Below are positions 1 to 36,243 of a stretch of DNA of 36,243 nucleotides, in pieces. A program made the position numbers and the translations under genes. Under the pieces are notes generated by a model that saw only the letters and a list, made by a program, of their open reading frames with translations, was not told where the DNA came from and did no database searches. This DNA comes from an uncultured Lachnospiraceae bacterium. Lineage in GTDB: Bacteria; Bacillota; Clostridia; Lachnospirales; Lachnospiraceae. Every line of letters begins with the position of its first letter. Position 1 is the stretch's first letter. The DNA is taken from the NCBI GenBank assembly GCA_902793335.1, contig CADBCZ010000031.1:1-36243 (forward strand), given 5' to 3'.

Positions 1-96
1 GGATATCCTGATGACGAATACTTCTTCCTTAAGCTCTTTGATATGAGCCGCCAGGACTATGTCAGGAATCCTAAATCACACAGAATTTGTGATTGA
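1..96 (+). CDS. 3' end of an unidentified gene (partial)
   Basis: The first frame is open from the window edge to a TGA at 94-96 and gives 31 residues, including FFLKLFDMSRQDYV. I do not recognise the family. The downstream frame continues in phase straight after the TGA with WYL-family sequence. So this piece is either the true end of another gene fused by deletion to a WYL remnant, or an unrecognised upstream part of the same broken gene. Too little is visible to decide. Confidence 0.35.
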   Translation, partial: GYPDDEYFFLKLFDMSRQDYVRNPKSHRICD

Positions 97-786
97 GGCG
101 ATTTTATTAGTGATTATCAAGCAAAGGATATAAGGAAAGATGCACTTGTAACTAATAGATTCAGGACGTTAAATAAAAATGTACTGAATAATGTTTCGTT
201 GATCTATGATGCTATGAGTAAGAAACTTGATGGACAAAGACATATTCCGGAGAAGATAACATTTCAATATATGAAATCTGATATTAATGATTTGTCAAAA
301 CAAATAGTAAGACACAAAGGCATGAAATATAGTGTTAGTCCATATAGACTTATTATTAATGATGGTAACTATTACTTATTAGCATTTGATGATTACAGTC
401 AGGAAATGAGAACATACAGGGTTGACAGGATGAAATCAGTAGCTTTAAGTGGACAGGCAAGAGAAGGTGAAGAAGTTTTTAAAAGTATCGATGTTGAAAC
501 CTATACTCAAAGGACGTTTTCTATGTTTAGTGGAGTGAAGGAGAGAGTTAGAATAAAGTTCCCGCTGCATTTACTCGATTCTGTATATGAAAGATTTGGA
601 AAAGATAAAACTATATATCAAAAGACGGACAATCATCATTTTTCTGTTGTTACAGATGTAGAGATAAGTGAACAGTTTTTTGGATGGTTGTGTGGTTTTG
701 GTAAAAAGGCGGTTATAGAATCACCTCAGGAAGTTGTTGAACAATTTAAAAATTATATGATAAATATTATCAAACAATATGAATAA
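97..786 (+). pseudogene. WYL-domain transcriptional regulator, N-terminally truncated
   Basis: The open frame from 97 to the stop at 784-786 encodes the middle and C-terminal parts of a WYL regulator. The 'NRFRTLNKNVL' linker is followed by 'YSVSPYRLIINDGNYYLLAF' and 'YRVDRM', the signature of the ligand- or nucleic-acid-sensing WYL fold, and then a WCX-like C-terminal extension. The usual N-terminal winged helix-turn-helix is missing. No ATG with a ribosome binding site exists. A TTG at 199 would begin a 195-residue product, but WYL-like residues continue upstream of it to the TGA at 94-96. I therefore read it as a 5'-truncated remnant that could not bind its operator. WYL proteins often regulate defence genes in this group. 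A functional TTG-started WYL-only protein is the alternative. Confidence 0.7.
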
Positions 787-848
787 AAAGATGTTAAAAG
801 ATGTTCTGTTTTAGTATGAAAATTGTTGGTATATCGTAGCTGAGATGT

Positions 849-1082
849 TTGATTTTGCTTATCAGTTATGATATACTATCGATTGACAAAGGAAAAAATG
901 AGTTATCAGTTATGACATACAATAGGTTTTTTGTTCCTATGGCATCTGCAGAAGTAACAATGGTTCCTCAGAATTATGTTGAGCTTACAAGTGAAGAGGA
1001 TATTAAGAAGATGAATAAGATTCTTGATCTGCTTGACGAGGATGATGATGTCCAGGCTGTTTACCACAATTGGTATAGTTAA
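849..1082 (+). pseudogene. YebC/PmpR-type regulator, C-terminal fragment
   Basis: From about 948 to the stop this frame matches the C-terminal end of YebC/PmpR proteins: '[13 protein letters not shown]', an acidic helix '[16 protein letters not shown]', and the end. Intact members have about 240 residues; only about 44 are homologous here. The 33 codons before the match, from a TTG at 849, are not YebC-like and carry a repeated 'atcagttatga' motif, so the 5' part was lost or replaced. YebC proteins help the ribosome pass proline-rich stretches or act as regulators. A full copy presumably lies elsewhere in the genome (inference). No convincing ribosome binding site precedes the TTG. Confidence 0.7.
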
Positions 1083-1157
1083 TAATACATTTATTATCTG
1101 TACGGTATGAGGTGTTTTTGTTTTATAAAAATATTCTTTTGTAATAAAAAGGATTGA

Positions 1158-1616
1158 TTAAAGCAGGTTATTCGGTTCATTGTCATTTGAATTAGTTATA
1201 ATCATTTCTTCCTCAACTCTGTCTGCTATACGTGAAGCTTGAATCATTTTTTCTTTCTGCTGCTCCATATGTTCTATTTCTTTCTTGATTTTGGGATAGG
1301 TAAGCTGGTCCTTGATAAAGAAATAAACTGCTGCAGCAACTAAAAATATGGCTATTGCCGTACTGAAACGATTGGATACACCAATAGCAGGAAGCCCTTT
1401 ATATATTGTTGCAGCACTTCCTATTAAAGAAACTATGGTTCGTAGGAATGAAAGGTGGGTCTGTTCTACTGAGAGTTTTGTATTTTGAAATGCAAGGTTA
1501 GTTCTGATAACAGACAAACCTGTACGATCATAAGACAGATCGGTTCTGGCTAAAGCCAATTCCTGCTCCAGTTTTTTGCGTTTGTCTTTATCCTTCTTAT
1601 CCTTTTTTTCTTTCAT
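1158..1616 (-). CDS. DUF202-like small membrane protein with heptad repeats
   Basis: The product has 152 residues from the ATG at 1616, which has AGGAG nine bases upstream on the minus strand; a longer reading from 1667 has no such site. The N-terminus is strongly Lys/Asp-charged. Residues 20-61 form six perfect heptads with Thr at 25, 32, 39, 46, 53 and 60, and Arg before Thr in four of them. The last heptad, 'LSFLRT', leads into the first membrane segment, as in DUF202 proteins ('RT.L...RT'). Two hydrophobic segments lie at about 61-73 and 85-100, followed by a coiled-coil-like Glu/Lys/Gln tail. The family function is unknown. The gene stands alone, facing the decayed edge of the window. 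Confidence 0.6.
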   Translation of the reverse strand: MKEKKDKKDKDKRKKLEQELALARTDLSYDRTGLSVIRTNLAFQNTKLSVEQTHLSFLRTIVSLIGSAATIYKGLPAIGVSNRFSTAIAIFLVAAAVYFFIKDQLTYPKIKKEIEHMEQQKEKMIQASRIADRVEEEMIITNSNDNEPNNLL

Positions 1617-1720
1617 ATATCCATGCTCCTTTATAAATGGCAAGAGGTTAATTTTTACATATATCACTATATATCATATTATAATGCATAGAGATAAATT
1701 GGTCAAAATAATTCACAAAA

Positions 1721-1745
1721 AAGCAGGAGGGTTCTTGCTTTTTTT
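1721..1745 (+). terminator. Rho-independent terminator (possibly bidirectional)
   Basis: AAGCAGGA (1721-1728) pairs with TCTTGCTT (1733-1740) through one G-U pair, with a four-base loop and a run of T to 1745. A-rich sequence on the other side would also give a T run on the minus strand. It insulates the downstream promoter from upstream transcription. Confidence 0.55.
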
Positions 1746-1774
1746 GTAAAAAATGTAAAATCATATAAAACCTA

Positions 1775-1803
1775 TTGACATAGTATGAATAACATGATAG
1801 TAT
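1775..1803 (+). promoter_or_regulatory. Sigma-A-type promoter of the amino acid transport operon
   Basis: TTGACA (1775-1780) and TAGTAT (1798-1803) are separated by 17 bases. A start near 1810 gives a 5' leader of about 250 nt before the first structural gene. That leader holds the leader peptide and attenuator. Confidence 0.7.
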
Positions 1804-1858
1804 TACGACCTGTAAGGAACAAACGTCATACAACAATGAAGAAAGGAGATATGACAAG

Positions 1859-1963
1859 ATGAGGACTATATATTTTTTAATGTGCTGCAATATGTGTCGA
1901 ATGCTAAACTCCCGGGCAGAAGAAATGGTCGGATGTAGGCGTGCTTGTCATGCATCCATCTGA
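1859..1963 (+). CDS. Cys/Met-rich leader peptide (34 aa), putative attenuator sensor
   Basis: The ATG at 1859 has AGGAG (1844-1848) ten bases upstream. The frame runs 34 codons to TGA at 1961-1963. Cys codons are 9, 10, 13, 26 and 30; Met codons are 1, 8, 12, 15 and 23, so nearly a third of the peptide is sulfur amino acids. The dense cluster, residues 8-15 (MCCNMCRM), lies just before the 5' strand of a 10-bp hairpin at 1909-1918. A ribosome waiting on the Cys codons would leave that strand free. A ribosome moving on to the stop would cover it. This is the layout of a classical leader peptide. Function is inferred from layout and codon content; I know no named family. An overlapping ATG at 1851 has only two bases after AGGAG and stops after three codons. 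Confidence 0.75.
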   Translation: MRTIYFLMCCNMCRMLNSRAEEMVGCRRACHASI

Positions 1964-2028
1964 AATGATTTGTAGAACCGAGTCATTATAGAGACCATTT
2001 GCCCGGGAGAAAACTCGGGCTATTTTAT
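1909..2028 (+). promoter_or_regulatory. Transcription attenuator with competing antiterminator and terminator
   Basis: CTCCCGGGCA (1909-1918) is perfectly complementary to TGCCCGGGAG (2000-2009). The enclosed part adds ATGGTC/GACCAT (1925-1930/1993-1998) and two smaller hairpins: GGATGT/GCATCC, and AATGA (1964-1968) with TCATT (1983-1987). The same 3' strand can instead pair with CTCGGGC (2014-2020) across an AAAA loop with a two-base bulge. That forms a hairpin followed by TATTTTATT, a terminator. The two structures exclude each other. The 5' strand lies inside the leader-peptide frame, so translation can choose between them. Predicted logic: Cys shortage, ribosome stalls, the large stem forms, read-through. 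It fits no riboswitch class I know. Confidence 0.7.
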
Positions 2029-2061
2029 TGACTTAAATGTAGAAGAGAGAGGAGAATTATT

Positions 2062-3765
2062 ATGAGAAAAACATTTATTAAAAAAATCGTGGCAAGTATT
2101 CTTGCAACAACTTTAGGAATAGGAGCTTTGACAGGATGCGGCTCAGCTAGTGCAAAGCCAAACGGTCAGGCAGACACAGCTGAAAGTACAAAAGAGGAAA
2201 CTGCAGATAACAACGAAAACGTAGTTTACAGAACTTTAGATGAGATCAAGGAAGACGGAACAATTAATATCGGAGTTTTCTCAGACAAGAACCCATTTGG
2301 TTATGTAGATGAAAACGGAGATTATCAGGGATATGATGTTTACTTTGCAGAGAGAATCGGTAAGGATCTTGGAGTTAAGATCAATTATGTTTCTACTGAG
2401 GCGGCAAGCAGAGTTGAGTATCTTGAAACAGGTAAGGTTGATATAGTACTTGCCAATTTCACAGTAACAGATGAGAGAGCAGAGAAAGTAGATTTCGCTC
2501 TTCCTTATATGAATGTAGCACTCGGTGTTGTGTCACCGGAGGATAAAGTGATCGAAGATCTTGAGCAGATTGGAGCAGACGATCAGGTGATTGTTATTTC
2601 AGGAACCACAGCTGAGACATATCTTGAGGAAAATTATCCTGATATCAAGCTTCAGAAATTTGATACTTATGCAACAGCTAAGACATCTTTTGAAAACGGA
2701 ACTGGAGTTGCATGGGCTAATGATAATACAGAGGTTATTGCATACGCACTTGAAAATGAGGGTTATAAGGTAGGTATTCCTTCACTTGGAAGTCAGGATA
2801 CAATCGCTCCTGCAGTTTCAAAGGGTAACAGCACATTACTTGACTGGATCAATGATGAGATCAAGACACTCGGTGAAGAGAACTTCTTCCATGCGGATTA
2901 TGAAGCAACACTTCTTGATACTTACGGTAAAGACTATGAAGATACTCTTGTAGTAGAGGGTGGTGTAACAGGTAATGAGGATGCAGCAAAAGAATCAACA
3001 GATTCTTCAGAACTTGATATTGTACCTGGTAATGGTGAAACAATCAAAATCGCAGCTTCAGCTACACCTCATGCAGAGATATTAGCACAGGCAGCAGGAA
3101 TTTTAGAAGGATACGGATATAAGCTTGACGTTGTAGAATTTGATGATTATGTTCAGCCTAATCTTGTAGTAGAGTCAGACGAATTTGATGCAAACTATTT
3201 CCAGCATATTCCATATCTTAACAGCTTTAACGAGGAGCAGGGAACACATCTTGTAAATGCAGGTGGAATTCATTATGAGCCATTCGGAATTTATCCGGGA
3301 ACAAAGAAGAGCTTAGAAGATATTGAGAAAGGTGATTCAATCGCCGTACCTAACGATACTACTAATGAGGCAAGAGCACTTCTTCTTCTTCAGGATAACG
3401 GACTTCTTAAGTTAAAGGATGGTGCAGGAATTGAGGCTACTGTAAATGATATTGTAGAAAATCCTTATGAGATTGAATTTGTAGAGCTTGAGGCTGCACA
3501 GGTTGCAAGAGTAGTAAATGAGGTTGCATTTGTTGTATTAAATGGTAACTATGCTTTAGAGGCAGGTTATTCAGTTGGAAAAGATTCAATTGCATATGAG
3601 TCAAGTGATTCAATCGCTGCACAGACATATGTAAATATTATTGCTGTAAAAGAAGGCAATGAGAACAGCGATAAGATCAAGGCATTGGTTTCAGTACTTA
3701 GATCAGCAGAAATTAAGAAGTTTATCGAAGATACTTATGATGGAGCAGTTGTATTTTTTGAGTAA
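2062..3765 (+). CDS. Fused dual solute-binding lipoprotein (cysteine-type SBP_bac_3 + MetQ/NlpA)
   Basis: The product has 567 residues with a lipoprotein signal and lipobox LTGC (Cys26). Residues about 66-299 are a family 3 amino acid binding protein. They strongly recall Campylobacter CjaA (cysteine binder), with 'IGVFSDKNPFGYVDENG', 'ANFTVTDERAEKVDFALPYM' and 'DTIAPAVSKGN'. After a Ser/Glu/Asp-rich linker (about 300-326), residues 327-567 are a complete NlpA/MetQ-type methionine binding domain ('IKIAASATPHAEIL', 'PNLVVESDEFDANYFQH', 'FGIYPG'). Each half normally exists as its own protein of about 260-280 residues. Only the first has a signal peptide, so one lipid anchor carries both receptors. 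The ribosome binding site is AGGAG before 2062. The genes behind it supply one transporter for each half. Substrates are inferred from family resemblance. Confidence 0.88.
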   Translation: MRKTFIKKIVASILATTLGIGALTGCGSASAKPNGQADTAESTKEETADNNENVVYRTLDEIKEDGTINIGVFSDKNPFGYVDENGDYQGYDVYFAERIGKDLGVKINYVSTEAASRVEYLETGKVDIVLANFTVTDERAEKVDFALPYMNVALGVVSPEDKVIEDLEQIGADDQVIVISGTTAETYLEENYPDIKLQKFDTYATAKTSFENGTGVAWANDNTEVIAYALENEGYKVGIPSLGSQDTIAPAVSKGNSTLLDWINDEIKTLGEENFFHADYEATLLDTYGKDYEDTLVVEGGVTGNEDAAKESTDSSELDIVPGNGETIKIAASATPHAEILAQAAGILEGYGYKLDVVEFDDYVQPNLVVESDEFDANYFQHIPYLNSFNEEQGTHLVNAGGIHYEPFGIYPGTKKSLEDIEKGDSIAVPNDTTNEARALLLLQDNGLLKLKDGAGIEATVNDIVENPYEIEFVELEAAQVARVVNEVAFVVLNGNYALEAGYSVGKDSIAYESSDSIAAQTYVNIIAVKEGNENSDKIKALVSVLRSAEIKKFIEDTYDGAVVFFE

Positions 3766-3826
3766 AAAATATACGTTTTTGAAATGTTTCGCAATTGAAA
3801 AAATAACAGTGTGACAGGGAGCAGAT

Positions 3827-4840
3827 ATGAGTGAAATAGAGATTAAAAATCTTACAAAAGAATTTAATATAAAAGATATCACTGTCAAAGCGCTTGACAA
3901 TATCAACCTTTCTATTGATAAGGGCGATATATTTGGAATCATTGGAATGTCAGGTGCAGGAAAGAGTACCTTGGTAAGATCCATTAATTTTCTTGAAAAA
4001 CCTACTAATGGTCAGGTGCTTATTGATGGCGTTGATCTTGCTTCGTTAAGTGAAAAAGAGCTTAGAAAGAAGCGCGGTGAGATTGGAATGATCTTTCAGG
4101 GTTTCAATCTGTTAGAACAAAAAAGTGTTTTGGATAATGTCTGCTTCCCGCTTGAATTAGCTGGAGAAAAAAGAAAAGTGGCAAGAAAGAAAGCGATAGA
4201 ACTCTTAAAGACAGTGAATCTTGAGGAGAAAGCAAAAGCGTACCCTTCACAGCTGTCGGGTGGCCAGAAACAGAGAGTCGCCATAGCAAGGGCGCTTGCC
4301 ACTAATCCCAAAATTCTTCTTTGTGATGAGGCTACGAGTGCACTCGATCCTCAGACAACAGAATCGATTTTAACTCTTTTGAAAGAGATTAATGAAAACC
4401 TCAATATTACAATAGTTGTGATCACTCATCAAATGTCAGTTGTGACAAGAATCTGTAAAAGAGTGGCAATAGTTGATAATGGAGTATTGGTCGAGGAAGG
4501 CGTAGTAGAAGATATATTTAATAATCCTAAGACAGATGCAGCGAAAGAGTTGATATTTGACAAGAAGATTCGTTTTTCACCGGTAGAAACACTTCACGAA
4601 GATAAAAAGATTCGTATTGTGTTTGAGGAAAATTCCGCTTATGAACCCGTGATCGCCAATCTGATTCTTAAAATTGGTACACCGGTTAATATTTTAAAAG
4701 CTAACACTAAGAATGTAGGTGGGAAGGCAGTAGGAGAAATGATACTCGGTCTTCCTGATGGAGAGGAAATTCAGAATGAGATTATAGACAGTTTGAAAGA
4801 GAGAGGATTATCGGTTGCGGAGGTGAGAGAGGATGTTTGA
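3827..4840 (+). CDS. metN: Methionine-type ABC transporter ATPase (MetN) with NIL domain
   Basis: 337 residues. Walker A is GMSGAGKST (40-48), the signature is LSGGQKQR near 143, and Walker B is 'ILLCDEATSALD'. The C-terminal NIL domain (about 262-335) is the ligand-sensing domain by which MetN proteins are inhibited by internal methionine. This domain separates MetN from other amino acid ATPases. The gene follows the fused binding protein by 61 bases and overlaps the permease by 8 bases, so the two are probably translationally coupled. It should power import of methionine delivered by the NlpA half of the lipoprotein. Confidence 0.9.
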   Translation: MSEIEIKNLTKEFNIKDITVKALDNINLSIDKGDIFGIIGMSGAGKSTLVRSINFLEKPTNGQVLIDGVDLASLSEKELRKKRGEIGMIFQGFNLLEQKSVLDNVCFPLELAGEKRKVARKKAIELLKTVNLEEKAKAYPSQLSGGQKQRVAIARALATNPKILLCDEATSALDPQTTESILTLLKEINENLNITIVVITHQMSVVTRICKRVAIVDNGVLVEEGVVEDIFNNPKTDAAKELIFDKKIRFSPVETLHEDKKIRIVFEENSAYEPVIANLILKIGTPVNILKANTKNVGGKAVGEMILGLPDGEEIQNEIIDSLKERGLSVAEVREDV

Positions 4841-5495
4841 TAGTAAAGTTATAGAGATGATACTTGTAGGTGTCAAAGATACTTTGTATATGACTTTGTT
4901 TTCAACCGCTTTCGGATATCTTTTCGGACTTCCTTTTGGTATTATTTTAAATGTGACCCGAAAAGAAGGCTTAAAACCCAATAGGGTAATATACGGAATA
5001 GGAGATTTTATCTGTAATATTATAAGAAGTATTCCTTTTTTGATTTTGTTGATTCTGCTTATACCGTTTACACGTCTTGTAGTTGGTCAAAGTTATGGGT
5101 CAACGGCAACTATAGTGCCTCTGGTAATTTGTGCTGCACCATACATAGCAAGAGTGGTGGAATCATCATTAAATGAAGTTGATGCAGGAGTTATAGAGGC
5201 GGCAAAAGCGATGGGTGCAAGTAATTTACAGATTATATTTAAAGTGCTGCTGGTAGAGGCAAGGGTTTCGCTTTTTACAGGGGCGACCATTACAACGGGC
5301 CTTTTGCTGGGATATTCTGCAATGTCAGGTACCGTCGGTGGCGGTGGGCTTGGTGATATAGCTGTAAGATACGGATATTACAGATGGCAGACGGATATTA
5401 TGTTTATTACGGTTATCCTTCTTATAGTAATATTCCAGATTATTCAGAATCTGGGTACAAAATGGGCATCACATATTGATCACAGGAAGCGCTAA
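4833..5495 (+). CDS. metI: Methionine-type ABC transporter permease (MetI)
   Basis: 220 residues with about five membrane segments and the EAA loop 'AKAMGASNLQIIFKVLLVEA', the contact site for the ATPase. Size and motif fit MetI/YaeE permeases ('GYSAMSGTVGGGGLGDIAVRYGY' is the typical MetI C-terminal segment, shown here only as landmark residues G-S-A-M-S-G and G-G-G-L-G). It starts inside the end of the MetN gene and ends ten bases before the next permease. It would form a MetI2-MetN2 importer. Confidence 0.9.
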   Translation: MFDSKVIEMILVGVKDTLYMTLFSTAFGYLFGLPFGIILNVTRKEGLKPNRVIYGIGDFICNIIRSIPFLILLILLIPFTRLVVGQSYGSTATIVPLVICAAPYIARVVESSLNEVDAGVIEAAKAMGASNLQIIFKVLLVEARVSLFTGATITTGLLLGYSAMSGTVGGGGLGDIAVRYGYYRWQTDIMFITVILLIVIFQIIQNLGTKWASHIDHRKR

Positions 5496-5505
5496 GGAGT
5501 ATGTA

Positions 5506-6150
5506 ATGGATGTTGAGGTAATTAAGTCTTATCTTCCCAATTTTATCAAAGCTTTTTTCTTAACGATTAAGATAGGCTGGATTGGAATTGCTCTGGCATT
5601 TATTATCGGAATCGTGTGTGCATTTATATTATATTTTAAGGTTCCGGTATTTAGTGGATTTGTTAAAGGTTATGTGGAATTGTTCCGAAATACTCCACTT
5701 TTAGTTCAGCTGTTTTTCATATATTACGGTCTGCCCGCAATTGGCGTAAAAATACCGGCAGAGCTTTGCGGTATATTGGGACTGGGCTTGCTTGGCGGAA
5801 GTTATATGGCTGAAAGCTTTAGAAGCGGTTTAGAAGCGGTACCTGTAATACAGACTGAAAGTGCACTTTCCCTGGGAATGACCAGAAGACAGTTGTTTAT
5901 TTATGTTATACTTCCACAGGCATTTTCCATTAGCGTTCCGGCGATTGTTGCCAACATTATTTTTCTGCTGAAAGAGACAAGTGTTTTTTCTGCAATAAGC
6001 TTGATGGATCTGATGTTTACAGCCAAAGATTATATAGGTCTTTACTATAATACATTTGAAAGTTTGTTTTTGCTTGTCATATTCTATATTGTTATGCTGC
6101 TTCCGGTTTCCTTTGCGGGAAGCATTATAGAAAGGAAATGTAGCTTTTAA
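5506..6150 (+). CDS. Polar amino acid ABC transporter permease, first subunit (HisM/TcyB-like)
   Basis: 214 residues from the ATG at 5506 (AGGAG at 5495-5499); the longer TTG reading at 5476 overlaps metI and is unlikely. It has membrane segments typical of the HisMQ family, 'ELFRNTPLLVQLFF' in the first cytoplasmic region, and the EAA loop 'ESALSLGMTRRQLFIYVILP'. Members work as pairs of related permeases with a GlnQ-type ATPase to take up polar amino acids, including cystine. The partner lies 69 bases downstream. The natural ligand receptor is the CjaA-like half of the fused lipoprotein, since no other binding protein is encoded here. Confidence 0.87.
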   Translation: MDVEVIKSYLPNFIKAFFLTIKIGWIGIALAFIIGIVCAFILYFKVPVFSGFVKGYVELFRNTPLLVQLFFIYYGLPAIGVKIPAELCGILGLGLLGGSYMAESFRSGLEAVPVIQTESALSLGMTRRQLFIYVILPQAFSISVPAIVANIIFLLKETSVFSAISLMDLMFTAKDYIGLYYNTFESLFLLVIFYIVMLLPVSFAGSIIERKCSF

Positions 6151-6219
6151 GGTAGAATCTATCATTCACTGCGAGATTTGTGGAAGAATGTATATTTGCG
6201 ATGTTTGGAGACTGATAAT

Positions 6220-6888
6220 ATGGGAATAGAAGTAATATTTAAAGGAAGAAACCTGATAAGATTGATGGAAGGGCTTTTGGTGGCGATGAAGATAAGTCTT
6301 TTATCTGTTGTTATAAGTATTGTGTTAGGCATTATTCTTGGAATGCTTATGACTTTGAAAAAGCCGGGTATTACCTTTATTTCCAGAATCTATCTTGAGA
6401 TAGTAAGAATTATGCCGCAGATGGTTCTTTTATTTATAGTATATTTTGGATTTGCAAAAATGACGGGGATTAATCTTTCTGCGGAAGCATCGGCAGTTAT
6501 TGTTTTTTCATTTTGGGGAACGGCTGAGATGGCAGATTTGGTAAGAGGATGTATGGCAAGTATTCCGAAGATTCAGTATGAAAGCAGCACAGCTCTGGGC
6601 TTTACCCGTTTACAAACTTATGTCCATGTAATTATACCGCAGATAATAAGAAGACTTATTCCATTATCGATAAATCTGATAACAAGAATGATTAAGACGA
6701 CAAGTCTTGTTATGATGATTGGTATTGTTGAGGTGTTAAAGGTTGGCCAACAGATTATAGAGGCTAACAGAAAGAGTGCACCAAATGCTGCTTTTGGTGT
6801 GTTTGCGGTCATTTTTTTACTATATTTTCTGGCTTGCTGGCCAATCAGTCATTTTTCTAAATATCTAGAAAAAAAATGGGAGAATTAA
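6220..6888 (+). CDS. Polar amino acid ABC transporter permease, second subunit
   Basis: 222 residues from the ATG at 6220, preceded by TTTGGAG at nine bases; a TTG at 6178 would add 14 residues without a good site. Same HisMQ fold as the gene before it but clearly diverged: 'EIVRIMPQMVLLFIVYFGF' and EAA loop 'ESSTALGFTRLQTYVHVIIP'. The two permeases would form a heterodimer. The stop is one base from the start of the ATPase gene, so the three are tightly coupled. Confidence 0.87.
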   Translation: MGIEVIFKGRNLIRLMEGLLVAMKISLLSVVISIVLGIILGMLMTLKKPGITFISRIYLEIVRIMPQMVLLFIVYFGFAKMTGINLSAEASAVIVFSFWGTAEMADLVRGCMASIPKIQYESSTALGFTRLQTYVHVIIPQIIRRLIPLSINLITRMIKTTSLVMMIGIVEVLKVGQQIIEANRKSAPNAAFGVFAVIFLLYFLACWPISHFSKYLEKKWEN

Positions 6889-6889
6889 T

Positions 6890-7630
6890 ATGGATGAGAT
6901 ATTAAAGATAGAACATCTGAATAAAAAATTTGACGACCTGACTGTATTAGAGGATATAAGCCTTGAGGTGAAAAAAGGTGAAGTGGTTGTTGTTGTTGGA
7001 CCATCAGGTTGTGGAAAGAGTACATTTTTGAGATGTATCAATGGATTGGAAACTATTCAGGATGGAAAGATACTGTTAGATGGAGAAACTGTCAATCCTC
7101 CTTTGGGTAATATCAAAAATTACAGAGAAAAGATAGGTATGGTTTTTCAGAGTTATGACTTGTTTCCGCACAAGACAATTATAGAAAATCTGATGCTGGC
7201 ACCGTTAAAGGTACAGAAAAGAAATAAAGTGGAAGTGAGAAAAGAGGCGGAGGAATTACTTGAAAAGGTTGGATTATCTTCTAAGAAAGATAATTATCCG
7301 CGACAGTTATCGGGTGGTCAAAAGCAGAGAGTAGCAATAGTCAGGGCACTTATTATGCATCCGGAGGTGTTATTATTTGACGAGGTTACTGCAGCGTTGG
7401 ATCCGGAAATGGTCAGGGAAGTCTTGGATGTTATTATGGAGCTTGCAAGACAAAATCGTACGATGCTCATAGTTACTCATGAGATGGCGTTTGCCAAAGC
7501 AGTAGCTGACAGGGTAATATTCATGGACGGAGGGGTGATTGTTGAAGACACAGATCCCAAAAGCTTTTTTGAGAATCCGGCTACTGAAAGAGCAAAAAAA
7601 TTTCTTAGTACTTTTGAATATAATGAGTGA
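6890..7630 (+). CDS. Polar amino acid ABC transporter ATPase (GlnQ/TcyC-like)
   Basis: 246 residues: Walker A GPSGCGKST (37-45), 'LSGGQKQRVAIVRAL' signature, Walker B 'VLLFDEVTAALDPE', and the switch His in 'LIVTHEM'. It has no NIL domain, which separates it from the MetN-type ATPase earlier in the operon. The unit thus holds two different ATPases for two permease sets but one shared binding lipoprotein. It closes the operon and is followed directly by a strong terminator. Confidence 0.9.
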   Translation: MDEILKIEHLNKKFDDLTVLEDISLEVKKGEVVVVVGPSGCGKSTFLRCINGLETIQDGKILLDGETVNPPLGNIKNYREKIGMVFQSYDLFPHKTIIENLMLAPLKVQKRNKVEVRKEAEELLEKVGLSSKKDNYPRQLSGGQKQRVAIVRALIMHPEVLLFDEVTAALDPEMVREVLDVIMELARQNRTMLIVTHEMAFAKAVADRVIFMDGGVIVEDTDPKSFFENPATERAKKFLSTFEYNE

Positions 7631-7631
7631 A

Positions 7632-7659
7632 AGCAGGAACATAACATCCTGCTTTTTTT
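7632..7659 (+). terminator. Terminator of the transport operon
   Basis: AGCAGGA (7632-7638) pairs with TCCTGCT (7647-7653), followed by seven T. The stem begins two bases after the stop codon of the ATPase gene. Confidence 0.85.
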
Positions 7660-7715
7660 GAGCACTTTTATATAGACGTATATGTTTGAAAATATTAAAA
7701 ACAGTGGGAATTTGA

Positions 7716-7744
7716 TTGATAAAAGCACAGTGATAATCTATAAT
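7716..7744 (+). promoter_or_regulatory. Promoter of the B12-related two-gene unit
   Basis: TTGATA (7716-7721) and TATAAT (7739-7744) with 17 bases between. No cobalamin riboswitch is visible in the short leader (about 7752-7809). Confidence 0.6.
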
Positions 7745-7809
7745 GTTTGTGTTAGTGCTCTTGAATATTTATCAGGATATGAAAAGAAATGCATGTGGTG
7801 ATATGAGAT

Positions 7810-8478
7810 ATGAATTATAAAAAATATGTTTATAAGATTGAGCAAAATGTTATTACGATTGAGCAGTTTATCAGAAGATATCACTTTGAAGATAAGGATA
7901 AGGAACTTCTGTTGGCGACGGGAAGATTCCTGTCGGAAATTAATGAAGTAGAGGCATGGATTGGATATGAAGAAAAACAGGTTACCTGTATTGCAACGCT
8001 TGGAGAACGCTATGACAGACTGCTTGATGTTGTTATGCAGTCGCAGCATTTACTCATGGCATACAGTCTGGAATGTTTTGCTATGGAGTTTCTTTCAAAA
8101 ACTTATGAGAGAATGAATGAGACGGTATTTGAGGAAACAGGTAAATGGATAGGCGAGTATCATTTTATTGGTGATGAAGAAACGATAAAAGAAATTGTCT
8201 GCGGTAAAAATTTGGAGGAAGACAGCAGTGATCTTTCTGTTAACTGGGAAAAAGGAATGCTTCGCCCGTTAAAGAGTGTGATTTTTACTGCGGAATACCA
8301 GAATAAGAGAGAAGAAAGCGGTTGTCATGATTGTGAGAAGTGTGATAACTTGACCTGTACTTTCAGACAGATTATCACTAAGAATGTAAGAAAACCGCGT
8401 GAAGTAAATGTCGATGCTAAGAGTGTGGCTTATTCCTATGGAATCTCGCGGATATTTTCAGGTCGAAAGCAGGGGTGA
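7810..8478 (+). CDS. Protein resembling the methionine synthase activation domain
   Basis: 222 residues. The middle part ('LGERYDRLLDVVMQSQHLLMAY' then 'LECFAMEFLSKTYERM') and the later 'KGMLRPLKSVIFTAEYQ' resemble the activation (S-adenosylmethionine-binding) domain of B12-dependent methionine synthase and its stand-alone relatives in Clostridia. Near the C-terminus a cysteine knuckle, CHDCEKCDNLTC, could hold a metal or cluster. The stop overlaps the start region of the cobalamin adenosyltransferase, which supports a corrinoid role. The likely role is keeping a corrinoid enzyme in active form, by inference. The family call rests on remembered motifs and is moderate. Confidence 0.55.
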   Translation: MNYKKYVYKIEQNVITIEQFIRRYHFEDKDKELLLATGRFLSEINEVEAWIGYEEKQVTCIATLGERYDRLLDVVMQSQHLLMAYSLECFAMEFLSKTYERMNETVFEETGKWIGEYHFIGDEETIKEIVCGKNLEEDSSDLSVNWEKGMLRPLKSVIFTAEYQNKREESGCHDCEKCDNLTCTFRQIITKNVRKPREVNVDAKSVAYSYGISRIFSGRKQG

Positions 8479-8483
8479 GAGAT

Positions 8484-9002
8484 ATGATCCATTTATATTC
8501 CGGAGACGGAAAGGGTAAGACAAGTATTGCTAATGGGATGGCGGTTCGCATGGCAGGAACCGGAAATCAGGTTTTATATGCGAGGTTTATGAAAGGGTCG
8601 GTAAGTTCGGAACTTTCATCGTTTGATAAGCTTCCACAGATTAAAGTTTTAGAGGCTGGCAAAGATTTTCCGTTTTATAAACAGATGAGTGACGAAGATA
8701 AGGAAGAGATTACTACGTGCCATAACCGAATACTTGAAGAGATACTTGACCGGGTTGAGAACAGAGAGGGTAGTCTTATGATAATACTTGACGAGATAAC
8801 CTATCCCTGCAGATGGAATTTGGTTGATGTTTCACTCCTTAGGGGTTTGATTGACAATCTTCCTGATGACGTTGAACTTGTAATGACGGGAAGAAATCCA
8901 ATGGATTTCATGATGGAATGTGCTGATTACTGGTCGGAAGTTGCTATGAAAAAGCATCCATATGAAAAGGGTGTTGCCGCTAGAGTGGGAATTGAGATGT
9001 AA
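8484..9002 (+). CDS. cobO: Cob(I)alamin adenosyltransferase, CobO/BtuR type
   Basis: 172 residues from the ATG at 8484, with AGGGG (8471-8475) eight bases upstream; a GTG at 8475 is the alternative. P-loop GDGKGKTS (7-14) at the very N-terminus, 'LYARFMKG', Walker-B-like 'SLMIILDEITYP' and 'LVMTGRNPMDFMMECADYWSEV' match the CobO/CobA group, which transfers the adenosyl group of ATP to cobalamin. Its partner gene overlaps upstream. Adenosylcobalamin here probably serves corrinoid enzymes elsewhere. Confidence 0.88.
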   Translation: MIHLYSGDGKGKTSIANGMAVRMAGTGNQVLYARFMKGSVSSELSSFDKLPQIKVLEAGKDFPFYKQMSDEDKEEITTCHNRILEEILDRVENREGSLMIILDEITYPCRWNLVDVSLLRGLIDNLPDDVELVMTGRNPMDFMMECADYWSEVAMKKHPYEKGVAARVGIEM

Positions 9003-9101
9003 GTGAAATACTATTATGAATAATTAATAATTTTATCATATCGTGATGATAAATAAATTATGGTTTTAAGGAAAATAATCTTTGAATTATGGAGGGTGGA
9101 T

Positions 9102-10157
9102 ATGCATCAATTTAGATTACCGGATCATTTACGTGTTGAGGAAGGCTGCTTTGCCTATATTCCTGAAATGATGGAAGATGTTGTGCCGGATTTGGAAAAC
9201 AAGAAGACGATTATAGTTACGGAAAAAGCTCTAAAGGAGCTGTTTGAGGACACACTTTCAACTATTGCATCAAGCTTTGGTTCAAGCGAGTTCTATCTGA
9301 TAGAGGCTGCCACTTATGATGAGGCGGTAGACCTTGCAAAATACATCACGATGAAAGAGTTTGGACTTGTGATAGGATTTGGTGGAGGTACTGTATTAGA
9401 CCTTGCCAAGTTTGCGGCATTTGTAAGTAAGGCGGGGTATATATGTCTGCCTACAACCCTTTCAAATGATAGTCTCGCCTCACCGGTCGCGGTGCTTGGA
9501 ACAGAAGGACGTGCAAGGAAGACATTTAAATGTACAATTCCCGACGCTATATTTGTTGATGTGAATATTATTATGAGCGCTCCCGAAAGACAGCTGCTTT
9601 CAGGAATCGGAGATACAATAAGCAAATATACAGCTTTAAATGATTGGAGAATTGCTGCAGAAGAGGGAAGAGAAAATGTTCACGATTTCGCATATATGAT
9701 ATCAAAGATGGCATTTAATTCCATCTGTTATAACGATATGAAGGAGTTGAAGAGTAAGGACTTTATTAAGCGACTAACGCAGGCACTTGTTATGGGTGGA
9801 CTTGCTATGGAGATAGCAGGCTCTTCAAGACCTTCAAGCGGCTCGGAGCATTTGTTCTGTCATGCACTAGAGGAAAATTATGCGGATGAGGTCAGAGTTC
9901 CGCATGGTATTGCGGTTGCAATGGGAAGCTATGCTGCGTGCAAGTTTCAGGGAAGAAATATAGAAAAGATAACCAGACTGCTTAAGGAGTACGATATCCC
10001 TGTTAAGCCGTCAGAGTGGAAGATTACAGAAGATATTTTTGTGGGAGCCTGGCAGGGCGCGTCGGCTACCAGACCTGAGCGTTATACGATATTAAATGAG
10101 GCTGATCTGTCGAGGGAACATTTACTTTCGATATATGAGGAGATGGAAAATCTATAA
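9102..10157 (+). CDS. Glycerol-1-phosphate dehydrogenase (AraM/EgsA-like)
   Basis: 351 residues from the ATG at 9102, directly behind GGAGGGTGGAT; an upstream ATG at 9060 lacks a site. NAD(P)-binding 'GFGGGTVLDLAKFAA', 'LPTTLSNDSLASPVAV', and the metal-ligand regions 'GSEHLFCHAL' and 'VPHGIAVAMG' mark the glycerol-1-phosphate dehydrogenase branch of the iron-containing alcohol dehydrogenase superfamily. It reduces dihydroxyacetone phosphate to sn-glycerol 1-phosphate, the archaeal-type lipid backbone; in bacteria such as Bacillus (AraM) it feeds G1P-containing lipids. An 8-bp inverted repeat (9032-9039/9046-9053) lies upstream and could be an operator. No G1P prenyltransferase is seen nearby. 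Confidence 0.85.
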   Translation: MHQFRLPDHLRVEEGCFAYIPEMMEDVVPDLENKKTIIVTEKALKELFEDTLSTIASSFGSSEFYLIEAATYDEAVDLAKYITMKEFGLVIGFGGGTVLDLAKFAAFVSKAGYICLPTTLSNDSLASPVAVLGTEGRARKTFKCTIPDAIFVDVNIIMSAPERQLLSGIGDTISKYTALNDWRIAAEEGRENVHDFAYMISKMAFNSICYNDMKELKSKDFIKRLTQALVMGGLAMEIAGSSRPSSGSEHLFCHALEENYADEVRVPHGIAVAMGSYAACKFQGRNIEKITRLLKEYDIPVKPSEWKITEDIFVGAWQGASATRPERYTILNEADLSREHLLSIYEEMENL

Positions 10158-10222
10158 CCAAGAGATGCTTGCGTTCTATTATATGTCCCGTATGCGTATA
10201 TAGTTTTACAAGGAGAATTGTT

Positions 10223-10699
10223 ATGAATAAGAATGAGAAAACCAACGTTATGCGTGTGCTTGAGCAGAAAAAGATTGCATATACAGCACACACATATACA
10301 GAAGATCCGTCGACTTCCGGTGAGGAGATTGCAAAGATATTGGGAGAGGATCCAAAGCGTGTATTTAAGACGCTTGTAACTCGCGGTAAGACGGGAGCTA
10401 ATTATGTGTTTGTGGTTCCTGTTGAAGGCGAACTTGACCTTAAGAAAGCTGCCAAGGCTGTTGGTGAGAAATCAATAGAAATGATTAAGCAGAAGGAACT
10501 CCTTCCGCTTACCGGTTATATTCACGGAGGATGTTCACCGATTGGAATGAAGAAGCAGTTTGCAACAGTTATACATGAGACGGCGATGAATTTCGATACA
10601 ATATTCTTTAGTGCAGGTAAAGTAGGATATCAGGTTGAGGTGGCACCTTCTGATATAGAGAAGGTTATACGATATGAACTTGGCGATATTATTGTATAG
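10223..10699 (+). CDS. ybaK: YbaK/EbsC-family Cys-tRNA(Pro) deacylase
   Basis: 158 residues from the ATG at 10223 (AGGAG at 10211-10215). Sequence matches bacterial YbaK: 'TNVMRVLEQKKIAYTAHTY', 'VFKTLVTRGKTGANYVFVVP', 'GYIHGGCSPIGMKKQF', 'SAGKVGYQVEVAPSD'. YbaK removes cysteine wrongly attached to tRNA-Pro by prolyl-tRNA synthetase and works in trans in the cytoplasm. It lies 65 bases after the dehydrogenase gene and could share its transcript. A terminator follows. Confidence 0.92.
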   Translation: MNKNEKTNVMRVLEQKKIAYTAHTYTEDPSTSGEEIAKILGEDPKRVFKTLVTRGKTGANYVFVVPVEGELDLKKAAKAVGEKSIEMIKQKELLPLTGYIHGGCSPIGMKKQFATVIHETAMNFDTIFFSAGKVGYQVEVAPSDIEKVIRYELGDIIV

Positions 10700-10745
10700 C
10701 AACTGTCTGGTATATGGCAGAAATAGTTATGTTATTTATATGAAG

Positions 10746-10770
10746 GGCGGGACTTAGGTTTCGTCTTTTT
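10746..10770 (+). terminator. Weak terminator after ybaK
   Basis: GGCGGGA (10746-10752) can pair with TTTCGTC (10759-10765) through several G-U pairs, followed by five T. Confidence 0.45.
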
Positions 10771-10892
10771 ATAATGTTGTGAATATTGAAATGGAGTGTT
10801 TAGAGGAGTTCAAAAAAGGAGTTAATGACAAGATAAAAATTAGGGTGTAAAATATAAAAAAAGATATAGGTTTTGTATTTAAAGGAAAAAGT

Positions 10893-11456
10893 ATGCTTCG
10901 AGACAGTGATATAAGAGATGGATTATGTGAATATTTAGAAATTCAATACGGAAAAGTTCGCTTCTTTGAGGAACTGACTATGGGAAAGTCAAGAGCGGAT
11001 ATTGTCATGGTGACAGATGCAGGTATCTTTGGTATCGAGATTAAAAGCGATGCCGACACGTATCAAAGACTTGAGAGACAAGTGAAGGATTATGACAGGT
11101 TCTTTGACTATAATATTGCTGTTGTTGGAACTACCCATGCAGGACATATCAGAGAACATGTACCCGAATATTGGGGAGTGCTTACGGTTGAAATGGTGGA
11201 CGGTGTGTTAGATGTATATGAATTGAGAAAACCGGCTTTGTCTCCAAAGGCTAAACTTACCAATCAGATGCATTTTCTGTGGAAAAGTGAGATGCGTCAT
11301 ATTCAGGATGCGGAAGGACTATATAAATATTCCGATAAGAGTAGGGCATTTATAAGAAAATATCTCCTTGGTAGCGTGGAAAAGGAAAAGCTGAAAAAAT
11401 ATCTGATAGATGAATTGTTTGAAAGAGAGTATAATATAACTCTGCCGAAAGTTTAG
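10893..11456 (+). CDS. sce7726-family nuclease-like protein
   Basis: 187 residues from an ATG with AAAGGA upstream. The N-terminal part 'DSDIRDGLCEYLE', then 'RADIVMVTDAGIFGIEIKSD' (Asp36, Glu49, Lys51) and 'RQVKDYDRFFDYNIAVVG' fit the sce7726 family and the PD-(D/E)xK (D...ExK) nuclease fold, with 'WGVLTVE' later. Catalytic residues look intact. Members are known mainly from mobile or plasmid-linked genes and their role is unsettled. The stop is 12 bases from the 2H phosphoesterase gene, so the two are probably one unit. The ATG is preceded by a possible 19-codon remnant frame at 10791-10850. Confidence 0.65.
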   Translation: MLRDSDIRDGLCEYLEIQYGKVRFFEELTMGKSRADIVMVTDAGIFGIEIKSDADTYQRLERQVKDYDRFFDYNIAVVGTTHAGHIREHVPEYWGVLTVEMVDGVLDVYELRKPALSPKAKLTNQMHFLWKSEMRHIQDAEGLYKYSDKSRAFIRKYLLGSVEKEKLKKYLIDELFEREYNITLPKV

Positions 11457-11468
11457 AGAGGGATTATT

Positions 11469-11993
11469 ATGTATCTTATAACTGCGTACTTCGATGAAAG
11501 TACAAACAGACAATTAAAACGTATTATAGATGGAATTGCTGATGTTTCCGGCAATGATTTTATGACTGCGCATAAGGTGCCTCCGCATCTTACAATTACA
11601 GCATTTGAGACGAGAGATCCTAACGGGTTGGTTCCTGCAATGAACAGACTTAAAGAAGAATTATCATGTGGTGATATCCACTTGGTTTCTGTGGGAACGT
11701 TTCTTCCCTATGTTATGTATGTGACACCTGTTCTTAATTTGTATCTTCAGGATATGTCAGTTAAGGTTCATGAAGCAGTTAAAGATTGCGATGATATTTC
11801 CATCAGCAAGTATTATCAGCCAACAAGCTGGTTCCCTCATGTTACACTTGCAAAGACACTGGAAAAAGAACAGATGCAGCAGGCATTTGCCTATGTTCAG
11901 GATCATTTTGGACCAGTCAAAGGAAGTGTTGTAGAATTGGGACTTGCGAGAACCAATCCACATGAGGATATTGTGCGGGTTAAACTTGGATGA
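11469..11993 (+). CDS. 2H phosphoesterase / 2'-5' RNA ligase-family protein
   Basis: 174 residues with the paired 2H motifs HLT (His40, Thr42) and HVT (His124, Thr126), each after Pro ('PPHLTITAF', 'FPHVTLA'). This fold opens cyclic phosphates or hydrolyses or ligates 2'-5' linkages in RNA or nucleotides. Length fits the ThpR/YjcG-like group. The start has GAGAGGGATTATT upstream. Its position directly behind a D-ExK nuclease-like protein suggests a nucleic-acid processing pair (inference). Confidence 0.8.
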   Translation: MYLITAYFDESTNRQLKRIIDGIADVSGNDFMTAHKVPPHLTITAFETRDPNGLVPAMNRLKEELSCGDIHLVSVGTFLPYVMYVTPVLNLYLQDMSVKVHEAVKDCDDISISKYYQPTSWFPHVTLAKTLEKEQMQQAFAYVQDHFGPVKGSVVELGLARTNPHEDIVRVKLG

Positions 11994-12080
11994 ATTGTTT
12001 GAACCGGATTATAACTGGAATTCTTCGTGGATTTATAGTAGAATATGAGATGATTAATAATTAACAGGAGAAATGATTAT

Positions 12081-12656
12081 ATGAGAATACATAATGGTGG
12101 AAAATACGAAACCGAGAAAGATTTAAAAGCAACAAGAGAACATCATCCGAAAGCGGTAGCATTTAAGGAGCCGGATCACGATAAGTTTGCGATTATTGCA
12201 AATGTTGGTTGTATTCTAGTAGTACTATTATTGGGGCTTGTAGTTTATTTGCTTGGAGATCCTAATGCTGATGGGGCTAATTCACAATTAGAAATTGGAA
12301 TTATTTGTGGATGTCTTACGATAATTCCCCATGAATTTTTACATGCAATATGTTTTAGAGAGGATGCATATATTTACTCAAATCCTTCAAAGATGCTCTT
12401 CTTTGTACATGGTACGGAAGATATGAGTAAGAATAGATTTATATTTATGAGCCTTTTGCCTAATATTGTATTTGGCTTGATCCCTTACATAGTATTTCTT
12501 ATCAATCCCAATTTGATGTTTTGGGGAGTATTTGGAGCATTATGTCTTGGTATGGGTTTTGGCGATTATTGTAATGTGTTTTTTGCAACTACTCAGATGC
12601 CTAAAGGCTCGAAAACATATCTTTCAGGTTTTCACTCATATTGGTACAAGGATTGA
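12081..12656 (+). CDS. DUF3267 membrane metallopeptidase-like protein
   Basis: 191 residues. After a charged N-terminus come a membrane segment (about 38-58), a second with the zinc-protease-like motif HEFLH (His84, Glu85, His88), and two or three more hydrophobic segments ending at 'FGDYCNVFFATTQMP'. This is the DUF3267 layout, thought to be an intramembrane or membrane-facing zinc peptidase of unknown substrate. The start has ACAGGAG upstream. It stands alone between terminators. Confidence 0.75.
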   Translation: MRIHNGGKYETEKDLKATREHHPKAVAFKEPDHDKFAIIANVGCILVVLLLGLVVYLLGDPNADGANSQLEIGIICGCLTIIPHEFLHAICFREDAYIYSNPSKMLFFVHGTEDMSKNRFIFMSLLPNIVFGLIPYIVFLINPNLMFWGVFGALCLGMGFGDYCNVFFATTQMPKGSKTYLSGFHSYWYKD

Positions 12657-12677
12657 TAATAAAAAGGATTAAAATAG

Positions 12678-12713
12678 GAACCCTATCGACGTAGAAGTTG
12701 GTAGGGTTCTTTG
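12678..12713 (+). terminator. Probable bidirectional terminator
   Basis: GAACCCTATC (12678-12687) pairs with GGTAGGGTTC (12700-12709) with one wobble, followed by TTTG. It sits between the plus-strand DUF3267 gene and the minus-strand RHH gene and can serve both. Confidence 0.6.
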
Positions 12714-12724
12714 ATTTATGATAA

Positions 12725-12910
12725 TTATGAATTGGTAGAGTTTTCTGTATCCATATGCTCAAGAGCATACTCGCATGCCTGGATTACAAAACCAGAAAAA
12801 GTAACATCATGCTCTTGGATAGCATCTTCAATTTGTGATATTAAATTTACGGGAAAACGAATAGTCTTATTCTCTGTTTCTTTTCGGTCTGTTCTTATTT
12901 TAAACGACAT
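12725..12910 (-). CDS. Ribbon-helix-helix regulator (YlcI/YnfO-like)
   Basis: 61 residues from the ATG at 12910 with AGGTGAAAA upstream on the minus strand. 'NKTIRFPVNLISQIEDAI' gives the beta strand and first helix of an RHH fold; 'TFSGFVIQACEYALEHM' gives the second helix. This is close to the YlcI/YnfO type of small DNA-binding proteins. No toxin partner lies next to it. It is divergent from the DUF4190 gene across a large inverted repeat, which it probably binds to control itself and the neighbour (inference). A TATAAT at 12932-12937 on the minus strand is its likely -10. Confidence 0.7.
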   Translation of the reverse strand: MSFKIRTDRKETENKTIRFPVNLISQIEDAIQEHDVTFSGFVIQACEYALEHMDTENSTNS

Positions 12911-12962
12911 ATATTTTCACCTACCTTTTATATTATAGTAGTGCAAAATAGTAAAATAATAT

Positions 12963-13005
12963 GCAATACATATAGCAATTTAATATGTATTGCTATATGT
13001 ATTGC
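12963..13005 (+). promoter_or_regulatory. Operator with 17-bp perfect inverted repeat between divergent genes
   Basis: The 17-base arm at 12963-12979 and its exact reverse complement at 12989-13005 flank nine bases. The 11-base core GCAATACATAT occurs three times: reversed at 12963-12973, and as ATATGTATTGC at 12983-12993 and 12995-13005. The right half overlaps a possible -35 (TTGCTA, 12991) with TAAAAT at 13013-13018 for the DUF4190 gene. The layout suits cooperative binding by an RHH dimer array. Confidence 0.65.
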
Positions 13006-13052
13006 AATGTGATAAAATATAAATACATAATTTTACAAAGGAGGGGTTTCAA

Positions 13053-13793
13053 ATGGAACAAAATCAAAGTAATGGTTTAGCTGTAGCCTCTATGGTTATA
13101 GGAATTGTTTCACTTCTATTATCTTGTTGTTATGGTGGCTTTTTAGGACTTATAGGTTTGATTTTGGGAATTATTGCAATTTCAAAAGGACAGAAAAAAG
13201 GGATGGCGATCACAGGTATAATTACCTCCGTAATTGCAATGATAATAACTATTATTGCAATTGGCATGGGGATGTCGTTAATTGATGAGTTGTCAAAATC
13301 GAGTGATGATGAAGTTAAGAAGGTTAATACAGAGGCAGTGAGTGATACTGGTGATATTTCGAATAATGATAATACTGAAAATGATAATTCATCGGAAGAA
13401 GAAAGTGCTGTAGATACACAGTATAAAGTTGGTGATGTAATAGAAACGAAAGACGTGAGAATAACATTTTTATCTGCTGATGAATTTGAGTCTAATAATG
13501 AATTTTTAACACCTAAAGAAGGTTATGTGTATTATAGAATGGAATTTGAATTTGAAAACATATCAGACGGAGATCATTCAGTTTCAAGTATGATGGGATG
13601 GGAATGTTATGCAGATGGATATTCTATGGATCAATCATTTATTGGTGATGATGATTTGAGTGCTACGCTTTCGTCTGGTAAAAAAGCTAAAGGATCTGTA
13701 TATTTTGAAGTACCTTCGGATGCTAATGAAATAGAGCTTGAATATAATGATAATGTGTGGACGAGTAATAAAATTGTATTTAAAGTTAAATAG
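13053..13793 (+). CDS. DUF4190/DUF4352 membrane-anchored protein
   Basis: 246 residues behind a strong AAAGGAGGGG site. Residues about 8-75 are two glycine-rich membrane segments in the DUF4190 pattern ('GLAVASMVIGIVSLLL', 'GLIGLILGIIAISKGQKKG'). An Asp/Ser/Asn-rich linker (about 82-125) leads to an extracellular beta domain like DUF4352 ('GDVIETKDVRITFLSADEF', 'YYRMEFEFENIS', 'KAKGSVYFEVPSDA'). It is likely exposed on the cell surface; function unknown. A 27-base gap separates it from the next envelope protein, and both may share a transcript. Confidence 0.7.
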   Translation: MEQNQSNGLAVASMVIGIVSLLLSCCYGGFLGLIGLILGIIAISKGQKKGMAITGIITSVIAMIITIIAIGMGMSLIDELSKSSDDEVKKVNTEAVSDTGDISNNDNTENDNSSEEESAVDTQYKVGDVIETKDVRITFLSADEFESNNEFLTPKEGYVYYRMEFEFENISDGDHSVSSMMGWECYADGYSMDQSFIGDDDLSATLSSGKKAKGSVYFEVPSDANEIELEYNDNVWTSNKIVFKVK

Positions 13794-13820
13794 CTTTTTA
13801 TTATAAAAGGGTGTGGTTAT

Positions 13821-14762
13821 GTGAAAAAGATATATAAGATAAAATGTTTGATAATGGTTGCTGCTATTATTACTGTTTGTTTATCATTTCAAAAATCAAA
13901 TGCGGCTAGTTTGAGTATAAAAAGCATAAAAGTTGCAGTGGGAAAAAAAGCTACGATAAATCTATATAATAACGACGGTGAGGTAAAATGGACTAGTTCT
14001 AATAAGAAAATTAAAATTGTTAAGAAGAAGTCCGATAAAGTAACTATAAAAGGTGTTAAAGAAGGTAAGTCCACACTGATTGCCCAAATAGGGAAAAAGA
14101 AATTAAAGTGTAAAGTTACTATTACAAAAAAAGAAATTGAGAAGTACGAAATATCGTATCAGAATGTTTATTTTGAAAAGAATAGATATTCAGAAGGAGG
14201 TAGATTTTATGCCTTTATCGAAATAACTAATACAGGAAATGTACCGCTGTATTTAGGTAATTCTTCTTTTGATTTAGAAGATGCTAGTGGACATCTTATT
14301 AAAACAGAAGATATGATAAATACAGCACCAGATTATATTTATCCGGGAGAAAAAGGTTATTATTATAATCAGTTTGGAACATCATTAAATATGACGGAAG
14401 AGGATTTTAATTCATTACTATTTGTCCCTCATTTAAAAGTGGTGAAAGTTAATGGAAAATTATCGACAGACTATAAATTGTATGATGTAACGCTTGGAAC
14501 TGATGCAACATTTAATATACCGGAAATAGTTGGTAGAATAAAGAACAATACAAAGAAAGAATTGAGTCATATATATTTACATGCATTTTTTTATGATTCA
14601 GACGGTAAAATAATAGGTATTTCTGGTACTAATATATCTGATGTAGCAGCGGGGGATGAAAAAAGTTTTTCAATTTCAACTATGTATGCAGGGATTCAGG
14701 AGGGTAAAACTATAGCTGATTATAAGGTTTATGCAAGAGGCGCGTATTATCAATTTAAGTAG
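13821..14762 (+). CDS. Secreted protein with BIG2-type Ig-like domain
   Basis: 313 residues from a GTG at 13821, with AAAGGGTGTGG upstream. The N-terminal signal peptide runs to about residue 29. Residues about 30-105 form a Lys-rich bacterial Ig-like (BIG2) domain with the usual 'VKWTSSNKKIKIV' and 'VKGVKEGKSTL'-like pattern. The rest (about 110-313) reads as two beta domains resembling FxLYD-type stalk modules ('VGRIKNNTKKELSHIYLHAFFYDSDGK', here quoted only by its landmarks N-N-T and Y-D-S-D-G-K). No cell-wall anchor is seen. Very AT-rich and Lys-rich compared with the flanking genes. Confidence 0.65.
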   Translation: MKKIYKIKCLIMVAAIITVCLSFQKSNAASLSIKSIKVAVGKKATINLYNNDGEVKWTSSNKKIKIVKKKSDKVTIKGVKEGKSTLIAQIGKKKLKCKVTITKKEIEKYEISYQNVYFEKNRYSEGGRFYAFIEITNTGNVPLYLGNSSFDLEDASGHLIKTEDMINTAPDYIYPGEKGYYYNQFGTSLNMTEEDFNSLLFVPHLKVVKVNGKLSTDYKLYDVTLGTDATFNIPEIVGRIKNNTKKELSHIYLHAFFYDSDGKIIGISGTNISDVAAGDEKSFSISTMYAGIQEGKTIADYKVYARGAYYQFK

Positions 14763-14795
14763 TATGATACAATTAATAATCTTTATTTGACGATG

Positions 14796-14826
14796 AAACC
14801 CTATCACAATGGTTGATAGGGTTTTT
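14796..14826 (+). terminator. Terminator after the envelope-protein pair
   Basis: AAACCCTATCA (14796-14806) pairs perfectly with TGATAGGGTTT (14814-14824), followed by further T. Confidence 0.85.
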
Positions 14827-14840
14827 AGTCTTAAAAACAC

Positions 14841-14868
14841 TTGATTTATATCTGTAATCTGTTATAAT
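14841..14868 (+). promoter_or_regulatory. Promoter of the Ca-binding-loop protein gene
   Basis: TTGATT (14841-14846) and TATAAT (14863-14868) with 16 bases between. A leader of about 105 nt follows, without a clear structure. Confidence 0.6.
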
Positions 14869-14980
14869 GGAATTATATTTACGCTTGTAAATATCGTGTT
14901 CAAGGAAGAACATTGTTACAACTTAATTTGCAGATTATTCTGATCTGTATTGCTCATAGGAAAGAAGGGAGTTGATTACT

Positions 14981-16165
14981 ATGAGAGTCACTGAAAGTGC
15001 TGTAGCTATGTCGGGTAAGTCAAGCTTTAGCCACTATCAAGAGTCATCATCTGTAACTGCCTTAATGTCTGTTGCTAAATGGAGGGAACTTCAAGAAAAG
15101 CAATTTGCAATAGACGAGAAACAGGAAATGGGCAACAAAAAAGATGATGCGGCAGTCGTATCCATATCCGATGAAGCAAGAAACAAGCAGATTGAACCTT
15201 CGGTTGAGGTCAGCAGCAAGGATGACCAGATTATACGAATACTTAGAAGACTGACTGAGATTCTAAGACAGATGCGAAGTGGTGGACGGCTGCACGGTTA
15301 TTCTGATTTTAGGCGCGAAATGCAGGCTGAGGAGATGCAGGAATCTGACAGGAAATTTGAGGACACCATGAGAAGGTTAGGAAGAGAAATGCCGACAGGC
15401 AGTCACAAGGTACTTGATCTTACCGGAGGTATCGGTAGAGATGGCAGGATAATAAGGACTGCACAGGAGAGGCGGGAAAGTCGTAACAATGGAAGCAATC
15501 TCTGGGTGAAATACACGGCGAAAAGCAGCTTTGTTATGGAACAGGAAAGTACTGTTTTTTCTACGATAGGTATAGCCAAAACTGCTGATGGACGTGAAAT
15601 TTCATTTAACCTTGATTTGGAAATGTCAAGAGCTTTTGCGGGTAGTTTTCAGGCAGAAAGTCTGGAAAATTACATTTTGACGGATCCGTTGGTGATCAAT
15701 CTTGATAACAGTCCGGCGGGGCTTTCTGATCAGAAGTTTTACTTTGATCTTGATTCGGATGGTAAGAAGGAAGAGATTTCCAAACTTAGAAGCGGAAGTG
15801 CTTTCTTAGCTTACGATAAGAATGGTGATGGCATTGTAAATGATGGATCAGAGCTCTTTGGTACGAAGTCGGGAGACGGATTTGCTGATCTTGCAGCCTA
15901 TGATAGTGACGGCAATGGCTGGATTGACGAAGGAGACGACATTTATTCTAAGTTGAAATTGTGGTCAAAAGATGATCAGGGCAAAGACCGTTTGGTAAGC
16001 CTTAAAGAAGCTGATGTCGGTGCCATTTATCTTGGCAGTGCAAAAACAGATTTTCATTTAAATGATGCAACAAACACCACCAACGGAATGATAAGGCAGA
16101 CAGGAATATTTTTGCGAGAGTCCGGAGGCGTGGGTACCATACAGCATGTGGATCTGGCGGTATAA
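14981..16165 (+). CDS. Protein with C-terminal EF-hand-like calcium loops
   Basis: 394 residues from the ATG at 14981 (GGGAG nine bases upstream); a TTG at 14972 touches the site and is unlikely. No signal peptide. The N-terminal 140 residues are charged and helical ('IIRILRRLTEILRQMRSGGR'). The C-terminal half has three Asp-rich loops: DLDSDGKKEE near 256, DKNGDGIVNDGSE near 279 and DSDGNGWIDEGDD near 307. The third fits the 12-residue EF-hand loop (Asp1, Asp3, Asn5, Gly6, Ile8, Asp12). The segment 'SELFGTKSGDGFADLAAYD' is typical of large RTX/VCBS-type secreted proteins, where it sits as a Ca-binding module. It may leave the cell by a signal-less route. Function unknown. Confidence 0.6.
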   Translation: MRVTESAVAMSGKSSFSHYQESSSVTALMSVAKWRELQEKQFAIDEKQEMGNKKDDAAVVSISDEARNKQIEPSVEVSSKDDQIIRILRRLTEILRQMRSGGRLHGYSDFRREMQAEEMQESDRKFEDTMRRLGREMPTGSHKVLDLTGGIGRDGRIIRTAQERRESRNNGSNLWVKYTAKSSFVMEQESTVFSTIGIAKTADGREISFNLDLEMSRAFAGSFQAESLENYILTDPLVINLDNSPAGLSDQKFYFDLDSDGKKEEISKLRSGSAFLAYDKNGDGIVNDGSELFGTKSGDGFADLAAYDSDGNGWIDEGDDIYSKLKLWSKDDQGKDRLVSLKEADVGAIYLGSAKTDFHLNDATNTTNGMIRQTGIFLRESGGVGTIQHVDLAV

Positions 16166-16176
16166 ATTTAACAATG

Positions 16177-16215
16177 AGGACAACTGTGATCAAAGTATTG
16201 CGGTTGTCCTTTTTT
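16177..16215 (+). terminator. Terminator after the Ca-binding-loop gene
   Basis: AGGACAAC (16177-16184) pairs with GTTGTCCT (16203-16210), followed by T to 16215. Confidence 0.8.
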
Positions 16216-16255
16216 GATGATTAGAATCTGTTATGGGTGATTAATGATTTTCCTG

Positions 16256-16289
16256 TTGACAAATATGTGTTATAGGTGTATATATAACA
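16256..16289 (+). promoter_or_regulatory. Promoter with palindromic operator of the GntR operon
   Basis: TTGACA (16256-16261), 17 bases, TATATA (16279-16284). The inverted repeat TGTTATA (16268-16274)/TATAACA (16283-16289) lies in the spacer and over the -10. This fits self-repression by the GntR protein encoded next. Confidence 0.6.
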
Positions 16290-16335
16290 TATAAACAGTT
16301 GAAACGGCAGATTATTTGTAAGGGCAGGTGATTAT

Positions 16336-16707
16336 GTGAAATTATTACAGAATTCGGGAATACCGATATATCAGCAGATTGCAGATGCCTTTCGCGAGGA
16401 GATAATGTCCGGAAAGAGAAAATCAGGAGAGTATCTTCCATCGATAAGAGGCTTGGCAAAAGAATTAAGAATAAGTGTTATAACCACGATTAAAGCATAT
16501 GAAGAGTTAGAGCGTGAAGGACTTGTGACGGCTGTTCAGGGAAAGGGATATTATGTAAACGAACAGGACACGGAAATGCTTCATGAACAGCATATGCGAA
16601 AGGTAGAGGAACATTTAAACAATGCAATAACTGCCGCAAGAGTTGCAGGCATTAACAATAAGGAACTCGTCGGAATGCTGAAAATCTTGCTTGAGCAAGA
16701 GGATTGA
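16336..16707 (+). CDS. GntR-family regulator, YtrA subfamily
   Basis: 123 residues from a GTG at 16336. The N-terminal GntR winged helix is complete: 'PIYQQIADAFREEIMSGK', 'LPSIRGLAKELRISVITTIKAYEELEREG', 'VQGKGYYV' (quoted as landmarks). The short helical C-terminal tail of about 40 residues, without a ligand domain, defines the YtrA group. Those members repress the ABC transporter operon they head, usually in response to envelope stress. Here an ABC ATPase follows after 13 bases, and a palindrome covers the promoter. Confidence 0.88.
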   Translation: MKLLQNSGIPIYQQIADAFREEIMSGKRKSGEYLPSIRGLAKELRISVITTIKAYEELEREGLVTAVQGKGYYVNEQDTEMLHEQHMRKVEEHLNNAITAARVAGINNKELVGMLKILLEQED

Positions 16708-16720
16708 GGAGGAGAAAAGC

Positions 16721-17602
16721 ATGGATACATCAGCGGTAATTGAGATAAACAATGTTAATAAAAAGTTTAGGGGATTTGAACTATCGATAGATAATTTGGA
16801 GATACCGGAAGGGTTTGCCACTGCGCTTATCGGAGAAAATGGTGCAGGTAAGAGTACTCTACTGAATATTTTGGCAGGAATCCGCAGGGACTATAAGGGA
16901 GAAGTTAAGTTCTTTAATGGTAGAATCCCAGAGAAGGAGATCAGAGAGAATATTGGATACGAGGGTACAGATGATTACTTTCTTCCTCATTGGACTGTTA
17001 AGGATATTGAAACTGTAAGTGAGATGCTCTTTGACAGCTTCAATTCAGATAGATATAAAATGCTTTGTGATGAAATGAATATAACAGAACGTGACAAAGC
17101 ATTTTCGAAGCTCTCTGACGGAATGAAAATGAAAACAATTCTTTCGACAGTGTTTGCAAGAGACACAAGCCTTTTGTTGTTAGATGAGCCTGCATCACCC
17201 CTTGATCCGTTGATGAGAGATAAGTTATGCATGATGATAAGGGACTATATTGATGAGGGTAATGGGCAAAAGAGTGTGTTATTCTCGACACATAATATTT
17301 CGGATATGGAAAATGTTACGGATTATGCCGTTATCATCGAACAGGGAAAAGTTGTTGAGAAGGGCTTTGTCGAAGATCTCAAGGAAAAATATGTTATGGT
17401 TAAGGGCGAACTAGTTGACGGAAGCTGTAAAGAAATGGTGACAAAGACTCTTTGCGGTGCTACATTTTCAAACTATGGTTTTGAAGGATTATGTTGTGTA
17501 GAAGACCTTGATAAATTGGCAGGATTAGATGTTGCTGTTGAGACAGCAACGCTGTCGCAGATATGTGTCGGAGTTATGAAGAAATATACGTTGTTACACT
17601 AG
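16721..17602 (+). CDS. ABC transporter ATPase (YtrB-like)
   Basis: 293 residues from the ATG at 16721 behind GAGGAGGAG. Walker A GENGAGKST (38-46), Walker B 'LLLLDEPASPLDPL', and a divergent signature LSDGMKMK in place of LSGGQ, which is usual for YtrB/CcmA-like exporters. A C-terminal extension of about 80 residues follows the core. The likely role is the energy subunit of an exporter or envelope-stress transporter with the two membrane proteins downstream. Confidence 0.85.
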   Translation: MDTSAVIEINNVNKKFRGFELSIDNLEIPEGFATALIGENGAGKSTLLNILAGIRRDYKGEVKFFNGRIPEKEIRENIGYEGTDDYFLPHWTVKDIETVSEMLFDSFNSDRYKMLCDEMNITERDKAFSKLSDGMKMKTILSTVFARDTSLLLLDEPASPLDPLMRDKLCMMIRDYIDEGNGQKSVLFSTHNISDMENVTDYAVIIEQGKVVEKGFVEDLKEKYVMVKGELVDGSCKEMVTKTLCGATFSNYGFEGLCCVEDLDKLAGLDVAVETATLSQICVGVMKKYTLLH

Positions 17603-17613
17603 ATTTAAAAAAA

Positions 17614-17646
17614 TGTGCAAAGTAGCCGATTTGCACACTTGTGTGC
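17614..17646 (+). other. Two mutually exclusive hairpins between the ATPase and membrane genes
   Basis: TGTGCAAA (17614-17621) can pair with TTTGCACA (17630-17637). GCACAC (17633-17638) can instead pair with GTGTGC (17641-17646). Neither is followed by a T run. They may tune read-through or mRNA decay between 16721-17602 and the membrane genes. Confidence 0.4.
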
Positions 17647-17732
17647 TAAATGGGTATTTTGCAAATAAACACATGGAGACGAAGTCGACATAAAAAATTA
17701 ATCACGGTCAAATAGTGTAAGGAGAAATAATT

Positions 17733-18431
17733 ATGAAGAATGCAATAAAATTATATACGACATTTATTCCGACAAAAATATTGAAATGGATAGTGTATCT
17801 TGTATATCCTCTGAGCTTAATGATAATGTTGGCAACATTTGGACGTAATTATTTATTTTATGGCTATATCATAATGCCACTTATATTTTGGGTGGAATTG
17901 ATGTTGAATAACTTAATGTTTAAGGAAATCACAACAAAAGCTCCGGTAAGAATAGAATATATGCATACGTCGGATAAAGGTGTCCGTTTATTATTTGATG
18001 TTTTGAAAGTTGATGTGATAAGGCGTTTTGTGACAGTATGTGCGATTGGGATGATGCCTGTTATTTATACGAAATTATTCCATCCTGATAGTATAGCACC
18101 AAATCCTTATGTGGTTTATGGTGAGACAATATCAGAAACGTTAAGCTCACTTTATTATCTTCTAGCTACTCTTTTGCTTGCCATTATAATTGAAATTGAT
18201 TTATGGATTGCAAGAAATGCAAAAAGTGGAATTGCAATATTTTTCTTGATAGGTTTTATGGGATATATGGCATGCGTGGAGTCAGGTATAATGTTAGGCT
18301 TTATGGTATCTTGGCTTGGTGAAAAATGGTGTTTTGTTGCAGTCGTCATAGCCATTGTGGTCTATGCATTAGTTGTTACGTTTAGTTATAAAAATATAAT
18401 GAAATCTGAGGAGAGAAAATTCTTCGATTAA
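17733..18431 (+). CDS. Six-helix membrane protein of the GntR/ABC operon
   Basis: 232 residues behind AAGGAG. About six hydrophobic segments are separated by short loops, with 'KAPVRIEYMHTSDKGVRLLFDVLKVD' as the main cytoplasmic loop (quoted from landmarks A-P-V-R-I-E-Y). I do not recognise a named family. Its place, behind a YtrA-type regulator and ATPase and before a second membrane protein, makes it the likely permease subunit. It starts 130 bases after the ATPase gene, with hairpins between. Confidence 0.6.
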   Translation: MKNAIKLYTTFIPTKILKWIVYLVYPLSLMIMLATFGRNYLFYGYIIMPLIFWVELMLNNLMFKEITTKAPVRIEYMHTSDKGVRLLFDVLKVDVIRRFVTVCAIGMMPVIYTKLFHPDSIAPNPYVVYGETISETLSSLYYLLATLLLAIIIEIDLWIARNAKSGIAIFFLIGFMGYMACVESGIMLGFMVSWLGEKWCFVAVVIAIVVYALVVTFSYKNIMKSEERKFFD

Positions 18432-18449
18432 TAGGAGGATGTGAATGAT

Positions 18450-19172
18450 ATGAAAGAGTATTCATTAGGTACTGAACTTAAAAATCTTATTAAATTGTTC
18501 AAATATACAAGACAGTGGAAAGTGAACTTGGCATGTGGAATACTATACCTTTTGCTTGGAGTATTTATGATTTTCATAGGCTCTTATGGAACAGTATTAG
18601 GGGGAATGTGGTTTGTGATTTTTCCGTCTGTTACTCTTTCCGGACTTGAGCAGTTGTATTATTCTTCATATATGAATACATCTCCAAAACATAGGTATTA
18701 TAGTCTTGTATTACATCCTTTTTTGATGGGCATGTTGTACTTGATTGGATATATTTTTGCAGCATTAACATATGTATTGAAGGTTCTTGTAATAAGGACT
18801 TCTAACGGTTTGATTGTTGATATTATGGAACATATGGATATGAATATCAGTTTTGGAATAATTTTTATTTTTATAGGAGTATTGGGTATGCTGTTTTATT
18901 CCTATTCATGTATATCATCAAAAGGAAATGTCTGGTTTATGATAGCATTTATTGTAGTATTTGCTTTTGTATATATGGGTACATTTATGACGTTCACATA
19001 TGATAAAGTAATGGATATGCGGCTTGATTTCCCGGTTGGTGCAGGGTTTGTAATAGGTCTGCTGCTTATCATTTTGGGAATAGTTATCGGAGTGTTTTTG
19101 AGGTATAAAATGTATGACAAGTCGTATTCATCATTAACTAAAAAGGCGTTTAGGAACTTATCTAAGATGTAA
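18450..19172 (+). CDS. Second membrane protein of the GntR/ABC operon
   Basis: 240 residues from the ATG at 18450, ten bases after AGGAGG; a GTG at 18441 is too close to that site. After a soluble start ('LGTELKNLIKLFKYTRQW') there are about six membrane segments, and the short Lys-rich tail is cytoplasmic. No family recognised. It starts 18 bases after the other membrane gene, so the two probably work together as a permease pair. Confidence 0.6.
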   Translation: MKEYSLGTELKNLIKLFKYTRQWKVNLACGILYLLLGVFMIFIGSYGTVLGGMWFVIFPSVTLSGLEQLYYSSYMNTSPKHRYYSLVLHPFLMGMLYLIGYIFAALTYVLKVLVIRTSNGLIVDIMEHMDMNISFGIIFIFIGVLGMLFYSYSCISSKGNVWFMIAFIVVFAFVYMGTFMTFTYDKVMDMRLDFPVGAGFVIGLLLIILGIVIGVFLRYKMYDKSYSSLTKKAFRNLSKM

Positions 19173-19193
19173 AATTTGTTTGGAATATTTGGA

Positions 19194-19290
19194 TTTACTA
19201 CCTAAAAAATGAAAAAAATTAGGTAGTAAACTTCTTTTTAATGATAATTACATTGATTTACTACCTAAAAAATGATAAAATTTAGGTAGT
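19194..19290 (+). promoter_or_regulatory. Two palindromic operators and promoter of the fic gene
   Basis: The first operator is TTTACTACCTAA (19194-19205)/TTAGGTAGTAAA (19219-19230). The second repeats the sequence about 63 bases on: ACTACCTAAA (19260-19269)/TTTAGGTAGT (19281-19290). The second lies on a promoter, TTGATT (19253-19258), 17 bases, TAAAAT (19276-19281), so a bound protein would block polymerase. The two copies share the same spacer style and are clearly duplicated sites. Confidence 0.7.
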
Positions 19291-19311
19291 AATTTTGTTT
19301 TGGAGGAGAAT

Positions 19312-20358
19312 ATGCATAAGTATGATTATAGCTTTTTGAAAAAAGAGATACCCGGGAATATTGTGGGATTGTCGGAAATTATAGCAGACCTTAAAGCTAA
19401 GGAAGAATTTAGAAAGCTCCAATATATAAGCACGTTTGAAGAACTTCAAAAGAAAGCAGTAATTGAATCTGTTAAGGGAAGTAATGCTATAGAGGGAATA
19501 GTGACAACAGATGACAGGATTAAGGATATTGTTGACGGTATGGAACCTTTATCACATGATGAGGTGGAAATATCCGGATATAAAGATGCACTTAATCTGA
19601 TTCATAACAATCATGCTTATCTTGATCTGGATGAAACAATGATATTACAATTTCATGAAATGATGTTAAGCGGCGTTAGTAATGAAGAAGCAGGACATTA
19701 TAAAAAAATAGATAATTATATAATGGAATATTTTTCAGATGGAACTAGAAATATTCGATTTAAACCTGTTAAGGCTAAGGAAACACAGAAAGCAATTGAG
19801 CAGATGCTCTTAGCATATTATGATGCAAGACAGGATTCGGAGATATCGCCGATTCTTTTGATACCTTGTGTTATACTTGATTTTTTATGCATTCATCCAT
19901 TTAAGGATGGAAATGGAAGAGTATCAAGACTGATTACAGTTCTATTGCTATACATGAACGGTTATGATATTGTGCGCTATATATCCTTTGAGGGTCAAAT
20001 CAATAAATACAAAGAGGCATATTATGATGCACTCAAACAGTCTTCGTATAATTGGCATGAAAGCCAAAATGATTATATACCGTTTATAATTAATTTCATG
20101 CAGATATTATACAGATGCTTTAAGGATTTAGATGAACATTTTATGGATATATCTATAAAGAAAGCAAAGAAAACTGAACGGGTAGAGGCTGTTTTGATGA
20201 GTGCGGTTGTTCCTGTTTCTAAATCTGATATTCTTGAGAAATTGCCGGATGTCAGTGTTAAAACAGTTGAGCTTGTGCTTGGCAGGATGGTAAAAGATAA
20301 AAGGGTTGTAAAAATAGGATCATATCGGGATGCGAGATATAAGAGGAATGAATTATAG
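19312..20358 (+). CDS. Fic-family AMPylase with inhibitory helix and C-terminal wHTH
   Basis: 348 residues from the ATG at 19312 behind GGAGGAG. The catalytic motif HPFKDGNGRVSR (195-206) is complete. The N-terminal inhibitory motif S-x-x-x-E-G is present as SNAIEG (57-62), so this is a class II, self-inhibited Fic protein. The C-terminal 70 residues ('VPVSKSDILEKL', 'VSVKTVELVLGRMVKDKRVVKI') look like a winged helix, as in many Fic/DOC-domain proteins, and could bind the palindromes upstream. Fic enzymes add AMP to target hydroxyls; the target is unknown. The MATE gene starts 17 bases later. Confidence 0.88.
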   Translation: MHKYDYSFLKKEIPGNIVGLSEIIADLKAKEEFRKLQYISTFEELQKKAVIESVKGSNAIEGIVTTDDRIKDIVDGMEPLSHDEVEISGYKDALNLIHNNHAYLDLDETMILQFHEMMLSGVSNEEAGHYKKIDNYIMEYFSDGTRNIRFKPVKAKETQKAIEQMLLAYYDARQDSEISPILLIPCVILDFLCIHPFKDGNGRVSRLITVLLLYMNGYDIVRYISFEGQINKYKEAYYDALKQSSYNWHESQNDYIPFIINFMQILYRCFKDLDEHFMDISIKKAKKTERVEAVLMSAVVPVSKSDILEKLPDVSVKTVELVLGRMVKDKRVVKIGSYRDARYKRNEL

Positions 20359-20375
20359 AAAGGTAAATATATAAT

Positions 20376-21731
20376 ATGGATACAAAGATGGACATGCTGC
20401 ATGGACCATTACTAAAAAAGATATTGATATTTGCATTTCCGATAATTATGGGAAGTGTGTTACAGCAGTTGTTTAGTGCTGTGGATATTGCGGTGGTCGG
20501 ACTTACGGGTGACAGCAACGGACAAGCTGCAATCGGTGCCAACACAAGTGTCATTGCGCTGTTTGTCAATTTCTTTGTGGGACTTGCAGTTGGGATAAAT
20601 GTAGTAATAGGTAATTACATAGGAAGTAACCACAAGGAGAGGATACAATCAACGGTTCACACAGCGGTGGCATTTGCAGCGATTTCGGGAGTTGGACTTT
20701 TGGTCTTAGTTGAACTTGTGGCGCGGCCGATTCTACTTGTTATGGGAACGCCGGATGCTGTGATTGACTTGGCGGTAATGTATCTTAGAATATATGCTTT
20801 TGGTATGCCATTTATATTGGTATATAATTTTGGAGCTTCGGTCTTAAGAACCGTAGGAGATACCAAGCGTCCGCTGTTTGCATTGATCGCTGCGGGTGCA
20901 TTAAATGTCGTGCTTGACATAATTCTTGCAGTTGGACTTTCTATGGGAGTTGTCGGCGTCGCGATTGCTACGGCACTTTCTAATGTTATAAGTTCGTCAC
21001 TGGTTATATATTTTTTGATAAATGAGACAGGACATATAAAGCTTTCATTATCCAAATTAAGAATTGATACAGAAGACTTAAGTAAGCTGTTAAAGATCGG
21101 CCTTCCTTCAGGTCTGCAGACAACGGTGTTTTCGATCGCTAATATATGTATCCAGGCATCGATCAACTCGTACGGTTCGGATGCTATGGCAGGGAACGCA
21201 ATAGCCCTTATATTTGAGGTGCTTGCATACTATGTCGTGACCGGAATCAATCAGGCTGCGGTGACATTTACAAGCCAGAACTATGGTGCGGGTAATGTGA
21301 AGAGATGTCTTAGGGTATTCTTTATTTCAATGGCGGTTGCAGTTGTACTCACTAATGTTGTTAATATTTCATTTATTGTAGGAGAGAAGTTTTTTGTTGG
21401 ATTATTTACAACTGATACTGCGGTGGCTGATTATGCGTTTCTACGTTTTAAAGTCGTACTTGCTGTTCAGTTTCTTATCTGCAGTTATGAGATAAGCGGT
21501 TCGGTGCTTCGCGGCTTTGGACACTCGCTGCTTCCTACTGTTATAACAATATTTGGAACATGTATTTTAAGGATTGTATGGGTTAATACAGTGTGTGCCC
21601 GTATTCATAATATTGCATATGTGTTTGTTGTTTATCCCGTGTCGTGGATTGTGACAGGAACTTTGGTGGTTGGTGCGTTTGCGATGGTGTATCGGAAGGT
21701 GGCAGGTGTGGGACTTGCGAAGATAGGATAA
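20376..21731 (+). CDS. MATE-family efflux transporter
   Basis: 451 residues, with the usual start 'LHGPLLKKILIFAFPIIMG', about twelve membrane segments, 'GQAAIGANTSVIALFVNFF', 'LRTVGDTKRPL' and 'GLPSGLQTTVF'. These proteins export cationic drugs or metabolites with Na+ or H+. The gene is somewhat richer in GC than fic. It lies 17 bases behind fic and only 29 bases before jetD, with no terminator on either side, so the promoter of fic could reach the Wadjet genes. Confidence 0.9.
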   Translation: MDTKMDMLHGPLLKKILIFAFPIIMGSVLQQLFSAVDIAVVGLTGDSNGQAAIGANTSVIALFVNFFVGLAVGINVVIGNYIGSNHKERIQSTVHTAVAFAAISGVGLLVLVELVARPILLVMGTPDAVIDLAVMYLRIYAFGMPFILVYNFGASVLRTVGDTKRPLFALIAAGALNVVLDIILAVGLSMGVVGVAIATALSNVISSSLVIYFLINETGHIKLSLSKLRIDTEDLSKLLKIGLPSGLQTTVFSIANICIQASINSYGSDAMAGNAIALIFEVLAYYVVTGINQAAVTFTSQNYGAGNVKRCLRVFFISMAVAVVLTNVVNISFIVGEKFFVGLFTTDTAVADYAFLRFKVVLAVQFLICSYEISGSVLRGFGHSLLPTVITIFGTCILRIVWVNTVCARIHNIAYVFVVYPVSWIVTGTLVVGAFAMVYRKVAGVGLAKIG

Positions 21732-21760
21732 TTGTTATTGGTGAGAAAAGGGAAAAGGTT

Positions 21761-22807
21761 ATGAAGAAAATATCATATGAACAGGTCATATCAGGAAAGA
21801 GATTCGACAACTATTCCAAGGAGGCGGAATATATCCTGTCGCTTATTGATAAGGGTAGAATCAAGCCTATTGTTAGCTCACAGAAAAATGGAAAGTATCC
21901 TGCCCTATATACAAGATACTGGCTAATCGAGGAGGAAAAGGATTACACGGGTCTGATAGATGAACTTAGAAATTATGTGTCATCAAAAATTAATATAGAT
22001 TATTATCTGAAACATATCAAAGTTTATGAAAAGGAAAGAAATTATGTTTTGAAACTTAGTGATTATCTTGATAATCACAAAGAGGAGTTATCTATCGCTG
22101 TATCTGAAAATGAGAGAAGTTATGCAATATGGCAAAAGGAAAAGCTCCTTTCGGGAAAATCTTATGATGGTATATCTGTAGGAGATATATTAAAACACTG
22201 TTGTATAGACAGGAATTATCTCAATACTTATCGTACTGCTGAACCTCTTTCATATTATTCATATAATAAAGATACTCCGCAGAATATTCTCATTTTGGAA
22301 AATCTTGATCCTTTTTATAGTATTCGAAAAATGATGACAGAAGGCAATAATAATATTTGTGGCACTCAGTATGGAACATTGGTATATGGCGGGGGTAAGA
22401 GAGTTGTCAGGGCATTTGAAGACTTTACAATATCGGCAGAACCGTATATGAGAGACTTTCGGAATTATTTATTCTATGCAGGGGATTTGGATTACGAAGG
22501 GATAGGCATATACGAGAGTCTTGTTAAGAAAGTAACGGAAGAATCTGCGTCGATGTATGATAATATTGATACAGAGCAAGCTCCTATAGAAAATATTATA
22601 CGACCATGCGTTGATATTTATAACAGAATGTTGGATAAAGCAAATGATATTGAAAAACTTCCGGTCATGAAGAACCAGAATGTTATAGATATAACAAACT
22701 TTGCCGGATTTCTTACAACGGAGAGACAGGAAAAGCTTAAAACGATATTAAAATGCGGCAGATACATTCCGCAAGAGATATTGTGTGTTACGGATTATAG
22801 AAAGTGA
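21761..22807 (+). CDS. jetD: Wadjet nuclease subunit JetD
   Basis: 348 residues from the ATG at 21761 (GGGAAAAGG upstream); a longer frame from 21644 overlaps the MATE gene and is rejected. The C-terminal Toprim domain is visible as 'ILILENLDPFYS' (Glu180) and 'FYAGDLDYEGIGIYESL' (Asp242, Asp244). These match the topoisomerase VI-like metal site of JetD/DUF2220 proteins. The N-terminal half is the arm domain. JetD cuts closed circular plasmid DNA after the JetABC motor has extruded loops. Here it is the first gene of the set, 25 bases ahead of jetA, not the last as in the best-known jetABCD order. Confidence 0.85.
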   Translation: MKKISYEQVISGKRFDNYSKEAEYILSLIDKGRIKPIVSSQKNGKYPALYTRYWLIEEEKDYTGLIDELRNYVSSKINIDYYLKHIKVYEKERNYVLKLSDYLDNHKEELSIAVSENERSYAIWQKEKLLSGKSYDGISVGDILKHCCIDRNYLNTYRTAEPLSYYSYNKDTPQNILILENLDPFYSIRKMMTEGNNNICGTQYGTLVYGGGKRVVRAFEDFTISAEPYMRDFRNYLFYAGDLDYEGIGIYESLVKKVTEESASMYDNIDTEQAPIENIIRPCVDIYNRMLDKANDIEKLPVMKNQNVIDITNFAGFLTTERQEKLKTILKCGRYIPQEILCVTDYRK

Positions 22808-22832
22808 AATATAAAGGAGAAAATCATTACAT

Positions 22833-24551
22833 ATGCGATACGATTTTTTGAAGGATTTTCCAAAAAGAATGAAGAATGTGGGACTATATGCCACACTTAT
22901 TCAGAATATTGTTGATAAGACGAGCTGGAATAAATACTATGTCACGAAAAATGATGAGCGTATTAATATTGTCTTTTCAGTTCTTCTTTTTATTATGGAA
23001 AAATCTTTAAAAGATGATGTGTGTACTTTGGACGATGTAGCAGTATATATTGATGAGATAAACAGCACTGATTATCAAAAACCGTTATCCTTTGACGAGT
23101 GCAGAGAGCTGGCAGACTTTATAGTCAACTCCGTCTTGTCAAATGATGGTAAGATAATGAGTTTTGACGGATATGATTATGAGCAGAAGGCATATCATAT
23201 TATCAATATACGTTACCTTATGAACAAAGTAGTATATATTGACGGAGATGTAAGAAGGACATCTTACACTTTGACGGAGGAGGGATATAATCTTTTACTG
23301 TCAACTCTTGAGGTAGAGGCTAACCTTAGATTTACCATTCAGGAGATGATATTCCGACTCCATCTTGAAAAACAGAGCTATGATAAGGCGGCTCAGGATA
23401 TCAGGGAATTGTTTAATCAGATAAGAATACAGCTTAGAAAGATTGATGCAGCCATGATCAGTATACGTCGTAATGCCCTAAACTTTTCAATAACTCAGTA
23501 CGAAGAGATCACCAATGAAAATATGGATATGGTGTATGATACAAAACAGAAATTTGAGAATTACAGGGATCTGGTTGAACAGAGGAAGGCTGAACTTTTA
23601 GAGATTCATTTTAATGTAAAGAAATTAAGCCCGGAAGATGAAGAGAAACTTGCCAACTTAAAGGTGATAAGCGGTTATCTTGGAAGAACGATAGATGAAC
23701 ACCAGAAGATATTGACAAGTCATTTTAATCTTAAGGATCTTTATGCAAAGGAAATGGACAGTCTTTCAGTGGTGTCTATGGTAAAGCGATTCTCTTTAAG
23801 AAATGAGTTGTATGATAAGATACTTGACGATCCTAATGCATTAGGTAATATGTCTAATCTGCTGTCGCCTTTGTTTAATCAGGATGTTGAAGGAGTATAT
23901 AATCCTGCAAGTGCAGCGGGATTACAGCGCACATCGAGAAAGAAAAAGGAAGAAGACAGTACTGAGGATATAGAGTTTGATGAGGAATTATGGGAACGGG
24001 AAAAACAGGCGCGTCTTAAGGAAAGGCGTAAGAAATATGAGGGCTGTCTGACATTTATATTAAGTCGCGCAGTAGAGCATGGAAGTGTAATGCTTTCGGA
24101 AATTCGGGATGAAATTGTTTCTGGTACAGAAAATAATAACATGGCAAGGAATGTTAGTGATGACGATATTGGAGAAAAAACATTAAAAAAAGAAGTTCAA
24201 AAAAATGTGGACGAGGATCAGCCTGCAAAAATAGATGTATTAATCCCTACCATAGATATATTCAAGGAAATAATGGTTGAGCTGATTAAGGGAAGAACCT
24301 TAGATCTTAATGAACTTAAGAGAGAACGACGAGAGAGCTTTGAGGATGATTCAGAGGTGTTTGAGGTTAACCGTATGGTACTTGACATTATGGAGAGTCT
24401 TGATCCTGAAGAAAATGTAAAACACATTGTTATTTCGAAATATGGGGATTCAAAGGTATCATTTGGCAACATTATTGATGAATATGGAAGACTTAGAGAA
24501 ATTAGGTGTTCGGATGTTAAGATTGAGGTTTTTGAGGGATTTGTGGATTGA
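22833..24551 (+). CDS. jetA: Wadjet kleisin-like subunit JetA
   Basis: 572 residues behind AAAGGAG. Winged-helix-like N-terminus ('YDFLKDFPKRMKNVGLYATL'), a long helical centre (about 180-330), a charged low-complexity linker (about 365-410, Lys/Glu/Asp), and a C-terminal domain of about 80 residues. This fits JetA (DUF5716-like), the kleisin that bridges the two JetC heads, as MukF does for MukB. Its place between JetD and the DUF4194 protein secures the call. A second charged, Asn/Asp-rich linker lies near 430-465. Confidence 0.8.
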   Translation: MRYDFLKDFPKRMKNVGLYATLIQNIVDKTSWNKYYVTKNDERINIVFSVLLFIMEKSLKDDVCTLDDVAVYIDEINSTDYQKPLSFDECRELADFIVNSVLSNDGKIMSFDGYDYEQKAYHIINIRYLMNKVVYIDGDVRRTSYTLTEEGYNLLLSTLEVEANLRFTIQEMIFRLHLEKQSYDKAAQDIRELFNQIRIQLRKIDAAMISIRRNALNFSITQYEEITNENMDMVYDTKQKFENYRDLVEQRKAELLEIHFNVKKLSPEDEEKLANLKVISGYLGRTIDEHQKILTSHFNLKDLYAKEMDSLSVVSMVKRFSLRNELYDKILDDPNALGNMSNLLSPLFNQDVEGVYNPASAAGLQRTSRKKKEEDSTEDIEFDEELWEREKQARLKERRKKYEGCLTFILSRAVEHGSVMLSEIRDEIVSGTENNNMARNVSDDDIGEKTLKKEVQKNVDEDQPAKIDVLIPTIDIFKEIMVELIKGRTLDLNELKRERRESFEDDSEVFEVNRMVLDIMESLDPEENVKHIVISKYGDSKVSFGNIIDEYGRLREIRCSDVKIEVFEGFVD

Positions 24552-24605
24552 ATAGATACGATTGCTTTTGATGAATTTGTGTATTGAACAGTTACGTAGT
24601 TTTTG
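24537..24605 (+). repeat. Imperfect tandem repeat at the end of jetA
   Basis: The last codons of jetA and what follows (24537-24570) are repeated imperfectly at 24573-24605; both units read roughly G-A-TTTGTG-ATTGAA, then a T-rich end. It fills the 73-base jetA-jetB gap and looks like a slippage duplication. Confidence 0.5.
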
Positions 24606-24624
24606 GAGAAAGAGGTAGTTAAAG

Positions 24625-25347
24625 ATGGCATTTGAATATAATGAGATTAAGCGGAGTCAGGAGATATTCTATTATCTATTAAAACATCATGAACTTAGTG
24701 AGGATAAAGAACCGGGATTATATAGGGCATATTTTGAAAAAGAGGATGTTCAGATGCTGGTGAAATCACAGGGCGAAGCGGCTGAATGCAAGATTGAAAG
24801 ATATGGAAATACAATCTATCTCATACCTGATGAAGGTAATAATTACCTTGGATTTTCAAAAAGTCAGTTAAAGAAACAGCTGTTAAAATCTGATGCGACG
24901 GATAAAGATTATTACCTTGCACAGTTTGTTATTCTTACATTGATGATCGAGTTCTATGACGGACAGGGAAGCAGTGCCAAGACGAGAGATTATATTCGCG
25001 TGGGCGAGCTGCTTAACAGCGTGTCGGAACGCTTGAGGGAAGGAGCGGATCGTATGGATGAAGAGGAACAGGATAGGGCAGGCATTGCATTTACTGATAT
25101 GTTAGAAGCATATGAGTCGTTGAAATCCGATGACACGGGAAGAAAGACCAAGACCACAAAGGAAGGTTTTATACATAGCATTCTTACATTTCTTGAAAAT
25201 CAGGGACTTATAGAATATGTTGTGGTCGATGAGATGGTTCTGACCACTAAGAAGATGGATAATTTCATGGATTGGAATATATTAAATGAGAATAATTTCG
25301 ACAGGGTATTATCAGTGTTGGGGGTGAGAGAAAGTGGCGAAAATTAA
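24625..25347 (+). CDS. jetB: Wadjet KITE-like subunit JetB (DUF4194)
   Basis: 240 residues. The pattern 'LYRAYFEKEDVQMLVKSQGE', 'IERYGNTIYLIPDEGNNYLGF' and the C-terminal 'FLENQGLIEYVVVDE' fits the DUF4194/MukE-like KITE proteins that dimerise on the kleisin. The site is GGAGAAAGAGG upstream of 24625. It overlaps jetC by 14 bases, indicating coupled translation of the motor subunits. Confidence 0.85.
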   Translation: MAFEYNEIKRSQEIFYYLLKHHELSEDKEPGLYRAYFEKEDVQMLVKSQGEAAECKIERYGNTIYLIPDEGNNYLGFSKSQLKKQLLKSDATDKDYYLAQFVILTLMIEFYDGQGSSAKTRDYIRVGELLNSVSERLREGADRMDEEEQDRAGIAFTDMLEAYESLKSDDTGRKTKTTKEGFIHSILTFLENQGLIEYVVVDEMVLTTKKMDNFMDWNILNENNFDRVLSVLGVRESGEN

Positions 25348-28300
25348 TGCGGTAAGACTTATCAATATCAATTACAACAACAACTCAATAAGAATAAATG
25401 ATGAGACTATGCATTTTAACGGTGACAGTACCCTTGTTGCACTGGCAAATGGTGGGGGTAAGACTGTCCTTGTGCAGATGATGACGGCGCCTTTCGTACA
25501 CAAGCGTTATAGGAATACTACCGACAGAATGTTTGAGAATTTCTTTACTACCAATAAGCCTTCATTTATCCTGATAGAATGGAGCCTTGACGGCGGCATA
25601 GGGAAAATGATGAACGGACTGATGATAAGAAGAAGTCAGAATGATATTGAAGATAGCGGCGACGCTCTTGAGATAACCGGAATAGTCAGTGAATACAACG
25701 GTGCCTGCATGTGGGATATCCATAATCTGCCTGTCGTTGAGAAGACTAAAAAAGAAATGAATCTTAAGGGATATGCAACGTGCCGTCAGATATTTGATGG
25801 TTTTAAGAAGGACAGGGATGCTAAGTTTTTCCACTATGACATGAATAATTCAGGACAGCAGAGACAGTATTTTGACAAGCTCATGGAATATCGTGTCGAC
25901 TATAAGGAATGGGAAGATATCATCAGGAAGATTAACATGAAGGAAGGCGGTCTTGCTGAGCTGTTTTCTGATTGTAAGGATGAGAGAAGCCTTATGGAGA
26001 AATGGTTCCTAGAGTCAATCGAAAAGAAGATTGATAAGGACGGGGGAATGATCCGTGATTTTGAAAGAAATGTGGGTAATTACGTAAGGCAGTATTATGA
26101 AAATGAGGACAAGATCAAGCGACGTGATACCATTGAAAAATTCAAGGAACAGGTCATATATGATGATGAAATGGCAGGAAATAAATCCGTAAAAACCTGT
26201 GCGGAGGAATTTCTTCTAAGGGAAAAAGATAAGAGAAAACAAGAGGGAATTATTGCTGCATTTAGAACGATGATAGAAGAATATCATGACGATACTTCGG
26301 CTCTGCTTTCTAATAAACTTGATGAGATAACTGACCTTAAAAGTAGAATAAATGATATCAGACATGAGAAGATTTCGTATGAGATTTTGCTGCTTTCTAA
26401 AGATAAGGAAAAGTATGAACAGGAATATGAGAAACTTGGCATACAGCTTACAGAGCTTGATGAAAAGATTAATGAAACTGAACTGCTTATTGGGATAATG
26501 GCATGCAGACGAATCTACGATACAAGAGACAGGGAGAAGAAAGAGTATAACGATATAGAGGCGAAACTTAGGGCGTTAAGTGCACAGAATGAGGATAACA
26601 GGGAAAGACGCGAGGAGCTTGGAGCACTTATGTATGCCTTCATAGAAGAGAATATAGATAAGATAAATTCAGAGATTGAAGGTGTAGAGAAGGAAATTGA
26701 TGATATCCTGCATAATATAGAAGATGTTAAGGGCAGGATAGCTGATAATGATAAGAGTATTACTGAGCTTTCTACTGAGAAAGGAAAGTTGGAGGCACTG
26801 GTAGAAACTTATTCAGATAAGGAAAGTACTTATAACAGGGATTATAAGCAGAACCTTTGTAGGAATATCCTTGGAAAATATGATGAGGGCTTATTTGATA
26901 TAGAAAAGGATAAATGTCTTAAGAGTAAGCTTAGTTTGGAAAAGGAAGTTAAGGGGAATAAAGAGAAACGTCACGAGAAGGAAAATGCTCTTAGAAAATA
27001 TGAAAGTGACAGGAATAATATATCTATCAATAAAGTCAAAAATGAAGAGGTCAAGAATAGAGCCTGTGAAGATGTTGCCCGATATGATAAAGAGCTTGAT
27101 GTAAGAAGGAATATGCTCAAATATGTTGAGCTTAACGAAGATAAGTTATTTGACCGTGAACTGATAAGAAACAAGCTTGACGAAAAACTTGAGGAGATCG
27201 ATGTTTCACTTTCCGGGTTAAAGACAACTGCTGCTAAAGAAAAGAAGGAATATGAGGCAATATCACAGGGACGTATATATGAACTTCCGGATAATATGAA
27301 AACTGCCATGGATACATTAGGAATAGCGCAGATTCACGGACTTAACTGGCTTAGGAAGAATGGTAAGAGTGCGGAAGAAAATATTAAGTTGGTGAGAAGG
27401 AATCCATTTATCCCCTATGCACTAATCATGACGGATAATGAGTATGCAAGTCTTAAGAATATGGGCAGTGACATATACAGTTCTCTGCCGGTTCCGATAA
27501 TGCTTCGAAAAGAATTGGAAGAGGGAATATTTAAGGTAAATGATGGAACACTAGAACTTGGTAAAATTCGTTTCTATGTCCGTTTCAATGAGAATCTTCT
27601 TGATGAAAATAAGATGCAGAAAATTCTTGATGATAGGCAGCATGCTATTAAAGATTTAGAGGATAAGATTCAAATAAGAGAAGATGAAAAGCGGGAATAC
27701 AATGACAAGCTTGGAGTACTTAATAATCAGGAAGTGACAGACAAGCTTTATGAAGAAAAACATAATGTAATAAAGCGGTGTGAGGACGAAGAGGAACGAC
27801 TTACAAGGGAATTGGCTTCTTTGGAAAATGCGAAGAAGGAATGTGAGAGTCTGATTGAGGAGCTTAATGGTATCATTCAAAATAATGAGAATGATTTAAA
27901 GATTGAATCCGACAGATATGAGAGTCTTAAAGCTCTTGCACAGGCATATGATAAGTATATTGACAATGTCAGAGACAAAAAACGAATTGAAGCTGACATA
28001 GAAAAGCTTGAAAATTATAATGCAGAGCTTAAATGTGATCTGGACAAATATCAGGCAGAACTTGGAAGAAACCAATCAAAGAAGAATAATCTTACACAGG
28101 AGATGAGGAGTAAGCAAGAGGAATTATCGATATACTTGCGTTATGGAGAGATGGGTAAGGTGATAGAAATAACCGATGATCATCGTAAGAGGAAGGATAA
28201 GTATGAGTCGGAGTACAAGGCTATCACGGAAGAACTTGATAATGATATTAAGAGACTTGAGAGAGATTTTGAAAAGCAGGTGGAACGATTAAGAAATGCT

Positions 28301-29797
28301 GAGAATGATTATAAGATTGCAAAGAAGAAACTTTCTAAGGATACCGGAAGGACATTTGATGACATTGATGACAGTGTGAAAAAATGTGTTTACGACGAGG
28401 ATGAGGATAGCAGGCTATCAGAGGAAAAGAAGGATCTTTCAGCAAAACGTAAAGATGTGGCAAAGAGTCAGAATGAGGCTGATAAGAATCGTTCCCTTAA
28501 AGCACAGAGTATTGAGAATAAGATTTCCGAGATGAAGCGGGAATGTGGCAGGGATGAGCCTGTTGACAGCGAGCTTATCATACCTCGTAATTATGAAGCT
28601 GAGATAAGCGGTCTTTGTTATAATCTTGGTGAAGTGGAAAAGGAAAGAGATACTCTTTCGATGAAAATTCAGGAGCTGTCGGCACTTCTTTCAGGACTTG
28701 CGGAATACAGTGAGTTCAGAGTTTTAGAAGATACAAAGTTAGAAGTTGATGTGACATCCATGAACAAAACTGAACTTGACAGACTGAAGGGAAGCCTTGT
28801 CAGGGATTACAGTGAGATGAGTGAGAAGATAGAAAAAGCGAGAAATGTTCTTGAGAAACGTATCAGGGATGTTCTTGATATCACTGATTTTCACGATGAA
28901 TATTATAAGAAGCATCTTGATTCAATGCTAAGACTGTCAGATACACCATCAGAGGTGTTAAGGCAGATCGAGCTTACCATAAGTGTCTTTGATAACCAGA
29001 TGAAGAAGATAGAGGTGGATCTGGCGCTTGTTGAGAAAGAACGCAACAACCTTACCGGTGAGTTGATGGATTATGTCAAGGCTGTCCACAGAGATGTATC
29101 TAAGATAGATGACAATTCTACGATAACGGTGAGAGAACGTTCCATAAAGATGTTGGATATCAAGACTCCTGACTGGCAGGAGAATGAAGAGCTCTATAAT
29201 ATTCGCATGCGTGAATTCGTAGATGGAATTACTCTTAAAGGTGTTGAGTTATACAAGAAGGGTGAAAATGCTGCCGAATATTTTGGTACCCAGCTTAATA
29301 CTAAGAATCTCTATGACATAATCGTGGGACTTGGCAACGTTTCAATAAGACTTTATAAGATCGAAGAGCAGAGAGAATACCCTATTGCCTGGTCTGATGT
29401 TGCAGCTAATTCCGGTGGCGAGGGATTTCTGTCGTCATTCGTTATACTTTCAAGCCTTCTTACATATATAAGAAAAGACGATACAGATCTTTTTGCAGAG
29501 AAAAATGAGAGCAAGGTCATGATAATGGATAATCCGTTCGGTGTAACGTACTCAGAACATCTGCTAAAGCCTCTTATGGAGATGGCAAAGAAGAACAATA
29601 CACAGCTTATTTGTCTGTCGGGACTTGGTGGCGACTCCATATACGGAAGATTTGACAATATATACATATTAAACCGCGTTGTCGCAAGTCTTAAGAGTGG
29701 ACAGCAGTTCTTAAGAATGGAGCATTACAGAGGAACTGAACCTGAAACGATCATCGCTTCACAGTTTGAGGTTGGGGAGCAGTTGACGTTGTTTTGA
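25334..29797 (+). CDS. jetC: Wadjet SMC-like ATPase JetC
   Basis: 1487 residues from a GTG at 25334, behind GGGGGTGAGAG inside the end of jetB. Walker A is NGGGKT (39-44). Very long coiled-coil arms (about 250-650 and 780-1290), rich in Lys and Glu, enclose a hinge-like globular part near 650-760 ('HGLNWLRKNGKSAEENIKLV', 'NPFIPYALIMTD'). The C-terminal head has signature NSGGEGF (1359-1365) and Walker B ending in MIMDNPFG (Asp1399). The residue after Asp is Asn, not the Glu of most SMC proteins. JetC extrudes DNA loops with JetA and JetB and presents circular DNA to JetD. Confidence 0.9.
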   Translation: MAKINAVRLININYNNNSIRINDETMHFNGDSTLVALANGGGKTVLVQMMTAPFVHKRYRNTTDRMFENFFTTNKPSFILIEWSLDGGIGKMMNGLMIRRSQNDIEDSGDALEITGIVSEYNGACMWDIHNLPVVEKTKKEMNLKGYATCRQIFDGFKKDRDAKFFHYDMNNSGQQRQYFDKLMEYRVDYKEWEDIIRKINMKEGGLAELFSDCKDERSLMEKWFLESIEKKIDKDGGMIRDFERNVGNYVRQYYENEDKIKRRDTIEKFKEQVIYDDEMAGNKSVKTCAEEFLLREKDKRKQEGIIAAFRTMIEEYHDDTSALLSNKLDEITDLKSRINDIRHEKISYEILLLSKDKEKYEQEYEKLGIQLTELDEKINETELLIGIMACRRIYDTRDREKKEYNDIEAKLRALSAQNEDNRERREELGALMYAFIEENIDKINSEIEGVEKEIDDILHNIEDVKGRIADNDKSITELSTEKGKLEALVETYSDKESTYNRDYKQNLCRNILGKYDEGLFDIEKDKCLKSKLSLEKEVKGNKEKRHEKENALRKYESDRNNISINKVKNEEVKNRACEDVARYDKELDVRRNMLKYVELNEDKLFDRELIRNKLDEKLEEIDVSLSGLKTTAAKEKKEYEAISQGRIYELPDNMKTAMDTLGIAQIHGLNWLRKNGKSAEENIKLVRRNPFIPYALIMTDNEYASLKNMGSDIYSSLPVPIMLRKELEEGIFKVNDGTLELGKIRFYVRFNENLLDENKMQKILDDRQHAIKDLEDKIQIREDEKREYNDKLGVLNNQEVTDKLYEEKHNVIKRCEDEEERLTRELASLENAKKECESLIEELNGIIQNNENDLKIESDRYESLKALAQAYDKYIDNVRDKKRIEADIEKLENYNAELKCDLDKYQAELGRNQSKKNNLTQEMRSKQEELSIYLRYGEMGKVIEITDDHRKRKDKYESEYKAITEELDNDIKRLERDFEKQVERLRNAENDYKIAKKKLSKDTGRTFDDIDDSVKKCVYDEDEDSRLSEEKKDLSAKRKDVAKSQNEADKNRSLKAQSIENKISEMKRECGRDEPVDSELIIPRNYEAEISGLCYNLGEVEKERDTLSMKIQELSALLSGLAEYSEFRVLEDTKLEVDVTSMNKTELDRLKGSLVRDYSEMSEKIEKARNVLEKRIRDVLDITDFHDEYYKKHLDSMLRLSDTPSEVLRQIELTISVFDNQMKKIEVDLALVEKERNNLTGELMDYVKAVHRDVSKIDDNSTITVRERSIKMLDIKTPDWQENEELYNIRMREFVDGITLKGVELYKKGENAAEYFGTQLNTKNLYDIIVGLGNVSIRLYKIEEQREYPIAWSDVAANSGGEGFLSSFVILSSLLTYIRKDDTDLFAEKNESKVMIMDNPFGVTYSEHLLKPLMEMAKKNNTQLICLSGLGGDSIYGRFDNIYILNRVVASLKSGQQFLRMEHYRGTEPETIIASQFEVGEQLTLF

Positions 29798-29880
29798 GGG
29801 TAAGCAGTGCCTTATGAGCTTTATAAGGGTTTGACATTTACCACAAGCCGGATAGGCGTTTTGCCGAAAGAAAATGTCCA

Positions 29881-29909
29881 AAGGTCCTGCGTGAGCAGGA
29901 CCTTTTTGA
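29881..29909 (+). terminator. Terminator of the Wadjet operon
   Basis: AAGGTCCTGC (29881-29890) pairs perfectly with GCAGGACCTT (29895-29904) across GTGA, followed by T. Upstream, 29810-29878 holds two more hairpins: CCTTAT/ATAAGG (29810-29815/29823-29828) and GACATTT/AAATGTC (29833-29839/29872-29878, enclosing a small GC stem). The 3' end is therefore unusually structured. Confidence 0.9.
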
Positions 29910-29933
29910 GATTTATACAAAGGAGACGGTTTA

Positions 29934-30426
29934 TGGCAAATATATATGATTGTGTGGATGATTTGTGCCGTTGTTAGATACAGAATATGTTATTGTTCTT
30001 GGTAGAAAAGGTGTGTCGGTTACATTAAGAATATTATTTAATAAAAAAGATTGTTATCATTTGATGGGACTTCAATATATTAAAGATCGACCGGAACTGA
30101 ATCGTGATAGGGGAATCATATTTGATGAGATAAAGTGTAGAATTTTGAAAAAGGAAAATGTGGAATCTTCGGATTTCTATAGTCGTATAGTTGATAGAAT
30201 AGATTTTCTTCCATGTCTTGAGCAGATATTGGACAATAATGATACTGTTTTTAAATATAACAGACGAGAAAATGTATATTCTTTGATTGATGCAAATTAT
30301 CTAATGAAGAACAGGATGTATAACCGAAATATCTATGTTTTTCTTTCGGAAATTAAAGAGGCACAATTCTTTTGCATATATGAGTGTTGTGGTTTGAAAG
30401 TACTACAGCACTTATTTTTTTGTTGA
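29934..30426 (+). pseudogene. PBECR4-family nuclease-like gene, frameshifted and truncated
   Basis: A good start (AAAGGAG, ATG at 29934) opens 'MANIYDCVDDLC' but stops at a TAG after 14 codons. The other frame, from about 29965, continues the family: 'LLDTEYVIVLGRKGVSVTLR', 'HLMGLQYIKDRPELNRDRG', 'FDEIK', 'RIDFLPCLEQILDNNDTVFKYN', 'SLIDANYLMKN' and 'IYVFLSEIKEAQFFC'. These match the PBECR4 group (barnase/EndoU/RelE-like nuclease domains of phages and toxins). The family normally continues beyond 'FFC', but here the gene runs into a duplicated terminator block at 30365. So it has one frameshift and a lost 3' end. It was probably a toxin- or effector-like gene of the island. Confidence 0.7.
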
Positions 30427-30589
30427 TTAAAATTTGTAGGATTAGTATAATATTTTTACAAAAATAAACATTAGAAATTGTCATAAAACGAATAGATTTT
30501 GAGGTAATATAAGATTAAGGAGTAAAACATAATGTCCACATCCGATAACCCGATTCTTTCGGGAGCAACCACTGCATTTGTTTATGCAG
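30365..30589 (+). repeat. Duplicated terminator-promoter-start cassette, copy 1
   Basis: About 225 bases nearly identical to 32931-33154. In order: a terminator (AGTGTTGTGGT 30383-30393/ACTACAGCACT 30402-30412, T run to 30421), a promoter (TTGATT 30423-30428, 17 bases, TATAAT 30446-30451), a ribosome binding site (AAGGAG), and an ATG at 30532 with the first codons of a helicase gene. The copies differ by scattered bases and one single-base indel in the untranslated part, and diverge after the first 19 or so codons. Confidence 0.9.
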
Positions 30590-30633
30590 TTGATGATAAT
30601 TTGAGAGAGTATCTAAAGAACTTCTTAAATTAA
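30532..30633 (+). pseudogene. N-terminal remnant of a PLD-helicase-DUF3427 gene
   Basis: 33 codons to TAA. The first 18 residues match the start of the intact helicase at 33097: 'SDNPILSGATTAF' here against 'PDNAIISGATTAF' there. After that the sequence is unrelated. It has a full promoter and ribosome binding site and may still be expressed as a short peptide. The 172 bases from here to the next gene hold no recognisable feature apart from that gene's weak ribosome binding site. Confidence 0.75.
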
Positions 30634-30805
30634 TGACTAAGAGAATAGTTAAGCATGAGTAAATTCTGTTTGATGAACGCAAAATAGTAAGAGAATTATC
30701 TGTATAGATATTATTTGTTTTATGGAAGCAAAATTGTATAAATGAAGCGTTTGGAGCAACAAAAAATCAAGTATTAGAAAATATATAGTAGAAAGCAGGT
30801 TTTTT

Positions 30806-32266
30806 ATGAATTCAGAACAAGAATATTATATCAGCTTAATTGACAGACTCCGCCAATTGCCGGTAGAAACCGAGTGGTTGGAATATAAAATGAATAATTA
30901 TGAAGCGGAATTGATTGGTGAATATATATCTGCGTTAAGCAATTCGGCTACTATTTGTAATAAAGAAAAGGCTTATATTTTGTGGGGAATTAATGATAAA
31001 ACTCACGAGATTGAAGGAACGTTGTTTTCGCCGAAAAAAGCCAAAAAAGGCAATGAAGAAATCGAGAATTGGCTGGCGGGTGGATTAAAACCAAGGGTGG
31101 ATTTTAGATTTATTGAAGTGAATACGGATAAAGGAAAAGTTGTTGTTATGGAAATACCGGCAGCAGTGAATACTCCTACCAGCTTTAAGGGGACTGAATT
31201 TATCCGTGTTGGTTCATATAAGAAAAAGCTTAAAGAATATCCGGAGAAAGAACGAAAACTTTGGCTGTCCTTCGAACAGAAACCATTTGAATTGAGAGTG
31301 GCGATGGAGAATGTTACGGCATCTAAAGTAACGGAACTCTTAGACTGTGCAGCATATTATACACTTATGAAATTACCTTTACCGAGTAATCGTGATGCCA
31401 TTATTCACAACATGATCGATGAAGAATTTATTCGCGAGATGGATAACGGGAATTATGCAATTACTAATATGGGAGCATTACTTTTGGCAAAGGATTTAAC
31501 TGCCTTTGCACATTTGAAAAGAAAGGCGGTTCGTGTAATTAAATACAAGGGCAATGGTAAAACTAATGCCATAAGAGAGCAGGTTTTTACAAAAGGATAT
31601 GCAATACAATTTGACGATATTACAGACTATATTATGACGCTGATTCCACAAGAGGAAGAAATCGATGGCGGAAGAAGATTGGAGCATATCATGTTTCCGC
31701 GCAAAGCAATCAGAGAAATGCTTGGAAATATGATCATTCATCAGGATTTAACTGCTCATGGAAGTGGTCCTGTTATGGAGATTTTTGACACGAAAGTGGA
31801 AGCATCGAATCCGGGAAGCCTTTTAGTGGAAGTTAATCGTATTATTGATACAGTACCTCACTCTCGCAATGAGGCTATGGCATCATTCCTTAGAATTGTT
31901 CGGATTTGTGAGGAACGAGGAAGCGGATTTGATCGTATGGAAGAAGGGATGCGCGATTTGACTATTCCGGCACCAAAGGTTGAAACCGGAGATGATTTTA
32001 CCAGAACGAAATTATATTGGTATGATAATCTGAATGATTGGAAGAAAGAGGATAAAATCAGAACCTGTTATTTGTATACATGTTATTGTTATGTGAATGA
32101 AATAGAGGTCGCGAATTCAGTATTAAGAGCGCGTTTCGGTGTGGAAGAGAAGAATAAAGCAATTATATCCCGAATTATAAAAGATGCTATTGATGCGGGA
32201 TTTATCAAACTGTCAGATGAAAATGCGGCACCTAAATTAAGAAGATATATTCCATATTGGGCGTGA
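30806..32266 (+). CDS. AlbA_2 (Schlafen-like) DNA-binding / ATP-binding protein
   Basis: 486 residues. The N-terminal AlbA_2 domain (about 15-140) shows 'ETEWLEYKMN' (Glu26, Lys28), 'ISALSNSATI', 'AYILWGIND' and 'FIRVGSYKKKLKEYPEKER'. The middle has the GHKL-like ATP-binding part seen in this group ('FPRKAIREMLGNMIIHQDL', 'EASNPGSLL', 'ICEERGSGFDRM'), often annotated as RecG-like or ATP-binding protein. A C-terminal winged helix follows. Such proteins regulate transcription or act in defence islands. It lies between the two copies of the duplicated cassette and could be transcribed from the promoter of copy 1. Confidence 0.8.
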   Translation: MNSEQEYYISLIDRLRQLPVETEWLEYKMNNYEAELIGEYISALSNSATICNKEKAYILWGINDKTHEIEGTLFSPKKAKKGNEEIENWLAGGLKPRVDFRFIEVNTDKGKVVVMEIPAAVNTPTSFKGTEFIRVGSYKKKLKEYPEKERKLWLSFEQKPFELRVAMENVTASKVTELLDCAAYYTLMKLPLPSNRDAIIHNMIDEEFIREMDNGNYAITNMGALLLAKDLTAFAHLKRKAVRVIKYKGNGKTNAIREQVFTKGYAIQFDDITDYIMTLIPQEEEIDGGRRLEHIMFPRKAIREMLGNMIIHQDLTAHGSGPVMEIFDTKVEASNPGSLLVEVNRIIDTVPHSRNEAMASFLRIVRICEERGSGFDRMEEGMRDLTIPAPKVETGDDFTRTKLYWYDNLNDWKKEDKIRTCYLYTCYCYVNEIEVANSVLRARFGVEEKNKAIISRIIKDAIDAGFIKLSDENAAPKLRRYIPYWA

Positions 32267-32838
32267 ATTTTAGTTGATGGGTAGTTGATGAGTTAATAAC
32301 ATTTTTATCAGTCTGTTTGTGGAACTCCTTTAATTTCGGGGCTTAGACGAGTTTTATAAGAGAAAATTTAGTTGATGGGTAGTTGATGAAATGCTATTTA
32401 CGAAATGCATTGAGAGATAAAAATCGAGAGACTGGATGGAAATCAAGAAAATGTTGGAATAGGTATGTTGAGAAAGGATATTAACCAATGAAGGGCGAGA
32501 GGTTCGTCCTGGTCCCTGCAAGGCAGATAGGGGAGATAGTGATTCTCTTTTTGAATAGGGTGTCATGAACACAATTATGTGGCTCATTTGTATACTTCCG
32601 GAGGGGAATACATCTCTATGTATACGGGCGATGAAAGGCTGGAAGGACCGATTGTTTGGTTATGTAGGTGTGATGTCACACTTGTGATTAGCAAAATTTC
32701 TAAATAAAAAAGTAATATTTGACAAGAAATACCGACTGAGTTAGAATGAAAATGTATTCGAGAAAATTATATCAGCGCGTAGTTTGTGGTCATATTATAA
32801 CTTCTTAGCTTTTTTAGGGCTAGTTTTTACGATATTAC
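32267..32838 (+). other. Non-coding stretch between the AlbA_2 gene and the helicase
   Basis: No convincing gene. It holds 9-bp iterons (see the repeat entry), short frames such as 32 codons from 32387 and 40 codons from 32566 without family resemblance, and a 14-base palindrome GTGTGATGTCACAC (32668-32681). Base composition around 32480-32660 is richer in G than the surroundings and may be the worn remnant of a gene. Confidence 0.5.
32269..32389 (+). repeat. 23-bp direct repeat made of TAGTTGATG iterons
   Basis: The same 23 bases lie at 32269-32291 and 32367-32389. Each unit contains TAGTTGATG twice, two bases apart, so the 9-mer occurs four times in one orientation (32271, 32282, 32369, 32380). 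The first unit begins three bases after the stop of the AlbA_2 gene. Confidence 0.85.
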
Positions 32839-32874
32839 GTTCTATGTATTTTTTCGATACATAGAACTTTTTTT
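32839..32874 (+). terminator. Strong terminator upstream of cassette copy 2
   Basis: GTTCTATGTAT (32839-32849) pairs perfectly with ATACATAGAAC (32857-32867), followed by seven T. A short frame (17 codons from 32896) follows without known similarity. Confidence 0.85.
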
Positions 32875-32930
32875 GTTTTTGAAAGGGAGATGTAGATGAA
32901 AGAATTTGTAGAAAACTTCAGTAAATGTAA

Positions 32931-33154
32931 AATTCTTTTGCATATATGAGTGTTGTGGTTTGAATAAACTACAGCACTTATTTTTTTGTTGATTAAAATT
33001 TGTAGGATTAGTATAATATTTTACAAAAATAAACATTAGAAATTGTCACAAAACGAATAGATTTTGAGGAAATATAAGACTAAGGAGTAAAACAAAATGT
33101 CCACACCCGACAATGCGATCATTTCCGGAGCAACTACTGCATTTATAGATGCAA
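32931..33154 (+). repeat. Duplicated terminator-promoter-start cassette, copy 2
   Basis: Counterpart of 30365-30589. Terminator stem AGTGTTGTGGTTT (32949-32961)/AAACTACAGCACT (32966-32978), T run, promoter TTGATT (32989-32994), 17 bases, TATAAT (33012-33017), AAGGAG and the ATG of the intact helicase gene. This copy has the longer stem, so it may be closer to the original. Confidence 0.9.
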
Positions 33155-36108
33155 ACTTCAATTCTAATATTGCGTACAAGCCTGCATTTATCTCTAACAA
33201 TCACGAAAAGGGAGAGAAGGTCTTATCATCAATTGAGGACGAATTGCGTAAATGCGATTCGTTTGTAATTAGTGTTGCCTTTATTACGATGGGTGGAATA
33301 GTACCGTTACTGCAGGTGTTGCATGAATTGGAGAACAGGGGTGTTAAAGGTAAGATTCTGACAACCGATTATAATACTTTTACAGATCCGAAAGCGCTTG
33401 ATAAATTAGCGGGACTTTCAAATATTGAACTGCGTATGTATCATGAAGTCGTGAGTACAAATTTGACTACGGTTGGAAATGACAGTACATACGAAAAGGC
33501 TGACACAGAAAAGATTGGATTTCATACAAAGGGATACATTTTCAGAAAAGAGGAAACATTTACAATTATTATTGGAAGCTCCAATATGACATTATCAGCT
33601 CTTACGGTCAATAAGGAATGGAATACAAAAGTAGTTTCTACAGAAAATGGTGAGTTTTTGCAAAATCTTACCGAAGAGTTTAATGGACTTTGGAATGATG
33701 AGAAGCATACAAAGAAATATAGGGATTTTATAGAAGATTATCGTGCAAGATTTGATACGGTTAAAAGGCAGAGAAAGATTGCCCTTAAAGTTGCACGGGA
33801 TAGTGAGACCGGCAATGTAGTATCATTTAATCAATATAGGCTTAGTCCTAATAAAATGCAGGTTGGATTTATTAAGAGTTTACGCAAACTAATCGAGAAT
33901 GGACAAAACAAGGCTTTGCTTATTTCAGCTACCGGTACAGGTAAGACCTATGCGTCTGCATTTGGTATACGTGATGCGATAGAAGCGAACGATAAGATGT
34001 TATTTCTTGTTCATAGAGAGCAGATTGCAAAGCAGGCACTTAAATCATTTAAAAATGTATTCGGTGACACTAAGAAGTTCGGCTTGCTTTCTGGAAACAG
34101 TCATGATATGGACGCAGATTATCTGTTTTCCACTATGCAGATGATGGTAAAAACGGAGATTATGGAGCAATTTGCGAAAGATGAGTTTTCTGTGATTGTT
34201 ATAGATGAGGCTCATAGAACGGGCGCAGGCAGTTATCAAAAGATAATGGATTATTTTGAACCGAAGTTCTGGTTAGGTATGACTGCATCTCCGGAAAGAA
34301 CCGATTCTTATGATGTGTTTGCGACGTTTGATCATAATATTGCTTTAGAAATCAGATTGCAACAGGCACTAAATGAAAATCTTTTATGTCCATTCCATTA
34401 TTTTGGAATAACGGATTTGGAAATTGATGGTGAGACAGTTGATGAGGAGACCGGGCTTAGAGATTTTAATCGTCTTACTTCCGATGCAAGGGTGGATTAC
34501 ATAACAGAGCAAATGGAGTACTATGGCTATTCGGGTGATCGCGTCAAGGGACTTATCTTCTGTAGTTCAAAGAAAGAGGCAAAAGCACTTTCGCTAATAT
34601 TTAATCAGCGTGGATATCATACACGAGCACTCACCGGTGAGGATAATCAGGAGAAGCGAGAAGAAGCTATTGAATTATTGACAAGAGATATTTCTAGTCA
34701 ATATGAAGAACATTTAGATTACATATTGACTGTGGATATTTTCAATGAAGGTGTTGATATACCTGAAATCAATCAGGTAGTGTTATTGCGTCCAACGGAG
34801 TCGCCGATCGTATTTGTTCAACAACTAGGAAGAGGACTAAGAAGGGCAACTGATAAAGAGTGCGTGGTAATATTGGATTTCATTGGTAATTACAAGAACA
34901 ATTTTATGATTCCTATAGCGCTTTCAGGTGACCGTACCTACAACAAGGATAACATCAGGCGATATGTGATGGAGGGTGGCAAGGTGATTCCGGGTTCATC
35001 CACGATTCATTTTGACGAGATATCAAGGAAACGTATTTTTGATGCGATTGATCAATCTACAACTACGAAGAAAATGCTTGTGGAGAAATACAACATTTTG
35101 AAAAATCGTCTTGGAAGGATTCCGTCAATAGTAGAATTTTACGAGTTTGGTGAGATTGATCCGATGATTTTTATCGAATACAGTAAGGAGTCTTATCATA
35201 AGTTCTTGCAAATTGCGGACAAGGACTATACGGTACAGTTTACAAAGGCTCAGGAGGATGTACTCTCGTATGTTTCTCTGATACTTGCAAATGGAAAACG
35301 CCCCCATGAACTAATTATGCTCAAACAACTTCTTGACAAAGAAAGTATTGATCGTGAGAGCTTCAAAGAGGAATTGTCAAAAATAAATGTCGAATTTCGT
35401 GATGAGGACTTTGATTCGGCATGTAAGGTTCTTTCTAAGGCTTGGTTAAATTCTCCGTCAGATAAGAAGAAATATAAGGATATGGAACTTGTTGTGTTGG
35501 ATACATTAAAAGAAGAATATATGCATCGTAAGATTGATTATTTTACAATGGTTCTTGAACATACATTTAAACAGCAGATGAGCGAACTTATCGAGTTTGG
35601 ACTGAGGCGTTATATAGATATGTATTCTGATACTGATGAAAATAATCTGGTGCTTTATCAGAAATACTCCAGAAAGGATGTATGTCGGATTCTTAATTGG
35701 GAGAAGGATGACAGTTCAACCATGTACGGATACCGTTATAAATATGGCACATGTCCAATCTTTGTTACATATGAGAAACAGGAGGATATTGCAAGTTCCA
35801 CCAAGTATGAGGACCAGTTTGTGGATAGTCAGACATTTAGCTGGATGACAAGGAGCAAAGTGACCATAGACAGCAAAGAGGCGCGACAAATTATCGCTTC
35901 AAGAGAAAATGAGGATAAGATTTTTCTCTTTATCAAGAAAAGCGACGGAGAAGGAACTGATTTCTATTATATGGGAGAGGTGGTTCCTGCGGATTGGAGA
36001 CAAACCACGATATATAATGACAGGGGTGAAGAATTGCCAATCGTGAATTTTATGTTACATTTGAAGACTCCGGTGCGCGAAGATTTGTATGAGTATTTGA
36101 GGAGCTGA
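33097..36108 (+). CDS. PLD nuclease - DEAH helicase - DUF3427 defence-type protein
   Basis: 1003 residues. Residues about 40-210 form a phospholipase-D-like nuclease domain with the HxK motif (His143, Lys145) in 'FHTKGYIF' and 'IIGSSNMT'. Residues about 255-640 are a superfamily 2 helicase: Walker A SATGTGKT near 277, IDEAH near 368-372, 'TASPERTD', and motif VI 'QQLGRGLRR' near 574. The C-terminal 350 residues match DUF3427. Only one HxK is present, so the PLD domain should work as a dimer. The product acts on DNA, probably in phage or plasmid defence as part of the island (inference). Start at 33097 with AAGGAG and the cassette promoter. Confidence 0.9.
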   Translation: MSTPDNAIISGATTAFIDANFNSNIAYKPAFISNNHEKGEKVLSSIEDELRKCDSFVISVAFITMGGIVPLLQVLHELENRGVKGKILTTDYNTFTDPKALDKLAGLSNIELRMYHEVVSTNLTTVGNDSTYEKADTEKIGFHTKGYIFRKEETFTIIIGSSNMTLSALTVNKEWNTKVVSTENGEFLQNLTEEFNGLWNDEKHTKKYRDFIEDYRARFDTVKRQRKIALKVARDSETGNVVSFNQYRLSPNKMQVGFIKSLRKLIENGQNKALLISATGTGKTYASAFGIRDAIEANDKMLFLVHREQIAKQALKSFKNVFGDTKKFGLLSGNSHDMDADYLFSTMQMMVKTEIMEQFAKDEFSVIVIDEAHRTGAGSYQKIMDYFEPKFWLGMTASPERTDSYDVFATFDHNIALEIRLQQALNENLLCPFHYFGITDLEIDGETVDEETGLRDFNRLTSDARVDYITEQMEYYGYSGDRVKGLIFCSSKKEAKALSLIFNQRGYHTRALTGEDNQEKREEAIELLTRDISSQYEEHLDYILTVDIFNEGVDIPEINQVVLLRPTESPIVFVQQLGRGLRRATDKECVVILDFIGNYKNNFMIPIALSGDRTYNKDNIRRYVMEGGKVIPGSSTIHFDEISRKRIFDAIDQSTTTKKMLVEKYNILKNRLGRIPSIVEFYEFGEIDPMIFIEYSKESYHKFLQIADKDYTVQFTKAQEDVLSYVSLILANGKRPHELIMLKQLLDKESIDRESFKEELSKINVEFRDEDFDSACKVLSKAWLNSPSDKKKYKDMELVVLDTLKEEYMHRKIDYFTMVLEHTFKQQMSELIEFGLRRYIDMYSDTDENNLVLYQKYSRKDVCRILNWEKDDSSTMYGYRYKYGTCPIFVTYEKQEDIASSTKYEDQFVDSQTFSWMTRSKVTIDSKEARQIIASRENEDKIFLFIKKSDGEGTDFYYMGEVVPADWRQTTIYNDRGEELPIVNFMLHLKTPVREDLYEYLRS

Positions 36109-36243
36109 AGTGTTGAAAAATAAAAATTAGAATAATAAGGTGGTATAAGTTTGAAAACAAAACGTAGTGGGTAGAGAAATATTTTATGGCAACACAAACA
36201 AGCCATCTTGAGGTGGCTAAAAAATTAATATAGACACGACACC

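Follow-up and report, generated by a model that had tools for sequence, protein, structure and literature searches.

The region between positions 1859 and 2028 of the window, the whole stretch of 36,243 nucleotides from an uncultured Lachnospiraceae bacterium that was analyzed, very probably controls transcription by ribosome-mediated attenuation, with charged Cys-tRNA as the signal that is read. Attenuation, with Cys codons placed right before the 5′ arm of an antiterminator, is strongly supported by sequence comparison, because the leader frame is conserved, the stem covaries and sulfur genes lie downstream. As predicted from these sequences, the element is a new and widespread form of a known kind of attenuator, next to the cysteine leaders known in Actinobacteria and Rhodobacterales and the his and ilv leaders known in Firmicutes. 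The features of the locus are listed in Table 1.

Table 1. Features of the leader and the downstream operon in the window.
Feature	Position	Strand	Basis or remark
Dyad ACCTATT-GACAT-AGTATGA over the -35 box; putative repressor operator	1770..1788	+	
-35 box TTGACA	1775-1780	+	
-10-like box TAGTAT	1798-1803	+	
Shine–Dalgarno of the leader frame, AAAGGAG	1842..1848	+	read from sequence
Leader peptide frame, 34 codons and stop	1859..1963	+	ATG 1859, TGA 1961-1963
Sensor codons Cys9, Cys10, Cys13	1883..1897	+	Cys13 is the final Cys codon preceding the stem
Conserved element UGYCGAAUGY	1895..1904	+	Arg codon CGA in 75/81 covariance-model leaders
Antiterminator stem P1, 5′ arm, encoding Ser-Arg-Ala	1909..1918	+	pairing, covariation
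P1b (extension of P1), 5′ arm AATGGTC	1924..1930	+	partner 1993-1999; folding
Hairpin P2, in the P1 loop and inside the leader frame	1931..1957	+	folding
P1b, 3′ arm GACCATT	1993..1999	+	folding
P1, 3′ arm TGCCCGGGAG, common to the terminator	2000..2009	+	folding, covariation
Intrinsic terminator: stem 2001-2020 and U-rich tail	2001..2028	+	terminator search
Fused binding protein SBP_bac_3 (cystine-type by context) and NlpA/MetQ	2062..3765	+	domain scan
Rest of operon	3827..7630	+	ORFs and domain scan
MetN-like ABC ATPase with NIL domain	3827-4840	+	
MetI-like permease	4833-5495	+	
Two further permeases	5506-6150, 6178-6888	+	
Second ABC ATPase	6890-7630	+	

A preliminary description of the locus had reported a 34-codon frame with a good ribosome binding site and five Cys and five Met codons, and all of these are present. 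The encoded peptide, read directly from the window, is MRTIYFLMCCNMCRMLNSRAEEMVGCRRACHASI (34 residues), with Cys at residues 9, 10, 13, 26 and 30 and Met at residues 1, 8, 12, 15 and 23. The Cys run that was said to stand directly before the 5′ strand of the stem (residues 8–15) is indeed found there, as Cys9, Cys10 and Cys13 together with Met8, Met12 and Met15. Three of these eight residues are Cys, compared with 54 of the 5873 codons (0.9%) in 12 ORFs of the window. The 10-bp stem was located as described as well: CTCCCGGGCA (1909–1918) is perfectly complementary to TGCCCGGGAG (2000–2009), and the terminator stem at 2001–2020 reuses this 3′ arm, with a U-run that is weak in the window (TATTTTATTG). 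The leader fold beats all 200 of 200 dinucleotide shuffles (z −4.2; z −5.1 for the segment 1889–2030). A chance origin of the leader is untenable, because it recurs in relatives.

When 60 relatives were searched at the DNA level, two carriers besides the window were found (L002 and L003), and a protein search of 115 genomes with the fused binding protein, combined with inspection of upstream regions, contributed L037 and L040. In each of the five leaders, a short frame reads ...C-R-M... directly before the stem. In L003, a G-C pair of the stem is replaced by A-U (CTCCCGGACA with TGTCCGGGA), and the same paired replacement is found at a different position in L037 (CTCCCAGGCA with TGCCTGGGAG). 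The comparison of leaders that had been proposed earlier was carried out in this way, and both a conserved Cys-rich frame and compensatory stem changes were seen in relatives. A covariance model built on the five leaders (R1) gave 58 matches in 46 of the 397 genomes of the window's family, the Lachnospiraceae; its matches L119 and L121 (E about 0.05) were discarded as false by eye. A second, MAFFT-based covariance model (R2) was run on wider groups and matched 21 of 295 genomes from the order, 13 of 341 from the class and 1 of 199 from the phylum, each count including the window's own genome. Within the genus, 3 of 26 genomes carry the element according to R2, and it is present as a single copy in the genome of the window. 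In 12 leader entries, the near-palindromic stem causes additional weak R2 matches on the other strand (E 0.0004 to 0.008), so that the weakest genome matches, with E > 1e-4 (G640, G584 and G548 in the order, G913 in the class), may be false.

A pattern scan of named genomes gave at least 119 matching stretches at no fewer than 80 loci. Carriers among the matches listed are Lachnospiraceae, Ruminococcaceae, Saccharofermentans and Anaerovibrio (Negativicutes), with single matches in MAGs labelled Christensenella and Eggerthellaceae, placed by label alone; a Shine–Dalgarno sequence was looked for in the Eggerthellaceae-labelled match (L229) and was not found. Cultured carriers include Lachnospiraceae AC2029 and XBB2008 and Anaerovibrio lipolyticus DSM 3074. 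At the pattern-scan loci, the stem is paired at 9 or all 10 of its positions in 79 of 81 matches when GU is allowed, and the remaining two hit an N (L180) or a contig end (L227). In L180, two leader matches that share their peptide start are separated by 127 bases and stand next to N runs, possibly as an assembly repeat. No leader was recognized by eye in the 420 nt upstream of the gene in L036, a relative with the fused binding protein, or at the closest MetY in the genome of the window (L278), and R2 had no match in the available stretches of L041, L060, L062 and L063, four loci at which the cystine-type binding protein is a separate one. A pattern consisting of the stem only, found in 50 of 299 genomes (53 places among the matches listed), was rejected as mostly chance. 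Of 30 loci fetched for this pattern, a leader was present only in the copy of the window, and only G027 and G161 among the other listed places coincide with later model matches.

After removal of exact duplicates and N-runs, 162 sequences left 151 non-redundant leaders, of which 81 were derived from the covariance models and 70 from the pattern. L119 and L121 as well as the repeats L132, L133 and L149 had been left out beforehand, L277 is absent and close relatives are still in the set. For the 70 pattern-found copies, the final Cys codon, CGAATG and the 5′ arm are fixed by construction, and the 81 others come from models trained on sequences of the same type.

The 151 leaders share a common plan: a Shine–Dalgarno sequence, a short frame with ...M-C-C-R-M-x-x-S-R/Q-A..., an antiterminator and a terminator, with the 10-bp antiterminator beginning 14 nt downstream from the first base of the final Cys codon. 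As in trp- and his-type attenuators, the frame looks translatable and holds a run of codons for the sensed amino acid, here presumably Cys. Among the 81 covariance-model leaders, 76 have a Shine–Dalgarno-like score of at least 4 and in 76 frame 0 is open over p−15 to p+42, where p is the final Cys codon, vs 34 and 31 for the other frames. Cys occupies the final sensor codon in 68 of them (TGT 61, TGC 7); in 5 of the 13 others it is Met, and two of the 81 have no Cys at all before the stem. Residues before the stem are Cys for 17% and Met for 13% in this set, the Cys value being set against the 0.9% in the window's genes. Met is found two codons past the final Cys in 79 of these 81 leaders and in 149 of all 151, and is frequent at codons −2 (44) and −3 (39) of the 81 as well. 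The leaders have a median length of 38 codons. The frame runs on through P1 and P2, and in 144 leaders its stop lies a median of 30 nt upstream of the 3′ arm. Cys recurs in this stretch past the sensor (253 of 2414 codons), and it is the last codon in 46 of the 151 leaders. The CGA codon of UGYCGAAUGY is probably conserved as RNA too, because it is near-constant as the Arg codon (75 of 81) although only 22 of the 284 Arg codons in the 12 window ORFs are CGA.

Pairing of P1 was evaluated in a sequence-only alignment of 57 leaders, i.e., 56 of the 58 R1 hits and L002. In total 96.1% of the P1 cells are paired, vs 91.8% when the 3′ letters are dealt among the sequences and at most 56.7% with slid partners. 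Two-sided changes occur in 29 cells at 5 of the 10 pairs, compared with 6.0 cells in the shuffles; the number of changed pairs is less striking, with 43 of 500 shuffles reaching 5. This count supersedes one on 48 leaders (97.9% P1 pairing) that omitted 11 of the 58 hits, some of them poorly paired. Strict Watson–Crick pairing at all 10 positions is found for 47 of 81 leaders when the arm of the same leader is used, vs 342 of 5246 combinations (6.5%) with a differing arm of another leader. Pairing at 9 or more positions with GU allowed is unspecific, since the arms of other leaders achieve this in 313 of 405 trials; 8 of the 81 leaders pair at fewer than 9. For P1b, which is partly misaligned, 73.9% of the cells are paired and two-sided changes occur at 4 of 4 pairs (48 leaders). 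The span of P1 varies from 48 to 144 nt. A terminator that is built on the 3′ arm of P1 and followed by a U-rich tail was detected in 138 of 142 leaders vs 210 of 1420 shuffles. Antiterminator and terminator have this arm in common and are mutually exclusive, which again corresponds to the trp and his type.

The genes behind the leader in the window, encoding the SBP_bac_3 and NlpA fusion, a MetN-like ATPase, permeases and a second ABC ATPase, are consistent with the sulfur amino acid transport operon that had been proposed. The first downstream ORF could be called for 145 of the 151 leaders, and in 134 of these it is of a type involved in sulfur amino acid synthesis or uptake. Cys/Met-metabolism PLP enzymes account for 77 of the 145, 70 of them with the LHVG of the O-acetylhomoserine sulfhydrylase type. 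The further first genes are 26 cystine-type binding proteins, 22 NlpA/MetQ proteins, 3 MetN-like proteins, 3 polar amino acid permeases, 2 CysK and 1 MetK. The 11 that fall outside the sulfur types include the dehydratase of L103 and the linked proteins of L096, L097 and L111 that are described below, and three of the 11 (L077, L176 and L221) are probably miscalled frames. Gene types were assigned by single-linkage BLAST clusters and by Pfam and NCBIfam scans of the first 300 residues of representatives; most NCBIfam scores are under the curated cut-off, those of cysK and metK being over it.

Some of the genes near the leaders stand out. A lipoprotein with both SBP_bac_3 and NlpA/MetQ, as encoded at 2062–3765, has matches covering both domains in 6 of 115 genomes. 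In L103, the leader lies upstream of a likely (2S)-3-sulfopropanediol dehydratase, a sulfonate enzyme (599–1498; first 300 residues scanned); this link, if true, would couple sulfonate use with cysteine supply. The leaders of L096, L097 and L111 precede three linked proteins, the scanned one of which has a GST-C domain and no NCBIfam name, and by eye lipoprotein-like genes come next in L096 and L111. An Rrf2-like gene was seen by eye after one leader (L076).

When Cys-tRNA is scarce, the ribosome would halt on the Cys run, and its front edge would not quite reach position 1909. P1 (1909–1918/2000–2009) could then form with P2 and P3 inside, which would prevent the terminator and allow transcription of the operon. 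When Cys is ample, the ribosome would pass the P1 5′ arm and P2, the local terminator (2001–2020) would fold first and transcription would stop. The ON state was modelled by equilibrium folding of 30 leaders, i.e., the window and 29 drawn from leaders with a good P1, with a ribosome footprint blocked that extends from 15 bases upstream to 12 bases downstream of the first base of the A-site codon. In this model, P1 has a median probability of 0.96 when the A site holds the final Cys codon. The value falls to 0.78 one codon further, to 0.27 at the Met two codons on and to 0.00 three codons on, where the terminator takes over. Stalling at the sensor codons thus keeps the antiterminator arm free in the modelled leaders, as it does in trp- and his-type attenuators. 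In the model, the switch point sits at the Cys codon and the near-invariant Met lies on the wrong side of it. This geometry, as calculated, is the strongest hint toward the mechanism.

The OFF state does not follow from the same calculation, because P1 is favoured with a ribosome at the stop codon (median probability 0.82) or with no ribosome (0.93), the window having 0.99 in both cases. In the trp attenuator, the OFF state is brought about by a ribosome parked at the leader stop, where it covers the antiterminator arm. Here, the stop codon lies a median of 50.5 nt beyond the P1 5′ arm (144 leaders), and a ribosome at this position leaves the arm uncovered. The preliminary description had the leader working exactly as in trp and his attenuators, and on this point it does not hold. 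Presumably, a moving ribosome between the two arms delays P1 while the terminator folds earlier.

Trp and his attenuators also have a pause or protector hairpin formed by segments 1 and 2. A complement of UGYCGAAUGY with a score of at least 6 is found in the 5′ part of P2 in 42% of the 144 leaders vs 14.5% of dinucleotide shuffles. Such complements lie at offsets 16–18 in 43 of 60 cases, and their frequency by gene group ranges from 23 to 50%, with 23% in the NlpA group. In this candidate pairing, the element itself hardly varies among the leaders. A wider reading, possible but on balance doubtful, is that of a Clostridia-wide cysteine regulon, in which one attenuator with a new OFF logic via UGYCGAAUGY and termination as the default would be joined with a promoter repressor into a two-step control of sulfur uptake and synthesis. 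UGYCGAAUGY, free after passage of the ribosome or when there is none, would in that case mimic the 3′ strand of P2 and pair with the 5′ strand, so that the junction needed by P1 is undone.

In addition to attenuation, firing of the promoter is probably gated by a repressor bound at a dyad over the −35 box. The dyad, with consensus ACCTATT-GACAT-AGTAGGT, is present in most of the leader family and is likely a repressor site. Among the 147 leaders with sufficient upstream sequence, 128 agree with CCTATTGACATAGTAGG in at least 12 of its 17 positions, vs 4 of 147 shuffled upstream regions, and 19 remain below 12; the window (1771–1787) has one mismatch to CCTATTGACATARTAGG. The −10 box lies at a spacing of 17 nt in 118 of the 123 leaders with a recognizable −10. 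An operator search of the window's own genome, in which a reversed control pattern outnumbers the real operator pattern (35 vs 21), gave no second convincing site; three candidates with two mismatches each (L282–L284) were rejected as not promoter-like by eye.

Such a repressor could be the main control, with the attenuator merely tuning expression. The wide occurrence of the dyad and the regular position of the −10 box speak for this, yet a main repressor leaves the conserved leader unexplained and 19 of the 147 leaders stay under 12/17 for the dyad, which makes it quite improbable. Somewhat better placed, though still unlikely, is the idea that the same attenuator reads methionine, or Cys and Met jointly. 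Met is indeed abundant among the pre-stem residues, above all at codons −2 and −3, and NlpA/MetQ-type proteins occur in the operon of the window as well as among the first downstream genes (22 of 145). However, cystine may be the substrate of some NlpA-type transporters, Cys is encoded at the footprint-compatible codon in 68 of the 81 leaders, and the best conserved Met (codon +2) is the one at which stalling masks P1 in the model. Because stalling at this near-invariant Met would mask the stem and favour the terminator, it cannot be a starvation sensor of the claimed sign, and according to the model a Met codon would have to lie upstream of the Cys run to sense starvation. Of the two shortages first put forward as the signal, that of Cys is backed by conservation, covariation and gene content, whereas that of Met fails for the Met two codons past the Cys run; Met as the sole signal was considered and ranked lower.

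Two other readings do without a ribosome that counts Cys codons. The peptide itself could act, for example as a small protein working in trans or as an arrest peptide whose nascent chain senses free cysteine, in agreement with its conservation beyond Cys (C-C-R-M), which is unusual for a codon-counting leader. Much of this conservation is nevertheless probably conservation of RNA, because the CGA codon is kept in spite of its low share among the Arg codons of the window and Ser-Arg/Gln-Ala is imposed by the stem; moreover, the N-termini of the leaders vary freely. We consider an active peptide highly improbable. A metabolite-binding riboswitch that contains an open frame by accident is scarcely credible: while a folded leader with the unpaired conserved UGYCGAAUGY and a retained CGA codon would suit an aptamer, the conserved bases sit in a frame with a Shine–Dalgarno sequence and a strong enrichment in Cys, and the center of the fold varies in sequence and in length, as the span of P1 illustrates. 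Furthermore, no family of Rfam 15 matches the leader at gathering scores (window and 19 leader loci), and the low-stringency matches, all sub-threshold, were dismissed as noise.

An attenuator that reads charged Cys-tRNA by translation would differ from the systems by which cysteine is known to be controlled in clostridia, i.e., T-boxes, S-boxes and CymR-like repressors (PMC2940859, PMC3828012). In Clostridium perfringens, a Cys T-box and S-boxes control cysK, cysP1/2, ubiG and metK/metT (PMC2940859). Like the leader, these elements act by premature termination, sensing Cys-tRNA or SAM (PMC2940859), but T-boxes bind tRNA directly and without translation. The T-box model (RF00230) has no match on the leader, although it matches elsewhere in the same genome, with 7 hits of which 3 are over the Rfam cut-off. 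The next gene could be named for 6 of these 7 (leuA, aspS, trpE, valS, trpD and pheS), none being a sulfur gene, and SAM-I (RF00162) has no match in the genome. The study on C. perfringens does state that clostridia lacking the T-box may use other mechanisms (PMC2940859). The view that such a leader is unusual in Clostridia agrees with the T-boxes and S-boxes described in this source (PMC2940859), but not with the frequency of the element in rumen and gut Clostridia.

A description of a leader of this type was not found among the open-licence papers listed, and the systems below are likened to it by description. Short ORFs with polycysteine precede cys operons in Actinobacteria (PMC1262725, PMC13236596), the mycobacterial ones being the subject of Canestrari 2020 (cited in PMC13236596 and PMC9094748). 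They resemble the Clostridia leader in that a Cys run in a short upstream frame is followed by sulfur genes and translation senses cysteine (PMC1262725). In the actinobacterial copies as presented there, the Cys codons are close to the stop and Mycobacterium has no conserved terminator hairpin, and the case of M. smegmatis is called translation attenuation (PMC13236596), whereas the Clostridia leader has an intrinsic terminator and a covarying antiterminator. The uORFC-8-2 motif upstream of cysS in Rhodobacterales combines a terminator with tandem Cys codons, which usually occupy positions 14 and 15, and is predicted to work by ribosome-mediated attenuation as well (PMC8632094). Unlike the Clostridia leader, it is described for one gene (cysS) in one alphaproteobacterial order, and its Cys codons are within its first stem (PMC8632094). 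In Firmicutes, leader-peptide transcription attenuation is represented by Rli60 of the Listeria ilv operon (PMC5864092) and by the his leader of hisS/hisZ in bacilli (PMC2965389). Rli60 is joined with the promoter repressor CodY, similar to what is suspected for the Clostridia leader (PMC5864092); both differ from it, as reported in these sources, in amino acid and in being tied to few operons.

If true, one form of cysteine control other than the T-box would be present before MetY-type, cystine transport, NlpA, CysK and MetK genes of many lineages from rumen and gut. Sulfur regulons could then be read from genomes without a cultured host, and the 151 leaders would constitute a natural set for comparing ribosome position, stem and terminator.

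Elsewhere in the window, a drum RNA (29777–29882) and a Clostridiales-3 RNA (32400–32664) are present, both of which are listed by Rfam as sRNAs. The region 22833–29797 encodes an SMC-like protein of 1487 residues which, together with its neighbours, is by eye reminiscent of a condensin-type (JetABCD/Wadjet-like) cluster.
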